A stretch of 64,000 nt of DNA from contig NZ_WTYA01000005.1 in NCBI RefSeq assembly GCF_009828025.1, positions 62,001 to 126,000 on the forward strand. Direction: 5' to 3'. This document shows, in pieces, positions 1 to 64,000 of the stretch (positions within the stretch are counted from its first letter, which is position 1; each line of letters starts with the position of its first letter). The stretch is from Qipengyuania algicida. Lineage in GTDB: Bacteria > Pseudomonadota > Alphaproteobacteria > Sphingomonadales > Sphingomonadaceae. Position numbers and translations under genes: made by a program. Under the pieces are notes generated by a model. The model saw nothing but the letters and a program-made list of their open reading frames with translations, had not been told where the DNA came from and did no database searches.

Positions 1-317
1 GCTGGGGGACACGGCTTCGATAGCGCACAGGAATGCGGAAAACGCCGTTTGACCTCATCCGACGAAACATTGCCCGAATGGAAAATCACCGGGACATTCT
101 CGGCGATCAGCTTCTCGGCCAGCGGATAGACCGCTCCGTCATAAAGTGTGACATCGAGGATCGCGCAATCGGGCCTGTCCTTCTGGAAAGACAACATGGC
201 CGAGGATATGTCGCTGAACGGGCCGGATACCGCATAGCCAGCACTCTCTACGGATTCGCAAATGTCATAAGCGACAAGAGGTTCGTCCTCCGCAACGAGT
301 ATCCTGAGCTGATCCAT
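1..317 (-). CDS. Single-domain response regulator (receiver domain), 3' end cut by window edge
   Basis: About 105 residues are visible, starting at the ATG whose A is base 317; the gene continues past base 1. It begins MDQLRILVAEDEPLVAYDI, the beta1 strand and acidic pair of a CheY-like receiver. The phosphoacceptor is probably Asp55 in AILDVTL, and the conserved Lys101 sits in ALSKP, so the phosphorylation site looks intact. It should act in the cytoplasm as the output or relay partner of a histidine kinase that lies outside the window. No output domain is visible before the edge; single-domain receivers of this kind often accompany HWE-type kinases in alphaproteobacteria, but that partner is inference. 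Confidence 0.85.
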   Translation of the reverse strand, partial: MDQLRILVAEDEPLVAYDICESVESAGYAVSGPFSDISSAMLSFQKDRPDCAILDVTLYDGAVYPLAEKLIAENVPVIFHSGNVSSDEVKRRFPHSCALSKPCPP

Positions 318-391
318 GGACTATACTCCCGTCTATCGGTTTTGCGGCCCCAATTATTTCATACGTTCCGAGTCGTATTTGCGTTCCCGAG

Positions 392-958
392 TCAGTTTAC
401 CTTACCAAAACGGGATTCAAAACCCGCGACATCGTCCTTGGCCAGATAGCGTGCCTGCTCCACCCAATTGTCGCGTTCGATACGGCCTTGGAAACGCCCG
501 AGCTGTGGGTCGATCCGGGCGATATCGGCCTCGCCCCATTCGGCAATTTCGGCAAAGCTGTTGATGCCCAGACCATGCAGCAGTTCGGCGAGCTTTGGGC
601 CGACACCCTTGATTCGGGTGAGATCGTCGCCCGCGCCCGAGGTCTTCCGGTCGGTGGAGGCATGGTCATTTGCCATGGCGCTTTCGTTCAGCGCGCCTGC
701 TTCGACCGCCACACCTGCGCCAGCCAACCCTGTCGGGGCGGCGGGCGGAACAACTGGGGCCGGTTCCTTGTGCACCGCCGGTGTGCTGTCGATCAGCGCC
801 TGATTGCGCGCAGCGGGTGCGGCGCCTTCGTCGAGCACGTCGCGCCTCTCGGCGGTGATGCGGGTGCGGCGGCTGGCGTGAAACACATACCATGCGATGG
901 CGACCGCGACGATCAGTGCGATCAGTACCAAAAGCCAGTTTGACTCGATGAAGTCCAT
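392..958 (-). CDS. Membrane-anchored helix-hairpin-helix protein
   Basis: 188 residues. One transmembrane segment at about residues 7-27 is followed by a basic stretch (SRRTR), a low-complexity Ala/Pro linker to about residue 105, and a C-terminal domain starting LTRIKGVGPKLAELL. That motif (about 113-128) is a helix-hairpin-helix of the kind seen in DNA-binding proteins and in predicted flap-endonuclease-like proteins (COG3743-type). The domain order suggests an inner-membrane protein with a cytoplasmic DNA- or protein-binding tail. I do not know its function. The gene stands alone, 74 bases from the response regulator gene and 88 from gpsA. Confidence 0.75.
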   Translation of the reverse strand: MDFIESNWLLVLIALIVAVAIAWYVFHASRRTRITAERRDVLDEGAAPAARNQALIDSTPAVHKEPAPVVPPAAPTGLAGAGVAVEAGALNESAMANDHASTDRKTSGAGDDLTRIKGVGPKLAELLHGLGINSFAEIAEWGEADIARIDPQLGRFQGRIERDNWVEQARYLAKDDVAGFESRFGKVN

Positions 959-1046
959 TGGTGGCTAAGTCCCTCTTGCTTGTTTTTTCCCTTACCGGGC
1001 GTACGCGCCTTCTAGCGCCTGTAATGGCAGCGCGAAAGGTTGCCGG

Positions 1047-2033
1047 TCAGGCCCCTTGTTCCGAACGCAAGGGGCGGGCGAGCAGGCGCGCCACGATATC
1101 CGCCGCCGAGGCACCATCGAGGATCGCCCGGACCGCCTCTGCGATCGGCATGTCGATGCCGCGTTCCCCGGCCAGCCGGGTGAGCACCGGCGCGGTAAAG
1201 GCACCTTCGGCCACGGTCCGGCGATCGGCCATGAGCGCCTGGGGATCGCCACCTTCGCCGAGTGCTTTGCCGAGCGAGAAATTGCGGCTGGCGGTGGACG
1301 TGCAGGTGAGCACGAGGTCACCAAGCCCGCACAGTCCGGCGAGCGTTTCGGCCTCGGCACCGAATGCCTCGCCGAAGCGCAGCATTTCGGCGTAGCCACG
1401 CGCGATCAGCGCCGCGCGCGCGTTCTGTCCCAGCTGCAAGCCCTCGACCACGCCGCATGCGATGGCGAGCACATTCTTGACCGCACCGCCGATCTCTGCG
1501 CCGGCGACATCGTGCGAATAATAGGGCCGGAGTGCGGGCCGCGCGATGACCGGTGCAAGTCGCTCCCATTGCGATTCCCCGCCACCACACGCGAGGGTGA
1601 CGGCAGTGGGCAGTCCCGCGGCAACTTCATGCGCGAAGGTCGGGCCCGAAAGGACCGCGATTTCGCTGGCCGGGGCGATGCTGCGGGCAAGATCATTGAG
1701 GAGTTGTCCCGAAGCCGCGTCGATCCCCTTGGAACACAGTACCAGATCGCGTGGGCGGGCGGGCATCGCGCGGAGCACATCGGCCATGTGCTGTGCGGGC
1801 GTCACCACCAGCAGCACGTCGAGATAGGCCATGGCGGCAAGATCGCTGGTCGCGGCGATGGTCGTCGCAAGCTTTGCTGATGGCAGATACAGCGTGTTGC
1901 GCTGCGTTGCATTGAGATCCCTGACCAGCCTCTCCTCGCGCGCCCACAGCAGCACGTCGCGCCCGTCGCTGGCGAGCGATTGCGCCAATGCAGTGCCCCA
2001 TGCGCCTGCGCCGAGAACGCCCACACCGCTCAT
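1047..2033 (-). CDS. gpsA: NAD(P)H-dependent glycerol-3-phosphate dehydrogenase
   Basis: 328 residues, usual for the family. It reduces dihydroxyacetone phosphate to sn-glycerol 3-phosphate for phospholipid synthesis, in the cytoplasm. The N-terminal Rossmann motif [10 protein letters not shown] (from residue 8) binds the cofactor; VVTPAQH and CSKGID follow, and the catalytic lysine is in the conserved [11 protein letters not shown] segment. The start is the ATG at 2033, which overlaps the tsaD stop by four bases (ATGA). An upstream in-frame extension has no family similarity. The coupling with tsaD implies one transcript. Confidence 0.97.
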
Positions 2034-3058
2034 GCCTTGACCCCCGCACCGCGAGCCGGTTCTGCCTCGGGATCGAGAGGCCAACGCGGCCGGGCGACGA
2101 AATCGAGCGGGTCCGACTGTCCCAGCCGCTCGCAACCCGCCCAGGCAATCATCGCGGCATTGTCGGTGCACAGCTTCGGCGGCGGAGCGGTAAAGCGCAT
2201 GGCGTAACTTTCAGCGAGATCTTCCAGTGCAGCGCGAATAGCTGCGTTCGAGGCGACGCCTCCGGCGACCACCAGCGTCGGCGTAGTGCCATGCTGCATC
2301 AGGGCGAAACGCAACCGGTCGGTTACGCAATCGATGGCGGCTTGCTGGAAGCTGGCGGCAATATCCTGCGGTGCATAATTTCCGCTCTGGAACGCCCGCA
2401 ACACCGCGCTTTTCAGTCCGGCGAAGGAGAAGTGCGGTTCCTTGCTCCCCGCAAGCGGGCGGGGCAGGGGCACGGCACTTCCATCGCCTTCGCGCGCGAG
2501 CCGTTCAACGGCAGGGCCGCCGGGAAAGCCGAGGCCGAGAATCTTGGCGGTCTTGTCGAATGCCTCGCCCAGCGCATCGTCGATGGTGGTGGCAAGGCGA
2601 CGGTAGCGCCCGACCCCTTCGACCAGCAGGATCTGGCAATGCCCGCCTGACACGAGCAGCAGCGTATAGGGAAAATCGAGCGTTGGATCGGCCAGCCGTG
2701 GGCTCAGCGCGTGGCCTTCGAGATGATTGATTGCAATCAGCGGCTTGTCGCTCGCCATGGCGAGGGCCTTGGCGCTGACCAGCCCGACCATCACGCCGCC
2801 GATCAACCCCGGACCCGCGGTAGCGGCAATCGCATCGCAATCGCTCAGGCCGACCGCGGCATCTTTCAGCACCCCCTCGATCATCGGAGCCAGCCTTTCG
2901 GCATGAGCCCGCGCGGCGATTTCGGGCACGACCCCGCCATAGGGCGCATGGTGTTCGTCCTGCGAGGCAATGCGCTGGGCAATGATCTTTCTGTCGCCGG
3001 TGACCAGCGCGGCTGCGGTTTCATCGCAGCTCGATTCGATTCCAAGCACCAGTTCCAT
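2030..3058 (-). CDS. tsaD: tRNA N6-adenosine threonylcarbamoyltransferase TsaD
   Basis: 342 residues, normal length. With TsaB and TsaE it transfers threonylcarbamoyl from TC-AMP to A37 of ANN-decoding tRNAs. The protein begins with [13 protein letters not shown], the ASKHA-fold phosphate loop; metal-binding histidines are His112 and His116 in NHLEGH, and the late [10 protein letters not shown] segment carries the third metal ligand. It is first in a two-gene unit with gpsA (four-base overlap) and is divergent from hemC, with 45 bases between the two starts. Confidence 0.97.
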
Positions 3059-3103
3059 CGCTCTTTCATCTAGTGGTCCGCGCGGCTAGGGCAAGGACGC
3101 GTC

Positions 3104-4045
3104 ATGACTTCAACACTTGCTTCTTCGCGCAGGCTCCGTCTCGGCACTCGCCAATCTCCGCTGGCGATGGCGCAGGCTAACGAGACACGTTCGCGGCTGT
3201 GCGCTGCCCATGGGTGGACGGTCGACGACGTGGAATTGGTCCCCGTGTTGGCGGGCGGCGACCGAATACAGGACCGCGCGCTGGCCGATATCGGCGGCAA
3301 GGCGCTGTGGACGCGCGAACTCGACCAGTGGCTCGCCGAAGGTCGGATCGATGCAGCGGTACACTCTATGAAGGATGTCGAGACATTGCGGCCCGACAGC
3401 CTCACTATCGCCGCCATATTGCCTCGCGCGGACAAGGCCGATGTGCTGCTTGGTGCATCATCGATTGCTGAGTTACCGCAAAACGCGACCGTGGGCACCA
3501 GCGCGCCGCGCCGCGCTGCTCAATTGCTCAGCCACCGGCCGGACTGCCGTGTCGTGACGTTCCGGGGCAACGTGGCAACCCGCCAGCGCAAGCTGGCCGA
3601 GGGTGAGGTCGATGCAACTTTTCTGGCTGCGGCAGGGCTGGACCGGCTGGGGGAGAGCGGGATCGGCACAAGGCTCGATCCGCAGGAATGGCTCCCGGCG
3701 CCTGCGCAGGCGGCCATCGGGATCGAATGTCACCGCGATGCGGACGAGGTTCGCGGCTGGCTCTCAGCAATCGACCATGCGCCGAGCCATGACGAGGTCA
3801 TGGCCGAGCGCGCATTGCTCGCTGCGCTCGGTGGATCGTGCCACAGTGCGGTCGCCTGTCTCACGCGGCATGACGGCAATCTTCTGGTGCTGCGTGCCGC
3901 GATCTTCAGCCCCGATGGGTCTGAAAAGATCGAAGGTGAAACGCGATTTTCTTCCAGCGACGAGGACGCGCCCCTTGCACTTGGCCGCAGTCTGCTGGCG
4001 CGCGCGTCGGCAGAACTGCGCGCCACTTTCGACGGTACCGCTTGA
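3104..4045 (+). CDS. hemC: Hydroxymethylbilane synthase (porphobilinogen deaminase)
   Basis: 313 residues. It polymerises four porphobilinogens into hydroxymethylbilane in tetrapyrrole synthesis. The N-terminal LRLGTRQSPLAMAQ motif, the catalytic Asp91 in SMKDVE, the basic TSAPRRAAQL and FRGNVATR segments, and the dipyrromethane-cofactor cysteine Cys246 in GGSCHS are all present. It is the first gene of hemC-hemD-mitofilin; its stop codon overlaps the hemD start by TTGA. Confidence 0.97.
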   Translation: MTSTLASSRRLRLGTRQSPLAMAQANETRSRLCAAHGWTVDDVELVPVLAGGDRIQDRALADIGGKALWTRELDQWLAEGRIDAAVHSMKDVETLRPDSLTIAAILPRADKADVLLGASSIAELPQNATVGTSAPRRAAQLLSHRPDCRVVTFRGNVATRQRKLAEGEVDATFLAAAGLDRLGESGIGTRLDPQEWLPAPAQAAIGIECHRDADEVRGWLSAIDHAPSHDEVMAERALLAALGGSCHSAVACLTRHDGNLLVLRAAIFSPDGSEKIEGETRFSSSDEDAPLALGRSLLARASAELRATFDGTA

Positions 4046-4725
4046 ACCGTCCCCTGTGTATTTTGCGGCCCGAGCCGGGCTGGAGCAGCACCGCCGGGGG
4101 TGCCGCCGCTCTCGGTATCGCGGTGATCGGTGCACCCTTGTTCGTGGCCGAGTCACTGGTGTGGTCGTTACCTGGTACAAAGTTCGATGGTTTGCTGATC
4201 GGCAGCGCGCGGGTTTTCGATTCAATCGGAGATAAAATTGCATCCTTGCGTGGGGTGCCGGTCTACGCGGTTGGTCAGGCCACCGCTGATGCTGCGCTCG
4301 CGGAGGGATTTGAAGTCGCCCGGACGGGCAATGGCAATCTCCAGCAATTACTCGGCGAACTGGCTGACACGGAAATGAGCCTGTTGCGGCTGATGGGTGA
4401 GGATCATGTGACCCTTGATCCCCCAAACTCGATCGCCCTGACGGAAGTCGTTACCTACCGTATGAAAGCGCGCCCGGTTACGCCCGAACTGGCGCAGAAG
4501 GCCCAGGAACGTTCGGCAGTCGTCGCACTGCATTCGGCAAGCGCGGCACGCCATTGGGCGAGCGAATGCGACAGGTTGGGGGTTGCGCGTCAGCTTCTGG
4601 TCATACTCGCCCTGTCACAGCGAATCGCAGCCGCAGCGGGTGAAGGGTGGCGCTCTGTCCACATCGCAGATTGCCCAGAGGACGCCGCGCTGCTGGCCAA
4701 AGGAAAGCTTTTGTGCAAGGGCTAG
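4042..4725 (+). CDS. hemD: Uroporphyrinogen-III synthase
   Basis: 227 residues. It cyclises hydroxymethylbilane with inversion of ring D. The family is poorly conserved, so the call rests on position directly after hemC, length, and recognisable segments such as LPGTKFDGLLIGSAR and LHSASAARHW. The start is a TTG at 4042 that overlaps the hemC stop (TTGA), giving a protein beginning with NRPLCILRPEPG; no nearer ATG fits. Translation is probably coupled to hemC. Confidence 0.9.
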   Translation: MNRPLCILRPEPGWSSTAGGAAALGIAVIGAPLFVAESLVWSLPGTKFDGLLIGSARVFDSIGDKIASLRGVPVYAVGQATADAALAEGFEVARTGNGNLQQLLGELADTEMSLLRLMGEDHVTLDPPNSIALTEVVTYRMKARPVTPELAQKAQERSAVVALHSASAARHWASECDRLGVARQLLVILALSQRIAAAAGEGWRSVHIADCPEDAALLAKGKLLCKG

Positions 4726-4789
4726 CACTGTTGCACGGGGTGCGCGGCGTTTCGGCGCCGGTGTTGCAGGGTCTTGAGAACGGATACGG

Positions 4790-5740
4790 ATGGAAGACTA
4801 TCTGACCAGCCGGAAAACGCGCGGGTCTGCCCGCCCGATTATTATGACAGTCCTGGCGTCCTTCCTCCTTGGCGGAGCGTTGGTGGGCTATGGCGTGTAT
4901 CGTTACGCCAAACCCGAAGTGGTGATCGAGCGTGCAGCGCCGCCCGCTGCGGTGCCCCAACCGAGTGCCGCGCCAAATGCCAGCGGCGCAACGCCGGATA
5001 CGTCTCCCACCACCCCGGCCAGCACGCCCAGCGCACAGGCCAGTGAGGCGGCGGACAAGGCGGTAGCGCGGGTGGCCGAACAGCAGGGCGGGCTCGACCA
5101 GCGTCTTGCCGCCGCCGAACAGCGCATCTCGCGGCTCGATCTCCAGGCCCAGGCAGCTGCGGGCAATGCAGCACGGGCGGAAGGCCTGTTGATCGCCTTT
5201 TCAGCCCGGCGTGCGCTCGATCGTGGTGCGCAGCTCGGCTATCTGGCGGACCAGTTGCGTCTGCGGTTTGGCGATGCGATGCCCAATGCAGTCAACACGA
5301 TCATCAGTTTCAGCCGAAACCCGGTGACGATGGACCAGCTTGTTGCTCAACTGGACGGGCTGGCGCCGACGCTCAAGGAAACCGACCAGCTTTTTTCCTG
5401 GGCGCGGATGCGTTCGGAATTGTCCCAGCTGTTCGTGATCCGACGCAATACTACGCCGTCGCCCGAGCCGGAAAAGCGGATCGAACGGGCAAAGCTGTTC
5501 CTTGAAAGTGGGCGCGTGGAACCGGCGATTGCCGAGGTCAAGGCGTTGCCCGGTGCGGACAAGGCCAAGGCGTGGATCAGCGCAGCCGAACGTTACGATT
5601 CAGCGCAAAAGGCGCTGGACCTGATCGAGACTGCTGCCGTGCTCGAGCCGCGCAAGCTGCGCGATGGCAATGGAAAGCAGATCGAGCAGGCAAGCCCGGC
5701 GGACAGCAGCGCCGCACCCCCGGAGCCGGCAGAGACGTAA
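4790..5740 (+). CDS. Mitofilin-family inner-membrane protein (HemX-like position)
   Basis: 316 residues. A short cytoplasmic N-terminus is followed by one transmembrane helix at about residues 19-39, then a Pro/Ala/Thr-rich linker and a coiled-coil-like region (about 85-135, with repeated A/E/Q and QRLAAAEQRISRLDLQ). Alphaproteobacterial relatives next to hemC-hemD are called mitofilin (COG4223) and are related to the MICOS protein Mic60. A role in shaping the inner membrane or in holding haem enzymes is known or proposed for the family; here it is inferred from position. It lies 64 bases after hemD. Confidence 0.8.
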   Translation: MEDYLTSRKTRGSARPIIMTVLASFLLGGALVGYGVYRYAKPEVVIERAAPPAAVPQPSAAPNASGATPDTSPTTPASTPSAQASEAADKAVARVAEQQGGLDQRLAAAEQRISRLDLQAQAAAGNAARAEGLLIAFSARRALDRGAQLGYLADQLRLRFGDAMPNAVNTIISFSRNPVTMDQLVAQLDGLAPTLKETDQLFSWARMRSELSQLFVIRRNTTPSPEPEKRIERAKLFLESGRVEPAIAEVKALPGADKAKAWISAAERYDSAQKALDLIETAAVLEPRKLRDGNGKQIEQASPADSSAAPPEPAET

Positions 5741-5746
5741 TCTGGC

Positions 5747-6961
5747 CTAGGCGCGCAGAAGTTCGGGAAGATCGCCCGCCATCCCGCGCGCTTCATCCAT
5801 GAAGAACCGCTTGAGCATCGGGCTGCGCTGGACACCTGCCATGCCGAGCCGCCGCACGCGCGAGGCGAGCGGGCCGCCGAGCCCGAACAGCCGGGTCAGG
5901 CCATCGGTCGCCAAAGCCACCATGAAGCTGTCGAGCCCGCGCCAGCGCTCATAGCGCGCGAGCAATTGTGCATCGCCGGGGTCAAGGCCAAGGCGTGCGC
6001 CATCGCCAAGCACCTCTACCAGCGCACCGACATCGCGCAGACCGAGATTGAGCCCCTGCCCGGCGATCGGATGGATGCCATGTGCGGCATCGCCGACCAG
6101 CGCGAGCCGATTGTCGGTGATCCGCGCGGTGTGGTGGAAGCCGAGCGGATAGGAGGAGCGCGGCCCGACCGACAGTACCTCACCGAAAATATCGCCCATG
6201 CGCTGCTGCACCTCTGCGAGAAAGGCTCGCTCGGGCAGCTTGAGCGTGCCAGCCGCATCGCTTTCATCGACGGTCCAGACCAACGCGCTGCGATAAGCGC
6301 CGTCATCCCGATCGAGCATCGGCAGCAGCGCGAAGGGTCCAGCGGGGTAGAAAATCTCCCACGCAACATTGTCGTGCGGTCGCTCATGGGTAATGCCAGC
6401 GATGATAGCGCGGTGGCGATAGTCCCATTTTGCGATAGTGATGCCGGCCTGTTCGCGCGTCGGCGATCCCCGCCCTTCCGCCCCGACCATGAGCGATGCT
6501 TCAAGCCTTTGGCCGTGGGCTAGCTTGGCAGCTACGCCGTGCTCGGCGCGCTCGCGCTCCACGACATCGGCGTTCGAATGCCAAGATATCAGCGGTTCTG
6601 CCGCTGCGGCTTCGAACAATGCGAGGCGCAGGTTGCGGTTGGCGAACATGCGCCCGAGCGATCCTTCGCCGGGTTCGGGAGTAAAATCGATCCTCCCCGG
6701 CTTCATCTGGTCGGTGACCGCAATGGTTGCGATCGGGCAGGCCTGATCCTCCAGCCTGTCGGCAAGTCCGATATTGCCGAACAGGTTCCAGCTGGCGGTC
6801 GAAATCGCACTGGCGCGTCCGTCGAACCCTTCGGCGGTCAAAGCGGCCGGATCAGCGCGATCGACGACGTGGCTCGTCAGGCCCTTTTTCGCGGCGGCGA
6901 GCGCGAGCGTCATGCCCACCAGACCACCGCCAAGAATCAGCAGGTCTCGTTTTTCACTCAT
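5747..6961 (-). CDS. FAD-dependent hydroxylase, UbiH/UbiF/COQ6 family
   Basis: 404 residues. The N-terminal dinucleotide motif LLILGGGLVGMTLALAAA binds FAD, and GDAAHGIHPIAGQGLNLGL near residue 285 is the second FAD motif of the ubiquinone hydroxylase family. It should hydroxylate a polyprenyl-benzene ring in ubiquinone synthesis; which carbon cannot be told from sequence. The ATG at 6961 is chosen because the FAD strand follows directly and the upstream extension is unlike the family. It is convergent with the mitofilin gene (6 bases apart) and divergent from dsbD. Confidence 0.9.
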   Translation of the reverse strand: MSEKRDLLILGGGLVGMTLALAAAKKGLTSHVVDRADPAALTAEGFDGRASAISTASWNLFGNIGLADRLEDQACPIATIAVTDQMKPGRIDFTPEPGEGSLGRMFANRNLRLALFEAAAAEPLISWHSNADVVERERAEHGVAAKLAHGQRLEASLMVGAEGRGSPTREQAGITIAKWDYRHRAIIAGITHERPHDNVAWEIFYPAGPFALLPMLDRDDGAYRSALVWTVDESDAAGTLKLPERAFLAEVQQRMGDIFGEVLSVGPRSSYPLGFHHTARITDNRLALVGDAAHGIHPIAGQGLNLGLRDVGALVEVLGDGARLGLDPGDAQLLARYERWRGLDSFMVALATDGLTRLFGLGGPLASRVRRLGMAGVQRSPMLKRFFMDEARGMAGDLPELLRA

Positions 6962-7007
6962 TGCCACCTCATTGCGCCAGTCATGCAACCGCCCTAGAGC
7001 CTGCGGC

Positions 7008-9113
7008 GTGATCGAAGCAAGGACAACGCGCGCGCTGCGCGCCGCAATCGCCGCAATCATGCTGCTCGTCGCGGGTTGGGCGGGGTTGCTCCATGCGCAA
7101 TCGATGCCGGAGCCCGGCGATGGCGCGGGCAACAATATCGCCGTGCAATTGCTGGCTGACGGGCCGCCGGTGGCGGGCAAGCACTGGACGCTGGCGCTCC
7201 ATTTTACGCCGAAGTCAGCGGCCTGGCACGGTTATTGGGCAAATCCCGGCGATGCCGGGGAGCCGATGCGCCTGCAATGGGCTTTGCCCAAGGGCTGGAA
7301 TGCGGGCGATCCTCGCTACCCGGTTCCGCAACTGCTCGATATCGCCGGGCTGGCGAATTACGTGTTCGAAGGGCCTTATACCGTCCTTGTGCCGATCGCG
7401 GTGCCTGAAGGTGCCGATGTGGCCAATGCGCCGCCGATATCGCTGCGGCTCGATTATCTCGCCTGCACCGACAAGATATGCGTGCCGGAGCGCGCGAAGC
7501 TGACGCTTTATCCGGGGCAGGCCAAGAGCGATGCCCGCTTCGACCAATGGCGTGCGGACATTGCACCCGATCTCGATCGCAAGGCCAGCTTTGCGATTGA
7601 GGGCAAGCAATTGCGTCTGGCAATTCCGCTGCCTGCGTCTGCGGACGTTCCATCGCCGCATGTGTTTATCGAGAACCGCGATCTGGTGTCCTACAGCGCG
7701 CCGCAAAGCTTCCATCGCAAGGGCAATTTCCTCCTCGCCGATATTCCGTTGGGAGCCGGCGACGCGCCGCAGACCGTTACGGGTATCCTCAAGCTGAGCG
7801 ATGGGCAGGGGGTCCGCTTTGCTGCAGATCCGGGCGTCGTCCCAAGTGGCGGGACCGTCGTCGGCGCATCGGCGGCGGGCCTGCCTTCCGTGTGGTGGGC
7901 GCTGGTCGGTGCATTCCTCGGCGGCTTGATCCTCAACATCATGCCTTGCGTGTTCCCGATACTGAGTCTCAAGGCGCTTGCGCTGGCCCGCGCCGGGGGC
8001 GAGGAAAGCGGCGCAAGACGAGATGCCCTGGCCTATACGGCGGGCGTGGTGCTGGCCTGCCTCGCGTTGGGCGCGTTGATGCTCGCGCTGCGCGCCGGTG
8101 GGGAGCAGATCGGCTGGGCGTTCCAGTTGCAACAGCCTGCCGTGGTCGTCGCGCTACTCGTACTGGCGGTGGCGATCACCGCCAATTTCCTCGGCGCATT
8201 CGAGATTCCCGGGATCGCGATTTCGGGTGCCGCGGGCAGCGGCAGCGGATCTTTCGCGACCGGCCTGTTGGCGGCCTTCGTCGCCACGCCGTGCACCGGA
8301 CCGTTCATGGCGGCGGCGCTGGGGGCCGCATTGCTGCTGCCATGGGGCGAGGCGCTGGTGCTGTTCGGCGCGCTGGGGCTAGGGCTGGCGTTCCCGTTCC
8401 TGCTGCTCGGCTTCGTGCCGCCGCTGCGCCGCTTGCTGCCGAGACCGGGTCAGTGGATGGTGACGTTCCGCCGAATACTTGCCGTACCCATGGCGCTCAC
8501 CGCGCTGGCGCTTGCATGGCTATGCTGGCGACTTGGTGGTGTGGGATTCGCGCTGGCCGGGCTGGCGATGGCCGGCCTGATCGTTTTCGGTCTAAGCCTG
8601 TTTTGGAACCCTGCACTGAAAACACGGCGACGGAGCGCTGCCTCTGTGGCGGCGATCGCAGTCGCGGTATTCGCTCTGGCAATCGGAATGCCGAAACTGG
8701 TTCACCCGCCAGGCGCCGCCGAGAGCGACGTGATTGCCGCACAGCCGTTTTCGCAGGCGGCGCTGGCCAAGGCGCGCGCTTCGGGCAAGCCGGTCTTCGT
8801 ATGGTTCACCGCGGACTGGTGCCTGACCTGCAAGGTCAACGAGCGTACATCGATCGAGCGCGAGGCGACCCGCGTCGCTTTCGACAAGGCCGGAGTGGTG
8901 CCGATGGTAGGCGACTGGACGCGGCGCGATCCCGAAATCACCGCCTTCCTGACCCAGCATGGCGCAGCGGGCGTGCCGCTGTATCTGTGGTATCCTGCGG
9001 GCGGTGGCGCGCCGCAACAATTGCCGCAGGTGCTTACTCCGTCGCTGCTGGAGTCGCTGGCTCAGGGGACTGCGCCCGGCACAGGCGGATCAGCTCGCCC
9101 GGAAGCGGGCTAG
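7008..9113 (+). CDS. dsbD: Protein-disulfide reductase, DsbD family
   Basis: 701 residues from a GTG at 7008; an ATG at 7059 is also possible. It carries electrons from cytoplasmic thioredoxin across the inner membrane to periplasmic thiols. Order: signal peptide (about 10-31), a periplasmic DsbD/DsbC-like beta domain to about 285, a block of eight or so transmembrane helices containing Cys314 (NIMPCVFP) and Cys429 (ATPCTGPF), and a C-terminal thioredoxin-like domain with the redox pair Cys605/Cys608 in DWCLTCK. All the redox cysteines of the relay's membrane and C-terminal parts are present. Its last 80 bases overlap the convergent lipoprotein gene. Confidence 0.93.
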   Translation: MIEARTTRALRAAIAAIMLLVAGWAGLLHAQSMPEPGDGAGNNIAVQLLADGPPVAGKHWTLALHFTPKSAAWHGYWANPGDAGEPMRLQWALPKGWNAGDPRYPVPQLLDIAGLANYVFEGPYTVLVPIAVPEGADVANAPPISLRLDYLACTDKICVPERAKLTLYPGQAKSDARFDQWRADIAPDLDRKASFAIEGKQLRLAIPLPASADVPSPHVFIENRDLVSYSAPQSFHRKGNFLLADIPLGAGDAPQTVTGILKLSDGQGVRFAADPGVVPSGGTVVGASAAGLPSVWWALVGAFLGGLILNIMPCVFPILSLKALALARAGGEESGARRDALAYTAGVVLACLALGALMLALRAGGEQIGWAFQLQQPAVVVALLVLAVAITANFLGAFEIPGIAISGAAGSGSGSFATGLLAAFVATPCTGPFMAAALGAALLLPWGEALVLFGALGLGLAFPFLLLGFVPPLRRLLPRPGQWMVTFRRILAVPMALTALALAWLCWRLGGVGFALAGLAMAGLIVFGLSLFWNPALKTRRRSAASVAAIAVAVFALAIGMPKLVHPPGAAESDVIAAQPFSQAALAKARASGKPVFVWFTADWCLTCKVNERTSIEREATRVAFDKAGVVPMVGDWTRRDPEITAFLTQHGAAGVPLYLWYPAGGGAPQQLPQVLTPSLLESLAQGTAPGTGGSARPEAG

Positions 9114-9609
9114 CGTTCAGGATCACCGATCCAGCACCCGGCACGGTGGCTTCGACACGGTGCGATCCAGTGAGGGCTTCGAGCGCCTCGTCGTGCGGAT
9201 TGACCGAGCCGCGCCACAGCCATGCGTCGCCATCGCGCACCGCGTCGATCGTCAGCCGCGAGACATGGCCATTGCCGATCAGCGCGAGGATGGCCTGTGC
9301 ATCGCGATCGGCAGCGGCAAAACGGGTGTAGGTAATGGCAGCGGAGGCTCCCTTGCCACTGCATTCGAGCGCCATCAGCGGCGGCTGGCCGGGTTTGCCG
9401 TAAAGCAATCGTTCGACACGTTTGGGGCTGGGCACCCAGATCGCCCCCTTGCTGTCGGGCGAGGCGATAGGAGGCGAGGGGGCCTGACGCTGCGAAATGC
9501 CCACCCGCTCGACATAATTGTCGGCTGCCGGGGGTTTGCATCCGGCCAGCGACAGTAAGGCCAGCAAAGCGGCCATTCGTAGTTTAGCGGAGTGGACCCT
9601 GATATGCAT
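9034..9609 (-). CDS. Hypothetical lipoprotein
   Basis: 191 residues. A signal sequence ends in the lipobox LAGC with Cys24, so the mature protein should be lipid-anchored. The remainder includes IWVPSPKRVERLLYG, ALECSGKGASAAITYTRF and VRDGDAWLWRGSVNPHDE, a pattern common in sphingomonad lipoproteins of unknown function. I cannot name it. An internal ATG at 9576 would give a shorter signal peptide. Its 3' 80 bases are antisense to the end of dsbD, yet both frames look like real coding sequence. Confidence 0.7.
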   Translation of the reverse strand: MHIRVHSAKLRMAALLALLSLAGCKPPAADNYVERVGISQRQAPSPPIASPDSKGAIWVPSPKRVERLLYGKPGQPPLMALECSGKGASAAITYTRFAAADRDAQAILALIGNGHVSRLTIDAVRDGDAWLWRGSVNPHDEALEALTGSHRVEATVPGAGSVILNASPLPGELIRLCRAQSPEPATPAATE

Positions 9610-9641
9610 CGGCGGGCGCTATGCCATCGCAGCGCCCGCCG
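9610..9641. terminator. Strong GC hairpin between the S10 peptidase and lipoprotein genes
   Basis: An 11-base arm (9610-9620, CGGCGGGCGCT) is the exact inverse of 9631-9641, with a 10-base loop. It lies downstream of the minus-strand peptidase gene and just upstream of the lipoprotein start. There is no T-run on either side, so it is a structural or attenuating hairpin rather than a typical intrinsic terminator. Confidence 0.4.
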
Positions 9642-9676
9642 GTAAATCGTTACAAAAGCGGTATTCCTCAGCGGCC

Positions 9677-11176
9677 TTATTTGTACGTTGCCATGATATC
9701 GCGGCGTAGTGGCTCCTGATTGTCGGGCCTTGCGTAGAACATGTGACCGCCCGGATACATGTGCAGCTTGATCCGGTTTTGGACGCCGAAGGTCGGCATT
9801 TGCGCGATGATCAGCTTCGATGCGAAATAGGGGCAGGACAAATCGTCCCAGCCATGCACGATGTTGACCGTCATCTTCGGATCGATGGCGATGGCCTTGC
9901 GCAGATCCTTCACCGGAGTGTCGGTGTTGTCGCGCTTCCAGTTCTGGTTCACCTCGTAGGACAGCGCATTGTACGGTGCATCGACGTCCCAGCCCACCAC
10001 GCGGGTCACGAAATCGACCATCGCCGAGGTGGTCGGCGCGATCAGCGTGTTGAGCAACGGATCGTTGTATTCCGGATATGCGCTGGCCGGGAAGGGGTCG
10101 TAGACTGTGTAGTTGGAATCATACACCGATCCGATCTTGCCCTGATCGCGACGGATGTCGCGCAGATAGGTGCCGATGTCGATCCGCCCGTTCATCCTGC
10201 GGACCATGGCGGGATCTAGCCCGGTCAGCTCTGCGACTTTGGCCGAGAGGCGATCGGTCGCCGCCTTGTCCTTCGGTCCGGCGAGGAAATCGGTCACGAA
10301 CTGGGTGCGGACATATTCTTCGACCGGGTTCATCAGCGCCGCGTCGAGATGCTTGCCTTCACGCTCGAAATGACCGGCCGCCATGGCCGGCAGGTTGATC
10401 ATCCACGGCAGCGGCGAAAGCGAATCCGCTTCCCCGATGGCGGGCGGGTCGAGATAGGGCGACACCATTGTCATGCCCGAAATGCCGACGCCCACCTGCG
10501 TTTCCAGGTGATAGGCCAGGCGCGGCAGACGATAGCCCCCGTAGCTTTCACCCACGAGGTATTTCGGGCTCTCCATCCGCTTGTTCTGGAGCAACCAGTT
10601 GTAGACCACGCGGCTGAGGTAATCGATGTCCTTGTCCGCGGTGTAGAAGTCTTTCTTGGTCTGGTCGGGATCAACGCGGCTGCGCGAAAAGCCGGTTCCG
10701 ATCGGGTCGATGAACACCAGATCGGTGAAGTCGAGCCACGACCCGGCGTTGTCGGTCAGCACCGGGCTGTCGGACGGGGTATCGCCTTCCGCGCCGAACT
10801 GGACCCGCTTGGGCCCGATCGCGCCGAGATTGAGATAGACCGAGGATGCCCCCGGGCCGCCATTGAAGGCAAAGGTAACCGGGCGGTTCCGCGCCGCACC
10901 GGGCACGGTGTAGGCGGTGTAAACGACCTCGCCGATCGTTTTTCCCTTGGAATCCTTGACCGGGATCGAGCCGACCGTGGCGGTATAATTGACGCGCTTT
11001 CCGCCGATCACCGCCGACTGCTGGACCGATTTGGCTGCCGGGAAGGGTTTGAAGTCCTTGGCATAACCTTCGCCTTCACTTTTGGCGGCAGCGTCCTTGT
11101 CTTGCGCGTGCAGGGCAATCATCGGGGTGCTGGCGCCCAGCGCAAGTGCGAGGCAGGCGGCGATCATTCGGCTCAT
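9677..11176 (-). CDS. Exported serine carboxypeptidase-like protein (peptidase S10)
   Basis: About 499 residues. The signal peptide SRMIAACLALALGASTPMIALHAQ is cleaved near residue 25. The S10 fold is shown by FNGGPGASSVYLNLG (oxyanion region), the nucleophile Ser211 in GESYGGYR, and the late HMYPGGHMFY histidine; an Asp in VHGWDDLSCP is the likely third member. The family removes C-terminal residues from peptides, here probably in the periplasm. The start is the ATG at 11176 because AGGGA lies just upstream and the signal peptide begins there; a TTG at 11221 lacks such support. Confidence 0.88.
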   Translation of the reverse strand: MSRMIAACLALALGASTPMIALHAQDKDAAAKSEGEGYAKDFKPFPAAKSVQQSAVIGGKRVNYTATVGSIPVKDSKGKTIGEVVYTAYTVPGAARNRPVTFAFNGGPGASSVYLNLGAIGPKRVQFGAEGDTPSDSPVLTDNAGSWLDFTDLVFIDPIGTGFSRSRVDPDQTKKDFYTADKDIDYLSRVVYNWLLQNKRMESPKYLVGESYGGYRLPRLAYHLETQVGVGISGMTMVSPYLDPPAIGEADSLSPLPWMINLPAMAAGHFEREGKHLDAALMNPVEEYVRTQFVTDFLAGPKDKAATDRLSAKVAELTGLDPAMVRRMNGRIDIGTYLRDIRRDQGKIGSVYDSNYTVYDPFPASAYPEYNDPLLNTLIAPTTSAMVDFVTRVVGWDVDAPYNALSYEVNQNWKRDNTDTPVKDLRKAIAIDPKMTVNIVHGWDDLSCPYFASKLIIAQMPTFGVQNRIKLHMYPGGHMFYARPDNQEPLRRDIMATYK

Positions 11177-11279
11177 GGATATTCCCTTTGGTGCAACGGC
11201 GTCTGATGCGCCTTTATTCAATCTGCGGTAAGCGCACGAACTGTGCGCCGCAAGGCTATTGGCCCGCTGTTTTCCAGTC

Positions 11280-12074
11280 TCAGCTCGGCTTCATGAACTT
11301 GAGGATGAAGCGATCCGTTTTTCCGCGAATGGCGGGATCGAAGACCGGCTTGGTGTGATCATCCTGCTGATTGGCGAGCATGTCGTTCGACCCGACGAAA
11401 CGAAAACCGGCGCTTTCGAAATCGGCCCGCACAACCGAGGGCGCGATGCGGTGCAATTTGTCGACGATCGCGCGCGTGTCACCTTTGGGGCCAACGTGGT
11501 CGATGATACCCACCACACCGCCGGGCTTCATCGCCTTGTACAAGGCGCGCACGAAGGCGCGCGGATCGGACACCGGGACGTCATATTTGTCGGATTTCCA
11601 ATAGAGATCATGATAATTGAGGTTCATGATCGCGAAATTGAACTGATCGGGCGCCGGGGTGAATCCCTGGTAAGGATAGCTGGTCAAGGTGACCACCGGC
11701 ACGCGCGCCTGCATATCTTCCAGCGTCAACCGGACCTTGTCATTCTTCATGAACTGCTGCGGCTCGAAGGCGGTTACCGAACCCGTCGGCCCCACGACAT
11801 GCGCCATGATTTCAGCCCAGTAGCCTCTGCCGGTCATCAGATCCGCCGCGCTCATCGCCGGCTTGAGGCCAAGCCAGGCGAGAACCTGCGCGGGTTTGCG
11901 CTGACCATCGAGTTTACGCGCGTCGGCGGGGCGATCGGGTGCGGCAACGGCGGCTGCATAGACCGAGGCGGTTTTCGCGGCGTGCGGCTTTGACGCTGGC
12001 GGGCTGGCGGCGGTGAGGGCGACAGCGCAGCCCAGAGCGAACGGAGCAAGGATTAGTGAGGCACGGCGGGTCAT
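11280..12074 (-). CDS. Exported class I SAM-dependent methyltransferase-like protein
   Basis: 264 residues. It starts with a Sec-type signal (MTRRASLILAPFALGCAVAL, then ASPPASKPHAA). The core has the Rossmann motif I as DLMTGRGYWAEIM, then VTAFEPQQF (motif II), FNFAIMNLNYHD (motif IV) and ALYKAMKPGGVVGIIDH (motif post-IV), ending RFILKFMKP. This is a methyltransferase fold on an exported protein, which is odd because SAM is cytoplasmic. The substrate is unknown. The ATG at 12074 follows GGGAGA by 8 bases. Confidence 0.82.
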   Translation of the reverse strand: MTRRASLILAPFALGCAVALTAASPPASKPHAAKTASVYAAAVAAPDRPADARKLDGQRKPAQVLAWLGLKPAMSAADLMTGRGYWAEIMAHVVGPTGSVTAFEPQQFMKNDKVRLTLEDMQARVPVVTLTSYPYQGFTPAPDQFNFAIMNLNYHDLYWKSDKYDVPVSDPRAFVRALYKAMKPGGVVGIIDHVGPKGDTRAIVDKLHRIAPSVVRADFESAGFRFVGSNDMLANQQDDHTKPVFDPAIRGKTDRFILKFMKPS

Positions 12075-12202
12075 GGACGATCTCCCAAAATCGCGAACCG
12101 TGATCCAAGCCCTCCCGCCGCGGTTTGGCAAGGTCGAAATACCAAGGATCGACGAACGAACGAAGCGATTGGCCGAACGTCATGACACCGCGAACGACCG
12201 GC

Positions 12203-14398
12203 TCAGGGCTTGCCGCCCATCCGCTTGTACCGTGTCTTGCCATAGCGCGTTTTGCGCGTCCCCGGCTTGCCCTCGTTGCTGCGGCCCAAGCGTGGGGCGG
12301 CCTTGGCGTCGTCGGGCAGGCCCAATTCGTCGTTTTCGAGGCGGCGGATCTCGTCGCGCAACCGGCCTGCCTCTTCGAATTCGAGGTCGGCGGCGGCTTC
12401 GCGCATCCGTTTCTCCAAGTCCTCGATATAGCTGCGCAGATTGTGGCCGACGAGGTTGTTGCGTTCCGGATCGCCGGTGTCGACCGTTACCCCGTCCTGC
12501 GAGGCGGTATGGGCGACAATGTCCTGAATACCACGGATGATCGTGGTCGGGGTGATCCCGTGTTCCTCGTTGTAGGCGCGCTGCTTTTCGCGCCGTCGCT
12601 CGGTCTCTGCCATGGCGCGTTCCATGCTGCCGGTGATGCGGTCGGCGTAGAGGATTACGCGCCCATCGACATTGCGCGCGGCGCGGCCAATGGTCTGGAT
12701 CAACGAGGTTTCGGAACGCAGGAAACCTTCCTTATCGGCGTCGAGAATGCACACCAGCCCGCATTCTGGAATGTCGAGCCCTTCGCGCAGCAGATTGATG
12801 CCGACCAGCACATCGTAAACGCCAAGCCGCAGATCGCGGATCAGTTCGATGCGCTCCAGCGTTTCGACGTCCGAGTGCATATAGCGCACGCGCACGCCCG
12901 CCTCGTGCATGAACTCGGTCAGATCCTCGGCCATCCGCTTGGTCAGCGTGGTGACGAGCGTGCGATAGCCTTTCTTCGCGGTGGCGAGGCATTCCTGGAT
13001 GCAGTCCTGCACCTGATCCTCGACTGGGCGGATTTCGACCGGCGGGTCGATCAGGCCGGTGGGGCGGATGACCTGCTCTGCGAACACACCGCCGGTCTGC
13101 TCCATCTCCCATGTGCCGGGCGTTGCCGACACGCAGAACGTCTGCGGGCGCATCGCGTCCCATTCGTTGAAGCGCAAGGGGCGGTTGTCGATGCAGCTCG
13201 GCAGGCGGAAGCCGTATTCGGCGAGCGTGATCTTGCGGCGGTGGTCGCCGCGCGCCATCGCGCCGATCTGTGGCACGGTCTGGTGGCTCTCGTCGACGAA
13301 CAGCAGCGCGTTCTCGGGCAGGTATTCGAACAGCGTCGGCGGCGGTTCGCCGGGCAGGCGGCCGGTGAGGAAGCGGCTGTAGTTCTCGATCCCCGCGCAT
13401 GATCCGGTGGCAGCGATCATCTCGAGGTCGAAATTGGTCCGCTGTTCGAGCCGCTGGGCTTCGAGCAACCGGCCTTCCTCGTTCAATTCTTTCAGTCTTT
13501 CGGCGAGTTCGAAGCGGATCGCCTCGCTCGCCTGCTTCATCGTCGGGCCGGGCGTGACATAGTGCGAATTGGCGTAAACCCGCACTTTCTCAAGGCTCGC
13601 GCCCTTCTTGCCGGTCAGCGGATCGAACTCGCTGATTTCCTCGATCTCGTCACCAAAGAAGCTGATGCGCCAGGCCATGTCTTCATAGTGCGAGGGGAAA
13701 ATCTCGAGATTGTCGCCGCGCACGCGGAAGGTGCCACGGGTGAAGGCGGCATCGTTGCGTTTGTATTGCAGCGCAACCAGCTTGCGGATGATCTCGCGCT
13801 GGTCCTGCGTTTCGCCCTGCTTGAGGTCGAAGATCATCGCCGAATAGGTTTCGACCGAGCCGATGCCATAGAGGCACGACACCGAGGCGACGATGATTAC
13901 GTCATCGCGTTCGAGCAGTGCACGGGTGGCCGAATGCCGCATCCGGTCGATCGCTTCGTTCACCGAGCTTTCCTTCTCGATATAGGTGTCCGAGCGCGGG
14001 ACATAGGCTTCTGGCTGGTAGTAGTCGTAGTAGCTGACGAAATATTCGACCGCGTTGTTGGGAAAGAAGCTCTTGAATTCACCGTAAAGCTGCGCGGCGA
14101 GGATCTTGTTGGGCGCCAGGATCAGGGCAGGGCGCTGCAATTGTTCGATCACCTTGGCCATGGTGAAGGTCTTGCCGCTGCCGGTAACGCCGAGCAGCAC
14201 CTGCGTCTGTTCGGCGTCCTGTGCGGACCCGACCAGCTCGGCGATCGCGGTCGGCTGGTCGCCGCTGGGGTCATAGTCCGACACCAGCTCGAACCGCTTG
14301 CCCGGCATCGATTTGTCAGGGCGCGTCGGACGGTGCGGGACAAACTCACCCGAGGTGTCCGGCTCGTCGAGGCCGCGGCGAATTACGAGTTCTGCCAT
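12203..14398 (-). CDS. uvrB: UvrABC excision nuclease subunit B
   Basis: 731 residues, slightly longer than the usual ~670 because of an N-terminal extension and a C-terminal basic tail ([17 protein letters not shown]). UvrB verifies DNA damage delivered by UvrA and positions UvrC. Visible are Walker [13 protein letters not shown], the beta-hairpin [20 protein letters not shown] (Walker B), the helicase motif [15 protein letters not shown], and the C-terminal UVR domain ([19 protein letters not shown]) that binds UvrC. The ATG at 14398 was chosen over one 36 bases upstream as it starts AELVIRRGL. Confidence 0.97.
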
Positions 14399-14495
14399 GC
14401 GCGAACATATGGTGGACAGAACGACCTTGCGCAACGGTGCGTTTGGCTTTCGCGAATGCGCGGGTTAAGCTCGGTTTCGAAATCGGAGGGCGGAA

Positions 14496-15035
14496 ATGAT
14501 TATTCGAACAACCATTGCGATCATGATGCTCGGCGGACTGGCGGGTTGCGGCAGCAGCGGCGCGGACAATGCTGGCGGCAGTGTCAGCGCGGACAAGGTT
14601 GCTGACCGCATGGCCGATATGGTTCGCCCCGAGCCGGGCCTCTACCGCAGCACGAGCACCGTGATCTCGGTGGAGGCACCCGGCGCCCCTGACGGCGTCG
14701 CGGATATGCTCAAGAAGTCGATGAGCAGCGGACAGACCAGCGAATATTGCCTGACGCCCGAAGAGGCTGCGAAAGGTTACGAGGAAATGGCGCGGCGCGC
14801 CCAGCACGGCAATTGCACTTTCCAGCGGTTTGACGTGTCGGGTGGGAAGATCGATGCGGTGATGAACTGCGCGGCCCCGCAAGGGGGGAAGGCGCAGATC
14901 GCGCTCAACGGCACCGGGACGTCGACGTCTTCCGTCATGGATATGAAGATGCAGATGGAAGCGCCGGGGATGGGCAAGATGAACACCCATACCAAGGTTG
15001 AGAGCAAGCGGATCGGGCCTTGCCCTGCGTCATAG
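14496..15035 (+). CDS. DUF3617-type lipoprotein
   Basis: 179 residues. The lipobox LAGC ends in Cys18. The mature part has the DUF3617 pattern: PEPGLYRSTSTV near the start, SEYCLTPEEAAKG in the middle (Cys pairs with the later NCTFQRFDVSGGKIDAVMNC), and a closing MNTHTKVESKRIGPCP. The family is common in sphingomonads; its function is not established. A GGAGGG ribosome-binding site lies 5-10 bases before the ATG at 14496. It is divergent from uvrB. Confidence 0.85.
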   Translation: MIIRTTIAIMMLGGLAGCGSSGADNAGGSVSADKVADRMADMVRPEPGLYRSTSTVISVEAPGAPDGVADMLKKSMSSGQTSEYCLTPEEAAKGYEEMARRAQHGNCTFQRFDVSGGKIDAVMNCAAPQGGKAQIALNGTGTSTSSVMDMKMQMEAPGMGKMNTHTKVESKRIGPCPAS

Positions 15036-15163
15036 AAGTAGGCGCCAGATTGATTTCAGCGGGCCGGTCGTGATCGGTCGATTGTCGCCCAGCGCCAGCG
15101 TTCCGGAAACTATTGCCTTCGCCGGGCATTTCAAACGGCAAGGCAGGGGTTCTGGAGCAGATT

Positions 15164-15586
15164 ATGCAAAAAGCACTGATGATCATCGCTGCCGGTACGT
15201 CTCTGTGCACCCTCGCGGGATGCGCTAGCGACCAATATGGTTATGGGAATTACGGCTACGGCTATAATTCCGGGTACGACTATGGCTATGCCGCGCCCTA
15301 CAACGCCTATTACGATGGCTATTACGGCCCGATCTACGATGGCTACTGGGGCACGAACGGCACGTTTTATTACCGCACCAGCCGCAATGAACGCGCCTAT
15401 CGTGCCGGCGACCACGCTCACTTCCGCCGCGACCGTGGGGATGGCCATCACTGGCGCGAATGGCGTGGATCGGTAAAGCCGCAGCGCGGTTACAGAATGC
15501 CGCATTATCGCCATCCGGACCATGACGGGGACCACGATCGCGGTAGTCATCGCGGTAGCCATCGCGGACATCGCGACCATGATTGA
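15164..15586 (+). CDS. Tyr/Gly-rich small lipoprotein with His/Arg/Asp-rich tail
   Basis: 140 residues from the ATG at 15164. A signal sequence ends in lipobox LAGC with Cys20. The mature N-terminus is a tyrosine/glycine-rich low-complexity region (about 25-65), followed by a folded-looking segment FYYRTSRNERAYRAGDHAHF, and a tail of HD, RGSH and RGHRDHD repeats. Such proteins occur in sphingomonads without known function; the tail could bind metal, but that is a guess. An upstream in-frame ATG at 15113 lacks signal-peptide sense. Confidence 0.7.
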   Translation: MQKALMIIAAGTSLCTLAGCASDQYGYGNYGYGYNSGYDYGYAAPYNAYYDGYYGPIYDGYWGTNGTFYYRTSRNERAYRAGDHAHFRRDRGDGHHWREWRGSVKPQRGYRMPHYRHPDHDGDHDRGSHRGSHRGHRDHD

Positions 15587-15710
15587 CGCGGCCCGCGCCG
15601 TGGTGCGCGACATTGCCAATGTTTCGTTCGACCGAAGTCGTCCCGCAACGCGACCGTCTTCTGCTGCGGACTTGCCAAGCAAGCGCGGAACGTCGACATT
15701 GCGCCGTTCC

Positions 15711-16481
15711 ATGGGACGCCAACTCTCTGGCATGGCCAACAAGGCCTATCGCTCGGCCTCGGATATCGGGCGGCGGCTGGCGCTTGCGCGTGAGCCCTTG
15801 CCCGAAGATGTTCGCGCTCCGCGACCACTGTTGCTGCTGGGCGAACTTGCGTGGCTGATCGAGCCGTTGCGCCGCAGCGTGCGCGAACTCGACATCGCGC
15901 CCAGCGCCAAGCCGCAGATCGTGCTGATGCTGCCCGGTTTCGGCGCGCATCCGGCGCGGCTGCGCTACATGGCGCGGCAAATCGAAAAGGCCGGGCACAA
16001 GGTCAAGCGCTGGGGGCAGGGCTTCAACATGGGTGCTACCCCAGACATCCTCGACCGGATCGAAGAACGTTTGCTGGAAATCCACGAACGCTATGGCCAG
16101 AAAGTCATGCTCGTAGGGTGGAGCCTCGGCGGCATTTACGCGCGCGAGATCGCAAAGCGCCATCCCGACAAGGTTACGCGCGTCATTACAATGGGCACGC
16201 CGTTCTCGGGCAATCCGCGTTCCAACAACGCTTGGCGCGCTTACCAGCTGGTTGCCGGTCACCGTGTCGACGAGCCGCCGATCGATTGCGTGCTGTGCGA
16301 GAAACCGCCGGTCGAAACGGTTGCCTTGTGGAGTCCGCGCGACGGCGTGGTCAATCCGCGCAGCGCCTGTGGCCGGGCGGGCGAGCGCGACCGCGCTATC
16401 GCCCTGCGCTGTACCCACATGGGCTTCGTTTATTCCAGGGAAGCAATCGAAACCGTACTACGGGAACTTGAAACAATATGA
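15711..16481 (+). CDS. Alpha/beta hydrolase, lipase-like
   Basis: 256 residues from the ATG at 15711. The fold is shown by VLMLPGFGAHPARLRYMA (oxyanion strand), the nucleophile elbow GWSLGG with Ser138, a likely acid in LWSPRDGVV and the late histidine in CTHMGFVYS. Substrate is unknown; the short lid region fits a lipase or esterase. The start is uncertain: ATGs at 15579 (overlapping the preceding gene) and 15732 are alternatives, and clear family similarity begins only near PRPLLLLGELAWLIEPLRR. It lies 56 bases before the Anbu operon on the same strand and might be co-transcribed. Confidence 0.8.
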   Translation: MGRQLSGMANKAYRSASDIGRRLALAREPLPEDVRAPRPLLLLGELAWLIEPLRRSVRELDIAPSAKPQIVLMLPGFGAHPARLRYMARQIEKAGHKVKRWGQGFNMGATPDILDRIEERLLEIHERYGQKVMLVGWSLGGIYAREIAKRHPDKVTRVITMGTPFSGNPRSNNAWRAYQLVAGHRVDEPPIDCVLCEKPPVETVALWSPRDGVVNPRSACGRAGERDRAIALRCTHMGFVYSREAIETVLRELETI

Positions 16482-16537
16482 AGGTGGTGTAGCCTGCTTG
16501 CAGGAGAGGCCCTTCCACCCATCCGAATAAGGGGGTT

Positions 16538-17965
16538 ATGAGCGGCCAGAACGAATTTTTCGACGAGATGCATGTCGGTGATGGCAGCATCCGCGACGCT
16601 TATCGGGATTACCATAAATGGTATTCCTCAAAGAGTGCCGCATTCCTCAAACGAAAGCACCGGGATGCTGAAACGTCCTTTCGCCGCACTGGCATAACCT
16701 TCAACGTCTATGGCGAAAGCGAAGCCGAAGAGCGGCTGATCCCGTTCGACATGGTCCCGCGTATCATCGATGCGGGCGAGTGGCGGCGATTGAGCCGCGG
16801 GATCGAACAGCGCGTACGCGCGCTCAATGCATTCCTCCACGATTTGTATCACCGGCAGGAGATCATCCGCGCCGGGCGCGTGCCGCAAAGGCTGCTGCGG
16901 GATAATCCCGCATGGCTGCGCAACATGGTGGGATTCACCCCACCGGGCGGCATTTATACCCATATCGTCGGGATCGACCTCGTGCGTACCGGGCCGGACG
17001 AATTCTATGTGCTGGAGGACAATGCGCGTACGCCCTCGGGCGTCTCTTACATGCTGGAAAATCGCGAAACGATGATGGCGATGTTTCCAGAGCTGTTCAT
17101 GCATGTGCCGGTCGAAACCGTCTCCAACTACCCCCGTCGCCTTGCCAAGAGTCTCGCCGCCTGCGCTCCGCCCGCTACGAAAGGCAAGCCGGTGGTGGCT
17201 GTGCTCACGCCCGGAATGTACAATTCGGCGTATTTCGAACATGCCTTCCTTGCCGACCAGATGGGCGCGGAGCTGGTCGAGGGAAGCGATCTGAGAGTAA
17301 TCAACGGGCGTGTCGCCATGCGGACCACGCGCGGATATCAGCCGATCGACGTGATCTATCGCCGGGTTGACGACGAATTCCTCGATCCGTTGAGCTTCAA
17401 TCCCGACAGCGTGTTGGGTGTGCCGGGGATCATGGACGTCTATCGCGCCGGCGGCATCACCATCGCCAACGCGCCCGGCACCGGCGTTTCGGACGACAAG
17501 GCGATCTATTCCTTCATGCCGGAAATCGTCGAGTTCTACACCGGCGAGAAGCCGCTGCTGCCCAATGTCGAAACCTGGCGCTGCGCCGATGAAGACAGTT
17601 GCCGCTACGTGCTCGACAATCTTGCCGAGCTGGTGGTGAAAGAGGTCCACGGCTCGGGCGGTTACGGAATGCTGATCGGCCCGGCGGCAACGAAAGCGGA
17701 GCTCGCGGAGTTTCGCAAGAAGCTCGAAGCGCATCCGGAAAATTACATCGCCCAGCCGACGCTGTCGTTGTCGACCTGCCCGATCTTCACCGAGAAGGGC
17801 CTCGCGCCGCGGCACGTGGATTTGCGGCCCTTCGTGCTGGTGTCGCCCGACACGATCGACATCACGCCGGGTGGTCTCACCCGTGTTGCGATGAAAAAAG
17901 GATCGCTGGTGGTGAATTCCAGCCAGGGCGGCGGCACCAAGGACACCTGGGTGCTGAAAGACTGA
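16538..17965 (+). CDS. Circularly permuted ATP-grasp type 2 protein (DUF404/DUF407)
   Basis: 475 residues, the usual size. It begins FFDEMHVGDGSIRDAYRDY, typical of the family; later are GVSYMLENRE, LTPGMYNSAYFEHAFLADQMG, VKEVHGSGGYGMLIGP and VDLRPFVLV, which contain the expected ATP-grasp ligands. Members are predicted peptide or amide ligases. It is the first gene of the ATP-grasp/alpha-E/transglutaminase/Anbu cluster, 16 bases before the next gene. GGGGG sits just before the ATG. The reaction and substrate are not established. Confidence 0.93.
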   Translation: MSGQNEFFDEMHVGDGSIRDAYRDYHKWYSSKSAAFLKRKHRDAETSFRRTGITFNVYGESEAEERLIPFDMVPRIIDAGEWRRLSRGIEQRVRALNAFLHDLYHRQEIIRAGRVPQRLLRDNPAWLRNMVGFTPPGGIYTHIVGIDLVRTGPDEFYVLEDNARTPSGVSYMLENRETMMAMFPELFMHVPVETVSNYPRRLAKSLAACAPPATKGKPVVAVLTPGMYNSAYFEHAFLADQMGAELVEGSDLRVINGRVAMRTTRGYQPIDVIYRRVDDEFLDPLSFNPDSVLGVPGIMDVYRAGGITIANAPGTGVSDDKAIYSFMPEIVEFYTGEKPLLPNVETWRCADEDSCRYVLDNLAELVVKEVHGSGGYGMLIGPAATKAELAEFRKKLEAHPENYIAQPTLSLSTCPIFTEKGLAPRHVDLRPFVLVSPDTIDITPGGLTRVAMKKGSLVVNSSQGGGTKDTWVLKD

Positions 17966-17981
17966 TGGGGGCGCACACATC

Positions 17982-18926
17982 ATGCTAGGGCGCACAGCCA
18001 ACGCGCTGTTCTGGATGTTCCGCTATCTCGAGCGGATCGAGAATACTGCGCGCATGATCGATGCCGGTATGCGCATGGCGCTGACCCGTGACGTCGTGGC
18101 GTCGGAGGAGGAATGGCGCTCGGTGATCGCGGCGGCGGGATTGCGCGAAAGCTACGATGCCCGTCATGCCACCTGCACCGGTTTGCAGGCGTGGAACTTC
18201 ATGCTGCGCGACAAGGATAATCCGGCGAGCGTGCTCGCCATGTTCGCTCAGGTGCGCGAAAACGCCCGCCAGTCGCGCAACGCCGTGACGGGCGAACTGT
18301 GGGAGGCGGTCAACGACAGCTGGATCCAGATCAAGAAGCTGCTTGCCCGCCCGGTGTCCGAGCAGCGCGTGGGTGAGGCGGTCTCGATGATTCGTCAGGC
18401 AGGGACGCTGGTGCATGGTGCAATTGTCGGGACGATGCTGCGCAATGAAGGTTTCTATTTTGCCCGCGCGGGCACCTATATCGAGCGCGCCGACAATGTC
18501 GCGCGCATCCTCGACATCAAATATTTCCTCTTACTGCCCTCGCTCACTTACGTCGGCTCCAGCCTGGACACAGGACAATGGGATACGATCCTGCGCTCGG
18601 TATCGGGCGATCGCGCGTATCGCTGGCTCAATGCGGGGCAGATCGATGCGAAGCGGATCGTCGAGTTCCTCGTGCTCGACACGCGTTTCCCGCGCAGCCT
18701 GGCCTTCAGCCATGGCGCCCTGCGCGAACACCTCGCAGCGCTCGCCCGCATTCATGGCAATGAGTGCAAGGCCAACGAGTTGATGCGCGAAGCCGACACG
18801 CGCCTTTCGAAAATCGGGATCGACGATGTGTTCGACCGTGGGCTCCATGAATTCCTGGTCGAATTCACCAAGATGAACACCGCGATCGGTCTGGCGATTG
18901 CCGAAGAATACAGGTTTCACGCCTGA
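17982..18926 (+). CDS. Alpha-E domain protein (DUF403)
   Basis: 314 residues of predicted all-helical structure. It opens LGRTANALFWMFRYLERIENTARM, the family hallmark with its paired basic and acidic residues, and has a second RAGTYIERADNVARILDIKY repeat near residue 160. No catalytic motif is visible. The family almost always accompanies the circularly permuted ATP-grasp protein, so it is thought to be its partner subunit. Its stop overlaps the start of the transglutaminase-like gene by one base (TGATG). Confidence 0.93.
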   Translation: MLGRTANALFWMFRYLERIENTARMIDAGMRMALTRDVVASEEEWRSVIAAAGLRESYDARHATCTGLQAWNFMLRDKDNPASVLAMFAQVRENARQSRNAVTGELWEAVNDSWIQIKKLLARPVSEQRVGEAVSMIRQAGTLVHGAIVGTMLRNEGFYFARAGTYIERADNVARILDIKYFLLLPSLTYVGSSLDTGQWDTILRSVSGDRAYRWLNAGQIDAKRIVEFLVLDTRFPRSLAFSHGALREHLAALARIHGNECKANELMREADTRLSKIGIDDVFDRGLHEFLVEFTKMNTAIGLAIAEEYRFHA

Positions 18927-19741
18927 TGCGCCTCGCGATCCGCCATACCACCCGCTATCGCTTCGACGAGCCGGTAATCCACGCGCTCCAGCGCCTGCGC
19001 CTTACGCCCAAGGCGACGCAGGGGCAGGAGATTATCGACTGGAAGATGCGCTATGAGAACGCGGACTGGCAGCTCGAATACGAAGATCAACACTATAATA
19101 CGGTGACGTTGATCGCGGTCCAACCGGGAGTGCAAGACCTCTCTGTCACGTGTGAGGGAACGGTCGACACGCATGATTTTGCCGGAGTGATCGGCCAACA
19201 TTCAGGGCATTTGCCTTTGTGGAGCTTTTGCGGGCAGACAGCATTGACCCGCCCCGGCTCGACGATGCGCGCGCTGCTGCGCGAGTTGAAGGAACAGCGG
19301 GACGATCCGCTGGAACTGCTCCATCGCGCCTCGGCGGCTATCCTCGATCGTGTGCCCTGGACAACGGGTGCAACCGATGTTGGCACGACGGCTGAGGAGT
19401 CCTTGGCCATGGGCAAAGGCGTCTGTCAGGACCACGCGCACATCTTTATCGGGCTCGCCCGTGCGCTCGACATCCCGGCACGATACGTCAGTGGCTATTT
19501 GATGATGGACGATCGGGTGGATCAGGAAGCGACCCATGCCTGGGCCGAGGCGCATGTCGAAGGGCTGGGCTGGGTCGGGTTCGACATTTCCAACGGCATC
19601 AGTCCCGATCCGCGCTATGTCCGCGCCGCTACTGGGCGCGATTACACCGAAGCCGCTCCTGTTGCGGGAATCAGCATCGGTGGTACCACGCAGGCGCTTG
19701 AAGTTGCCGTCGCGGTCGAGCATCAGCAGGTCGATCAGTAA
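18926..19741 (+). CDS. Transglutaminase-like cysteine peptidase
   Basis: 271 residues. An N-terminal transglutaminase-associated domain (RLAIRHTTRYRFDEPV onward) precedes the papain-like core. The catalytic triad is visible as Cys167 in GVCQDH, His204 in THAWAE and Asp220 in GFDISNG. The family includes peptidases and amidases rather than true crosslinkers. There is no signal peptide, so it should work in the cytoplasm with its neighbours. It ends nine bases before the Anbu gene. Confidence 0.93.
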   Translation: MRLAIRHTTRYRFDEPVIHALQRLRLTPKATQGQEIIDWKMRYENADWQLEYEDQHYNTVTLIAVQPGVQDLSVTCEGTVDTHDFAGVIGQHSGHLPLWSFCGQTALTRPGSTMRALLRELKEQRDDPLELLHRASAAILDRVPWTTGATDVGTTAEESLAMGKGVCQDHAHIFIGLARALDIPARYVSGYLMMDDRVDQEATHAWAEAHVEGLGWVGFDISNGISPDPRYVRAATGRDYTEAAPVAGISIGGTTQALEVAVAVEHQQVDQ

Positions 19742-19750
19742 GGGACCTAC

Positions 19751-20494
19751 ATGACGTATTGCGTGGGAATAATGCTCGACAAGGGCCTCGTGTTGATGAG
19801 CGACACGCGAACCAATTCGGGCGTCGATAATATCTCTGTATTCAAGAAGATGTTTCACTGGCGAGTGCCGGGGGAGCGAATCATAACGCTGATGACGGCA
19901 GGCAATTTGGCCACCACGCAAGCGGTGGTCAGCCAGCTGGAGGAACGCACCAAGGAACCTGACGAGCGGGACAATGTGATCCTCAAGGCTCCCACCATGT
20001 TCCAGGTGGCGACCGAGATCGGGCGATTGTTACGTACCACCATTTCCAGTCGGCAGGATGCCAACGGCCAGCGGGGGGAAGGGCGCTTCACCGCCTCCAT
20101 CATCGTCGCGGGCCAGATCGCCGGGATGGAGCCGCGACTGTTCCTGATCTATCCCGAGGGCAATTTCATCGAAGCGGGATCGGACACGCCGTTTTTCCAG
20201 ATCGGCGAGACCAAATATGGCCGCCCGATCCTGCTGCGCGCCTATGACCGGACGATGAGCATGGAGGATGCGGTCAAGCTGCTGATGGTGTCGTTCGATT
20301 CGACCCTGAAGGCGAATCTATCTGTCGGTTTGCCTTTGGACCTGATGGTCATCGAGCGGGACAGCTATGAACCCAGCCATGTCCGCCGGATCGCCCATGA
20401 CGATCCCTATTTCCAGGTGATATCGAGCAATTGGGCCAACGCGCTCAAAAGTGCATTCGACTCGCTCCCGGATTATAGTTTTTATAACCATTGA
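19751..20494 (+). CDS. Anbu, bacterial proteasome-related peptidase
   Basis: 247 residues. The protein starts MTYCVGI, so removal of Met would expose a threonine as N-terminal nucleophile, as in proteasome beta subunits. Asp18 in SDTRTN and Lys32/Lys33 in VFKKM match the Asp17 and Lys33 of the proteasome active site when counted from Thr. IITLMTAGNLATTQAVV and DAVKLLMVSFDSTLKANLSVGLPLDL are typical of Anbu (ancestral beta subunit). Anbu forms open helical or ring oligomers; its substrate is unclear. It is the last of four co-directional genes. Confidence 0.95.
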   Translation: MTYCVGIMLDKGLVLMSDTRTNSGVDNISVFKKMFHWRVPGERIITLMTAGNLATTQAVVSQLEERTKEPDERDNVILKAPTMFQVATEIGRLLRTTISSRQDANGQRGEGRFTASIIVAGQIAGMEPRLFLIYPEGNFIEAGSDTPFFQIGETKYGRPILLRAYDRTMSMEDAVKLLMVSFDSTLKANLSVGLPLDLMVIERDSYEPSHVRRIAHDDPYFQVISSNWANALKSAFDSLPDYSFYNH

Positions 20495-20604
20495 ATCGTA
20501 GCTGGAGCGCGACTTGTTTCGTATCGCAGCGCCTCTGGCGAATTATTTGATCCAATCCGGATTATGGTAATCGCCGGGTTAAGGCCACTATATGCGGTCA
20601 TTCC

Positions 20605-20635
20605 TAGGTAATCACTCCGAAGCGGAATTTACCTA
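20605..20635. promoter_or_regulatory. Interrupted inverted repeat in the leader of the LuxR-type gene
   Basis: TAGGTAA at 20605-20611 is matched by TTACCTA at 20629-20635. Inside lies a second small inverted repeat, TCCG-AAG-CGGA (about 20616-20626). The unit could be an operator for the downstream regulator or an RNA hairpin in its leader. It lies 52 bases before the start codon in a 193-base gap with no gene. Confidence 0.45.
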
Positions 20636-20660
20636 AAACGCCAACTCTACTTCCTAGTCG

Positions 20661-20681
20661 TGAGCATGCTCATGGAGGAGG
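20661..20681 (+). promoter_or_regulatory. 12-base perfect palindrome next to a strong ribosome-binding site
   Basis: TGAGCATGCTCA (20661-20672) is a perfect palindrome, followed after one base by GGAGGAGG (20674-20681), one of the strongest ribosome-binding sites in the window, six bases before the ATG at 20688. It could be a binding site for a dimeric regulator or an RNA structure that controls access to the ribosome site. Confidence 0.45.
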
Positions 20682-20687
20682 TTTAAC

Positions 20688-21410
20688 ATGGCGAAAGACA
20701 CGACTCTCCACATTATTGCACGATCAAGCGCAGAGCGAGCGACGCAGGCCCGCATCGGTTTTGATCTTGGATATCACGCGGAGATTTACAATGATCCGAC
20801 CGAGCTGGAGGCGCATGTCCCGACCAGCGGCGTGATCATTCTGGAAGACTGCGAAGGTCCGGGCAGCCTGGTGGACATCGTGGCTGCGCTGGAGCGCGCC
20901 GGACAATGGTTGCCGATAATAGTTACCGGTGCCGCACCTGCTCCGCGTCGCGTCGTGGAAGCGATAAAGGAAGGCGCGCTCGACTACATCGAACTGCCGC
21001 TCACCAAAAGCCGGTTGGCGTCCTCGCTTGAGGTCATCGAGCAGGAAGCAGGTCCATATTGCGACGCACGACGCCGTGTCATCGAGGCGCGCAAGCGGCT
21101 CGAGAACCTGACGCCACGCGAACGCGAGGTGTTGGACTGGCTGACCCAGGGATCGAGCAACAAGGTAATCGCGCGCGAGCTGGATATCAGCCCGCGGACC
21201 GTCGAGATCCACCGCGCCAATATGATGTCCAAGCTCGGGGCTTCGCATTCTGCGGAAGCCGTGCGCCTTTGCCTTGAAGCGAATATGGCCGTCGGTATCG
21301 CTACGTCGCTCACCGCTCATCGCAATGCGGAACCGTCCATGCTTGAGGTGGGAAACGCTTCAGGTGATTCCGCTACGATCGTCATGGAACCGCACCGCCT
21401 GTTTGCCTGA
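20688..21410 (+). CDS. FixJ/LuxR-type transcription regulator with degenerate receiver domain
   Basis: 240 residues. The N-terminal ~125 residues resemble a receiver: Asp54 in LEDCEGPG matches the phosphoacceptor and Thr80 in IIVTGAA is kept, but the conserved lysine is replaced (IELPL, Leu103 where FixJ has Lys). The C-terminal LuxR helix-turn-helix, about 137-200, is intact: LTPREREVLDWLTQGSSNKVIARELDISPRTVEIH in pieces. Phosphorylation may therefore be lost or altered. The last 40 residues look disordered. It follows the Anbu operon by 193 bases, with its own structured leader, so it is probably a separate unit. Confidence 0.9.
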   Translation: MAKDTTLHIIARSSAERATQARIGFDLGYHAEIYNDPTELEAHVPTSGVIILEDCEGPGSLVDIVAALERAGQWLPIIVTGAAPAPRRVVEAIKEGALDYIELPLTKSRLASSLEVIEQEAGPYCDARRRVIEARKRLENLTPREREVLDWLTQGSSNKVIARELDISPRTVEIHRANMMSKLGASHSAEAVRLCLEANMAVGIATSLTAHRNAEPSMLEVGNASGDSATIVMEPHRLFA

Positions 21411-21430
21411 TCGGGTGGAAGTCTCCTCCC

Positions 21431-21464
21431 GAGGCTACCGGCAATAGGCCTTGCCGGTAGCCTC
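21431..21464. terminator. 14-bp perfect hairpin between convergent genes
   Basis: GAGGCTACCGGCAA (21431-21444) is the exact inverse of 21451-21464, with a six-base loop. It lies between the convergent LuxR-type and extensin-like genes and contains the stop codon of the latter. No T-run follows on either strand, so it is either a bidirectional factor-dependent terminator or an RNA 3'-end stabiliser. Confidence 0.6.
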
Positions 21465-22103
21465 AAGGTGGAAATGGTTCTGGTGTGCCGAATTGTAATC
21501 CGGGCCAAGCACAGTTCCGAAGCGTTTGCAGGCGCTTTTGTGGATCACTTGAAGGAATTTGCGTTCGGCCGGAGTGCCTTCTGACCAATCGGCCTTGACG
21601 CTGATCCGGCGACCGTCGGCGAGATCGAAAGCGGAGACATCGATAGCCTGTGCCCGTGAATGGGCGGACATGCGGTTCGACCCGGCAATCGTGCGGCAGG
21701 AATAGCTGCCCATCGTCTCTATTCGTTTGAGCGGACTTCCGAGGATCTGGCGCGCCGCACGATCGACGCCATAGCGCGCCCAGCCGGCGAAAGTTTCCGC
21801 CAGCGGGCAGGTCACCGGGCCAAGATTTGTGAGCGAGAAATCGCCCCGATCCCCGGCAAGATCCTCCAGCCGCACGGTGTTAACGGTCGAACACCCACCA
21901 CCGTAATAGCGATCTGGCAAGGGTATGAACTGCGTACCTGTCGCGCCGAGCTGGGCCAGGCATTGAGCATCACCGGGGTGAGCGGTGGTTGCCGAAATCC
22001 CCGTCTGCTGCGCGGGCCGACCTTGGCGACTTTGCGGGATGCTGCCGCAAGCCGTCACCAGCATCGTCGCAGCGGCGAGGCATATAAGTCTTACAGATAA
22101 CAT
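21435..22103 (-). CDS. Extensin-like family lipoprotein
   Basis: 222 residues from the ATG at 22103; a GTG at 22115 is possible. The lipobox VTAC gives Cys19. The mature protein has the extensin-like (PF06904) pattern: GGGCSTVNTVRLEDL, TCPLAETFAGWARYGVDRAARQI, MGSYSCRTIAG, SAHSRAQAIDVSAFDLADGR, and a closing SAHQNHFHLEATGKAYCR. His and Asp residues in the last two motifs recall the D,D-peptidase VanY-like metal site, so a cell-wall role is possible but not shown. It reads toward the LuxR-type gene. Confidence 0.88.
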   Translation of the reverse strand: MLSVRLICLAAATMLVTACGSIPQSRQGRPAQQTGISATTAHPGDAQCLAQLGATGTQFIPLPDRYYGGGCSTVNTVRLEDLAGDRGDFSLTNLGPVTCPLAETFAGWARYGVDRAARQILGSPLKRIETMGSYSCRTIAGSNRMSAHSRAQAIDVSAFDLADGRRISVKADWSEGTPAERKFLQVIHKSACKRFGTVLGPDYNSAHQNHFHLEATGKAYCR

Positions 22104-22141
22104 CGAATGACCCACATGACAGGCTGAATCTAGACACAGGA

Positions 22142-22173
22142 TTGACGTTTGTCATTTAGTTATTTAGCTAAAT
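22142..22173 (+). promoter_or_regulatory. Promoter with overlapping palindromic operator upstream of sdpR
   Basis: TTGACG (22142-22147) and TAGCTA (22165-22170), 17 bases apart, look like -35 and -10 boxes. The -10 lies within ATTTAGCTAAAT (22162-22173), a perfect 12-base palindrome preceded by a half-copy ATTTAGTT (22154). ArsR-type repressors bind such sites. Transcription would begin at about 22177-22178, that is at the ATG itself. Confidence 0.6.
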
Positions 22174-22177
22174 TCCT

Positions 22178-22462
22178 ATGCCGAGTGTGTTCGATGCTCT
22201 TTCGCACCCGATCCGTCGTGATGTGCTGGAACTGTTGAAGCGCGGCGGAATGTCGGCGGGCGCTCTGGCCGATCATTTCGACGTTTCCAAGCCCACCATG
22301 TCAGCCCACTTTGCCAAACTGCGCGAAGCCGGGCTGATCCAGGGCGAGCAGTGCGGCGGCCACATCATCTACACGCTCAACCTGTCCACGCTCGAAGAGG
22401 CGCTACACGGCTTTATGTCGCGCATGGGCATGAACCTCACCATTCCGGAGGACGACCAATGA
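22178..22462 (+). CDS. sdpR: ArsR/SdpR-family autorepressor
   Basis: 94 residues, one winged-helix domain: FDALSHPIRRDVLELLKRGG (helices 1-2), MSAGALADHFDVSKPTMSAHFAKLREAGLI (helix-turn-helix) and QCGGHIIYTLNLS (wing). In Bacillus, SdpR represses itself and sdpI until the membrane protein SdpI sequesters it. The ATG at 22178 has no ribosome-binding site before it and sits at the predicted transcription start. The stop overlaps sdpI by ATGA. The symbol is given for family, not proven function. Confidence 0.88.
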   Translation: MPSVFDALSHPIRRDVLELLKRGGMSAGALADHFDVSKPTMSAHFAKLREAGLIQGEQCGGHIIYTLNLSTLEEALHGFMSRMGMNLTIPEDDQ

Positions 22463-23151
22463 AAACCAAGGGCCTGCTTATCGCGTCGCTGGTGGTTGCT
22501 GTATTGATGGCAGGGTTCGCGGTGCTGACGGCGCAACGCCTCCCTCCGGGAACCATGCTGCCGACGCACTGGAATGCCGCCGGTCAGCCGGACAATTTCG
22601 CGCCCGCCCTCAAGGCATTGCTGATGCCGCCCGCAATCGCTGCGGGGCTTGGCGTGTTTTTCTCGATCATTCCCCGCATCGAGCCTTTGCAGGACCGTCT
22701 CGAACAATCATCCGCACTGTTCAGGACTGCCTGGCTGGGTGTCCTCGGCGTTATGATCGTGGTGCAGCTGGCTATCGGCCTGCCCGGCTGGGGCGTCACC
22801 CTGCCGGTCAACGCGATCATACTGGCAATCGGGGTGATGTTCATCGTTCTGGGCAATGCGCTCCCCAAGAGCCGCCCCGGCTTCTTCGTCGGTATTCGTA
22901 CGCCCTGGACGCTGACCGATACAGACGTGTGGATTGCTACGCACCGGCTTGGCGGCAAGCTGATGATGCTTGCTGGCCTGGCGATCGTTATCGCCAGCCT
23001 GCTACCCATCCAGCCGCAGAATACGGCAATCGTCGTGCTGGTGTCCGTCGGGATCGCAGCGCTGATCCCGACGGTTTACAGCTGGTGGCTGTGGCACCAG
23101 AAAAAGGCGCGCGGAGAGCTTTCGCCTCAGGACAAGGCGACACGTGGCTGA
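22459..23151 (+). CDS. sdpI: SdpI-family membrane protein
   Basis: 230 residues. Six or so hydrophobic segments are visible, at about 5-25, 49-69, 86-106, 112-130, 162-180 and 187-207. LPTHWNAAGQPDNFAPA is the family's DUF1648-like motif and SRPGFFVGIRTPWTLTDTDVWIATHRLGGKL is the SdpI motif (read here in pieces). In Bacillus SdpI gives immunity to the SdpC toxin and relieves SdpR repression. No sdpABC toxin genes are nearby, so the role here is unclear. Its last 25 bases overlap putP, which is convergent. Confidence 0.9.
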   Translation: MKTKGLLIASLVVAVLMAGFAVLTAQRLPPGTMLPTHWNAAGQPDNFAPALKALLMPPAIAAGLGVFFSIIPRIEPLQDRLEQSSALFRTAWLGVLGVMIVVQLAIGLPGWGVTLPVNAIILAIGVMFIVLGNALPKSRPGFFVGIRTPWTLTDTDVWIATHRLGGKLMMLAGLAIVIASLLPIQPQNTAIVVLVSVGIAALIPTVYSWWLWHQKKARGELSPQDKATRG

Positions 23152-24605
23152 GAGCGGGTCATCCCGCTCACCACCACAATCGCGATCCAGGCGGTGATGA
23201 AGCCCGGTACGATCTCGTAAAGGCCAGCGCTCATGCCCGGAAGGTGCTGATCCCAGCCCAGCGCGATCCATCCGGCGACGACCACTGCCCCGGTGACCAG
23301 ACCGGCAACTGCGCCAGCACCGGTCATCCGCTTCCATGTCAGCGCCAGCAGGATCAGTGGTCCGAATGCCGCACCGAAGCCAGCCCAGGCGTGCGACACC
23401 AGGTCGAGCACGCCGCTGCTGGGATTGCGCGCGATCAGGATGCCTGCCAGCGCCACCAGCGCCACGCTGACTCGACCGACGTTGACGGCTTCGCGCTCGC
23501 TGGCGTTGCGGCGCAGGAACAGGCGGTAGAAATCCTCGGTCAGGGAAGAGGAGGAAACCAGCAGCTGTGAACTGATGGTCGACATGATCGCCGCCAGCAA
23601 CGCGGCGTAGAGGAAGCCGGTGATTAGCGGATTGAACAGCAGGTCGGCGAGCATGATGAAGATCGTTTCAGGATCGTCGAGCACCAGCCCGTTACGCTGG
23701 GCATAGGCGCGCCCTGCGATACCCACACCGATCGATCCGAGCAGGCAAACGAACATCCAGCTCATCCCGATGCGGCGCGCGGCGGGTACGTCCTTGGTGC
23801 TGCGCAAGGCCATGAAACGCACGATAATGTGCGGCTGCCCGAAATAGCCCAAGCCCCATGTGATCGCGCTTATGAAGCCCAGAATGGTGAGCCCGTGCGT
23901 CAGACTGAGGAATCCCGGGACCGGAACCTGGCCGAGCGAATCCCCGCCGCTGCCACCCGGACCGAACATCACCACCAGCGGCATAACGATCAGCGCCAGC
24001 ATCATGATGACGCCCTGTACGAAATCGGTCAGGCTGACGGCCAGAAAGCCACCGATCATCGTGTAGGTGAGCACCACCAGAGCAGTGATCCAGATGCCCA
24101 TCTGATAGTCGCTCATCGCGGCATTCGGCAGCAGACCGGCAAAGGCAGTTTCGAACAGCTTGCCGCCGCCAACCATGCCTGACGCGGTATAGACAGTGAA
24201 GAACACAACGATCACCAGCGCCGACACAACCCGAAGCATCACCGCGCTTTCGGGGAAACGATTGGCCAGAAATTCAGGGATCGTCAGCGAGTTGTTGTAT
24301 CTTTCGCTCTGTTCGCGCAGTCGTGGAGCGACGACGACCCAGTTGACGAAGGCACCCACGAACAAGCCGATGCCGATCCATGCCTGGCTGAGTCCGGCCA
24401 GATAGAGCGCGCCCGGCAACCCGAGCAGCAGCCAGCCCGACATGTCGGACGCACCTGCCGACAGCGAAGCCACCATGGGGCTGAGCCCGCGTCCGGCCAG
24501 AAGATAGCCCTCGGAGGTCTCGGTCGACTTCTTCCAGGCAAACAGCCCGATGCCGAGCATTCCAATGAAATAGATAGCGAGTGTGATCAGTGTTCCTGTC
24601 TTCAT
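23127..24605 (-). CDS. putP: Sodium/proline symporter
   Basis: 492 residues, SSS family (LeuT fold), with about 13 transmembrane helices. Characteristic stretches are FAWKKSTETSEGYLLAGRGL, SAGASDMSGWLLLGLPGALY (helix 2, Na+ and proline site), ITALVVLTYTMIGGFLAVS (helix 5) and ISSQLLVSSSSLTEDFY (the Na+-site serines of helix 9). It imports proline as nutrient or osmoprotectant. The ATG at 24605 begins the first helix directly. An inverted repeat lies 10-25 bases upstream. Confidence 0.93.
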   Translation of the reverse strand: MKTGTLITLAIYFIGMLGIGLFAWKKSTETSEGYLLAGRGLSPMVASLSAGASDMSGWLLLGLPGALYLAGLSQAWIGIGLFVGAFVNWVVVAPRLREQSERYNNSLTIPEFLANRFPESAVMLRVVSALVIVVFFTVYTASGMVGGGKLFETAFAGLLPNAAMSDYQMGIWITALVVLTYTMIGGFLAVSLTDFVQGVIMMLALIVMPLVVMFGPGGSGGDSLGQVPVPGFLSLTHGLTILGFISAITWGLGYFGQPHIIVRFMALRSTKDVPAARRIGMSWMFVCLLGSIGVGIAGRAYAQRNGLVLDDPETIFIMLADLLFNPLITGFLYAALLAAIMSTISSQLLVSSSSLTEDFYRLFLRRNASEREAVNVGRVSVALVALAGILIARNPSSGVLDLVSHAWAGFGAAFGPLILLALTWKRMTGAGAVAGLVTGAVVVAGWIALGWDQHLPGMSAGLYEIVPGFITAWIAIVVVSGMTRSQPRVALS

Positions 24606-24614
24606 GGCGGCGCA

Positions 24615-24630
24615 GGTAACAAATGTTACC
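24615..24630. promoter_or_regulatory. Inverted repeat directly upstream of putP
   Basis: GGTAAC-AAAT-GTTACC: six-base arms at 24615-24620 and 24625-24630. It lies 10 bases before the putP start, where it could be an operator or a small leader hairpin. Confidence 0.35.
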
Positions 24631-24792
24631 GGCTTTGGCCACCGTCGGTCCGGAATCGCCCTTGACGCGTGTCGTTCCGCAGCAGGTGAATGTGTCAAAC
24701 GAAGCTTTTGCACGACGGCGCGACCGGTTGGCAGTGATTGATCGGGGAACCTCGTCTTGACCTCACCCGCTGCGACCTTAAGGCGCGCGTCA

Positions 24793-25530
24793 ATGGTCGA
24801 TGTTCTATCCGCCCCTCCGCCTCTCGCGCGTCTGCGCGAAGAGTTGCCAGTCGCGCTTTTTCTCGATTTTGACGGAACTCTCGTCGATCTCGCCGCCTCG
24901 CCGGAAGAGATTGCAGTGCCAGCAGGATTGGGGGGGCGGCTCGAACACCTTTGTCGGCAGCTCGACGGACGGCTTGCGCTTGTCAGTGGACGCGCGCTCG
25001 ACAATCTTGATCATCATCTCGGGAAATTGGCCATCGCCCGCGCCGGATCCCACGGGGCCGACCAACGCTTGGCAGATGGCAGTGTGTTGGGCAAGGCGAC
25101 GGAGGCGTTGCCCGACCATGTCGTCGCGCAGATCGACGATTATGCCGACAAAGTCGGTTTGCACTACGAATCCAAGGCGCATGGTGCGGCGCTCCATTCG
25201 CGCGCGCAACCCGGAGAGGAGGAAGACGCCGCGCATTTCATGGCGCAACTTGCCGGCGCGAACGGCCTCGTGCTGAAGCGTGGCAAGTTCGTTGCCGAAC
25301 TGGTGCGCCCGGGTGCAGACAAGGGCACTGCCATACGTGCCTTCATGGCCCATATGCCCTTTTGCGGCGCGCGGCCTATATTCCTCGGAGATGACGTGAC
25401 TGACGAGGACGGCTTTGGTGCAGCGCATGAATTCGGTGGTCTCGCCATAGCAGTCGGTCCACGCCGTACGGAAAATGCCGACTATGCCCTTGCCGATCCT
25501 GCCGCAGTGCACCATTGGTTGGGATTGTGA
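24793..25530 (+). CDS. otsB: Trehalose-phosphatase
   Basis: 245 residues, HAD superfamily. It dephosphorylates trehalose 6-phosphate. FLDFDGTLVDL (motif I, nucleophile first Asp and acid second Asp), LVSGRALDNLD (motif II), and IFLGDDVTDEDGFGAA (motif IV, Mg2+) are present, with DKGTAIRAFM before the last. The ATG at 24793 was preferred to a TTG at 24757. It is the first gene of otsB-GH15-otsA; its stop overlaps the next start by GTGA. Confidence 0.95.
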   Translation: MVDVLSAPPPLARLREELPVALFLDFDGTLVDLAASPEEIAVPAGLGGRLEHLCRQLDGRLALVSGRALDNLDHHLGKLAIARAGSHGADQRLADGSVLGKATEALPDHVVAQIDDYADKVGLHYESKAHGAALHSRAQPGEEEDAAHFMAQLAGANGLVLKRGKFVAELVRPGADKGTAIRAFMAHMPFCGARPIFLGDDVTDEDGFGAAHEFGGLAIAVGPRRTENADYALADPAAVHHWLGL

Positions 25531-27326
25531 GCATCCCCCAAGCAAGTCTCGACCTCTGGCCGATCGGCAATTGCCAGGTTTCCGGCCTCATCGACAACTC
25601 CGCAGGATTGGTGTGGGGCTGCGTCCCCCGCGTTGATGGCGATCCGGTGTTCTGCTCTTTGCTCAACGGCGACAAGCAGGATCAGGGCGTTTGGCGGTTC
25701 GAGCTGGAGGACCAGGTTTCGGCCACCCAGCATTACGAGCGCAACACCCCGATCCTGATTACCCGGCTGGAGGCGAAGGATGGCAGTGCGGTAGAGATTT
25801 CCGATTTCTGCCCCCGGTTTGAGCGCGACGGGCGGATGTATCGTCCGGTTGCCTATGCCCGGATCGTGCGCCCGGTGGCTGGCACCCCGCGTCTCAAGAC
25901 AACACTGGCCCCCATGCGCAATTATGGCGCCGAGCTGGCGAAGACCACGCATGGCACCAATCACATTCGCTATCTGATCGGCGACCAGTCGATCAGGCTC
26001 TCGACCGACGCGCCGGTGGGCTATGTCCTCGAACAGCGCGCCTATCGCGTCGAAAGCGACCAGCACTTCTTCTTCGGTCCGGACGAGCCTTTCCACGGCA
26101 ATGTCCGCGACGAGGTGCGGCGGATGGAATCGCTGACGCGCAAATACTGGCGCCTGTGGGTGCGCGGCCTCGCAACGCCGATGGAATGGCAGGATGAGGT
26201 GATCCGTTGTGCGATCGCGCTGAAGCTGTGCCAGCACGAGGAGACGGGCGCGATCGTCGCCGCGCTGACCACCTCGATTCCCGAGGCGCCGGGGACGGAG
26301 CGCAATTGGGACTATCGTTATTGTTGGATTCGTGACGCCTATTACACCGTGCAGGCGCTGAACCGGCTCGGCGCGCTCGACGTGCTTGAGAAATATCTGA
26401 CTTACCTGAGGAACATCGTCGACAATTGCGCCGACGGTCTGATCCAGCCACTCTATTCAGTGATGGGCGACCATCATCTGAATGAGCGGATCGCCGAAGA
26501 TCTGGCGGGTTATCGCGGAATGGGGCCGGTTCGGGTCGGGAATGCAGCATACACCCAGGACCAGTTCGACTGTTACGGCCAGATCGTGCTGCCGTCGGCC
26601 CATGGCTTCTTCGACCGTCGGCTGTTGCGCATGGCAGACGAGCGGGATTTTGCCAGTCTCGAACAAGTTGGCGAGATGGCATGGCAGAAGCACGACCAGC
26701 CCGATGCCGGATTGTGGGAGTTCCGAACGCGTAGCGCGGTTCATACCTATTCGGTGATGATGAGCTGGGCGGCCTGTCATCGCCTTTCCGTTATCGCGCA
26801 AAAGCTCGGCAAGACCGACCGTTATGATTTCTGGCGTGCGCGCGCTGAAAAGATTCGCGAAAGCATCGAAACCAAGGCTTGGGTCGATGACGGAAAGGGC
26901 GGTCACTACACGGCCGCCTTTGGTCACGATTACCTCGATGCGAGCCTGCTGCAGCTTGCCGAGGTGCGGTTCGTCGAACCGGACAATCCACGCTTCCGCT
27001 CGACTCTCGCGGCGATCGAAACCGGACTGAGGCGCGGCGATTACATGCTGCGCTACGCCACCGAAGACGATTTCGGAATGCCGGAAACAGCGTTCAACAT
27101 CTGCACTTTCTGGCTGATCGAGGCATTGCACCTCGACGGGCGCGACGAGGAAGCGCGATCGCTGTTTGCAGACATGCTCGAACACACGACCGATTCGGGC
27201 CTTTTGTCGGAAGACCTGGCCATCGACAGTGGCGAATTGTGGGGGAACTTCCCGCAGACCTATTCGCTGGTTGGTGTGATCAATTGTGCAAGCCTTTTGT
27301 CCACGAGCTGGAATACGATCCGTTGA
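25527..27326 (+). CDS. Glycoside hydrolase family 15 protein (trehalase/glucoamylase-like)
   Basis: 599 residues from a GTG at 25527 that overlaps the otsB stop by GTGA. An N-terminal beta domain (to about 215) precedes the (alpha/alpha)6 barrel. ERNWDYRYCWIRDAYYTV and the late GLLSEDLAIDSGELWGNFPQTYS carry the two catalytic glutamate regions of GH15. Some GH15 proteins of this group are trehalases, which would degrade the trehalose made by its neighbours; others are glucoamylases. The position suggests the first, or a regulatory or turnover role. No signal peptide, so it is cytoplasmic. Confidence 0.93.
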   Translation: MSIPQASLDLWPIGNCQVSGLIDNSAGLVWGCVPRVDGDPVFCSLLNGDKQDQGVWRFELEDQVSATQHYERNTPILITRLEAKDGSAVEISDFCPRFERDGRMYRPVAYARIVRPVAGTPRLKTTLAPMRNYGAELAKTTHGTNHIRYLIGDQSIRLSTDAPVGYVLEQRAYRVESDQHFFFGPDEPFHGNVRDEVRRMESLTRKYWRLWVRGLATPMEWQDEVIRCAIALKLCQHEETGAIVAALTTSIPEAPGTERNWDYRYCWIRDAYYTVQALNRLGALDVLEKYLTYLRNIVDNCADGLIQPLYSVMGDHHLNERIAEDLAGYRGMGPVRVGNAAYTQDQFDCYGQIVLPSAHGFFDRRLLRMADERDFASLEQVGEMAWQKHDQPDAGLWEFRTRSAVHTYSVMMSWAACHRLSVIAQKLGKTDRYDFWRARAEKIRESIETKAWVDDGKGGHYTAAFGHDYLDASLLQLAEVRFVEPDNPRFRSTLAAIETGLRRGDYMLRYATEDDFGMPETAFNICTFWLIEALHLDGRDEEARSLFADMLEHTTDSGLLSEDLAIDSGELWGNFPQTYSLVGVINCASLLSTSWNTIR

Positions 27327-28711
27327 GTCGTCTCGTCATCATCTCCAACCGCGTCGCCGTCCCCAAGGCGCGCGGAGCGGCAGGTGCACAAGGCGGACTG
27401 GCGGGAGCGCTCAACGCGGCGCTCAAGAAAAGCGGTGGATTATGGTTCGGCTGGTCAGGCGAGACTTCCGAAAATCCTTCGTCGGAACCGCATATCGGCA
27501 CCTATGACGGTGTCACGATGGCGACGATCGATCTTTCGCCGCATGATCTGGACGAATATTACAACGGCTATGCCAATTCGACGCTTTGGCCGCTGTTTCA
27601 CTATCGCATCGATCTCGCCCGCTTTGAGCGGGAGACCGGCCGTGGATATGAGCGGGTCAACGAACGCTTCGCCAGCTCGCTTGCCCCGCTGCTCGAACCC
27701 GATGACGTGGTATGGGCGCATGATTATCACCTGATCCCGCTGGGCGAAGATCTCCGCCGCAAGGGTTTCACCAATCGCATGGGGTTTTTCCTCCATACGC
27801 CCTGGCCGGCGACGCGGCTGCTGGTGTCGCTGCCGTATCATGAGCGGCTGGTAAAGACGATGCTGGCTTACGACCTGCTCGGTTTCCAATGCGACGAATG
27901 GCTCACCAGCTTCCTGCATTATTGCGAGTACGAGCTCGGCGCTGATGTCGACGAGGAAAGCGGGCGGATTGAGCTCGATGGGCTGACGACGATCGCAAGG
28001 GCCTATCCGATCGGGATCGACTACCAGCACTTCAAGGAACTCGGAGAGACAGGAGAGGCACGCCAGACCGCGCAGCGCGTGCTGTCCAGCACCCGCCACC
28101 GCACCGCGATGATCGGTGTCGACAGACTCGATTATTCAAAGGGGCTGCCGGAAAGGCTGGACGGGATCGGGCGTTTCTTCGACCGCTTTCCAGAACGCGT
28201 ACAGGATCTGGTCTACATCCAGATTGCCCCGCCTAGCCGCGAGGATGTCGAAAGCTACAAACGCATCCGGGCCGAGCTTGAACAGAAGGCGGGCCAGATC
28301 AACGGTGCGCGCAGCCGGATCGATCTCGTTCCGATCCGCTACGTCAATCAGGGGCATACCCAGGGCCAATTGGTTGGTGCCTATCGCGCCTGCAAGATCG
28401 GCCTCGTCACACCGTTACGCGACGGCATGAACCTCGTGGCGAAAGAGTATATCGCCTGCCAGGACGCGGAAGATCCCGGTGTGCTGATCCTATCGCGCTT
28501 CGCCGGGGCGGCACAGCAATTGTCGGAGGCGTTGCTCGTCAACCCGCACAGCCCGGACGATATTGCCGAGAAAATCCGCCAGGCGCTCGACATGCCCCTC
28601 GCAGAACGCAAGGCGCGCTGGAAGTCGATGCGCAATTGCGTACGCGACGAAAACATCCAGCGCTGGACCGAGAACTTTACCGGTGACCTCGACAAGCTAG
28701 TCCGCGCCTGA
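27323..28711 (+). CDS. otsA: Alpha,alpha-trehalose-phosphate synthase (UDP-forming)
   Basis: 462 residues, GT20. It makes trehalose 6-phosphate from UDP-glucose and glucose 6-phosphate, for osmo- and desiccation protection. The protein starts SRLVIISNRVAVPK; other key parts are GGLAGALNAALK, VWAHDYHLIPLG, GFFLHTPWP, IGVDRLDYSKGLPERL, and TPLRDGMNLVAKEYIACQ, which contain the sugar-nucleotide ligands. The start is a TTG at 27323 that overlaps the GH15 stop (TTGA); no other start fits the conserved N-terminus. A weak hairpin (28702-28716) follows near the convergent typA end. Confidence 0.96.
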   Translation: MSRLVIISNRVAVPKARGAAGAQGGLAGALNAALKKSGGLWFGWSGETSENPSSEPHIGTYDGVTMATIDLSPHDLDEYYNGYANSTLWPLFHYRIDLARFERETGRGYERVNERFASSLAPLLEPDDVVWAHDYHLIPLGEDLRRKGFTNRMGFFLHTPWPATRLLVSLPYHERLVKTMLAYDLLGFQCDEWLTSFLHYCEYELGADVDEESGRIELDGLTTIARAYPIGIDYQHFKELGETGEARQTAQRVLSSTRHRTAMIGVDRLDYSKGLPERLDGIGRFFDRFPERVQDLVYIQIAPPSREDVESYKRIRAELEQKAGQINGARSRIDLVPIRYVNQGHTQGQLVGAYRACKIGLVTPLRDGMNLVAKEYIACQDAEDPGVLILSRFAGAAQQLSEALLVNPHSPDDIAEKIRQALDMPLAERKARWKSMRNCVRDENIQRWTENFTGDLDKLVRA

Positions 28712-28718
28712 CGCGGGT

Positions 28719-30551
28719 TTAGTCCTCCGACTTGCGGCGCGCCTTCTTGCGCTCATGCGGATCGAGGATCGCCTTGCGCAGACGGATCGATTTCGGCGTT
28801 ACCTCGACCATCTCGTCATCGTCGATATAAGCGATTGCCTGCTCGAGCGTCATGATCCGCGGGGGCGTCAGGCGGATCGCATCGTCCTTGCCCGAAGAGC
28901 GGAAGTTGGTGAGCTGCTTGGACTTGAGCGGATTGACCTCGAGATCGTCGGGCTTGGCGTTCTCGCCGATCACCATCCCCTCATAAACCTTTTCCTGCGG
29001 GCTGACGAACAGCACACCACGGTCCTCAAGGCTGTTGAGCGCATAGCCGACAGCCTCGCCGCTGGCGTTGGAAATCAGCACGCCGTTGATACGGCCCTCG
29101 ATCGCGCCCTTATGGGCGTCGTATTTCTCGAACAGGCGATTCATGATGCCCGTACCGCGTGTGTCGGAGAGGAATTCGCCGTGATAGCCGATCAGCCCGC
29201 GGCTGGGAGCGGAAAAGGTGATGCGCGTCTTGCCCTGACCGGAAGGACGCATTTCGGTCAGTTCGGCCTTGCGGCGCTGCATCTTCTCGACCACCGTGCC
29301 GGAGAATTCGTCGTCGACGTCGATAACGACGGTCTCGAACGGCTCCATGCGCTTGCCGCCTTCTTCGCGGAACAGCACGCGCGGGCGGCTGATACCGAGT
29401 TCGAAACCTTCGCGGCGCATCGTTTCGATCAACACGCCGAGCTGCAATTCGCCGCGTCCGGCAACCTCATAGCTGTCCTTGTCGGCGCTTTCGGTGACGC
29501 GGATCGCGACATTGGTTTCTGCCTCGCGCAGCAAGCGGTCGCGGATCATGCGGCTCGTCACCTTGTCGCCCTCGCGCCCGGCAAGCGGGCTGTCGTTGAC
29601 CGCAAAGCGCATCGCCAGCGTCGGTGGGTCGATGGGCTGGGCGGCGATTGGCTCGGATACTGACGGGTCGGCGATGGTGTTGGAGACGGTCGCCTTTTCA
29701 AGCCCTGCCAGCACGATGATATCGCCCGCCTCGGCACTGTCGACCGGCACGCGCTCCAGCCCACGGAAGCTCAGCAGCTTGGTGGCGCGTCCTGCCTCGA
29801 CCACATTGCCCTTCGCATCGAGCGCGCGGATCGGGTCATTGACCTTGATCTTGCCCGACTGGACGCGACCGGTGAGCACGCGGCCCATGAAATTGTCTCG
29901 GTCGAGCAGGGTCGCAAGGAAAGAGAAGGGCGCATCTGAATCGAGACCGGGCGAGGGCACATGGTCGACGATCAGTTCGAACAGCGGGTTGAGATTGCCC
30001 GAACGTGCGGTTTCGTCGGGGCTGGCATAGCCATCGCGGCCCGACGCCCATAGCGAGGGGAAGTCGAGTTGATCGTCATTCGCATCGAGCGAGGCGAACA
30101 GGTCGAACACTTCGTCCAGCACTTCCTGCGGACGCGCATCGGAACGGTCGATCTTGTTGACGACCACGATCGGGCGCAAGCCCAGTGCGAGCGCCTTGCC
30201 GGTGACGAATTTGGTCTGCGGCATCGGGCCTTCGGCCGCATCGACAAGCAGGATCACGCCATCCACCATCGACAGGATGCGCTCGACCTCGGCACCGAAG
30301 TCCGCGTGGCCCGGAGTATCGACGATATTGATGCGCGTGGTTTCTCCGCCACGCTCCCATTCGACGCTGGTGCACTTGGCGAGGATGGTGATTCCGCGCT
30401 CCTTTTCGAGATCGCCCGAATCCATCGCGCGCTCCTCGACCCGCTGGTTCTCGCGGAAGGTGCCGGACTGGCGGAAGAGCTGATCGACGAGCGTGGTCTT
30501 GCCATGGTCGACGTGGGCGATAATCGCGATATTGCGCAAGGAGCGTGACAT
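28719..30551 (-). CDS. typA: Ribosome-associated GTPase TypA/BipA
   Basis: 610 residues, normal length. It is an EF-G-like translational GTPase acting in 50S assembly and stress adaptation. G1 is AHVDHGKTTL (residues 10-19), G2 RGITILAK, G3 DTPGHADFG, G4 NKIDRSD. Domains follow as in BipA: a beta-barrel (about 210-290), an EF-G III-like domain (about 310-380), domain V, and a C-terminal domain with GLIGYHGEF and MNRLFEKYD. ATG at 30551 is chosen since SRSLRNIAIIAHVD is the family start. It is convergent with otsA. Confidence 0.97.
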   Translation of the reverse strand: MSRSLRNIAIIAHVDHGKTTLVDQLFRQSGTFRENQRVEERAMDSGDLEKERGITILAKCTSVEWERGGETTRINIVDTPGHADFGAEVERILSMVDGVILLVDAAEGPMPQTKFVTGKALALGLRPIVVVNKIDRSDARPQEVLDEVFDLFASLDANDDQLDFPSLWASGRDGYASPDETARSGNLNPLFELIVDHVPSPGLDSDAPFSFLATLLDRDNFMGRVLTGRVQSGKIKVNDPIRALDAKGNVVEAGRATKLLSFRGLERVPVDSAEAGDIIVLAGLEKATVSNTIADPSVSEPIAAQPIDPPTLAMRFAVNDSPLAGREGDKVTSRMIRDRLLREAETNVAIRVTESADKDSYEVAGRGELQLGVLIETMRREGFELGISRPRVLFREEGGKRMEPFETVVIDVDDEFSGTVVEKMQRRKAELTEMRPSGQGKTRITFSAPSRGLIGYHGEFLSDTRGTGIMNRLFEKYDAHKGAIEGRINGVLISNASGEAVGYALNSLEDRGVLFVSPQEKVYEGMVIGENAKPDDLEVNPLKSKQLTNFRSSGKDDAIRLTPPRIMTLEQAIAYIDDDEMVEVTPKSIRLRKAILDPHERKKARRKSED

Positions 30552-30809
30552 GGGAGCTTTCGGGGTAGGAATGGGCGGCAGCAACAGCGCCGTTCGCGCG
30601 CGCCCCTAGCGGAGCATGGCTCTTTCGGCAAGCGTCGCGAGGGGCCATCTGTTGCTCAAGAGGCACAAAAATCGTGCCCGTCGGAAGATTTCCATTGCGA
30701 ATCCGAACTGAAACATTGAGCCAATATTGCCGACAAGCTACTCGGCGGGCGGGCGAAGTTAGCAAGAGCTTCGACCCCGGGTCGCACCTGATAAGAGAGG
30801 AATTCATAC

Positions 30810-33548
30810 ATGCGCTTCCGCGCCAATTTGCACGTCCGCCATCTGTTGTTCGCAGGCGTCGCCGCTGTTTCGATTTCAGCCGCCGCCAATGCGCAGGACG
30901 CCGCTGCACAAAGTCAGGCGCAACAGTCGCCTGATCAGACTGCCGCCGAATCATCGGAATCGACCGCTTCGACCGCTCCGGGCGATGAAGATGCCCCGCT
31001 CGGCAGCGGTAATGAAATCATCGTCACGGCCACCAAGCGCGCACAGACGCTGCAGGATGTGCCGGTCGCGGTCAGCGTCACCACCGCCGACACCATCGAG
31101 CGCGCGCAGATCCGCGACATCACCGATCTGTCGAGCGTCGTGCCCAGCCTGAAGGTGAGCCAGAATCAGAGCCAGTTCGCCACCACCTATTCGATCCGCG
31201 GCTTCGGCACGAATGGCAACAACCTCGGCCTCGAACCCTCGGTCGCGGTTTTCGTGGACGGCGTCTATCGCAGCCGCGCAATCTCGCAGATCAGCGACCT
31301 TCCAGACGTCGAGCGCGTCGAAGTGTTGCGCGGTCCCCAATCGACCCTGTTCGGGAAAAACGCCAGCGCGGGCGTGATTTCGATCATCACCAAGAAGCCA
31401 TCCTTCACCCCGCACGGCAGCCTGGAAGCGAGCTACGGCAACTACAACGCCGCCGTCGTCAAGGGCTACCTCACCGGGCCGATCACCGACACGATCGCAG
31501 CCTCGATCTCGGCGGGTTACAACCGTCGCGACGGGTACCTCACCAACGCCTACAACGGCGATGACATGAACAACCGCAACCGCTGGTTCGCGCGCGGCCA
31601 GTTGCTGTTCGAACCGACCCCCGATTTCAGCTTCCGCGTGATCGGCGATTACGACAAGCTGGACGAGAAATGCTGCGGCGTCGTCAACCTGCGTCCTTCG
31701 GCGGCAACCGCCGCGGTCCGGGCAGTTGGCGGGATGGTCAACGATTACCGCACGCCGTTCGCCGACATCGTCTATTCGGACGTGGTTCCGACCAGCAAGA
31801 TCGAGAACTGGGGCGTTTCGGGGCAGGGCGATTACAATTTCGGCCACTTCAAGCTGACCTCGATCACCGCCTATCGCGAAACGCGTCTTAACGCCGATCA
31901 GGACGTCGATTTCACCAGCGCCAGGCTGGCGACGGGCGCCAATGTCGGCCAGTCGACGATCAAGACCTTCACCCAGGAACTGCGCCTTGCGAGCGATTTC
32001 GACGGGCCGATCAACTTCCTGCTTGGCGGATACTACTTCAACGAGAAGCTGAAGACCGCCGACCAGATCGTCTATGGTGACGATTTCCGCAATTACGCGA
32101 ACATCTTGGTCGGGGGTCCGGTGACCAGCCCGCCCAACGATCTGGCGATCCAGCAACTCGAAGGCCAGATCAGCGCGCTGACCGGCACGAATTACGCCGG
32201 GCAGTTCTTTGCATCGGGGCAGGGCTTCTTCGACAAGTTCACCCAGAAGGACGAGAGCTGGTCGGTGTTCGGCAATGTCGACATCAAGCTGGCCGAGCCG
32301 CTGACGCTGACGCTGGGTGCCAACTACACCAAGGACGCCAAGGATGTGGCGTCCAATTCGGTCAGCACGGATGTGTTCAGCGGGCTCGATCTGACCTCAA
32401 TCGGGCAGACTGCGATCTACGCTGGTGCGCTGTCGCAGACCCTTGCGGGCTTTGGCGTCGATGCGTCCAATCAGGCACAGGTTGCCGCATTTGCGTCGGC
32501 CAATCCGGCTGCTTTCGCACAGATCCAGTCCGGGGCGCAGGCCTATGCCGCCGCCAACGCCAGCGATCCTTCGGTCAACCCGCTGCTGGCGCTCAGGCCG
32601 CTGCAATTCCTGCCACCTTTGCAGAACTTTCCTAACGCGGTCGAGAACGGCAAGACGCGGGATGGCGACTGGACCTGGTCGGCGCGACTGGCGTACAAGT
32701 TCAACCGCCAGATCAACGCCTATGTCTCCTATGCTACGGGCTTTAAGGCTTCGAGCTGGAACTTGTCGCGCGACAGCCGTCCCTCGCTGGAGGATTACAC
32801 CGCACTGGTCAGCCGTGGTTTGGCGGTCAACAACCTCGTTCCCGGATCGCGCTTTGCCGCGCCGGAAAATTCGGAAGTGTACGAGCTGGGGATCAAGGCC
32901 AACTGGGGTCTCGCCTCTGCCAACCTCACCTTCTTCAAGCAGTCGATCAAGAACTTCCAGACCAACACCTTCACCGGCACCGGCTTCGTGTTCGCCAACG
33001 CGGACAAGGAATCGACTTTCGGTATCGAGTTCGACGGGATGGTGAAGCCGGCTGAGCCGCTGACGCTCAGCCTGGCGATGACCTATCTCGACCCGAAATA
33101 CGACAGCTTCCCCAACTCGCCCTTTGGCGATTTGTCGGGCACAGAAGTCTTCGGCATTCCGCGTCTTTCGGCGGTGTTCGGGGCGGAGTGGAACCAGCCG
33201 ATCGGCAGCAATGGCGATCACCTGATCCTGCGCGGCGACTTCGACTATTCCTCGCCTACGCAGGTGGAGCCGGGTTTGCTTGCGTTCATCACCACCAATC
33301 CGGACGGCAGCCGCAATTACGCACCAGCCTATGCCGCTGCGCGCCCGTTCGTGCAGGAGGTGACCAACCTCAATGCCTCGCTGACCTATTCCTTGGGGAT
33401 GGGTCTGGACCTGACGGTGTGGGGCCGCAACTTGCTCGACGACCGCAACATTACCGACGTCTTCGATTCGGTGGCGCAGAGCCAGTCGATCAGCGGCTAT
33501 ATCAACCAGCCACGCACCTACGGCGTGTCGGCGCGGTTCAAGTTCTGA
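30810..33548 (+). CDS. TonB-dependent receptor
   Basis: 912 residues. A signal peptide ends near ANAQ (residue 29), then a Gln/Ser linker and the TonB box-like EIIVTATKRAQTLQDVPVAV (about 70-90). The plug follows, with TDLSSVVPSLKVSQ, SIRGFG, FVDGVYRSRA and VEVLRGPQSTLFGKNASAGVISI. The 22-strand barrel ends in GVSARFKF, with the terminal Phe needed for outer-membrane insertion. The substrate is not told by sequence; this type (iron-siderophore or carbohydrate and plant-compound receptors) is abundant in sphingomonads. A GAGAGGAA ribosome site lies 8 bases before the ATG, and a good terminator follows. Confidence 0.94.
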   Translation: MRFRANLHVRHLLFAGVAAVSISAAANAQDAAAQSQAQQSPDQTAAESSESTASTAPGDEDAPLGSGNEIIVTATKRAQTLQDVPVAVSVTTADTIERAQIRDITDLSSVVPSLKVSQNQSQFATTYSIRGFGTNGNNLGLEPSVAVFVDGVYRSRAISQISDLPDVERVEVLRGPQSTLFGKNASAGVISIITKKPSFTPHGSLEASYGNYNAAVVKGYLTGPITDTIAASISAGYNRRDGYLTNAYNGDDMNNRNRWFARGQLLFEPTPDFSFRVIGDYDKLDEKCCGVVNLRPSAATAAVRAVGGMVNDYRTPFADIVYSDVVPTSKIENWGVSGQGDYNFGHFKLTSITAYRETRLNADQDVDFTSARLATGANVGQSTIKTFTQELRLASDFDGPINFLLGGYYFNEKLKTADQIVYGDDFRNYANILVGGPVTSPPNDLAIQQLEGQISALTGTNYAGQFFASGQGFFDKFTQKDESWSVFGNVDIKLAEPLTLTLGANYTKDAKDVASNSVSTDVFSGLDLTSIGQTAIYAGALSQTLAGFGVDASNQAQVAAFASANPAAFAQIQSGAQAYAAANASDPSVNPLLALRPLQFLPPLQNFPNAVENGKTRDGDWTWSARLAYKFNRQINAYVSYATGFKASSWNLSRDSRPSLEDYTALVSRGLAVNNLVPGSRFAAPENSEVYELGIKANWGLASANLTFFKQSIKNFQTNTFTGTGFVFANADKESTFGIEFDGMVKPAEPLTLSLAMTYLDPKYDSFPNSPFGDLSGTEVFGIPRLSAVFGAEWNQPIGSNGDHLILRGDFDYSSPTQVEPGLLAFITTNPDGSRNYAPAYAAARPFVQEVTNLNASLTYSLGMGLDLTVWGRNLLDDRNITDVFDSVAQSQSISGYINQPRTYGVSARFKF

Positions 33549-33574
33549 TCCGAACGATCATCGTGACAAGGGAA

Positions 33575-33598
33575 GGGGGCCTGCGGGCCCCCTTTTTT
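33575..33598 (+). terminator. Intrinsic terminator of the TonB-dependent receptor gene
   Basis: Seven-base GGGGGCC (33575-33581), loop TGCG, inverse GGCCCCC (33586-33592), then TTTTTT (33593-33598). It starts 26 bases after the stop codon at 33546-33548. Confidence 0.93.
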
Positions 33599-33714
33599 GT
33601 TGGACAAAGAATGGAAGCGAGCCGGCTTACCAAAGACATTTGTGTCGAGCGTCGCCGTGAAACAAATTCACCATGACGAAATGAGCGAGGCTCAACTTCA
33701 CTCCATGACCAGCC

Positions 33715-36240
33715 CTAAAGCGCCCGCAACGCCTGCGCAGGGCGCACCCTCAGCAGCGGTAGCGAACCCAGCACCGCAAACGCTAAAACCGCCAGCAATC
33801 CGCCGCCCAGCGTTGTCAGCACCACGCCCCAGTCGGGCAGCCAGTCGAGCTCGAACAGCTTGACCACCACCAGCCAGGCGCCAAGGCTGCCCAACGCCAG
33901 TGCGACCGCGCCCAGCACCAGCACCAGCGCGGCATATTCGGCCAGCGCCATCGCCAGCACCTGCCAGCGGTTCGCGCCCAGCACGCGCAGGATCACCGTG
34001 TCGTAGCTGCGCTGCGCGCGCGCTGCGGCAATCGCGCCGAGCAGCACGGCGATCCCCGCCAGCACCGTGACCCCGGCGGCAACCAGCGTCGCGAGGCCGA
34101 CTTGGCCCAGCAGATTGCGCGCCTGCACCAGCACATCGCCGACCTCGATCACCGAAGATGACGGGAACCGCTTGACCAGCGCCCGCAGCAACGGCCCGCG
34201 CGCGGCATCGTCGTGCAGCGAAATCGTCGCGGCAAGATTATAGGGCGCGTCCATCAGCACGTCGGGGCTGAGGACGAAGACGAAATTGAAGCCCAGGCTT
34301 TGCCAGTCGATCCTGCGAAAGCTGGTGACGCGAGCGGTCTTCTGGACGCCCAGCACGCCGAATGTCACATCGTCGCCCAGCTTGAGGCCGACTGCACGCG
34401 CGAAATCCTCGTCCACCGAAACCTCTGGCGGGCCGGTATAGCCGGGCTTCCACCACGCGCCCGCGCTCACCGCATTGCCCGGCGGCACCGTGTCGGAGAA
34501 GGTCAGCCCGCGCTCACCGCGCAGAGCCCAGGCACCTTCGGGAATGCTGGTCATGTCGGCAACGCGGGTCATTTGGCCGGGAGGTCCGAACGCCAGCACC
34601 GCCCCACGCAACATCGGCACGGTGCGCAGATCGGCCTTGGGATCGATGGTGCGCACCAGATCGGCGAATCCCTGCGCCTGCCCGCGCGGCACATCGAGCA
34701 CGAAGTAATCGGGTGCCTGCTGCGGCACACGCTTGGCGATGGTCCCCTCGATCGCGCTCTGGACGGCGGTCAGCAGGACGAAAGCAGCAAGGCCAAAGCC
34801 GAGTGCGGTAATCAGCGCGCCGGTGGCCGAGCCGGGACGGTGGAGATTGGCGAGCGCAGTGCGCGCAACCGGGCTGCGCGGGCGGGGAAGGGCTGCCGCA
34901 ATCCGCTTCACCGTCCAGCCCACCAGTGCGAGCAGGCCGAGCATTCCCGCAACGCCCAGCAAGAATCCGCCGGTCAACTGCCAGTTGCGCGATGTCGCCA
35001 GGGCCAGTCCGCACAGCGCAAGCAGCCCTCCGCCGACCACCACCAGCGCGAGCCGGTCGCGCGCCAGCGGTGCGATCCGCGCGCGCATCAACGCCATCGC
35101 CGGAACGTGGCGCGCGCGCAGCAGCGGCGGCGCCGCAAAGATCAGCGCGACCAGCACGCCATAGGCAAAGGCCAGCAGAACGGCGGGCAGCGAAAACACC
35201 AGCCCGTTCTCAACCGGCAGCAACCCGGCAATGGCCTTGGCGAGCAGTGGCGTGATCGCAAGGCCGATGGCGATCCCCGCCACGCTCCCTGCAACCGCGG
35301 CCAGCGCAATCTCCAATGCGTAAATCCGCGCGATATCGCCGCTCGTCGCGCCAAGGATCTTGAGCGTGGCGATATTCTGTCGGCGCGCATCGAGATAGGA
35401 GGTGACGCCTCCACCGATCCCGATTCCCGCGATTACCAGCGCTGCGAGCCCGACCAGGGTAAGGAAATCGCCCATTCGCGCAATAAAGCGGTCCGCTCCG
35501 GGCGAGGCCTTGTCGCGCGTACGGACCTCAAACCCCTGATTGGGAAATTCACGCTGGAAAGCGTTGCCGATGGCTTCAGGCGATTGCCCGTCTTCGATCG
35601 CGAGGCGTACCTTGGTGCGATACATCGATCCCGGCGCGATCAGCCCGGCAGCCTGGGGAAATCGCGCGTCGACGATGATTGTCGGGCCGAACTGGAATCC
35701 TTCGCCTAATTTGTCAGGCTCATTGGCGATGATGCCGCCCACGCTTAGCGTCTGCGATCCAATGGCGAAGGTTTGCCCCGATGTGAGCGCGAGCCGGTCG
35801 GCGGCGTCCTGCGACAGCCACGCCTCACCCGGCGGCGGATTACGTACCGATCGCCCGTCCTTGAGCGTCAGCGCGCCATAGAGGGGGTAAGCATGATCGA
35901 CCGCCTTCAACTGGACCGGCACCGCCAGATCGCCGTGCCGCGCCATCGCCTGCAGCCGCGTGCCCTGCGATACGCGGCCGTCTTTGGCGAGCGCGACCAA
36001 CTCGGTCCGCGACAGCGGGCGCTGCCACACCGAAACCTGCAGATCGCCGCCCAGGATCACCTGCCCACGGCTCGCCAGCTCTCCCTGAATACCGGCGGTC
36101 AGCGTGCCGATTGCGGTCAGCGCGGCAGTTCCCAGCAGCAGGCAGACCAGCAGCAGGCGCAGCCCCTTGAAACGCGCAGACAGATCGCGGCGCGCGATAC
36201 GCCATGCCCCGCGCCAGCCGAACGCGGCGACGTCAGTCAC
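33715..36240 (-). CDS. ABC transporter permease, FtsX/YbbP-type
   Basis: 841 residues from a GTG at 36240, which overlaps the end of the ATPase gene by eight bases. It has an N-terminal helix (about 24-44), a periplasmic MacB-like domain, three helices (about 250-360), further helix pairs in the middle, a second periplasmic domain (about 520-700), and three final helices ending PAQALRAL. The duplicated FtsX-like layout matches YbbP. Its partner ATPase is the next gene. In E. coli ybbA-ybbP lies beside tesA, as here. The cargo is unknown, possibly lipids or lipoproteins. Confidence 0.9.
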   Translation of the reverse strand: MTDVAAFGWRGAWRIARRDLSARFKGLRLLLVCLLLGTAALTAIGTLTAGIQGELASRGQVILGGDLQVSVWQRPLSRTELVALAKDGRVSQGTRLQAMARHGDLAVPVQLKAVDHAYPLYGALTLKDGRSVRNPPPGEAWLSQDAADRLALTSGQTFAIGSQTLSVGGIIANEPDKLGEGFQFGPTIIVDARFPQAAGLIAPGSMYRTKVRLAIEDGQSPEAIGNAFQREFPNQGFEVRTRDKASPGADRFIARMGDFLTLVGLAALVIAGIGIGGGVTSYLDARRQNIATLKILGATSGDIARIYALEIALAAVAGSVAGIAIGLAITPLLAKAIAGLLPVENGLVFSLPAVLLAFAYGVLVALIFAAPPLLRARHVPAMALMRARIAPLARDRLALVVVGGGLLALCGLALATSRNWQLTGGFLLGVAGMLGLLALVGWTVKRIAAALPRPRSPVARTALANLHRPGSATGALITALGFGLAAFVLLTAVQSAIEGTIAKRVPQQAPDYFVLDVPRGQAQGFADLVRTIDPKADLRTVPMLRGAVLAFGPPGQMTRVADMTSIPEGAWALRGERGLTFSDTVPPGNAVSAGAWWKPGYTGPPEVSVDEDFARAVGLKLGDDVTFGVLGVQKTARVTSFRRIDWQSLGFNFVFVLSPDVLMDAPYNLAATISLHDDAARGPLLRALVKRFPSSSVIEVGDVLVQARNLLGQVGLATLVAAGVTVLAGIAVLLGAIAAARAQRSYDTVILRVLGANRWQVLAMALAEYAALVLVLGAVALALGSLGAWLVVVKLFELDWLPDWGVVLTTLGGGLLAVLAFAVLGSLPLLRVRPAQALRAL

Positions 36241-36922
36241 GCGTGTCGCTCGCGATGATGCCGTCCGCCAGTGTGATGACGCGGCCACAGCGTGCGGCCA
36301 GTTCCGGATCGTGGGTGATGACGACCAATGTTGCCTGCGTCTGCGCACGGCGGGCGAACAGCATGTCGACGATGGAATGGCCGGTTGCCGCGTCGAGATT
36401 GCCCGTCGGCTCGTCAGCGAAGAGCAGTGGCGGGCGCGGTGCGATGGCGCGGGCAATGGCAACGCGCTGTTGTTCGCCGCCCGATAGCTGCTGCGGATAA
36501 TGGTCGAGCCGGTGGCCGAGTCCGACCGCGTCCAGTTCCACCTTAGCCCGATCACGCGCATCGGTGGCGCCTGCCAGCTCAAGCGGGGTGGCGACGTTTT
36601 CCAGCGCGGTCATCGTCGGCAGCAGGTGGAACGCCTGCAACACGATCCCGATCCGCCCACGCCGGGCGCGTGCCAGCGCATCCTCGCTCAGCGCGGTAAA
36701 ATCCTCACCCGCAATGGACAGCGTCCCACCGCTCGCCCGTTCCAGCCCGGTCAGGACGGCCATCAGCGAGCTCTTGCCCGAACCCGAAGGGCCGAGCAGG
36801 GCCAGCGTTTCGCCGGGCATCACGGTAAGGTCGATGCCTTTGAGAATGGGGACGGGCGCAGCGGCACTGCCGAGCGTCAGGGTGAGCGATTTGGCTGAAA
36901 TAACCGGAGAAGGGCTTGTCAC
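36233..36922 (-). CDS. ABC transporter ATP-binding protein, LolD/YbbA-type
   Basis: 229 residues. Walker A is LLGPSGSGKSSLM (about 41-53), the signature LSGGEQQRVAIARA (about 143-156), Walker B LLFADEPTGNLD, and the switch His is in VVITHD. The sequence is the MacB/LolD class of ATPases. It pairs with the permease it overlaps. The start is a GTG at 36922. It is divergent from the TesA-like gene (47 bases between starts). Confidence 0.93.
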   Translation of the reverse strand: MTSPSPVISAKSLTLTLGSAAAPVPILKGIDLTVMPGETLALLGPSGSGKSSLMAVLTGLERASGGTLSIAGEDFTALSEDALARARRGRIGIVLQAFHLLPTMTALENVATPLELAGATDARDRAKVELDAVGLGHRLDHYPQQLSGGEQQRVAIARAIAPRPPLLFADEPTGNLDAATGHSIVDMLFARRAQTQATLVVITHDPELAARCGRVITLADGIIASDTRD

Positions 36923-36955
36923 ACTTGAGCGATGGCATAAGCAGGGTGTCGCAAC

Positions 36956-36972
36956 AAGGAGTCTCGCCGTTG
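36956..36972 (+). promoter_or_regulatory. Strong ribosome-binding site deciding a TTG start
   Basis: AAGGAG at 36956-36961 lies eight bases before TTG at 36970. This is the best such site ahead of the esterase and places its start there, rather than at the TTG at 36916 or GTG at 36946. Confidence 0.75.
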
Positions 36973-37686
36973 TCCGTCAGCCGTTGGTCGATATTGCCGC
37001 TGCTCTTTGCACTCGCCGCCTGCGGCAGTGGGGGTGATCGCGCTCCCGATGCGTCCACTTCTGCTCAGGCGGTAAACAGCCAGTCAGCGGCAGAGCCATC
37101 CCCGGTAGCAGGGCCGCAGCGCCATATCCTGGCCTTTGGTGACAGCCTGTTCGCCGGCAAGGGGGTGGGGCCGCAGCGCAGCTATCCGGCCCAGATGCAG
37201 GTGGCGTTGAGGGCCAGGGGCATCAATGCGGTGATCGCCAATGCCGGGGTTTCGGGTGACACCACTGCCGCCGGGCTCGAACGGCTGGCGTTCACGCTCG
37301 ACGCGCAGCCGCAAAAGCCCGACCTGGTGCTGCTGGAGCTGGGCGCGAACGATATGTTGCGCGGGATTTCCCCGGAACAGACCCGCGCCAATCTGGGAGC
37401 CATGCTCGACGTGTTGAAGAAACGCGGGATTGCGGTTCTCATCATGGGGATGCGTGCGCCGCCCAACTACGGCGCGGAATACGAAAAGAGCTTCGACGCG
37501 ATCTATCCCGATCTTGCCAAGCGCTACAAGGCGAAGCTGGTGCCATTCTGGCTTGAGAGCATCTACCAGCGGCCTGAGCTGTTCCAGTCCGACCATCTCC
37601 ACCCGACGGTGGAGGGGATTGGTATTCTGGTGAAGGCGACGGAGCAGGCGGTCGAGCAGGCCTTGCCACCGCCTCCTGACAAATAG
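36970..37686 (+). CDS. Arylesterase/lysophospholipase, TesA-like SGNH hydrolase
   Basis: 238 residues from TTG 36970. A lipobox LAAC (Cys18) implies a lipoprotein, unlike E. coli TesA, which is a soluble periplasmic enzyme. SGNH blocks are: AFGDSLFAG with the nucleophile Ser, ANAGVSGDTT (block II), LLELGANDMLRG (block III, Asn), and DHLHPTVEG (block V, Asp and His). It should hydrolyse esters or thioesters, including lysophospholipids. It is divergent from the ABC pair as in the E. coli tesA-ybbAP region, and its last base is four bases from the recF stop. Confidence 0.92.
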   Translation: MSVSRWSILPLLFALAACGSGGDRAPDASTSAQAVNSQSAAEPSPVAGPQRHILAFGDSLFAGKGVGPQRSYPAQMQVALRARGINAVIANAGVSGDTTAAGLERLAFTLDAQPQKPDLVLLELGANDMLRGISPEQTRANLGAMLDVLKKRGIAVLIMGMRAPPNYGAEYEKSFDAIYPDLAKRYKAKLVPFWLESIYQRPELFQSDHLHPTVEGIGILVKATEQAVEQALPPPPDK

Positions 37687-37690
37687 CATT

Positions 37691-38767
37691 TTAGCACGGC
37701 GATACCGCGCCGCCACTCACCGTCCACATTGCCGCTTCGTCGGCGATCTCGGAGAATGGCGCGATTTCGGTGCCTGTCAGCCAGACCTGCGCGCCGCTAT
37801 CCTTCAGTCGCGTGTAAAGCGCCGCTCGGCGCGACGGATCGAGGTGGGCGGCGACCTCGTCGAGCAGCAACAGCGAGGGGCGACCACGTGCTGCGAGCGC
37901 TGCGTGGGCAAGCGTCATTGCGATCAGCAGCGCCTTTTGCTCGCCGGTGGAGCTTTGCGCGGCCTCCACGCCCTTTGCGGCGTAGAGTACTTCCAGATCG
38001 TCGCGATGAGGGCCGACGAGCGTTCGCGCGGCGGCGCGGTCGCTCTTGCGACTATCGTGGAGTGACTGGCTCAGCTGGTCGAAGCCGACCGGGCCGCCCG
38101 CCAGGTAGTTCAGGGCCGGGCGGGGAAAGGGATTCTCCTCATGTCGGACGATTTCGCCCATCAATGCGTCAACGAGACGCGTGCGCCCCTCCGCGACCGC
38201 CGCGCCATGGCGTGCGAGCTGGGCCTCGATCGCGTCGAGCCATTGGGGTTCGGGAGTTCGATCGTCGGATAACAGTCGATTGCGCTCGCGTAGCGCTCGC
38301 TCATAGTGCGATACATGACTGGCGTGTGTCGGATCGAGCGCGAGCGCCAGCCGGTCCATATAGCGCCGCCGTTCAGATGCCGGCGCGACGAACAGCCCGT
38401 CCATGGCGGGCGTCAGCCACCCGATGGCGAGCCATTCGCCAAGCGTTGCCGCGCTGGCATCTGCGCCATTGATCCGCACCCGGCGGCGACCGGGCTGGTC
38501 GGGCTGGGTATAGGTTCCGAGCCGCGTTTCATCCGCGCCCTTCAGCGAAGCCCCGACCGCGAAACCGCCGCCGCCATCGGCGCGGGCGATTTCCGACAGG
38601 CTCGCGCGGCGCAGGCCGCGACCGGGGGCGAGTAGGGACAGTGCCTCGAGTACGTTCGTCTTCCCGGCGCCGTTCGCACCAACCAGCAGGTTGAGCTGGG
38701 CCGTCGCCTCGAGCGTGGTCGAAACGTGGTTGCGAAGGTCCTGCAGAGAGATGCGATCGAGCGCCAT
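37691..38767 (-). CDS. recF: DNA replication and repair protein RecF
   Basis: 358 residues. Walker A is LVGANGAGKTNVLEALS (about 28-44); the SMC-like signature is SSTGEQKALLIAM, and Walker B LLLLDEVAAHLD. It loads RecA on gapped DNA through RecOR. The N-terminus (RISLQDLRNHVSTTL) matches the family. It is not next to dnaN or gyrB here, and no partner lies beside it. Confidence 0.95.
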   Translation of the reverse strand: MALDRISLQDLRNHVSTTLEATAQLNLLVGANGAGKTNVLEALSLLAPGRGLRRASLSEIARADGGGGFAVGASLKGADETRLGTYTQPDQPGRRRVRINGADASAATLGEWLAIGWLTPAMDGLFVAPASERRRYMDRLALALDPTHASHVSHYERALRERNRLLSDDRTPEPQWLDAIEAQLARHGAAVAEGRTRLVDALMGEIVRHEENPFPRPALNYLAGGPVGFDQLSQSLHDSRKSDRAAARTLVGPHRDDLEVLYAAKGVEAAQSSTGEQKALLIAMTLAHAALAARGRPSLLLLDEVAAHLDPSRRAALYTRLKDSGAQVWLTGTEIAPFSEIADEAAMWTVSGGAVSPC

Positions 38768-38831
38768 GGACAGCCGGCGACCTAGCCCGGAAGCGTGCCT
38801 CCCGTCACCCGAAAACCTTCATTTCTAACAA

Positions 38832-38848
38832 TTGGGAAAAATTCCCAA
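38832..38848. promoter_or_regulatory. Inverted repeat upstream of the microprotein operon
   Basis: TTGGGAA-AAA-TTCCCAA: seven-base perfect arms at 38832-38838 and 38842-38848. It lies in the 225-base gap between recF and the first 37-residue gene, about 145 bases before that gene's start, and could be an operator. The rest of the gap shows no other feature I can support. Confidence 0.4.
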
Positions 38849-38992
38849 CATTGCGCAAAGGTGAATGACGCTGTGTCGCTCCGTTCAGACGGAAATGGCG
38901 GAAATGCAGGGTTTTTCGAGTTTGGCACGCCTGTTGCAATCTTTTGTCATGTCCCTGGAATGGTCTGGGGCAACATCAGGAAGGAAGTTTTT

Positions 38993-39106
38993 ATGTCGAT
39001 CTTCAATGCCCACAACGCTCTCGCCGCCGTCGCCGCTTTCGCCATCTCGGCGCTGTGCATGGCCACTGCCATCGTTCCCGCAAGCCCTGCTGGCCTGTTC
39101 GCCTGA
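38993..39106 (+). CDS. 37-residue membrane microprotein (copy 1)
   Basis: It reads MSIFNAHNALAAVAAFAISA, one transmembrane helix (about 9-28), then a short C-terminus ATAIVPASPAGLFA. AGGAAGG lies 7-13 bases before the ATG. It is the first gene of an operon with a second 37-residue protein of the same layout and a PspC-domain protein. A likely single-pass inner-membrane peptide. Function unknown. Confidence 0.75.
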   Translation: MSIFNAHNALAAVAAFAISALCMATAIVPASPAGLFA

Positions 39107-39146
39107 ACCCGGCCCACCACGCAACCCAATCCAAGGAGACCTACCA

Positions 39147-39260
39147 ATGTTCGAATTTTCCACCGACAAGCTGCTCGCCGCCGCTTTCTCGCTCGTGATG
39201 ACGGGTCTGATCCTCGCCACCACCATCGTTCCCGCTTCGCCCAATGGAATTTTCGCATGA
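39147..39260 (+). CDS. 37-residue membrane microprotein (copy 2)
   Basis: It begins MFEFSTDKLLAAAFSLVMTG, has one transmembrane helix (about 9-28) and ends ATTIVPASPNGIFA. The last 14 residues differ from copy 1 only by T/A, N/A and I/L, and both proteins are 37 residues. AAGGAG lies 8-13 bases before the ATG. Its stop overlaps the PspC gene by ATGA, so the three genes are coupled. Function unknown; a role as a small partner of the PspC protein is inference. Confidence 0.8.
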   Translation: MFEFSTDKLLAAAFSLVMTGLILATTIVPASPNGIFA

Positions 39261-39466
39261 ACGATATTCGCGAAATCAAATCCGGCGGGCGCCCCGGCTT
39301 CCATCTCGACCGCCGCAACGGCAAGCTGATGGGCGTCGCCTCAGCCATCGCCGACTGGACCGGGCTCAACACAACACTGGTACGGATCGCCTTCGTGGTC
39401 GGTGCCTTCGTCAGCTTCGGCACTGCCGCGCTGATCTATCTCGCGATCGGACTGATCGCCGACTGA
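39257..39466 (+). CDS. PspC-domain membrane protein
   Basis: 69 residues. FHLDRRNGKLMGVASAIADWTGLNTTLVRIAFVV is the PspC domain, and the last 30 residues form one or two hydrophobic stretches ending AALIYLAIGLIAD. PspC is part of the phage-shock response, which guards the inner membrane. No pspA or pspB is nearby, although the two microproteins may act in place of PspB. Its start overlaps the microprotein stop (ATGA), and the following hairpin includes its stop codon. Confidence 0.9.
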   Translation: MNDIREIKSGGRPGFHLDRRNGKLMGVASAIADWTGLNTTLVRIAFVVGAFVSFGTAALIYLAIGLIAD

Positions 39467-39502
39467 GGGGGACTCGCGGACGAGGCCCCCTCGTCATATT
39501 TT
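39465..39502 (+). terminator. Intrinsic terminator of the microprotein-PspC operon
   Basis: GAGGGGG (39465-39471) and CCCCCTC (39486-39492) enclose an inner CTCG-CGGA-CGAG hairpin; TCATATTTTC follows. The arm overlaps the pspC-like stop codon. Confidence 0.8.
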
Positions 39503-39528
39503 CAACGATAACGAACCCGCAAACGGGG

Positions 39529-40311
39529 TCACATGGCCGAGATACCGCCGTCGAGCTTCAGCTCCGCCCCGGTCATGAACTTGCTCTCATCGCTTGCCAG
39601 ATACAGCACCCCATTGGCGATGTCGTCCGGTTCGCCGACGCGCTTCAAGGGAATTTGCCGGGCGAGCTTGTCCATGATGACGCTCTTTTCCTTGCCCGTG
39701 CTGGCGACCATCCCGTCAAGGATCGGCGTGTCGATGAAGGTCGGGTGGACCGAGTTACAGCGAATGTTCCAGCCCATCTTGGCGCAATAGAGCGCAACCG
39801 ACTTCGACAGCATCCATACCGCCGCCTTACTGGCGTTGTAGCCCGGCATGGTGTCGCTGGCGATGAGGCCGGCGATGGACGAGATGTTCACGATCGAGCC
39901 GGGCTGGTGATCCTTCATCAACGGCAACGCCTTCTGGCAGCCGAGGAACACGCTATCGACGTTGATCGCGAAACCGCGCCGCCATTCGTCCAGCGTGCAG
40001 GTCTCGATATTGCCGCGCACACCGACACCGGCATTGTTGACCAGTACGCTGAGACCGCCCAGATGCTCGCGCGCAGCGTCGATGGCGGCTTCCCATTCGG
40101 CTTCCTGAGTCACATCGAGCTTCATTGAATAGGCGGTGCCTGCGCCGTGCTCGGCGTTGATCGCCTCGGCGGTTGCATCCGCACCGCTGGCGTTGATGTC
40201 GGTAACGAGGACCCGCGCGCCTTCGCGAGCCAGCATCTTCGATTGCGCCGCACCGAGCCCCTGCGCGGCCCCTGTTACCAACGCGAGCTTGCCTGCCACA
40301 CGTCCAGCCAT
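39529..40311 (-). CDS. Short-chain dehydrogenase/reductase
   Basis: 260 residues, classical SDR. The NAD(P) motif TGAAQGLGAA is at about 13-22; NNAGVG follows, then the catalytic Ser in NISSIAGL and YNASKAA with Tyr and Lys. Acidic residue at the end of beta2 (VTDINAS) suggests NAD(H). The sequence resembles 3-alpha/20-beta-hydroxysteroid and cyclopentanol dehydrogenases; the substrate is unknown. GGGAGAG lies before the ATG at 40311. The NUDIX gene ends two bases upstream, so both are co-transcribed. Confidence 0.92.
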   Translation of the reverse strand: MAGRVAGKLALVTGAAQGLGAAQSKMLAREGARVLVTDINASGADATAEAINAEHGAGTAYSMKLDVTQEAEWEAAIDAAREHLGGLSVLVNNAGVGVRGNIETCTLDEWRRGFAINVDSVFLGCQKALPLMKDHQPGSIVNISSIAGLIASDTMPGYNASKAAVWMLSKSVALYCAKMGWNIRCNSVHPTFIDTPILDGMVASTGKEKSVIMDKLARQIPLKRVGEPDDIANGVLYLASDESKFMTGAELKLDGGISAM

Positions 40312-40313
40312 AT

Positions 40314-40856
40314 TCACTCTCCCGCTATTATCTGTGTTCCCAGCAGCAAGAGCATCCGCACGTCGATTCCGCAACCTTGCTCGCGTTTGGCGGCAATGAA
40401 TTGCCTGAGGTCACAGATGGGGACGCGGTGGACGGTGATATTCTCGCCCTCGGTTCCGCCGCCCGGGCCGATTTGTTCGAGACCGCTGGCGCGCACCAGC
40501 GTGAAGCTTTCGCTGACCATTCCGGGGGAGGAGAAGAAATTGCCCATGTCCTCCAGCTTGCTCGCGCGATAGCCGGTTTCCTCTTCCAGCTCGCGCCCTG
40601 CGGCGGCGAGATCATGCTCGTCCTCTTCGCCCTCGATATCGCCGATCAAACCGGCGGGCAGTTCAAGGCAGTTGCGGCCCAGTGGCACGCGATATTGCTC
40701 AACAAGGATCACGTCACCGTCGATCAGGGGCAGGATGACCGCGGCGCGAATGCCACGCGCGCGGCTGACATATTCCCAGCGGCCCCGTTTCTTGGCGGTG
40801 ACGAACTTGCCCTGCCAGACGATGTCTTCCGGCGCGTCATGGTCGGGAACGGACAT
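40314..40856 (-). CDS. NUDIX hydrolase, ADP-ribose pyrophosphatase-like
   Basis: 180 residues. The Nudix box covers the region ELPAGLIGDI to RELEEETGY; the key Glu residues (EEET) that hold Mg2+ are present, with a short insert (EGEEDEHD) inside the box. Family members cleave ADP-ribose or other nucleoside diphosphates. It lies two bases from the SDR gene, in the same direction. Confidence 0.9.
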   Translation of the reverse strand: MSVPDHDAPEDIVWQGKFVTAKKRGRWEYVSRARGIRAAVILPLIDGDVILVEQYRVPLGRNCLELPAGLIGDIEGEEDEHDLAAAGRELEEETGYRASKLEDMGNFFSSPGMVSESFTLVRASGLEQIGPGGGTEGENITVHRVPICDLRQFIAAKREQGCGIDVRMLLLLGTQIIAGE

Positions 40857-40881
40857 TTCGAAAAAACCCTCGGAATGTAGG

Positions 40882-41556
40882 TCAGAGTTCGATCAGGCGG
40901 TCGGGCAGCTCGTTTACATCGTCGTCCGCGCGCGGGAATTGCTCGGCCAGTATCTTGCCGACTTCGGTGACGCCCGATGCCATTCCCTCGGCAATCCGGC
41001 CCGCCTTGATCTCTACCAGCATGGCCGCCATCGCATTGCCCCAGACTTCGGCCGGGACCTTGGCTGCTATCGCTTCGTCGGCGACGATCTCCGCGCGGCG
41101 TTCACGCAGCGAGAGGTACAGCAGCACGCCAGTGCGCCCCACCGTGCGGCGATCCGCGCCGACCTTGAACAGCCGCACTGCGGCTTCGTTTGCGCGCGCC
41201 GATTTGACCGGGCCAGGAATGAGGAAGAACTTGAGCGGCTGCCACGCCTGGATGAGCCACATTCCGAAGAACTTGGCGAGGCCGATCCCAGTGACGAGCG
41301 TCATCAATTCGCCTGCCGTCCAATCATGCGCCCAATTGCCGAAGATCCGGTCGAACAGGCCGGTGTAGAAGGCAGGGAAGGTCGAGACGATGGCCATGGC
41401 GGTGAACGCCACCGCGGCGGCCCACAGCAGCGCGACCTCGGTATAGCCATCGGAACGGTCGGTGAGGACCGTCACGATCTCGCCCGAGGTGTTCTCCTCT
41501 GCCCTGGTGACGGCTTCGGTGACGAGCCGCTGTTGTGCTTCGGTCAAACGTGCCAT
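40882..41556 (-). CDS. TPM-domain membrane protein
   Basis: 224 residues. The N-terminus (LTEAQQRLVTEAVTRAEENTSGEIVTVL) is a TPM domain with the first beta strand, followed by two hydrophobic helices (about 45-65 and 85-115) and the second half of the domain, VGRTGVLLYLSLRERRAEIVADEAIAAKV. It is the third of three TPM genes after lemA; its start overlaps the previous stop by one base (TGATG). Confidence 0.88.
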   Translation of the reverse strand: MARLTEAQQRLVTEAVTRAEENTSGEIVTVLTDRSDGYTEVALLWAAAVAFTAMAIVSTFPAFYTGLFDRIFGNWAHDWTAGELMTLVTGIGLAKFFGMWLIQAWQPLKFFLIPGPVKSARANEAAVRLFKVGADRRTVGRTGVLLYLSLRERRAEIVADEAIAAKVPAEVWGNAMAAMLVEIKAGRIAEGMASGVTEVGKILAEQFPRADDDVNELPDRLIEL

Positions 41557-42389
41557 CACCAGCCTCCGCTCGCGCCGCCGCCGGTGAAACCACCACCGCC
41601 GCCGCCAAAGCCGCCGAAGCCGCCGCCACCTCCGCCGAAGCCGCCGCCTCCACCCCAATCGTCATGATCGGTAAAGCTGCGCGCAATGCCCTTGCCCACT
41701 TCCCACAGCATGATGTCGCGCGCGGCATTGCCCCAAGGGCTGCGATAGCGCCGCCGCCTGCGGCCACGCCCGAACATCGGCAGGACGAAGAAAAAGAACA
41801 GGAAGGCGAGCCAGAACAACGCGCCGATGGGAAATCCGCCTTCGTTCGACTTCTGCGATGCCTTGCGCGCCGCCTCGGCCTCTTCGATGGCCTTGGCCTG
41901 CGCCGGATCCATGTCGAGCTGCTGGATGATCGCGTTGACGCCATCGACGATGCCCTGTGACATATCGCCCTTTTTGAACTCGGGCACGATGACGTCGCGG
42001 ATGATCCGGCCCGACATGATATCGGTCAGCCGCGTGTCGACCCCGCGTGCGGTGCGGATGGTCAGCTTGCGCTCGCTCGGCGCGACCAGCAGCAGGACGC
42101 CGTCCTGGCTTTTCTTGCCGCCGATGCCCCATTTTTCAGCGAGCGCGAGCCCATAGTCCTCGATCGCCTGCCCATCGAGCGAAGGGACAGTGGCGACGAT
42201 GATCGCGCGGCCTGTCTTGGCGTTATAGGCGCGCAGCTCGCTGTCGAGGCTGGCGGCATCCGCCGGTTTCAGGACATGCGCGTAATCGGCCACCGGCCCA
42301 TCCGGCCGCGCCGGATATTCGGCGCGGGCGGAGGTGGACACGAGCGCCAGCAATAGCGCAATTATTCCAAATAGCTTTTGCACGGACAT
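41556..42389 (-). CDS. TPM-domain protein with Gly-rich C-terminus (YgcG-type)
   Basis: 277 residues. Signal peptide (cleaved near SARA, residue 23), TPM domain about 32-160 with VPSLDGQAIEDYGLALAEKWGIGGKKSQDG split across a strand and helix, then a transmembrane helix (about 187-208), a basic patch RGRRRRRYR, and a glycine/phenylalanine-rich tail of about 35 residues ending GGASGGW. The layout is that of YgcG family proteins; TPM domains have been linked to phosphatase activity and photosystem II repair. The ATG at 42389 overlaps the upstream stop by one base. Confidence 0.9.
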   Translation of the reverse strand: MSVQKLFGIIALLLALVSTSARAEYPARPDGPVADYAHVLKPADAASLDSELRAYNAKTGRAIIVATVPSLDGQAIEDYGLALAEKWGIGGKKSQDGVLLLVAPSERKLTIRTARGVDTRLTDIMSGRIIRDVIVPEFKKGDMSQGIVDGVNAIIQQLDMDPAQAKAIEEAEAARKASQKSNEGGFPIGALFWLAFLFFFFVLPMFGRGRRRRRYRSPWGNAARDIMLWEVGKGIARSFTDHDDWGGGGGFGGGGGGFGGFGGGGGGFTGGGASGGW

Positions 42390-42925
42390 CACGCTGCTTT
42401 CTTGAGACAGCCGGGGGAGTGGGCCGGCTTGCCTAGATCGGCGGCATAGGTGTCGGTCGCACGCATCAATGCTTCCGCGCCCGCAATCGTGCCAATTCCC
42501 ATTTTCCCCTGCCGGTAGAGTGGCAACATGTCACGATCAATGATCTGCTTGGCGCGTTGATCGGTGATTACACTCTCCAGCCCGCAGGCGACATCAATTC
42601 GTACCTGGCGCTCATTTGGAGCGACCATGATTAAAAGTCCTCTTTGTGTCTTGGAATCGCCAATCCCCCAACGCCGAGCGGTCTCCTTCGAGACGTCCTC
42701 GATAGGACGTCCGTTGAGCGTCGTTACGCTTGTCACGACGAGAGCATTGCCTGTGCGTTTGAAATATTCGCGCAATTCCTGATCCAGCTTTGCCCCCTGT
42801 GTTGGCGAGAGAATATCAGCGCTGTCGACAACAGGACCAATGGGCGTATCCCGGTTCCCAGCGCTTCCCCGCGCCCCGCAGCCGGTCAATAACGCGGCTG
42901 CGAGACAAAGCAGGACTAGGCGCAT
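42389..42925 (-). CDS. TPM-domain lipoprotein
   Basis: 178 residues. Lipobox LLTGC with Cys16. The TPM domain (about 32-160) has VVDSADILSPTQGAKLDQEL, LNGRPIEDVSKETARRWGIGDSK and NERQVRIDVACGLESVIT. It has no transmembrane tail, unlike its neighbours, and ends in a short Cys-containing extension. It lies nine bases after lemA and overlaps the next TPM gene. Confidence 0.9.
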   Translation of the reverse strand: MRLVLLCLAAALLTGCGARGSAGNRDTPIGPVVDSADILSPTQGAKLDQELREYFKRTGNALVVTSVTTLNGRPIEDVSKETARRWGIGDSKTQRGLLIMVAPNERQVRIDVACGLESVITDQRAKQIIDRDMLPLYRQGKMGIGTIAGAEALMRATDTYAADLGKPAHSPGCLKKAA

Positions 42926-42934
42926 CGCGCTACC

Positions 42935-43624
42935 TCAGTTGGTTGCCGAGGTCGCCGTCGCGCTCGGCGTTGCGGTGGCGTTGTCGTTTGCGCCGGGCAT
43001 TGCCGGAGCCGGGGCGGGCTGGGCGCCCATGTCGCCGAAGTTCACGTTGGGCGCGTTCTGTGCTCCCGCGCTCGCTTCGAACGGGACCATCGGCTTGGCT
43101 CCATGGATCAGCTTGGCGCCGATTGCATCGGGGAAGGTGCGTATCGTGGTGTTATAATCCTGCACGGCTTCGTTGTAGCGCACGCGCGCGGTGTCGATGC
43201 GGTTCTCGCTGCCTTCGAGCGCGGTCATCAGATCGGCAAACCGAGCCTGGCTCTGCAACTGGGGATAGTTTTCGACCACCGTGCGCAGCTGGCCGAGCGC
43301 CTGCGTCAGCTGGTTCTGCGCGTCCTGGAATTTCTTGAATTCCGCCGGGTTGGACAGGTCGTCAGTGGTAACATTGATGCTGGTCGCGCGGGCGCGGGCG
43401 TTGGTGACATTGGTCAGGATGGTCGTTTCCGACTGCGCCGCCGCCTTCACCGAGGCGACCAGATTGGGCACCAAATCGGCGCGCCGCTGATAGGCGCTCT
43501 GGACGTTGGCCCAGGCGGCCTTGGCGGCTTCCTGCTTCTCTGGGACCGAATTGATTCCGCAGGCCGATAGCGCAAGGGCGAAGCAGGCGATCATGGCAGT
43601 GCGAATAGCGGATAGGCGAGTCAT
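42935..43624 (-). CDS. lemA: LemA family lipoprotein
   Basis: 229 residues. Signal with lipobox ALSAC (Cys22). The LemA helical domain has WANVQSAYQRRADLVPNLVASVKAAAQSE, the central QDAQNQLTQALGQL and YPQLQSQARFADLMTALEGSENRI, ending AVQDYNTTIRTFPDAIGAKL. The final 50 residues are low-complexity Ala/Pro/Thr. LemA proteins commonly co-occur with TPM genes, as here. The function is not known. It leads the lemA-TPM-TPM-TPM run. Confidence 0.92.
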   Translation of the reverse strand: MTRLSAIRTAMIACFALALSACGINSVPEKQEAAKAAWANVQSAYQRRADLVPNLVASVKAAAQSETTILTNVTNARARATSINVTTDDLSNPAEFKKFQDAQNQLTQALGQLRTVVENYPQLQSQARFADLMTALEGSENRIDTARVRYNEAVQDYNTTIRTFPDAIGAKLIHGAKPMVPFEASAGAQNAPNVNFGDMGAQPAPAPAMPGANDNATATPSATATSATN

Positions 43625-43766
43625 GGAAATGGCTCCTCGGGGGTCTAACTGTCTTATAGAGATAGCACGGCTGGCAGGGCTTGCAAGCGAAGTCGGTGCT
43701 TGAGCAGCGGGGATGAGCATGGCAGTAGGGGCGGCAGAATGGTGGCCGCTGGTTGGGAGCGTAAGT

Positions 43767-44207
43767 ATGTTGCAGGAATTCAAGGCATTCATCGCCAAGG
43801 GCAATGTGATGGATCTGGCGGTTGCTGTCATTATCGGCGCGGCTTTCGGCAAGATCGTCACCTCGCTTACCGAGGACGTGATCATGCCGATCGTCGGCTT
43901 CATTTTCGGTGGAGCGGATTTCTCGAAGTACTTTATCCTGCTCCACGCACCCGCGAATTACACCGGATCGATGCAGGATTACGCCGCGCTCAAGAAGGCG
44001 GGCGCGGCGATGATCGGTTATGGTTCGTTTCTCACCGCGATCATCAATTTCCTGATCCTGGCTTTCATCATCTTCCTGTTGGTACGCTACACCCACAAGG
44101 TGATGGCCGAGTTCGAGAAGAAGCCTCCCGAAGAAAAGCCTGCTGGCCCGACCGAGCTCGACCTGCTGAAAGAGATCCGCGACGAGCTCAAAAAGCGCGC
44201 GGACTAA
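43767..44207 (+). CDS. mscL: Large-conductance mechanosensitive channel
   Basis: 146 residues. The N-terminal [33 protein letters not shown] is the amphipathic helix and TM1 pore constriction, and [21 protein letters not shown] is TM2; [18 protein letters not shown] is the C-terminal bundle (each piece read separately). The channel opens under membrane tension during hypo-osmotic shock. ATG 43767 is used because it gives the normal MscL N-terminus; upstream in-frame sequence is longer than the family needs. It is divergent from lemA. Confidence 0.95.
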
Positions 44208-44302
44208 GACCGGAAGCGGTGTCACGAGCGCACAAGCGCTCACCAGGCTGACCGCAGCAATGCGACCGTTAGGTGTCGCATCAGCGAGCATATCGCATGC
44301 CC

Positions 44303-44325
44303 GCTGGCGTGCTGGCGTGCTGGCG
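44303..44325 (+). repeat. Short tandem repeat
   Basis: GCTGGCGT is repeated 2.9 times (44303-44325). It lies between mscL and the tmRNA gene; no function is evident. Confidence 0.6.
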
Positions 44326-44342
44326 CAAACACATCCATCCAC

Positions 44343-44370
44343 TTTTCATTATGCGAAGGATCGCTATATA
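44343..44370 (+). promoter_or_regulatory. Candidate promoter of the tmRNA gene
   Basis: TTTTCA (44343-44348) and TATATA (44365-44370) are separated by 16 bases and stand just ahead of the acceptor piece, as -35 and -10 boxes would. Confidence 0.5.
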
Positions 44371-44373
44371 TGG

Positions 44374-44725
44374 GGTGCTGGCTTCGGCTGGCTATGGCGA
44401 TAAACTGCTGCGTGCAATAGGCACAACGGACCCGGGGGCAGTACCCGGCGGCTCCACCACAAAACCCGGATTTTCCGGGGCTTATGACGGGGCCGAACTA
44501 GGATCGACGTGTGTTGAAAGACGTAGTTTTTGCTCGGGCTGAGTAACCCGTTCAAGGCTCAAAACCCACAAGTGCCAATGACAATGAAGCACTCGCTCTC
44601 GCTGCGTAATCTGACGGCCTAACGGCCTGATCTTACAAAGCCTAGAGCACGGTTCGGACCGAACCGGGTAACAGAATCGGAAACCGGGGGCCCGGGGCGG
44701 GCCTAGCAACAGAACCGCCCCACCT
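44374..44725 (+). ncRNA. ssrA: Two-piece, circularly permuted tmRNA
   Basis: The acceptor piece comes first and ends CGGCTCCACCA (CCA at 44457-44459). After a ~29-base spacer the coding piece starts GGGGCCG (44489-44495), which pairs with CGGCTCC (44450-44456) to rebuild a seven-pair acceptor stem. The tag starts at GCC 44574 and ends at TAA 44607-44609: ANDNEALALAA. Hairpins (for example 44694-44700 with 44715-44721) follow. The tmRNA rescues stalled ribosomes with SmpB and marks the peptides for proteolysis. The outer ends and the cut sites are approximate. Order and split match the alphaproteobacterial two-piece tmRNA. Confidence 0.95.
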
Positions 44726-44765
44726 CCTCACACCAGATTGAGCGCTGACACCGCATTTACTTGCA

Positions 44766-44786
44766 CCGCGAGCATCGCGGTTAAAT
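44766..44786 (+). terminator. Possible terminator downstream of the tmRNA
   Basis: CCGCGA-GCA-TCGCGG (44766-44780) is followed by TTAAAT. The T-run is short, so confidence is low. Confidence 0.4.
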
Positions 44787-44880
44787 GCCCGGATAGTTGT
44801 TTTTCGCCTGACCCATTGTCTTCCGCTGCCTTTTGCTGTCAGCTATTAGTCGCCCCTCATGGGTCAAAAGGGTGTCGGAA

Positions 44881-45297
44881 ATGAGCAGCAAGAACCTCTT
44901 TTTCGTGCTGCTTTTTTCCTTCGGGGTGACGCCAGTCGCGGCATTGGCGCAAGACGATGCTGCGCAATCAGTCGGTCCGCCGTCACCCGATGATGATTGC
45001 CAACGCAGGCAGGAAGCGGCAGAGATATCCGGTGAAATTGTGGTGTGCGCCAATCGTGAGCGTAACGACGCCTATCGCTTGCGCGACCCGAATTCTTCGA
45101 ATGCCTACGCTGATGCGACAAGGGACAAGGGGGCTGCGCGCGCGCCCGACATGAATGGCCCGCCTTGTGAGCCCAGCCTTCTGACCGCGTGCATCAAATC
45201 GAACAGGACATATGAAGGAGCGCGGGAAATCGACTTGTCGGCGCTGCCCGTCGCGCCGCCGGGCTCGGATGCGACCAAGGTCGGTCCACACGGTTGA
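44881..45297 (+). CDS. Small exported protein with EIVVCA-R motif
   Basis: 138 residues. Signal peptide from the ATG at 44881 (cleaved near ALAQ, residue 24). The mature part has DDCQRRQEA, then GEIVVCANRERNDAYRL, and a second Cys pair (PPCEPSLLTACIKS). A motif of this shape (EIVVC-x-R...YRL) also occurs in the broken gene at 63260, and is seen in sphingomonad exported proteins of unknown function. It stands alone, 271 bases after the tmRNA tag. Confidence 0.7.
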   Translation: MSSKNLFFVLLFSFGVTPVAALAQDDAAQSVGPPSPDDDCQRRQEAAEISGEIVVCANRERNDAYRLRDPNSSNAYADATRDKGAARAPDMNGPPCEPSLLTACIKSNRTYEGAREIDLSALPVAPPGSDATKVGPHG

Positions 45298-45309
45298 GAT
45301 TGTGAGTGA

Positions 45310-45576
45310 CTATGCGGCATCTGCCGAAGGCACGGATTTTGGTTCCGTGGACGCCTCGCGTGCCACCTTTTCCAACTTCAAACAGTCAAGGATCTTCGCG
45401 CCCGCAAGAAACACCGAACCAGTCGCGGCTAGGAACAGCAGTTTTCCGCCGAAGCCGGGGTATTGCTGCATATAGACATGGCCCCGCTCGGTGGCGCCGA
45501 GTGCCAGGGCGTAGATGATCAGATAGGCCTCCCAGCGCGTCTTGATGACGAACAGACGACCGATCTTTTTCAGCAC
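45310..45576 (-). CDS. Small membrane protein of unknown function
   Basis: 88 residues from a GTG at 45576, preceded by AAAGGAT with 8 bases between. The basic start LKKIGRLFVIKTRWEAYLII leads to two hydrophobic segments (about 14-30 and 44-62), joined by ERGHVYMQQYPGFGGK. The pattern (RLF-IKTR-EA, then ERG, then QYPGFGG) is known to me from sphingomonad membrane proteins without an assigned role. A longer in-frame start at 45684 has no ribosome site. Confidence 0.7.
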   Translation of the reverse strand: MLKKIGRLFVIKTRWEAYLIIYALALGATERGHVYMQQYPGFGGKLLFLAATGSVFLAGAKILDCLKLEKVAREASTEPKSVPSADAA

Positions 45577-45728
45577 AATTTGCGATCCTTTCGTTAACAC
45601 CACTCGCAGCAAACATCGTGCCAGCGCCGCAATTCCGGGAATTGTGGTGGTTAATGAGGTGCGAAGTGTAAGGTGCGCCGACATATCGTGTCCAGCGCAT
45701 TAACCATGATTGTGCCGGTGCAGGGCGA

Positions 45729-46979
45729 CTAGAGCAACTCGCCCAGTCCGAGTTCTTGCAACAGCGCCTTACGCGCAGCCACGACACGATCCGCCAGTCC
45801 GGCATCGCCGATTTCGCTCGGTTCGATCCGTTCGGGCCAGGTTTCGGCAATCACCGCCTCGATCCTGTCGGCCTTGGCCGCGTCGAGCAGGAAGCGATTA
45901 TCGACCGTTGCAGGATCGGCCACTACCCGCAGGCGTAGGCAGGCGGGGCCGCCGCCATTGGCCATCGACTGGCGCACATCGACCGGGATCACCTGACGGA
46001 TCGGGCCATTGCCCGCCAGCATCTGTTCGACCCAGCCCCACACGCTGGCGCTTTCGCGGCATTCCTCGGGGACCACCAGCGCCATCGTGCCGTCCGGCAA
46101 GGTGAGGAGCTGGGCGTTGAACAGATAGGTGCGGATCGCTTCTTCGAGGCTCACAGCTTCTTCGGGCACCTCAACCACTTCGAGCGCCGGGAAGGCTGCG
46201 CGGATCGCCTCGTAAGCGCCCTGCTGATCGGCAAAGGCGCGCGCATGGGTTAGCAACACGCGCTCGTTGGCCACGGCGACGACGTCGTTGTGGAACGCGC
46301 CTGCCGCAATCGCTTCCGGGTTCTGTTCGATGAAGACGCAAGCGTCCGAGTCGAGCCCGTGGAGGCGCGCCACCGCGCGGCTGGCCTGTTCGTGCTGGCG
46401 CGCGGGAAAGCGCCCGCCCTGCTTGCCATAGACGAACACTTCGGCGCCGCACGCGCCATGCCCTTCGCACAGCCGCATATGATTGGCTGCGCCCTCGTCA
46501 CCAAAGCTGGGCGGCACCGCCTCGTGCACCGCGAAATGCTGCGCATCGCCGAATGCGATGTCGAGCTGGCGCTTCGTATCGGGCCACTCCTGCCCGCGAT
46601 GGAGCATGGTGACGAGATTGGCTGGCGTCAGGTGGCAGCGTCCATCGGCGGTATCGGGGGCTGGGCTGACTGTAGCGGCATTGGCGGTCCACATGCTCGA
46701 TGCGGACCATGCTGCGGCGGTGAGCTGGCGCGGGGTGCTGTCATCGACCGCCAGATCGCGCAACAGCTGGCCATTGGGGCGGGGCAGGGGAAGCAGGAAA
46801 CCCTGTGCCAGCCCGCGCGCCATATTGCCGCGCATCTTGGCGATACCTTGCAAAGCCGCGGCGCGGGGGAAACTCGCATCGCCCTTGTGACTGGCGCTGG
46901 CGATATTTCCGAGGCTGAGTCCAGCATAATTGTGGCTGGGGCCGACGATCCCGTCGAAATTGATCTCAACTAGCGTCAC
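45729..46979 (-). CDS. astB: N-succinylarginine dihydrolase
   Basis: 416 residues, a little shorter than the ~440 of E. coli. It removes two ammonia and CO2 from N2-succinylarginine, giving succinylornithine. The pentein-fold key pieces are the N-terminal EINFDGIVGPSHNYAGLS, CEGHGACGAEVF, FHNDVVAVANE with His and Asp, and the late GGGPACLRLRVV with the catalytic Cys. The start is a GTG at 46979 overlapping the astA stop by GTGA. Confidence 0.95.
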   Translation of the reverse strand: MTLVEINFDGIVGPSHNYAGLSLGNIASASHKGDASFPRAAALQGIAKMRGNMARGLAQGFLLPLPRPNGQLLRDLAVDDSTPRQLTAAAWSASSMWTANAATVSPAPDTADGRCHLTPANLVTMLHRGQEWPDTKRQLDIAFGDAQHFAVHEAVPPSFGDEGAANHMRLCEGHGACGAEVFVYGKQGGRFPARQHEQASRAVARLHGLDSDACVFIEQNPEAIAAGAFHNDVVAVANERVLLTHARAFADQQGAYEAIRAAFPALEVVEVPEEAVSLEEAIRTYLFNAQLLTLPDGTMALVVPEECRESASVWGWVEQMLAGNGPIRQVIPVDVRQSMANGGGPACLRLRVVADPATVDNRFLLDAAKADRIEAVIAETWPERIEPSEIGDAGLADRVVAARKALLQELGLGELL

Positions 46980-47992
46980 CGTGCCACGCTCCACACCTCG
47001 TCGCCCTCGCTTACGCCGAGCAGTTCGGCTGCGCGAGAATCGATTGCCACGCCGTCATCGCCGCGCATTTCGCGCAGGCCATAGCAACTGCGGAAGCTGT
47101 CGAGCGTACCCGTTGCAAGGATCGCGCGTTCGCCAATGTCGAGGTCGCCATCCTCAAGCTTGGCAGGAACCGCCTCCGCCACGCTTTTCACCTGATCGGT
47201 GCGTGCGGTCATGGTCGGGCCGCCGTCGAAGATATCGACATAGCCTTCGTGGCTGAAGCCTTCCTTCTCCAGCATCCGCATCGCGGCGCGGCCGGTGGGG
47301 TGGGGCAAGCCGATGACCTTGCGCGCTTCTTCGTCCAGCATGGACACATAGACCGGGTGCTTGGGCATCAGATCGGCGATGAACTGGTTGCCGTGGATGG
47401 CGTTGAAATAATCGGCGTCCTGGAAACTCATACCGAAGAAACGGCCTGCGACGCCGTCCCAGAAGGGGGAGCCGCCGCGGTCGTCAATCACCCCGCGCAA
47501 TTCGGCGAGGATGCGGTCGGCAAAGCGCGGGCGATGCATGGCGATGAACAGGTAGCGGCTGCGTGCGAGCAGTAGGCCAAGCCCACCCGCGCGTTCGTTC
47601 GGATGGAGGAACAGCCCGCCGACTTCGCTCGAACCTTCGAGATCGGTGGTCAAGCTCAGCAGCTCAGCGCGCACCGTGCGGTCGAGCTCCTTCGAATACT
47701 GCGTCAGCGTATTGAGCCTATAGGAATAAAACGGCCAGCGCTGGCCGACCTGGGTCATCAGCTGGCAGGTCCCGCGCACGGCCCTGGTCTCGGCATTTTC
47801 GAGCGCGAGGACGAACTGGTCGTCGCCCAGATCGTCGCTGGTGCGCGAGAACGCCGCTTCGGAGCGACCCAGCTTGGCCTCGATCGCGTCGCGGTCGGCG
47901 GGCAAATTGGTGAACCCGCCGCCAGTCAGCTTGGCCATTTCATACAGAGGTTCGACATCGGTCAGGCGCGCAGCGCGCAGGCGAAAGGTCAC
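46976..47992 (-). CDS. astA: Arginine N-succinyltransferase
   Basis: 338 residues. It joins succinyl-CoA and arginine, the first step of AST arginine catabolism. The start MTFRLRAARLTDVEPLYEM and GGGFTNLPADRDAIEAKL, then RAGGLGLLLARSRYLF and SPFWDGVAGRFFGMSF are typical. The gene overlaps the M20 hydrolase stop by ATGA and the astB start by GTGA, so the three are one operon. astC, astD and astE are not in the window. Confidence 0.95.
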   Translation of the reverse strand: MTFRLRAARLTDVEPLYEMAKLTGGGFTNLPADRDAIEAKLGRSEAAFSRTSDDLGDDQFVLALENAETRAVRGTCQLMTQVGQRWPFYSYRLNTLTQYSKELDRTVRAELLSLTTDLEGSSEVGGLFLHPNERAGGLGLLLARSRYLFIAMHRPRFADRILAELRGVIDDRGGSPFWDGVAGRFFGMSFQDADYFNAIHGNQFIADLMPKHPVYVSMLDEEARKVIGLPHPTGRAAMRMLEKEGFSHEGYVDIFDGGPTMTARTDQVKSVAEAVPAKLEDGDLDIGERAILATGTLDSFRSCYGLREMRGDDGVAIDSRAAELLGVSEGDEVWSVAR

Positions 47993-49188
47993 AAGGTCTC
48001 TCCTGAAGCCAGCCGTTCGAGCACCAGCGCCGACAGGGCTGCGCGCTCGACGAGGCTGGGTACGATCATGAATTCATCCGGCGAATGGATCTTGCCGCCG
48101 CGCACACCCATGGTGTCGACCACCGGCACGCCGCAGGCCGCAACATTGTTGCCATCGCAGACGCCGCCGGTGGGCTGCCAGCCGATGGTCTGGCCCAGTT
48201 CCGCGCCGCAATCGCGGACCAGATCGAACAGTTTCTGCGCGCGCGCATCGACCGGCTTGGGCGGGCGCGTCACGCCGCCGTGGCGATAGACCGTGATGTC
48301 GTGCTCCTTCGCAAGCGCGTTGAGAATCGCGTCGAGCTGGCCATCGAAGCGGTTCATCGCCTCGGTCGTCTTGGGGCGGATATTGAACCGCAACACAGCA
48401 AGGTCGGGCACGACGTTGTTCGCGCCGCCGCCTTCGATCTTGGCCGGGTTGACGGTGATGTCATCGCCCTGCAGCGCGGTAATCCTGAGCACCAGATCGC
48501 TCGCCGCGACGATGGCGTTGCGCCCGTCCTGCGGATTGCGACCGGCGTGGGCGCTGCGTCCGTGCAGGGTGATCGAATAATTGCCGGTGCCGCCGCGTGC
48601 ATGGGCGAGTGTGCCGTCGGGCAGCGCGCTGGGTTCATAGGTCAGCGCGGCATATTTGCCCTGCGCCAGCCGCTCGATCAGGGCGCGGCTCGCCAGACTG
48701 CCGGTTTCCTCGTCCGAATTGATCATCACGTCGTAGCCGATGCGGCTGGCATTCGCGCCGCGTTCGAACGCCATCAGTGCGTGAAGGATGACGCACAGGC
48801 CGCCCTTCATATCGGCGGTGCCGGGTCCGTTAACGGTCTCCTCGTCAACCCGCGTGACGCTTTGGAAAGGGTGATCGGAGGGAAACACGGTGTCCATATG
48901 GCCGGTCAGCAGGATGCGCCGCTCCGCCTCGGGGCGGACGCTCAGCACCATGTGGCGGCCATGGTCCTTGGCGAATTCCTTGCCGTCGGGGGCGATGGCC
49001 GTGACTGGTGCAGGTTCGACCAGTTCGACCGTGCCGGGCAGGGCCGCAAAAGCGTCTGCGAGCTTGCCTGCCACCTCGGTCAGACCGGCCAGATTGCCGG
49101 TGCCGCTGTTGATTTCTGCCCATTGCAGGGTCTGGGCGAGCATCGCATCGCCATCGATGGTTTCGAGTTGGGGGACGACCGGTTTCAT
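47989..49188 (-). CDS. M20-family metallohydrolase
   Basis: 399 residues. Metal-binding motifs are GHMDTVF (His, Asp), GPGTADMKGG (bridging Asp) and INSDEETGS (catalytic Glu and a ligand), with the dimerisation domain ARGGTGNYSITLHGRSAHAG in the centre and the last ligand His in GGKIHSPDE. The family includes acetylornithine deacetylase, carboxypeptidases and desuccinylases. Coupled to astA and astB, it may remove an acyl group from an arginine-pathway intermediate, but that is inference. An ATG at 49188 is chosen. Confidence 0.9.
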   Translation of the reverse strand: MKPVVPQLETIDGDAMLAQTLQWAEINSGTGNLAGLTEVAGKLADAFAALPGTVELVEPAPVTAIAPDGKEFAKDHGRHMVLSVRPEAERRILLTGHMDTVFPSDHPFQSVTRVDEETVNGPGTADMKGGLCVILHALMAFERGANASRIGYDVMINSDEETGSLASRALIERLAQGKYAALTYEPSALPDGTLAHARGGTGNYSITLHGRSAHAGRNPQDGRNAIVAASDLVLRITALQGDDITVNPAKIEGGGANNVVPDLAVLRFNIRPKTTEAMNRFDGQLDAILNALAKEHDITVYRHGGVTRPPKPVDARAQKLFDLVRDCGAELGQTIGWQPTGGVCDGNNVAACGVPVVDTMGVRGGKIHSPDEFMIVPSLVERAALSALVLERLASGETL

Positions 49189-49238
49189 GCGCAACCGCCT
49201 AGCCGGGCAGGGGTGGGCAAGTCCACCCCGCCAAGCGG

Positions 49239-50054
49239 TTATAGCCGGCGCGCGATGGCGACGAAATCGTCGACGCAGAGCGTTTCGGCGCGGCGCTGCG
49301 GGTCGATCCCGAGCGATTCCAGCGCGCCGAGTGCTCCGGGCAGTGATTTCAGGCTCTGGCGCAGCATCTTGCGGCGCTGCCCGAAAGCGGCCTGCGTCAC
49401 GCGTTCGAGCGTGTCCACCGCCACACCTTCGGGCATCGTGTCAGGTTCGATATGGACGATGGCGCTCATCACCTTGGGTGGCGGGGTAAAGGCGCTACGG
49501 TGGACCTTCATCGCCAGCTTTGCACGGCTGCGCCACTGCGCGAGCACGGCAAGGCGGCCATAGGCTCCGCTGCCCGGCGCAGCGATGATCCGCTGGGCGA
49601 CCTCAAGCTGGAACATCAGCGTCAGGCTTGCCCATGCCGGGGGCCATTGCGCGCTCGATAGCCAGCGGGTGAACAAGGCCGTGCCGACATTATAGGGCAG
49701 GTTGGCGACTACCGCGAAGGGCTCCCCCATCAAATCCTCGTGGTCGATCGCCATTGCGTCACCGTCGATCACGCGTAATTGACCGGGAAAGGCGTCGCCC
49801 AGTTCGGCGAGGGCGGGGAGGCAGCGCCGATCCATCTCGATCGCGGTGACGCGGGCGCCTGCGCGCAGCAGGGCGCGGGTCAATCCACCGGGGCCGGGGC
49901 CGACTTCCAGCACCGCGCGATCCTGCAAATCGCCGGGTATTGCCGCGATCCGGTCGAGCAATTGCGCATCGAACAGGAAATTCTGCCCCAGCGCCTTGCT
50001 TGCCGACAGCCCGTGGCGCGCGATGACCTCGCGCAAGGGTGGCAGCTCAGCCAC
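49239..50054 (-). CDS. rsmA: 16S rRNA (adenine(1518)-N6/adenine(1519)-N6)-dimethyltransferase
   Basis: 271 residues. KsgA methylates two adenosines in the 3' end of 16S r[13 protein letters not shown], the SAM motif [20 protein letters not shown] and the catalytic [10 protein letters not shown] (NLPY) are in order. It overlaps pdxA by eight bases. The gene order lptD-surA-pdxA-rsmA is as in E. coli. Confidence 0.97.
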
Positions 50055-51057
50055 GCGCAGCCTGTCGGCGTGCGGCGCAGGCGGCTGCCATGCGGATGGC
50101 GGAGATCGTTGCGCCCGGATCGGCCAGCCCCTTGCCTGCGATGGGGAAGGCGGTGCCGTGGTCGGGGCTGGTGCGTACGATTGGCAGACCGAGCGTGACG
50201 TTGACGCCTTCGTCGAAATCGAGTGCCTTCAGCGGAATCAGCGCCTGATCGTGATACATGGCAAGCGCCACATCATAGGTTTCGCGCGCGCGATGGGCGA
50301 ACAGCGCATCGGCAGGATGCGGGCCCGTCGCGGCGATGCCTTCCTCCACCAGCCGGGCGATGGCAGGCGCGATGATCCGCTGCTCCTCGTCGCCCATGCG
50401 TCCGTCCTCGCCCGCGTGGGGATTGAGCCCGCACAGCGCCAATCGCGGGGTTTGGATGCCGAAATCGCGTTCCAGTGCGCGGGCCACGACCCGTCCCTTG
50501 CGGACGATCAAATCGGTGGTGAGCAGGTGCGGCACGTCGGCGAGCGAACAATGCACGGTCAGCGGCACTGCGCGCAACGAAGGGCCGGCAAGCATCATCA
50601 CCGCATCTGCTGCAGCAACCCCGCAAGCGGCGGCCACGAATTCGGTCTGGCCCGGATGGGTAAAGCCCACCGCAGCGAGCTGCGACTTTGCCACGGGCAT
50701 CGTGATCACCGCACCCGCTTTGCCTTCGACGGTCAGGGCGCAGGCTGCTTCGAGCGATGCCAGCGCCAGTTGCGCACCGGCGGAGCTTTTCTCGCCGGGA
50801 GTGTAAACGCCATTGACCGTGCCCAGCACGGGCAGCGCCTTATCGAACATTGCCGCTGTCTCGGCAGGCTCCGAAATTGCCGCGACGGGTAGCTCGATCC
50901 CACGTGAGCGCGCTGCTTCGACCAGTACACCCGCCCCGCCGATCACGGCGAAAGGCGGCAGGTCGAGCGAGCCGCGCTGCGACCACGCTTCCGCGATCAG
51001 CTCCGGTCCGATTCCCGCAGGATCACCGAGCGAAACGGCGAGAGGCGCCGCAGCCAT
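50047..51057 (-). CDS. pdxA: 4-hydroxythreonine-4-phosphate dehydrogenase
   Basis: 336 residues. PdxA oxidises 4-phosphohydroxy-threonine in pyridoxal phosphate synthesis. [17 protein letters not shown] (residues 9-25 region), [31 protein letters not shown] and [13 protein letters not shown] contain the substrate, metal and NAD residues. It ends inside rsmA (eight-base overlap) and begins two bases after surA. Confidence 0.97.
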
Positions 51058-51059
51058 GC

Positions 51060-52433
51060 TCAGTTGTATTCGATATAGGCGTCGCTGCGCAGGTCTCGCA
51101 GATAGCGCTGCGCGCGCTTGTTGATCCGCTCGTCCTCAAGCTTGTTCATGACCGATTCGAAATCGGGCTTGTCGACCTGCTCCGGATCGTCGCGTCCGCA
51201 CAACATCAGCACGCGCACGCCATCCTGCACCGAGCCGAAAGGCGGAGTGGTCTGGCCGACCTTGAGATTGAGCACCGCATCCTGCAGCTGGGCAGGCAGA
51301 GCGCGGGCGCGGACCTGGTTGTTCTCGACCACGCTGGCGCCCAGCGCCTGCGCCTCGCGATCGACATCGCCGCAACCCTTGATCTGCTTCACGCCCTCGG
51401 CAAATTTCTGGACCTGCGCGCGCGCCGCGTCCTCGCTGATGCCGGGCTTGAAGGCGATCGAGATCTGCTTGAGCGACAGGACCGCATCGCGCGGATCGGC
51501 AGTGAGCACCTGGCGCTTGTCGATCAGCAGCATGATTTCCCAGCCGCCCGGAATCTGGAACGGTCCGACCAACTGGCCCGGCTGCATTTCGCGTGCAACG
51601 GTGGCCATCTCGGTCGGCAAGGTGGCGAGGCGGACCCAGCCCAGATCGCCGCCGACCGCAGCTGTGGAAGCTTCGGAAAACTGACGGGCGTAGGCGGCGA
51701 AGCTGCCACCCTTCTTGAGCTGGTCGACGATCTTTTCGGCGTTTTGCTCCACGGAAGCGGAGGTCTCCGGCGTCGCGGAGAGATAGATTTCGCCGAGGCG
51801 ATATTCTTCCGTGCCCTTGGAGGCTTCCATCTGCTTCAGCACGTCATTGACTTCGCCGTTGGAGACATTGACGAACGGCTGGATATTGCGGCGAAGCAGC
51901 TTCTGCCACGCAATCTCGCCCTCGATCTGGCGTTTGAGCGATGCGGGGGACGATCCGACGCTTTTCAGATAGGCGTCCATCTTGCCCGGATTCTGGCCGA
52001 AGTTCTGCGCAGCAACCCGCTGGTAGCTCTGTTCGACCTCTTCCGGAGTGACGTCGATCTTCTGCGCCTTGGCTTCCTGAATCTCGAGCGTCTCGTCGAT
52101 CAGATTGCGCAGCACCTGTGCCCGCAAGCGTTGCATCTCGTCGGACGATACCTTGCCCTTGTTGGCGGCGACGACAAGCGCGACCCGCTGATCGACATCG
52201 GTCCCGGTGATGACGTGGCCATTCACCACCGCAGTAGCCGTGCGGACGTTGGGGTTGTTCTCGCCCAGCATCTTGATGTCGGACGGAAGGTTGAGCGATC
52301 CGTTGTCCTGCGAATTATCGGCGGATTCCTGCGTATCCGATGCCGTATCCTGTGCGTGAACGGCGACGCCGGACAACACCAGTGCGGCGGCGGCGGTTGC
52401 GGGAAACAGGGCGGTAAGCGTCTTGAGCTTCAC
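51060..52433 (-). CDS. surA: Periplasmic chaperone/peptidyl-prolyl isomerase SurA
   Basis: 457 residues from a GTG at 52433. Signal peptide (cleaved near AVHAQ). SurA-N helical domain (about 67-190) with VNGHVITGTDVDQRVAL, then two parvulin-like PPIase regions: one around YRLGEIYLSATPE to GGDLGWVRLATLP, the second PRDAVLSLKQISIAFK, ending RYLRDLRSDAYIEYN. It escorts outer-membrane proteins such as LptD. The gene follows lptD by 136 bases and leads straight into pdxA. Confidence 0.92.
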   Translation of the reverse strand: MKLKTLTALFPATAAAALVLSGVAVHAQDTASDTQESADNSQDNGSLNLPSDIKMLGENNPNVRTATAVVNGHVITGTDVDQRVALVVAANKGKVSSDEMQRLRAQVLRNLIDETLEIQEAKAQKIDVTPEEVEQSYQRVAAQNFGQNPGKMDAYLKSVGSSPASLKRQIEGEIAWQKLLRRNIQPFVNVSNGEVNDVLKQMEASKGTEEYRLGEIYLSATPETSASVEQNAEKIVDQLKKGGSFAAYARQFSEASTAAVGGDLGWVRLATLPTEMATVAREMQPGQLVGPFQIPGGWEIMLLIDKRQVLTADPRDAVLSLKQISIAFKPGISEDAARAQVQKFAEGVKQIKGCGDVDREAQALGASVVENNQVRARALPAQLQDAVLNLKVGQTTPPFGSVQDGVRVLMLCGRDDPEQVDKPDFESVMNKLEDERINKRAQRYLRDLRSDAYIEYN

Positions 52434-52569
52434 TATGATCCAATCCGTATTCACTGGAAGAATTGCCGGTCGTTTGCAGGTTTCCGGCTTAACCAAAGCT
52501 GATAATGGTCCGGCGCGATAGCCGCTTTGTGCGCCGATGCCAACGCCATGCGCTCGTTTGGCCCCGATC

Positions 52570-54855
52570 CTAGCGCACGCCGAGATTGCGCAGGCTGAAA
52601 TAGACCTGGAAGCTGTTGCCCCGCTGCGCATCGCCCGCCGTTACGTAATCGCGTTGCCAGGTGAGCCCGAGTTCAAGGCAATCGTCGCGATAGGCAAGCC
52701 CGAGGCGCGTACGGATCGGCTGGAAGCCGTTGCTGGTGAAGGTCGGGTCTTCCTGCGAATTGGTGAGGTTGAAGACGCCCGATCCGAACACCGACCAGTA
52801 TTTCGCGAAAGCGACGCGCGTGGCAGCGCGCAATTCCTCGCGATCCTGCAAATCCTCGATCTGGGTGATATTGCGGTTGAGCCGTAGATAGCCGACTTCG
52901 AGATAGGTCTTTGACGAGCCGATCGTCGCATCGATCTCGTTGTCGCGTACGGCGAAATTGTCCTTGTCGAGCCGGAAGCGATGGGTCAGCTTGATAAAAT
53001 CCTTGTAGCGGACTTCGACCCGGCCAACATAATCGGACAGCTTATTATAGAAGCCGGTCCCATCGACCAGAATGTCGGTGCTGCCAGTGAAGCGATAGGA
53101 TTGGCCGAGCGTCGCTTGGATCTTCCAGCCCGGTCGCCGCAATTGCCAGTCGACGCCATAGGTAAGGCGCACTCCGTCCTCGAACCGATCGTAGCCGGGG
53201 TAGCGGTTGATCGCGAACAGATTGGTATCCTCAAGATCGATCGCCCGGGAATCTTCATTGGGAACCTGCAGGTTGCGGATCGGCGGGGTGGCAACCAGCT
53301 GCACCCGCGGGGTAAGCACCTGCTCGCCGCCGAAGGCCTTGCCAACCAGTGGCCAGCTTACATCCACCGCGGCGGCCGCAATGCCCCGCGCCTGCCAGCC
53401 GGGCAGACCCTGATAGATCGGGGTGGTGGTGAGGTCGTTGGCATCGGAATGATAGACGTCGCCGCGCACGAGCCCGGTCAGTTGCACTACCTGACCCCAA
53501 GGTGTGATCCGTCGCAGGTCCCACTGGGCCTTGGCGAAGGCACGTTGGGTGTCCTGCCCTTCGGTGCGGATCAGGTCGAGGCTGTTGACTTCGAGTTCGA
53601 TCGTACCGCCTGCCAGCGGATCGGCCAGACGCTTGCGATAATCGATTGCCGGAAGCGCGATCGGCTGCTGGCCCTGCACCTGATTGAGCCGCAGCGTCTG
53701 CGTGTACCAGCCCGCGATCGAGAGGTAGGAACTGTCGTCGATACGCTCCAGATTGGCCGTCGAGCGCAGGCGATCATCATAACTGATGTCATAACGCCGC
53801 AGGAACGTGCGGTCGCTGGCAAGACGGATCGAAGTCGTCAGGCTCCAGTTGGGATCGAACTGGAACTTGCCATTGGCAAACAGGTAGCCACGCGGATCGC
53901 GCGTGGTATCGGTCGAATTCCCGGTGAGGTTGGAGGCGCGCTTGCTTTCGGTCAGATAGCCGGTGACCTGATACGCGCCGATGCCGGTCAGATGCCGCCA
54001 TTCCGCACTCACCATTGGTGGGGCCTGAGAAAAAATATAGGCGCTGGCGGTCAGGTCCTTGTTGTCGCCGAAGCGCATATAATAGCTGTCCGAGACCTCG
54101 ATGCCGTTGTTGCGCGAGACGCGGAAATCGGGAACCAGGAAGCCGTTGACCGGCCCGCCGTCGGTTCGGATCGCCAATGAGGGAATCGGCAGGATGCGCG
54201 CGCCGAACAGTTCCAGGTGGGCACCGGAAAAACGCACTTTGTCGTTGGTGGGGTCATACACCACCCGCCGCGCGGTAATTTTCCAGGTTGGCTTCTTGGG
54301 GCACCCATCGGACGTTTCCACCGGGCAGCCTGTGTAGGCGGCATAGCTCAGCTCGACATCGCCATTGTCCTTGCGCTCGCCCGATTTGGCCGCCAGTCGC
54401 CCGCCCTGCCGAAGGGCGATCAGCAGGTCCTGCATCGAGCCGGCCTCGAACTTGTCGGTCAGCTCGACACTGTCGGTAAACAGCTGGTTGCCGCTTTCAT
54501 CGACGAAGCGCACGCGCCCGCTGGCGAGGATCTTGCCGGTCTTGCTGTTGTAGACCACTTTATCCGCGCGGACCGAGCGTTCTCCATTCTGCAGGAGCAC
54601 GTTGCCCGTCGCTGTGATGACCGTGTTGGTGCTGTCGTAACTGACCTGATCGGCACCGAAAGTGATCTGGCGATTGCCCTGAGCATCGTTTTCCGGTGCG
54701 GGCGGGGGCACGGGCGCATGTTCGAGCGGGGCAGGCTGAAGATCCTGTGCTGCAAGCGGATTTACCGCGAAGGGAAGCACGGCGAGCGTCATCGCAGCGG
54801 CCCATTCGGCGCGCGAAGGAGGGGAACCGGACACTCTTTCGCGGCGGCAGCGCAT
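52570..54855 (-). CDS. lptD: LPS-assembly protein LptD
   Basis: About 761 residues from ATG 54855; an ATG at 54897 is also possible. Signal peptide to about VNPLAAQ. The OstA/LptA-like N-domain begins ITFGADQVSYDSTNTVITATGNVLLQNGE (in pieces); Cys residues in YTGCPVETSDGCPKK resemble those needed for disulfides. The rest is a 26-strand beta-barrel (RGYLFANGKFQFDPNWSL onward), ending VYFSLRNLGVR. It moves lipopolysaccharide to the outer surface. The neighbour surA is a known helper in its folding. Confidence 0.95.
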   Translation of the reverse strand: MRCRRERVSGSPPSRAEWAAAMTLAVLPFAVNPLAAQDLQPAPLEHAPVPPPAPENDAQGNRQITFGADQVSYDSTNTVITATGNVLLQNGERSVRADKVVYNSKTGKILASGRVRFVDESGNQLFTDSVELTDKFEAGSMQDLLIALRQGGRLAAKSGERKDNGDVELSYAAYTGCPVETSDGCPKKPTWKITARRVVYDPTNDKVRFSGAHLELFGARILPIPSLAIRTDGGPVNGFLVPDFRVSRNNGIEVSDSYYMRFGDNKDLTASAYIFSQAPPMVSAEWRHLTGIGAYQVTGYLTESKRASNLTGNSTDTTRDPRGYLFANGKFQFDPNWSLTTSIRLASDRTFLRRYDISYDDRLRSTANLERIDDSSYLSIAGWYTQTLRLNQVQGQQPIALPAIDYRKRLADPLAGGTIELEVNSLDLIRTEGQDTQRAFAKAQWDLRRITPWGQVVQLTGLVRGDVYHSDANDLTTTPIYQGLPGWQARGIAAAAVDVSWPLVGKAFGGEQVLTPRVQLVATPPIRNLQVPNEDSRAIDLEDTNLFAINRYPGYDRFEDGVRLTYGVDWQLRRPGWKIQATLGQSYRFTGSTDILVDGTGFYNKLSDYVGRVEVRYKDFIKLTHRFRLDKDNFAVRDNEIDATIGSSKTYLEVGYLRLNRNITQIEDLQDREELRAATRVAFAKYWSVFGSGVFNLTNSQEDPTFTSNGFQPIRTRLGLAYRDDCLELGLTWQRDYVTAGDAQRGNSFQVYFSLRNLGVR

Positions 54856-55015
54856 CAGTGGCCTATCGCATTGCTCCGGGCCCGGGTCCAGACCCATAAA
54901 TGCACTCTATCGTCATATCCGGCACGATTGCCGCTGAACCGCTAGGCGGTTGCAAGAGGCAAGTCGCGCGCCTAGGCGCATTCCATACCCCCAACAGTTC
55001 AATGCCGGAGTTTCC

Positions 55016-56470
55016 ATGCATATCGAATTCAGCCAGTCCCGTCCCCAAGGGCTGAGCCTCGTTGCCCATATCGTCAACAAGGGCAAATTGCCCGATAACC
55101 TCGAACGATCGCTGGTCGAAGGGGCAGAAGCGGCGCGCTTCAAGGGTGCCGCAGGGCAATTCTTCGACGGTTTCGTCGAGCGTGACGGCAAAGTCATTCG
55201 CGTTGCGCTGGCCGGAGCGGGCGATCCCACCGCCGATGAACGCGTACAATATCTCGAACGCGCCGGAGCGGTGCTGGCGGCGAAGTTCCAGTCTTCGGGC
55301 GTGACCACGATCGGGCTCGATGCGGGCAATCTGTCGGCTGCATCGCTCGCGTCGGTATTGATTGGCCTGCGCCTCAGGAACTGGCGCTGGGATGCACATC
55401 GCACGCGCATGAAGGACGAGAACAAGGTCACCCTCGAAACCGTGCAGGTCTTCAACGCGCCCGACGGCGCTGCCGATGCGTGGCGCGATGGCGAGGCGGT
55501 CGCCAAGGGTGTCGAATTCACCCGCGAGCTGGTGACCGAGCCTGCCAATGTGCTTTATCCCGAAGAATTCGTTGCCCGCTGTCGTGCCCGCTTCGAAGGC
55601 ACCGGTGTCGAGATCACCGTCCTCGACGAGGACGAGATGACCCGTCTGGGCATGGGGGCACTGCTCGGCGTCGGACAGGGTTCGGCGCGTGATTCGCGGA
55701 TCCTCGCAATCAAGTGGAACGGCGGCGCTGCGGGCGATGCACCCACGGCTTTCGTCGGCAAGGGCGTGACCTTTGACACGGGTGGCATATCCCTGAAGCC
55801 CGGACCAGGCATGGAAGACATGAAGTGGGACATGGGCGGCGCAGGCGCGGTCGCCGGCGCGATGCTCGCGCTTGCATCGCGGAAGGCCAAGACCAATATC
55901 GTGGGCGTGTGCGGGCTGGTCGAAAACATGCCCGACGGCAATGCCCAGCGTCCGGGCGATGTCGTGACATCGATGTCGGGCCAGACGATCGAGGTGCTCA
56001 ACACCGACGCCGAAGGGCGGCTCGTGCTGGCCGATGCGCTGCATTGGACGCAGGAAACCTTCAAGCCTGCGCGAATCGTCGATTTCGCGACGCTGACCGG
56101 TGCAATGATCATCGCACTTGGCAATGAGCATGGCGGGGTGTTCTCCAACGACGATACGCTGGCCAGCCAGATGCTTGCCGCTGGCAAGGAAAGCGGCGAT
56201 GCACTGTGGCGCTTCCCGCTCTCCCCGGCTTATGACAAGCTGCTCGAAAGCCCGATCGCCGATATGAAAAATATCGGTGGCAAAGGAGCCGGATCGATCA
56301 CCGCCGCGCAGTTCCTCCAGCGTTTCATCAAGGATGGCACGCCCTGGGCGCACTGCGACATCGCGGGCATGGTGTGGGCCGACAAGCCCGGCCACAGCTG
56401 GGGCAAGGGCGCGACCGGTTTCGGCGTGCGCCTGATCGACCGCTTCGTGGCGGACAATCTGGAAGGCTGA
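55016..56470 (+). CDS. pepA: Leucyl aminopeptidase
   Basis: 484 residues, M17 family. The N-terminal macro-like domain is followed by the catalytic domain: FVGKGVTFDTGGISLKPG (Lys, Asp), WDMGGAGAVAGAML, NTDAEGRLVLADAL (ligands and the catalytic Arg) and the later IADMKNIGGKGAGSITAAQFL. Two metal ions are expected. GGAG lies just before the ATG at 55016. A divergent partner is lptD; the holC start follows after four bases. Confidence 0.97.
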   Translation: MHIEFSQSRPQGLSLVAHIVNKGKLPDNLERSLVEGAEAARFKGAAGQFFDGFVERDGKVIRVALAGAGDPTADERVQYLERAGAVLAAKFQSSGVTTIGLDAGNLSAASLASVLIGLRLRNWRWDAHRTRMKDENKVTLETVQVFNAPDGAADAWRDGEAVAKGVEFTRELVTEPANVLYPEEFVARCRARFEGTGVEITVLDEDEMTRLGMGALLGVGQGSARDSRILAIKWNGGAAGDAPTAFVGKGVTFDTGGISLKPGPGMEDMKWDMGGAGAVAGAMLALASRKAKTNIVGVCGLVENMPDGNAQRPGDVVTSMSGQTIEVLNTDAEGRLVLADALHWTQETFKPARIVDFATLTGAMIIALGNEHGGVFSNDDTLASQMLAAGKESGDALWRFPLSPAYDKLLESPIADMKNIGGKGAGSITAAQFLQRFIKDGTPWAHCDIAGMVWADKPGHSWGKGATGFGVRLIDRFVADNLEG

Positions 56471-56477
56471 TCCGCTG
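56461..56477 (+). promoter_or_regulatory. Ribosome-binding site deciding a CTG start for holC
   Basis: GGAAGG (56461-56466) is eight bases before CTG (56475-56477). No ATG, GTG or TTG occurs in frame between the upstream in-frame stop (56433-56435) and this codon. Confidence 0.6.
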
Positions 56478-56906
56478 CGGATCGATTTCTACCAGCTCAG
56501 TCGTGACCCGGTTGAGCGGGTTGTGCCGCTATTGGCGGGCAAGCTGCTCGAAACCGGGGAACGGCTGTTGGTGGTCGCGCGCGAGGAAGCGCTCCGCACT
56601 GCGCTGTCGCAAGCTTTGTGGGATCGCAGCGGCAGCTTTCTCGCCCATGGCATGGCGGGCGATCCGGATACCGGGCGCCAGCCGATCCTGCTGTCGGAAA
56701 CGTGCGACGCGGCCAATGGCGCGAAGATGATCTGCCTCGCAGATGGCGAATGGCGCGAAGAAGCAAAAGGTTTCGAACGCGCCTTCCTGTTGTTCGGCAC
56801 GGAACGGACAGAGGCGGCACGGGAATTGTGGCGTGCGCTGAGTTCCGGCGATGCTGAAATGCACATCCACAAGCAGACCGACCGAGGTTGGCGCGAGGGG
56901 GCATAA
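56475..56906 (+). CDS. holC: DNA polymerase III subunit chi
   Basis: 143 residues from a CTG at 56475. HolC ties the clamp loader to SSB. It opens RIDFYQLSRDPVERVV, as alphaproteobacterial HolC does, then LLETGERLLVVAREEAL, LSQALWD, ETCDAANGAKMICLADGEW and ERAFLLFG. The only other start, a GTG at 56523, would drop the conserved N-terminus. It follows pepA by four bases and is likely co-transcribed, as pepA-holC is elsewhere. Confidence 0.9.
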   Translation: MRIDFYQLSRDPVERVVPLLAGKLLETGERLLVVAREEALRTALSQALWDRSGSFLAHGMAGDPDTGRQPILLSETCDAANGAKMICLADGEWREEAKGFERAFLLFGTERTEAARELWRALSSGDAEMHIHKQTDRGWREGA

Positions 56907-57020
56907 CGAAACGTTTTCATGAATTCGTCCCGTTTCGAACCGCACGGGGCTTGCCGACTGTGAGACCGGGCGCTATCGGCGCGCGCAACATTTTCCCAAA
57001 TTCTTGTAAGGATTCCTCCC

Positions 57021-57443
57021 ATGGCGGTTACCCGCACCTTTTCGATCATCAAGCCCGACGCAACCCGCCGCAACCTGACCGGCGCGGTCACCAAGATGCT
57101 GGAGGAAGCTGGCCTGCGCGTGGTCGCGTCCAAGCGCATTCACATGACCCGCGAGCAGGCCGAAGGCTTTTACGCCGTGCACAAGGAACGCCCGTTTTAT
57201 GGCGAGCTGTGCGATTTCATGACCAGCGGCCCGGTGGTGGTGCAGGTCCTCGAAGGCGAGGATGCGGTAAAGCGCAACCGCGACGTGATGGGCGCGACCA
57301 ACCCGGCTGACGCTGCCGAGGGCACGATCCGCAAGACTTTCGCCGAAAGCATCGAAGCGAACACAGTTCACGGCTCGGATTCGGAAGAAAACGCGAAGAT
57401 CGAAATCGACTACTTCTTCGACAAGGACGAAATCGTCGGTTAA
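57021..57443 (+). CDS. ndk: Nucleoside-diphosphate kinase
   Basis: 140 residues. Transfers the gamma phosphate between NTPs through a phosphohistidine. [39 protein letters not shown], and the active His in [18 protein letters not shown] are typical. AAGGAT lies upstream of the ATG. It is separated from holC by 114 bases. Confidence 0.98.
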
Positions 57444-57526
57444 GTTGGGCGCAAGCCCGAATCTTTTGATCGCATAGTAACAATTGCGTTAACGCACGCT
57501 TCATCGCGCATGGTAAGCCTGCGCGC

Positions 57527-57964
57527 ATGATGTGGGGTCGAGCCAATAGGGACAAGGGACTGGCGCAGCGGTTTGCTGCGGCAGTCAACGCGCATGATCT
57601 GATCGCGCTCAGCGACCTGATGCACGACGACTTCACTTACATCGATAGCTGGCGCGAAGGCATCGTGGGGCGACAGGTGGCGCTCGATGCCATAGAGTTG
57701 CTGTTCGATCGTGATCCCGATTTTGCAATCGAGGTCGAGGAAACCAGCTTCAAACAGCCCGAAGTGTTGATGCGCGGACTGGTCAGAAGTCCCTATCTCG
57801 GCGGCGATCGCCGTGCCGTATGGCGCATCGTTTGCGAGGGCGATCAGGTAAGGGAATGGCAATCCTGGGCCGAAGGTGGACCGCCTGGTATGACTCGCAA
57901 GCTCGCCCCAGACGATCTTCGCGATATGAGCAACCTTGCGGGCGATTCACCCGACAGCGACTAG
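57527..57964 (+). CDS. NTF2-like/SnoaL-like protein
   Basis: 145 residues. The fold of NTF2-like proteins is shown by LAQRFAAAVNAHDLIALSDLMHDDFTYIDSW (helices then strand), LDAIELLFDRDPDF, and the closing WRIVCEGDQVREWQSW. Many such proteins are small hydrolases, isomerases or ligand binders; function is not predictable. It has no signal peptide, and lies between ndk and the purN fusion with which it converges. Confidence 0.75.
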   Translation: MMWGRANRDKGLAQRFAAAVNAHDLIALSDLMHDDFTYIDSWREGIVGRQVALDAIELLFDRDPDFAIEVEETSFKQPEVLMRGLVRSPYLGGDRRAVWRIVCEGDQVREWQSWAEGGPPGMTRKLAPDDLRDMSNLAGDSPDSD

Positions 57965-57977
57965 AGCGGCGTAGCCG

Positions 57978-58940
57978 TCAGAAATCGTCAGCCGCGTTCA
58001 TCAGCTTCGTCAGTCGAGGGGGCGCCACCGCGCGCCAGCTGCGTTCGAGCCATTCGCCGATGTGGTTCCAGTCTACCCCCGGGCGATTCAGGATGAGCCC
58101 GACCCAGCCGCTCGCGCCGTAATAAGCGGGCTTGTAATAGGCCTGCGGCTGCGTTTCGACGAGGTTTTCCAGCTCGTCCATGCTACCGGTCTTCACCAGC
58201 AGGCCGATGTGTTCGACACCGTGATGCTGGTCAGCAAAATGCGCGAAGAACTTGCCGCTCTTCTCGCTGCCGACACGGAAACCGGGCGATCCATGGCTGG
58301 AGCGTTCATGCGTTTCGGGCAGGGCGAGGGCGAGTTCTCGCACCCTTGCAAGCAAGTGCTCGGGATTATTCCCGCGCGACACGTAATCGGCCAGCACGCG
58401 CGGATAGAGCTGGTGTTCTGCGAACAACACCCGCCGGGCGAGAGTATCGGCGGTGTCGCCGGGCTGGATGGCGACCGCGATCTGGCCCAGCACTTCGCCC
58501 GCATCCAGCTCCTCGGTCACCAGATGGACCGATACGCCTCCATGGCTGTCGCCCGCAGCGATAGCCCGCGCGTGGGTGTCGAGGCCGGTGTATTTGGGCA
58601 GCAGAGAGGGATGGATGTTGAGCATCCGTCCACTCCAGTGCGATACCGTTTCGGCGGTGATGACCCGCATATAGCCCGCCAGCGCGATATAGTCCGCATC
58701 GGCGGCTAGGATGGCAGCCTCCATCTGTGCCTCGTGTTCGGCGCGGGGCAGGCCCTTGTGTGCCAGTGCGAAGGTCGCAATGCCCTCTGCCGCGGCGAGA
58801 GCGAGACCGGGTGCGGAGGGGTCGTTGCTGGCGACAAGCACGATTTCGAACGGGGCATCGGACAGGCGGCTGGCATAAAGAAGCGCCGCCATGTTCGATC
58901 CTGTGCCCGAAATCAGCACGGCGATTCGCGCGCGCGGCAC
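57978..58940 (-). CDS. purN: Phosphoribosylglycinamide formyltransferase fused to an MmcQ/YjbR domain
   Basis: 320 residues from a GTG at 58940; an ATG at 58976 is also possible. The first ~195 residues are PurN: VLISGTGSNMAALL, ALAGYMRVIT, LNIHPSLLPKYTGLDTHARAI (catalytic Asn, His) and a Gly-rich GVSVHLVTEELDAGEVLGQ with the catalytic Asp. PurN makes formyl-GAR in purine synthesis. The last ~110 residues (VRELALALPETHER to WRAVAPP) match MmcQ/YjbR (double-wing DNA-binding-like) proteins, normally separate. The tail is unusual. The gene follows purM by seven bases. Confidence 0.92.
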   Translation of the reverse strand: MPRARIAVLISGTGSNMAALLYASRLSDAPFEIVLVASNDPSAPGLALAAAEGIATFALAHKGLPRAEHEAQMEAAILAADADYIALAGYMRVITAETVSHWSGRMLNIHPSLLPKYTGLDTHARAIAAGDSHGGVSVHLVTEELDAGEVLGQIAVAIQPGDTADTLARRVLFAEHQLYPRVLADYVSRGNNPEHLLARVRELALALPETHERSSHGSPGFRVGSEKSGKFFAHFADQHHGVEHIGLLVKTGSMDELENLVETQPQAYYKPAYYGASGWVGLILNRPGVDWNHIGEWLERSWRAVAPPRLTKLMNAADDF

Positions 58941-58947
58941 AGTGCGC

Positions 58948-60045
58948 TCAGGCGGAATGGTCCGCCTCCCAGGCATCGCGCGCCGACCAGGTGCCCGCCG
59001 ATCCGCGCACGGTGCAGCCGCGCGGCCCCGGCTCGATCCGTCCGATGGCAAATGCGTTTTCACCCGCCTGCGCCAGATCCGTGATCAGCGAATCGGCCTC
59101 ATTAGGCTCCACCGCCAGCACCATGCCGACGCCGCAATTGAACGTGCGCGCCATTTCCTCCGGCTCGATATTCCCCTGCGCCTGCAGGAAGGCCATCAGC
59201 CGCGGTTGCTCCCAGCTATCGGCGTCGACCACCGCGCGTGCGCCTTCGGGCAGGACGCGAGGGATGTTCTCCAGTAGTCCGCCGCCGGTAATATGCGCCA
59301 GCGCTGCAATCCGTCCGGCGCGGATCGCGGGCAGCAAGCTTTTCACATAGATTTTGGTCGGTTCGATCAGCGCATCGATCAGCAGTCGGTCGGCGTCGAA
59401 CAGGGCGGGGCGGTCGAGCTTCCAGCCCTTGTCGGCTGCCAGCCTTCGGACCAGCGAATAGCCGTTCGAGTGCACGCCCGAACTGGCAAGCCCGATCAGT
59501 ACCTGTCCTGCGCGCACACGCTCTCCGGTCAGTTGCTCGCCGCGTTCGACCGCACCGACGCAAAAGCCCGCAAGATCATAGTCACCGGCGGCGTACATGC
59601 CCGGCATCTCCGCCGTTTCGCCGCCGATCAGCGCGCAGCCTGCCTGCTTGCAGCCCTCTGCAATTCCCGCGACAACTCGCTCGGCAATGCCGTTCTCCAG
59701 CTTGCCGGTGGCAAAATAATCGAGGAAGAACAGTGGTTCGGCGCCTTGAACGATCAGATCGTTGACGCACATCGCGACGAGATCGATGCCGACCGTGTCG
59801 TGGCGTCCGCTATCGATGGCCAGCTTCAGCTTGGTGCCGACACCGTCATTCGCCGCGACCAGCAACGGGTCGGAATATCCAGCCGCCTTGGGATCGAAAA
59901 ATCCACCGAAGCCGCCCAGCTCGCTGGTCGCGCCGGGGCGGGCAGTTGCGCGTGCCAGCGGGCCGATCGCCTTGACCAGCGCGTTGCCTGCTTCGATCGA
60001 CACGCCTGCGCGTGCATAAGTGTAGCTTGTGGTATCGTCGCTCAT
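58948..60045 (-). CDS. purM: Phosphoribosylformylglycinamidine cyclo-ligase
   Basis: 365 residues from ATG 60045. PurM makes AIR from FGAM and [18 protein letters not shown], the ATP loop [39 protein letters not shown] (in parts), [24 protein letters not shown] and [14 protein letters not shown] are in order. It is the first gene of purM-purN and diverges from the DUF2066-type gene. Confidence 0.97.
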
Positions 60046-60118
60046 CCTGGATGCTGCCATACGCATTCGCGCTTGGATTTCCATGGCCCATGCGCCAAAA
60101 GGCCCATCAAATTTTCAC

Positions 60119-61426
60119 ATGACGTCGCTTTCCCTCCCTTTGCCGCGATATCGCAAACCGATCCTGCTGTTGCTGGCGGGCGCTGTTATGGTGCTGATTG
60201 CGTTGGCCGTGCGCGCGCAAGTATCGGGCGATCGTGGGATCGCTCCGGTCGCGGTTTCGCGTGATATCCAGGTCTCGGGCATCAAGGTCGACACGACAGG
60301 TAAGACCGGTGAAGCAGCGCGCGAAGAAGGCTGGAAGCAGGCTGAGCGGCTGGCCTGGGCGAAGCTTGGCGGCCCGAAGCTGTCCGATTCGCAGATTTCC
60401 AGCATGGTTTCGGCCATTGTGATCGAGCACGAACAGCTGGGCCTGCATCGATATATCGCCCAGCTCGGCGTGACTTTCGACCGTGGCCGCGCGAACCAGT
60501 ATCTCGGCGGTGGGGGCGCGATCGTGCGATCTTCGCCAATGCTGCTGATCCCTGTGACAGTCTCGGCCGGGACGGATCTCGTTTACCAGCGTCGCAACCA
60601 GTGGCAGCGAGCCTGGGCGGACTTCCAGGCGGGGAACAGCAATATCGATTACGTCCGGCCTGTGGGTGCAGGCGGCGATTCGCTGATGGTCACTTTCGGG
60701 CAGACCGACCGGCGCAGCCGCTTGTGGTGGCGCGCCGTGCTCGACCAGTTCGGCGCGTCCGACGTGTTGGTTGCGATCGCCAAGCTCGATTACAGCTATC
60801 CCGGCGGGCCGATCGCCGGTCATTTCATCGCCCGTTACGGTCCGGACGACAAGGTGCTGGCGAGCTTCGATTTGAAGGCGCAGGGGCCGGATCAGCTCGA
60901 TGCGATGCTCGATTCTGCCGTGCAGCGGTTTGACGGAATTTTCACCGACGCATTCAATGCGGGCAAGCTGCGGCCCGATCCGACACTCAATGTCGAAGCA
61001 CCGGCCCTGCCGCCTGCCATAGCGGCGCTGGTGCAACGCGGTCGTGAACTTGAGGCACAGGATGCAGCCGCGGCTGCCGCTGCTGCCGACGCCAACGCTG
61101 CGGGGCTCCCGCTTCCCGACGGCAGTGCAACAAGCACTACCGATGCAAGCGGAAGCGATACCCCGGCGACACCTGCGCCTGTCGTGAAAGTGACCAGCTA
61201 TACGGTCCAGTTCGCGACACCCAACGCCGCCTCGGTCGATTCGGCGCTCGCGGCGGCGCGCGGCGCCAGCGGCGTGCGCGCGGCGACAACGAGCAGTCTC
61301 GCGATCGGCGGCGTGTCGGTGATGCGGATCACCTATTCCGGATCGCAGGCGGAGCTTGCCAAGGCGCTGAGAGCGCGCGGCTTTACCGTGCGCGAAGGGG
61401 CTGGCGGGCTGTCCGTCTCGCGCTAG
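60119..61426 (+). CDS. Exported DUF2066-type protein
   Basis: 435 residues from ATG 60119. A signal anchor (about 14-35) is followed by a domain starting VSGIKVDTTGKTGEAAREEGWKQAERLAWAKL and including SSPMLLIPVTVS, with a C-terminal low-complexity Ala/Ser/Thr linker (about 325-370) and a last small alpha/beta domain (VTSYTVQFATPNAASVDSALAAARG) resembling heavy-metal-associated or DUF2066 relatives. Its function is unknown. The position between purM and hdaA is conserved in many alphaproteobacteria. Confidence 0.8.
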   Translation: MTSLSLPLPRYRKPILLLLAGAVMVLIALAVRAQVSGDRGIAPVAVSRDIQVSGIKVDTTGKTGEAAREEGWKQAERLAWAKLGGPKLSDSQISSMVSAIVIEHEQLGLHRYIAQLGVTFDRGRANQYLGGGGAIVRSSPMLLIPVTVSAGTDLVYQRRNQWQRAWADFQAGNSNIDYVRPVGAGGDSLMVTFGQTDRRSRLWWRAVLDQFGASDVLVAIAKLDYSYPGGPIAGHFIARYGPDDKVLASFDLKAQGPDQLDAMLDSAVQRFDGIFTDAFNAGKLRPDPTLNVEAPALPPAIAALVQRGRELEAQDAAAAAAAADANAAGLPLPDGSATSTTDASGSDTPATPAPVVKVTSYTVQFATPNAASVDSALAAARGASGVRAATTSSLAIGGVSVMRITYSGSQAELAKALRARGFTVREGAGGLSVSR

Positions 61427-61443
61427 GCGCCTGAAGGCGCGCC

Positions 61444-62052
61444 ATGGCCCAATACGCTCTCCCGCTCGACACCCGCGATGCGACCGCCTCCACACGGATC
61501 GTGGTGGGGGCAGCCAATGCATCGGTGATCGAGGCGCTCGCGGACCCATCGCACTGGCCATTTCACGTCGCCGTGCTGGTGGGGCCGCCGCGATCCGGCA
61601 AGACGCTGCTTGCGCGGCATTTTGCCGCAACCGCCTGCGGAGAGGCAATCGACGATGCGCATGATGTGGAAGAGACGACGCTGTTCCACCGCTGGAACCG
61701 CGCGCAGGATGACGGCAGCCCGTTATTGCTTTGTGCGCGCGAGGGTTGGCGGATCACACTGCCTGACCTGGCCTCGCGGCTGGGCGGCTCGCTCCAGTTG
61801 GGCATAGGCGCGCCCGATGATGCGATGGTGCGCGATTTGATCGAGGCCCATGCCGAGCAGCGCCATCTTGCCCTGAGCGATGCGGCGAGCGCTTATCTCG
61901 TGCCCCGGATCGAGCGCAGTTTCGCCGCAATCGAGGCGGTCGTTGCCGCAATCGACCGAATTTCGCTTGAACGCCAGCTTCCCGCCACCATGTCGATTTG
62001 GCGCGATGCGCTGGAATCGGTGCAAGGGCCGGAGCAGGCCAGCTTGCTTTGA
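61444..62052 (+). CDS. hdaA: DnaA-related regulatory inactivator HdaA
   Basis: 202 residues. A DnaA-like AAA+ domain without the DNA-binding end. It starts QYALPLDT with a clamp-binding peptide-like site near the N-terminus, then Walker A VGPPRSGKTLLAR and the box-like SRLGGSLQLGIGAPDDAMVRDLI. The Walker B/sensor region is shorter than in DnaA. HdaA with the sliding clamp turns off DnaA after initiation. It is downstream of the DUF2066-type gene by 17 bases, as commonly seen. Confidence 0.88.
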   Translation: MAQYALPLDTRDATASTRIVVGAANASVIEALADPSHWPFHVAVLVGPPRSGKTLLARHFAATACGEAIDDAHDVEETTLFHRWNRAQDDGSPLLLCAREGWRITLPDLASRLGGSLQLGIGAPDDAMVRDLIEAHAEQRHLALSDAASAYLVPRIERSFAAIEAVVAAIDRISLERQLPATMSIWRDALESVQGPEQASLL

Positions 62053-62082
62053 ACGCCGATTGGTGGGAGATTCGTTTCTGTC

Positions 62083-62781
62083 ATGTTCAATCGCCTGACC
62101 GCATATCTCGATAGCATCCGTGCGCGCGACCCCGCGCCGCGCTCGCGATGGGAAATCCTGCTGTATCCGGGTGTATGGGCGCTCGGTTTCCACCGGGTGG
62201 CACACTGGCTGTTTGAGGCGGAATTGTTCTTCCTCGCGCGGCTGGTCAATCATCTGGGCCGCTTCCTGACCGCGATCGATATCCATCCGGGTGCGAAGAT
62301 CGGGCGCAATTTCTTTATCGACCACGGGTTTTCGGTGATCGGCGAAACAGCCCAGATCGGCCACGATGTGACCATCTATCAATGCGTGACTCTGGGCGGC
62401 ACCAACCCGACCAATGGGGTGGGGGGCAAGCGCCATCCGACGATCGAGAACAATGTCATCATCGGTTCGGGCGCGCAGGTCATCGGGCCGATTACCGTCG
62501 GCGAGCGGGCGCGTATTGGGGCCAATGCAGTGGTGACCGACGATGTGCCCGAAGGCGCGACGATGGTCGGCTTCAAGGCCCGTTCGACGCTGGTGCCGAT
62601 CGAAACCTATATGCGCGAATTCATGCCCTACGGCACGCCCTGCAACGAACCGTGCGAGCCCGATATGAGCCGTATCGAAACGCTTGAAGCGCAACTCACC
62701 GAAATGCGCGCAGAACTGGAATCTCTGCGTGCTTCGGCGGTGATGGATGAGCCCGCGACCCGCAGCGGGACCGACAATTGA
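62083..62781 (+). CDS. cysE: Serine O-acetyltransferase
   Basis: 232 residues. It makes O-acetylserine for cysteine synthesis. The EpsC/CysE hexapeptide repeat region contains DIHPGAKIGRNFFIDHG, IYQCVTLGGTNPTNG, KRHPTIENNVIIGSGAQVIGPI and GANAVVTDDVPEGATMVG, in the usual order. A C-terminal coiled-coil-like extension (SRIETLEAQLTEMRAELESL) follows. The stop overlaps the DUF2794 start by TTGA. Confidence 0.96.
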   Translation: MFNRLTAYLDSIRARDPAPRSRWEILLYPGVWALGFHRVAHWLFEAELFFLARLVNHLGRFLTAIDIHPGAKIGRNFFIDHGFSVIGETAQIGHDVTIYQCVTLGGTNPTNGVGGKRHPTIENNVIIGSGAQVIGPITVGERARIGANAVVTDDVPEGATMVGFKARSTLVPIETYMREFMPYGTPCNEPCEPDMSRIETLEAQLTEMRAELESLRASAVMDEPATRSGTDN

Positions 62782-63158
62782 GCCGTCCGCAGACGCCCGG
62801 CGGCGCAAGTGGTTCGGTGATTTCCTTCCCTGCCGCTTTCGTCAAAGGCGGCGCGAATCAGACCAGCTTCACCCGTGAAGAACTGATGCGTATCCTTGAC
62901 CTTTATGGCCGGATGGTCGCCGCCGGGCAGTGGCGCGACTATGCGATGGATTTCGACAAGGACTTCGCCTCCTTCTCGGCCTTCCGCCGTACTGCCGAGC
63001 GCCCACAGGCGCGGATCGAGAAGCGCCCGGCCTTGCGCAACCGGCAGGGTATGTGGGCGCTGTTCGGCGAGCACGGCCAAATGCTGAAGCGCGGGCATGA
63101 ACTGGCCGGCGTCCTTGCCCCGGTTGAGCGGCGGCTGGTGAAGGCAGTGGAGGACTGA
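62778..63158 (+). CDS. DUF2794 protein
   Basis: 126 residues from a TTG at 62778, which overlaps the cysE stop (TTGA). The pattern TSFTREELMRILDLYGRMVAAGQWRDYAMDFDKDFASF, RPQARIEKRPALRNRQGMWALF is DUF2794. Function is unknown. It is coupled with cysE here as in other sphingomonads. Confidence 0.88.
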   Translation: MSRPQTPGGASGSVISFPAAFVKGGANQTSFTREELMRILDLYGRMVAAGQWRDYAMDFDKDFASFSAFRRTAERPQARIEKRPALRNRQGMWALFGEHGQMLKRGHELAGVLAPVERRLVKAVED

Positions 63159-63259
63159 GAGCGACGTCGATTGCCGTCGACTGCCCGAAAATTTTGAAAT
63201 CAAAGGTTTTTCGAATATTTCTGCGTCTGGCCACAACAGGTCCAGCCCGGAGGCGGGGA

Positions 63260-63580
63260 ATGATCCTTCTCATTTTGGCAGCAGCTGCGCAGACCACCGG
63301 AGCAGACGAACCGGTCCGGATAGACATCCTCGCCCCGCCTCCCTGCGAGGCGCAACAGCCACGACCGACTTCGTCCGATGAGATAGTCGTGTGCGCGAGG
63401 CGTAAGGACAACAGCCAATATCGCCTCTAAGACACCGCCAGTAAGCCGCGCGACGGAGGCCTCCCCAAAGCGCAAGTGCAACTGGCCAAGGGTGTGACCG
63501 TCAGCGCGGAAACCGAAAGCGAAGATTTCGGCATGGCCCGCTCGAACAGGGCAATGGTGCGCTTCAAGATCAAGTTCTAG
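63260..63580 (+). pseudogene. Small exported protein gene broken by an in-frame stop
   Basis: The reading frame starts at ATG 63260 after GGAGGCGGGGA. It has a signal-like start (ILLILAAAAQTTGA), then PPCEAQQP and DEIVVCARRKDNSQYRL, then TAA at 63428-63430. Past the stop the same frame continues for 49 codons without another stop (GLPKAQVQLAKGVTVSAET, ARSNRAMVRFKIKF) and ends TAG at 63580. That tail resembles the end of related sphingomonad proteins, so the TAA looks like a nonsense mutation. A recoded stop or sequencing error are alternatives. Confidence 0.7.
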
Positions 63581-63656
63581 AGCGGCGTTGAGAAGGTTTT
63601 TTAGTCAGTTCGGGCAACAAGATGCTGAGTTGTAAGGTTTGTCGATTCAAAAGACT

Positions 63657-64000
63657 TCAGCCGCCTGTCCCCGTGCAGCTCGCCAGATCGAAGAACTGTT
63701 TTGCGACGAAAACATTGTCTTGAGAAGATCCGGCATCTGGAATCAGGATATGAGCGGGAGCTAACCTGCCTCTCTGCGGTATCTCGTCGATAATATTGTA
63801 ATCGACGTCCATGGAGAGAAACTCCCGATTACCCAACGGGCGAGGGCCACCGTCGGGATTGGGAGGGCGCCAATCCTCAGCGGCAACATCGGTCGTAGAA
63901 GCAATATTTTGTAGGTTGTCGGAACCGCCGTTCCACGGCAGCCACCACGAAGTCTTGCCGGTTTTCTTGGAATGAACGCCCCACGCCAGTCCGCCTGGCC
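63657..64000 (-). CDS. Unrecognised protein, N-terminus beyond the window
   Basis: 114 codons are open from the right edge to the stop at 63657-63659. Pieces read GGLAWGVHSKKTGKTSWWLPW, WRPPNPDGGPRPLGNREFL, VDYNIIDEIPQRGRL and AHILIPDAGSSQDNVFVAK. I do not recognise the family. Trp and Pro-rich content suggests a folded or secreted protein. Codon use looks AT-richer than the rest of the window, pointing to acquired DNA, but that is inference. Confidence 0.5.
   Translation of the reverse strand, partial: PGGLAWGVHSKKTGKTSWWLPWNGGSDNLQNIASTTDVAAEDWRPPNPDGGPRPLGNREFLSMDVDYNIIDEIPQRGRLAPAHILIPDAGSSQDNVFVAKQFFDLASCTGTGG

Follow-up and report, generated by a model that had tools for sequence, protein, structure and literature searches.

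The role of Anbu is a long-standing question, and the present locus asks which genes belong with it. A preliminary description of the window (the whole 64,000-nucleotide stretch of Qipengyuania algicida DNA that was analysed) reported a complete, co-directional Anbu cluster and suggested that an alpha/beta hydrolase gene upstream and a LuxR-type gene downstream could be extra parts in this lineage. The features concerned are listed in Table 1.

Table 1. Genes of the Anbu cluster and its flanks, in window positions
Feature	Position	Strand	Basis
Alpha/beta hydrolase, 256 aa	15711..16481	+	Pfam PF00561
Circularly permuted ATP-grasp protein (CP_ATPgrasp_2), 475 aa	16538..17965	+	Pfam PF14403; 3n6x
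Alpha-E protein, 314 aa, helical	17982..18926	+	Pfam PF04168; AlphaFold2 model
Transglutaminase-like protein, 271 aa	18926..19741	+	Pfam PF01841 and PF08379; 3isr alignment
Anbu, proteasome beta-subunit homologue, 247 aa	19751..20494	+	Pfam PF00227; solved Anbu relatives
FixJ-like LuxR/GerE regulator, atypical receiver	20688..21410	+	GerE PF00196

The reported four-gene cluster at 16538-20494 was confirmed by the ORF positions, with gaps of 16, -1 and 9 bases between successive genes, and by Pfam matches that exceed the curated cut-offs for all four proteins. The order, ATP-grasp, Alpha-E, transglutaminase-like and Anbu, is that of the published Anbu operon, and the 3.2-Mb genome contains one match each to Alpha-E, CP_ATPgrasp_2 and Anbu, all at the cluster. 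Anbu was detected in 225 of 396 genomes of the order (E <= 0.001). From 98 of these, 99 relative loci (L063-L161) were chosen, not drawn at random: 28 congeneric genomes, a further 40 for which coordinates were listed, and 30 distant genomes. All four genes lie on the same strand in 90 of the 99 loci. A second set comprised the best 80 of 595 confirmed matches, from which far relatives are absent; in 77 of these 80 loci all four genes were matched in the same order, the exceptions being two contigs that end within the cluster (L258 and L273) and one locus with no ATP-grasp or Alpha-E match (L234). The shared strand and the conserved order indicate that the arrangement is not due to chance. The cluster is an intact, ordinary copy of the known chromosomal four-gene Anbu operon and brings no new part to the Anbu system. 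The operons of Yersinia bercovieri and Pseudomonas aeruginosa consist of the same four genes according to PMC6376114 and PMC5666114, and the window differs from them only in its flanks, the hydrolase upstream and the FixJ-type regulator downstream.

The Anbu protein matched the Pfam Proteasome family with 40.9 bits, above the curated cut-off, and phmmer aligned it with solved Anbus at E values of 2.9e-89 (5loy), 1.9e-72 (5nyj) and 4.5e-60 (5lox). The designed Anbu 5loy covers residues 2-241 of 247; across this structure and 5nyj, 5nyf, 5nyw and 5lox, the alignments start at residue 1 or 2 of the window protein and stop at 241 or 242, and no functional difference is evident in sequence. Thr2 (19754-19756), Asp18 (19802-19804) and Lys33 (19847-19849) occupy the Anbu/proteasome positions in an alignment of 15 sequences, as the preliminary description had stated, and are conserved in 97/97, 97/97 and 95/97 aligned sequences (two gaps at Lys33). 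The N-terminus is MTYC, with the Thr directly after the start Met and no propeptide. This resembles the Y. bercovieri and P. aeruginosa Anbus, for which the same papers give Thr1, Asp17 and Lys32(33), counted without Met, and no propeptide. The Met is presumably removed, as is reported for Pa-Anbu. The transglutaminase-like protein contains Transglut_core (80.3 bits) and Bact_transglu_N (70.2 bits). Its triad Cys167-His204-Asp220 (codons from 19424, 19535 and 19583), also described beforehand, is present in all 92 aligned sequences, the window included, and is supported by the 3isr alignment.

The further statement that both peptidases look active goes beyond this evidence: the transglutaminase-like triad alone does not imply a peptidase, and Anbus showed no activity on standard peptide substrates in two papers, so that the window Anbu may be regarded only as a putative peptidase. 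Published work also describes an active-site geometry in a solved Anbu that resembles that of the proteasome and found no complex among the Anbu operon proteins.

The ATP-grasp protein matched CP_ATPgrasp_2 with 553.6 bits (cut-off 32) over residues 74-451 and aligned with 3n6x, annotated as 'putative glutathionylspermidine synthase', at E 4.7e-194; it is predicted to be an amide/peptide ligase. In Y. bercovieri, the ATP-grasp protein of the Anbu operon liberates phosphate from ATP (PMC5666114/PMC6376114). Alpha-E scored 279.9 bits (cut-off 20.8), and its ER motifs, E17-R18 and E168-R169, are invariant in 42 sequences. Its AlphaFold2 model is helical (pLDDT 88.3, pTM 0.87). There was no match to PDB sequences at E <= 1, and since the model had no match among PDB folds at E <= 0.001, structure yields no mechanism for this protein.

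The chances appear even that this canonical chromosomal operon encodes proteins that together build and degrade a small amide product, with a plausible connection to nitrogen economy. The ATP-grasp protein would activate a carboxylate as an acyl phosphate at the expense of ATP and couple it to an amine, giving a peptide- or isopeptide-like product, with Alpha-E as a possible helical partner or carrier in this step. The transglutaminase-like Cys enzyme and Anbu, an Ntn hydrolase, may then transfer (rearrange) or hydrolyse the amide. The pairing of a ligase with hydrolases, put forward as a proposal in the preliminary description, is indeed a published hypothesis (PMC5666114 and PMC6376114). The link to nitrogen draws on raised Anbu under nitrogen limitation in P. 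putida (PMC5666114/PMC6376114) and on marine co-abundance of the operon's domains with urea-metabolism domains (PMC3597751). This scheme is based on knowledge of the families and on published data; the present analysis, of genes and sequences, establishes the gene content, the order, the intact catalytic residues and the conservation in Alphaproteobacteria.

Anbu might instead be a general protease of protein or peptide turnover that shares a transcript with an amide-synthesis module acting on different substrates, which we consider rather unlikely. The proteasome-like geometry of a solved Anbu would suit such a role, and the parts of the operon do occur separately: Anbu is present without Alpha-E and CP_ATPgrasp_2 matches in two genomes (G135 and G172), and another (G342) carries ATP-grasp/Alpha-E/transglutaminase-like trios away from its Anbu, which stands alone at a different place. 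These three genomes, with the negative activity tests and the lack of a complex in published work, speak against the make-and-break scheme and leave an obligate cycle unproven. However, separate substrates are argued against by the conserved four-gene order in the second set of loci, by the joint absence of Anbu, Alpha-E and CP_ATPgrasp_2 matches from four genomes (G068, G163, G203 and G233), and by the HslV already encoded in the genome.

The regulator gene begins 193 bases after Anbu. Its GerE domain scored 80.4 bits, and no Pfam match to Response_reg was found at E <= 0.001. With FixJ response regulators (NF006900) it shares a match over residues 1-200 and the GerE helix-turn-helix, but the score of 128.5 bits is below the equivalog cut-off of 255. 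Canonical receivers carry an acidic pair, a phospho-Asp and a Lys. In this family, Asp54 is present in 56/65 sequences and the usual Lys position is Leu in 53/65, and the window protein has no acidic pair, all positions being assigned by eye.

This regulator could be a clade-specific fifth gene that controls the four-gene core or is controlled together with it, although we judge this unlikely. It lies within 400 bases downstream of Anbu in 62 of the 99 chosen loci, and 145 of 148 genomes with a regulator match (E <= 1e-35) also have Anbu, a count uncorrected for relatedness and including some weaker matches elsewhere in the genome that are probably paralogues. The regulator and the operon were both lost in a genome of the same genus (G068) in which the hydrolase stays, and a short regulator remnant persists in two operon-free genomes (G203 and G233). 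However, the regulator is absent beside an intact operon on at least five branches (L066, L090, L092, L119 and L129/L130) of a tree of 89 loci and the window, although weaker matches occur elsewhere in three genomes (G259, G117 and G212). Loci without one of the four genes were excluded from the tree by rule; L142, whose Anbu is split in two, and L143, whose transglutaminase-like match is on the opposite strand, were removed by hand. In addition, the regulator has moved away from the operon in L125/L216 and is kept without Anbu, Alpha-E and ATP-grasp in G163. Among the loci examined it adjoins Anbu in one clade only. The proposal that the LuxR-type gene is an extra part is weakly supported: the association is frequent, but the gene, which has an atypical receiver, accompanies the operon optionally and in one clade.

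A more specific form of regulation is doubtful, namely that the operon of Erythrobacteraceae and their closest relatives is under this dedicated degenerate-receiver FixJ-type regulator and is transcribed from an ECF-like promoter, GGAAC-N16-CTTT. Regulator and operon would lie between the hydrolase and an extensin-like gene, with the promoter overlapping the hydrolase end in many relatives. The Caulobacter sigma-T pattern is GGAAC and CGTT with 15-17 bases between (PMC5869019). Motifs were counted within 200 bases before each gene in 61 loci with the hydrolase, the operon and the FixJ-type gene. Before the ATP-grasp gene, the CTTT form was found in 26/61 loci and the looser GGAAC-N16-17-[CG]NTT in 45/61; the strict CGTT form occurred in 2/61. 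Before Anbu, the CTTT and looser forms each occurred in 2/61 loci, and neither was found before the FixJ, UvrB, Alpha-E or Ext genes (UvrB and Ext counted where present). Where the hydrolase is missing (25 loci), the ATP-grasp gene was preceded by the looser form in two and by the CTTT form in one. GGAAC alone is also common before Anbu (22/61) and Ext (16). In most loci, as judged by eye, GGAAC falls within the last part of the hydrolase coding sequence. The motif column table (57 sequences) was picked partly by motif score and is biased towards the motif, and the window itself matches neither the CTTT nor the looser form. If true, a dedicated regulatory layer would give an initial clue to the conditions that call for Anbu.

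No terminator-like site was found on the + strand at 15400-22200, and Rfam gave no match at 15000-22500. An RNA element between the hydrolase and ATP-grasp genes was rejected, its fold being no better than shuffles (z -0.40), and sigma-70-like sites (5, against a shuffle mean of 2.4) were uninformative.

The hydrolase gene and the ATP-grasp gene are separated by 56 bases. Its triad Ser138/Asp211/His236 is present in 84/84 aligned sequences; it scored 32.5 bits for Abhydrolase_1 (cut-off 25.8) and 31.4 for BioH (cut-off 206.95). Conservation beside Anbu across genomes was partly borne out, as the hydrolase is directly upstream of the operon in 64/99 chosen loci, but it also stands beside uvrB where the operon is missing. 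In G068 the operon is lost and the hydrolase remains next to uvrB; the same place is kept in eight genomes with Anbu on another contig (G352, G185, G356, G332, G376, G146, G383 and G300) and in G382, where Anbu is about 345 kb away. G316 was left out of this argument, its contig ending 336 bases past the hydrolase match. Hydrolase matches occur in 310/396 genomes of the order compared with 225/396 for Anbu (E <= 0.001; the weaker ones are maybe paralogues), and 56 of the best 80 of 595 loci (L242-L297) have none; many genomes that lack Anbu thus carry a related hydrolase. Since it keeps its place beside uvrB even in genomes whose operon is missing or located away from it, the hydrolase is probably a bystander belonging to the uvrB neighbourhood, and its membership in the operon was rejected. 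A six-gene unit of hydrolase, core and FixJ-type regulator in this lineage is therefore very improbable, and for the hydrolase largely refuted: both genes flank the operon in 60/99 chosen loci, with a short, same-strand hydrolase gap (mostly 41-133 bases, overlapping in L109, L121 and L124), but the uvrB-bound hydrolase, the confinement of these flanks to L218-L241 among the best 80 of 595 loci and to one part of the tree, and the regulator losses led to its rejection.

The same 80 loci were searched for further recurrent Anbu partners in other lineages, and none was convincing among the 37 ORF families with members in 8 or more loci. Four of these families have no member in L218-L241; they are present in 16, 8, 8 and 8 loci and resemble ABC-transport and glycerol-3-phosphate genes (named by eye). 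Among the literature matches listed, which cover few subscription papers, none was seen to connect Anbu to an alpha/beta hydrolase or to a regulator of the FixJ/LuxR type.

What is new here is the test of the two neighbour genes across relatives. Natural losses disfavour the hydrolase and leave the regulator as an optional lead only, so that this copy offers a cleaner partner list for Anbu. Genomes of the same genus with and without the operon provide a usable natural contrast for metabolomics.

The complete four-gene Anbu cluster proposed in the preliminary description was confirmed: the open reading frames follow each other with gaps of 16, -1 and 9 bases, and all four proteins exceeded the Pfam cut-offs (CP_ATPgrasp_2; Alpha-E; Transglut_core and Bact_transglu_N; Proteasome). 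Comparison with solved Anbus identified the last protein as Anbu, and its top match among titled records, a set from which closest-genome records were possibly excluded, was from Erythrobacter sp. (83% identity). Alpha-E, CP_ATPgrasp_2 and Anbu each had a single match in the whole genome, all inside this cluster, and the one copy of HslV is located elsewhere. The predicted Alpha-E model was of good confidence (pLDDT 88.3) and matched no solved fold at E <= 0.001. The cluster, intact and ordinary, belongs to a known system. A motif resembling an ECF sigma promoter, GGAAC-N16-CTTT, was observed upstream of the ATP-grasp gene in 26/61 loci (relatives such as L063 and L084), and also in L090, where the hydrolase is not directly upstream; it was unmatched in the window before 16538.

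Coordinates of Anbu cluster genes, neighbors and other Anbu loci
Locus	Feature	Position	Strand
Window	Alpha/beta hydrolase	15711-16481	
Window	ATP-grasp	16538-17965	+
Window	Alpha-E	17982-18926	+
Window	Transglutaminase-like	18926-19741	+
Window	Anbu	19751-20494	+
Window	FixJ-type regulator	20688-21410	
L148 (G135)	Anbu	8001-8768	
L159	Divergent Anbu-like	4974-5693 and 5999-6289	
L160	Divergent Anbu-like	4914-5627	

In alignments that included the window sequence and from which gene models below a length limit were removed, Thr2 and Asp18 of Anbu were kept in 97/97 sequences and Lys33 in 95/97 (the other two have gaps); Cys167, His204 and Asp220 of the transglutaminase-like protein were present in 92/92, and Ser138, Asp211 and His236 of the hydrolase in 84/84. 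The earlier view that both peptidases look active holds for the catalytic residues, but these data describe conservation as distinct from activity, and two reports describe Anbus as inactive toward standard proteasome substrates (PMC6376114, PMC5666114).

Among 99 loci fetched around Anbu from the order genomes, the four genes were all on the same strand in 90. The hydrolase was within 300 bases upstream of the ATP-grasp gene in 64 and the FixJ-type gene within 400 bases downstream of Anbu in 62 (both, 60; hydrolase alone, 4; FixJ-type alone, 2; neither, 32; L158 has no gene model). Downstream of Anbu, the FixJ-type gene was doubled in tandem in L077 (G366) and L081 (G302). In the loci of the best 80 of 595 confirmed Anbu matches in genome_contigs, a FixJ-type match lay within 1.3 kb past the Anbu start in 16 and a hydrolase match upstream in 19 (partial in L234, more distant in L228 and L241), both confined to L218-L241, titled Erythrobacter, Parerythrobacter, Pelagerythrobacter, Altererythrobacter, Croceicoccus, Croceibacterium, Porphyrobacter, Novosphingobium and kin. 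The other 56 (L242-L297; judged by title, chiefly Rhodobacterales, Rhizobiales, Hyphomonadaceae, Sphingopyxis and Blastomonas) had no hydrolase match and a single FixJ-like match, 8.5 kb off, in L281. The metagenome-assembled contig L234 has most of the transglutaminase-like gene and Anbu, with neither ATP-grasp nor Alpha-E matched, a lack that may be an assembly fault.

At E <= 0.001, Anbu was matched in 225 and the hydrolase in 310 of the 396 order genomes; many weaker hydrolase matches are likely paralogues. G068, of the same genus, carries uvrB, a DUF3617 gene (also identified in the window), the hydrolase and an extensin-like gene in series, and lacks the operon and the FixJ-type gene. 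In nine genomes (G352, G185, G356, G332, G382, G376, G146, G383 and G300), the hydrolase adjoins uvrB and Anbu is located elsewhere. This indicates that the hydrolase goes with uvrB, not Anbu; rather than the extra part once suggested, it is most likely a bystander.

The FixJ-type gene, matched in 148/396 genomes (E <= 1e-35), co-occurred with Anbu in 145 of them, although these genomes are mutually related, and a hypergeometric value for the overlap does not describe independent events. Of the three exceptions, G163 carries uvrB, the DUF3617 gene, a FixJ-type match of 217 columns and the extensin-like gene, without hydrolase or operon; G203 and G233 retain just a 112-aa FixJ-type remnant at this site. 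On a FastTree phylogeny built from the four proteins (90 rows), hydrolase adjacency required 3 changes and FixJ adjacency 7. Within the FixJ-bearing clade, the gene is absent beside intact operons in L066, L090, L092, L119 and L129/L130; it was relocated along with the extensin-like gene (L216) in L125. The simplest reading is a single arrival at the clade base and later losses, although change counts do not separate gain from loss. The proposed role as an extra part stands in weakened form: the gene is an optional companion of the operon. The regulator carries a GerE helix-turn-helix, had no receiver match in Pfam and reached about half of the FixJ cut-off. At the positions that we take to matter in a receiver, the putative phospho-Asp was retained in 56/65 aligned sequences and the lysine position was Leu in 53/65; judged from sequence, the regulator may work without phosphorylation.

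Divergent Anbu-like proteins were observed in G021, G027, G057 and G063 (L159, L160, L300 and L301), genomes without an Alpha-E or CP_ATPgrasp_2 match. Those of L159 and L160 share 27-33% identity with 12 compared Anbus, and the former matched designed Anbu (5loy) at E 2.4e-34. A small, divergently placed glutamine-rich gene adjoins the Anbu-like gene (4/4 matched, L160 over just 26 columns). These proteins may belong to a distinct Anbu-type system that has a partner of its own.

The full set is present in G357. Anbu occurs in G135 and G172 (L298), where Alpha-E and CP_ATPgrasp_2 were unmatched, and G342 (L154, L302 and L303) has ATP-grasp/Alpha-E/transglutaminase-like trios without Anbu, plus a lone Anbu. 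Anbu without its partners and trios without Anbu weaken any claim that the ATP-grasp product is the sole substrate of Anbu.
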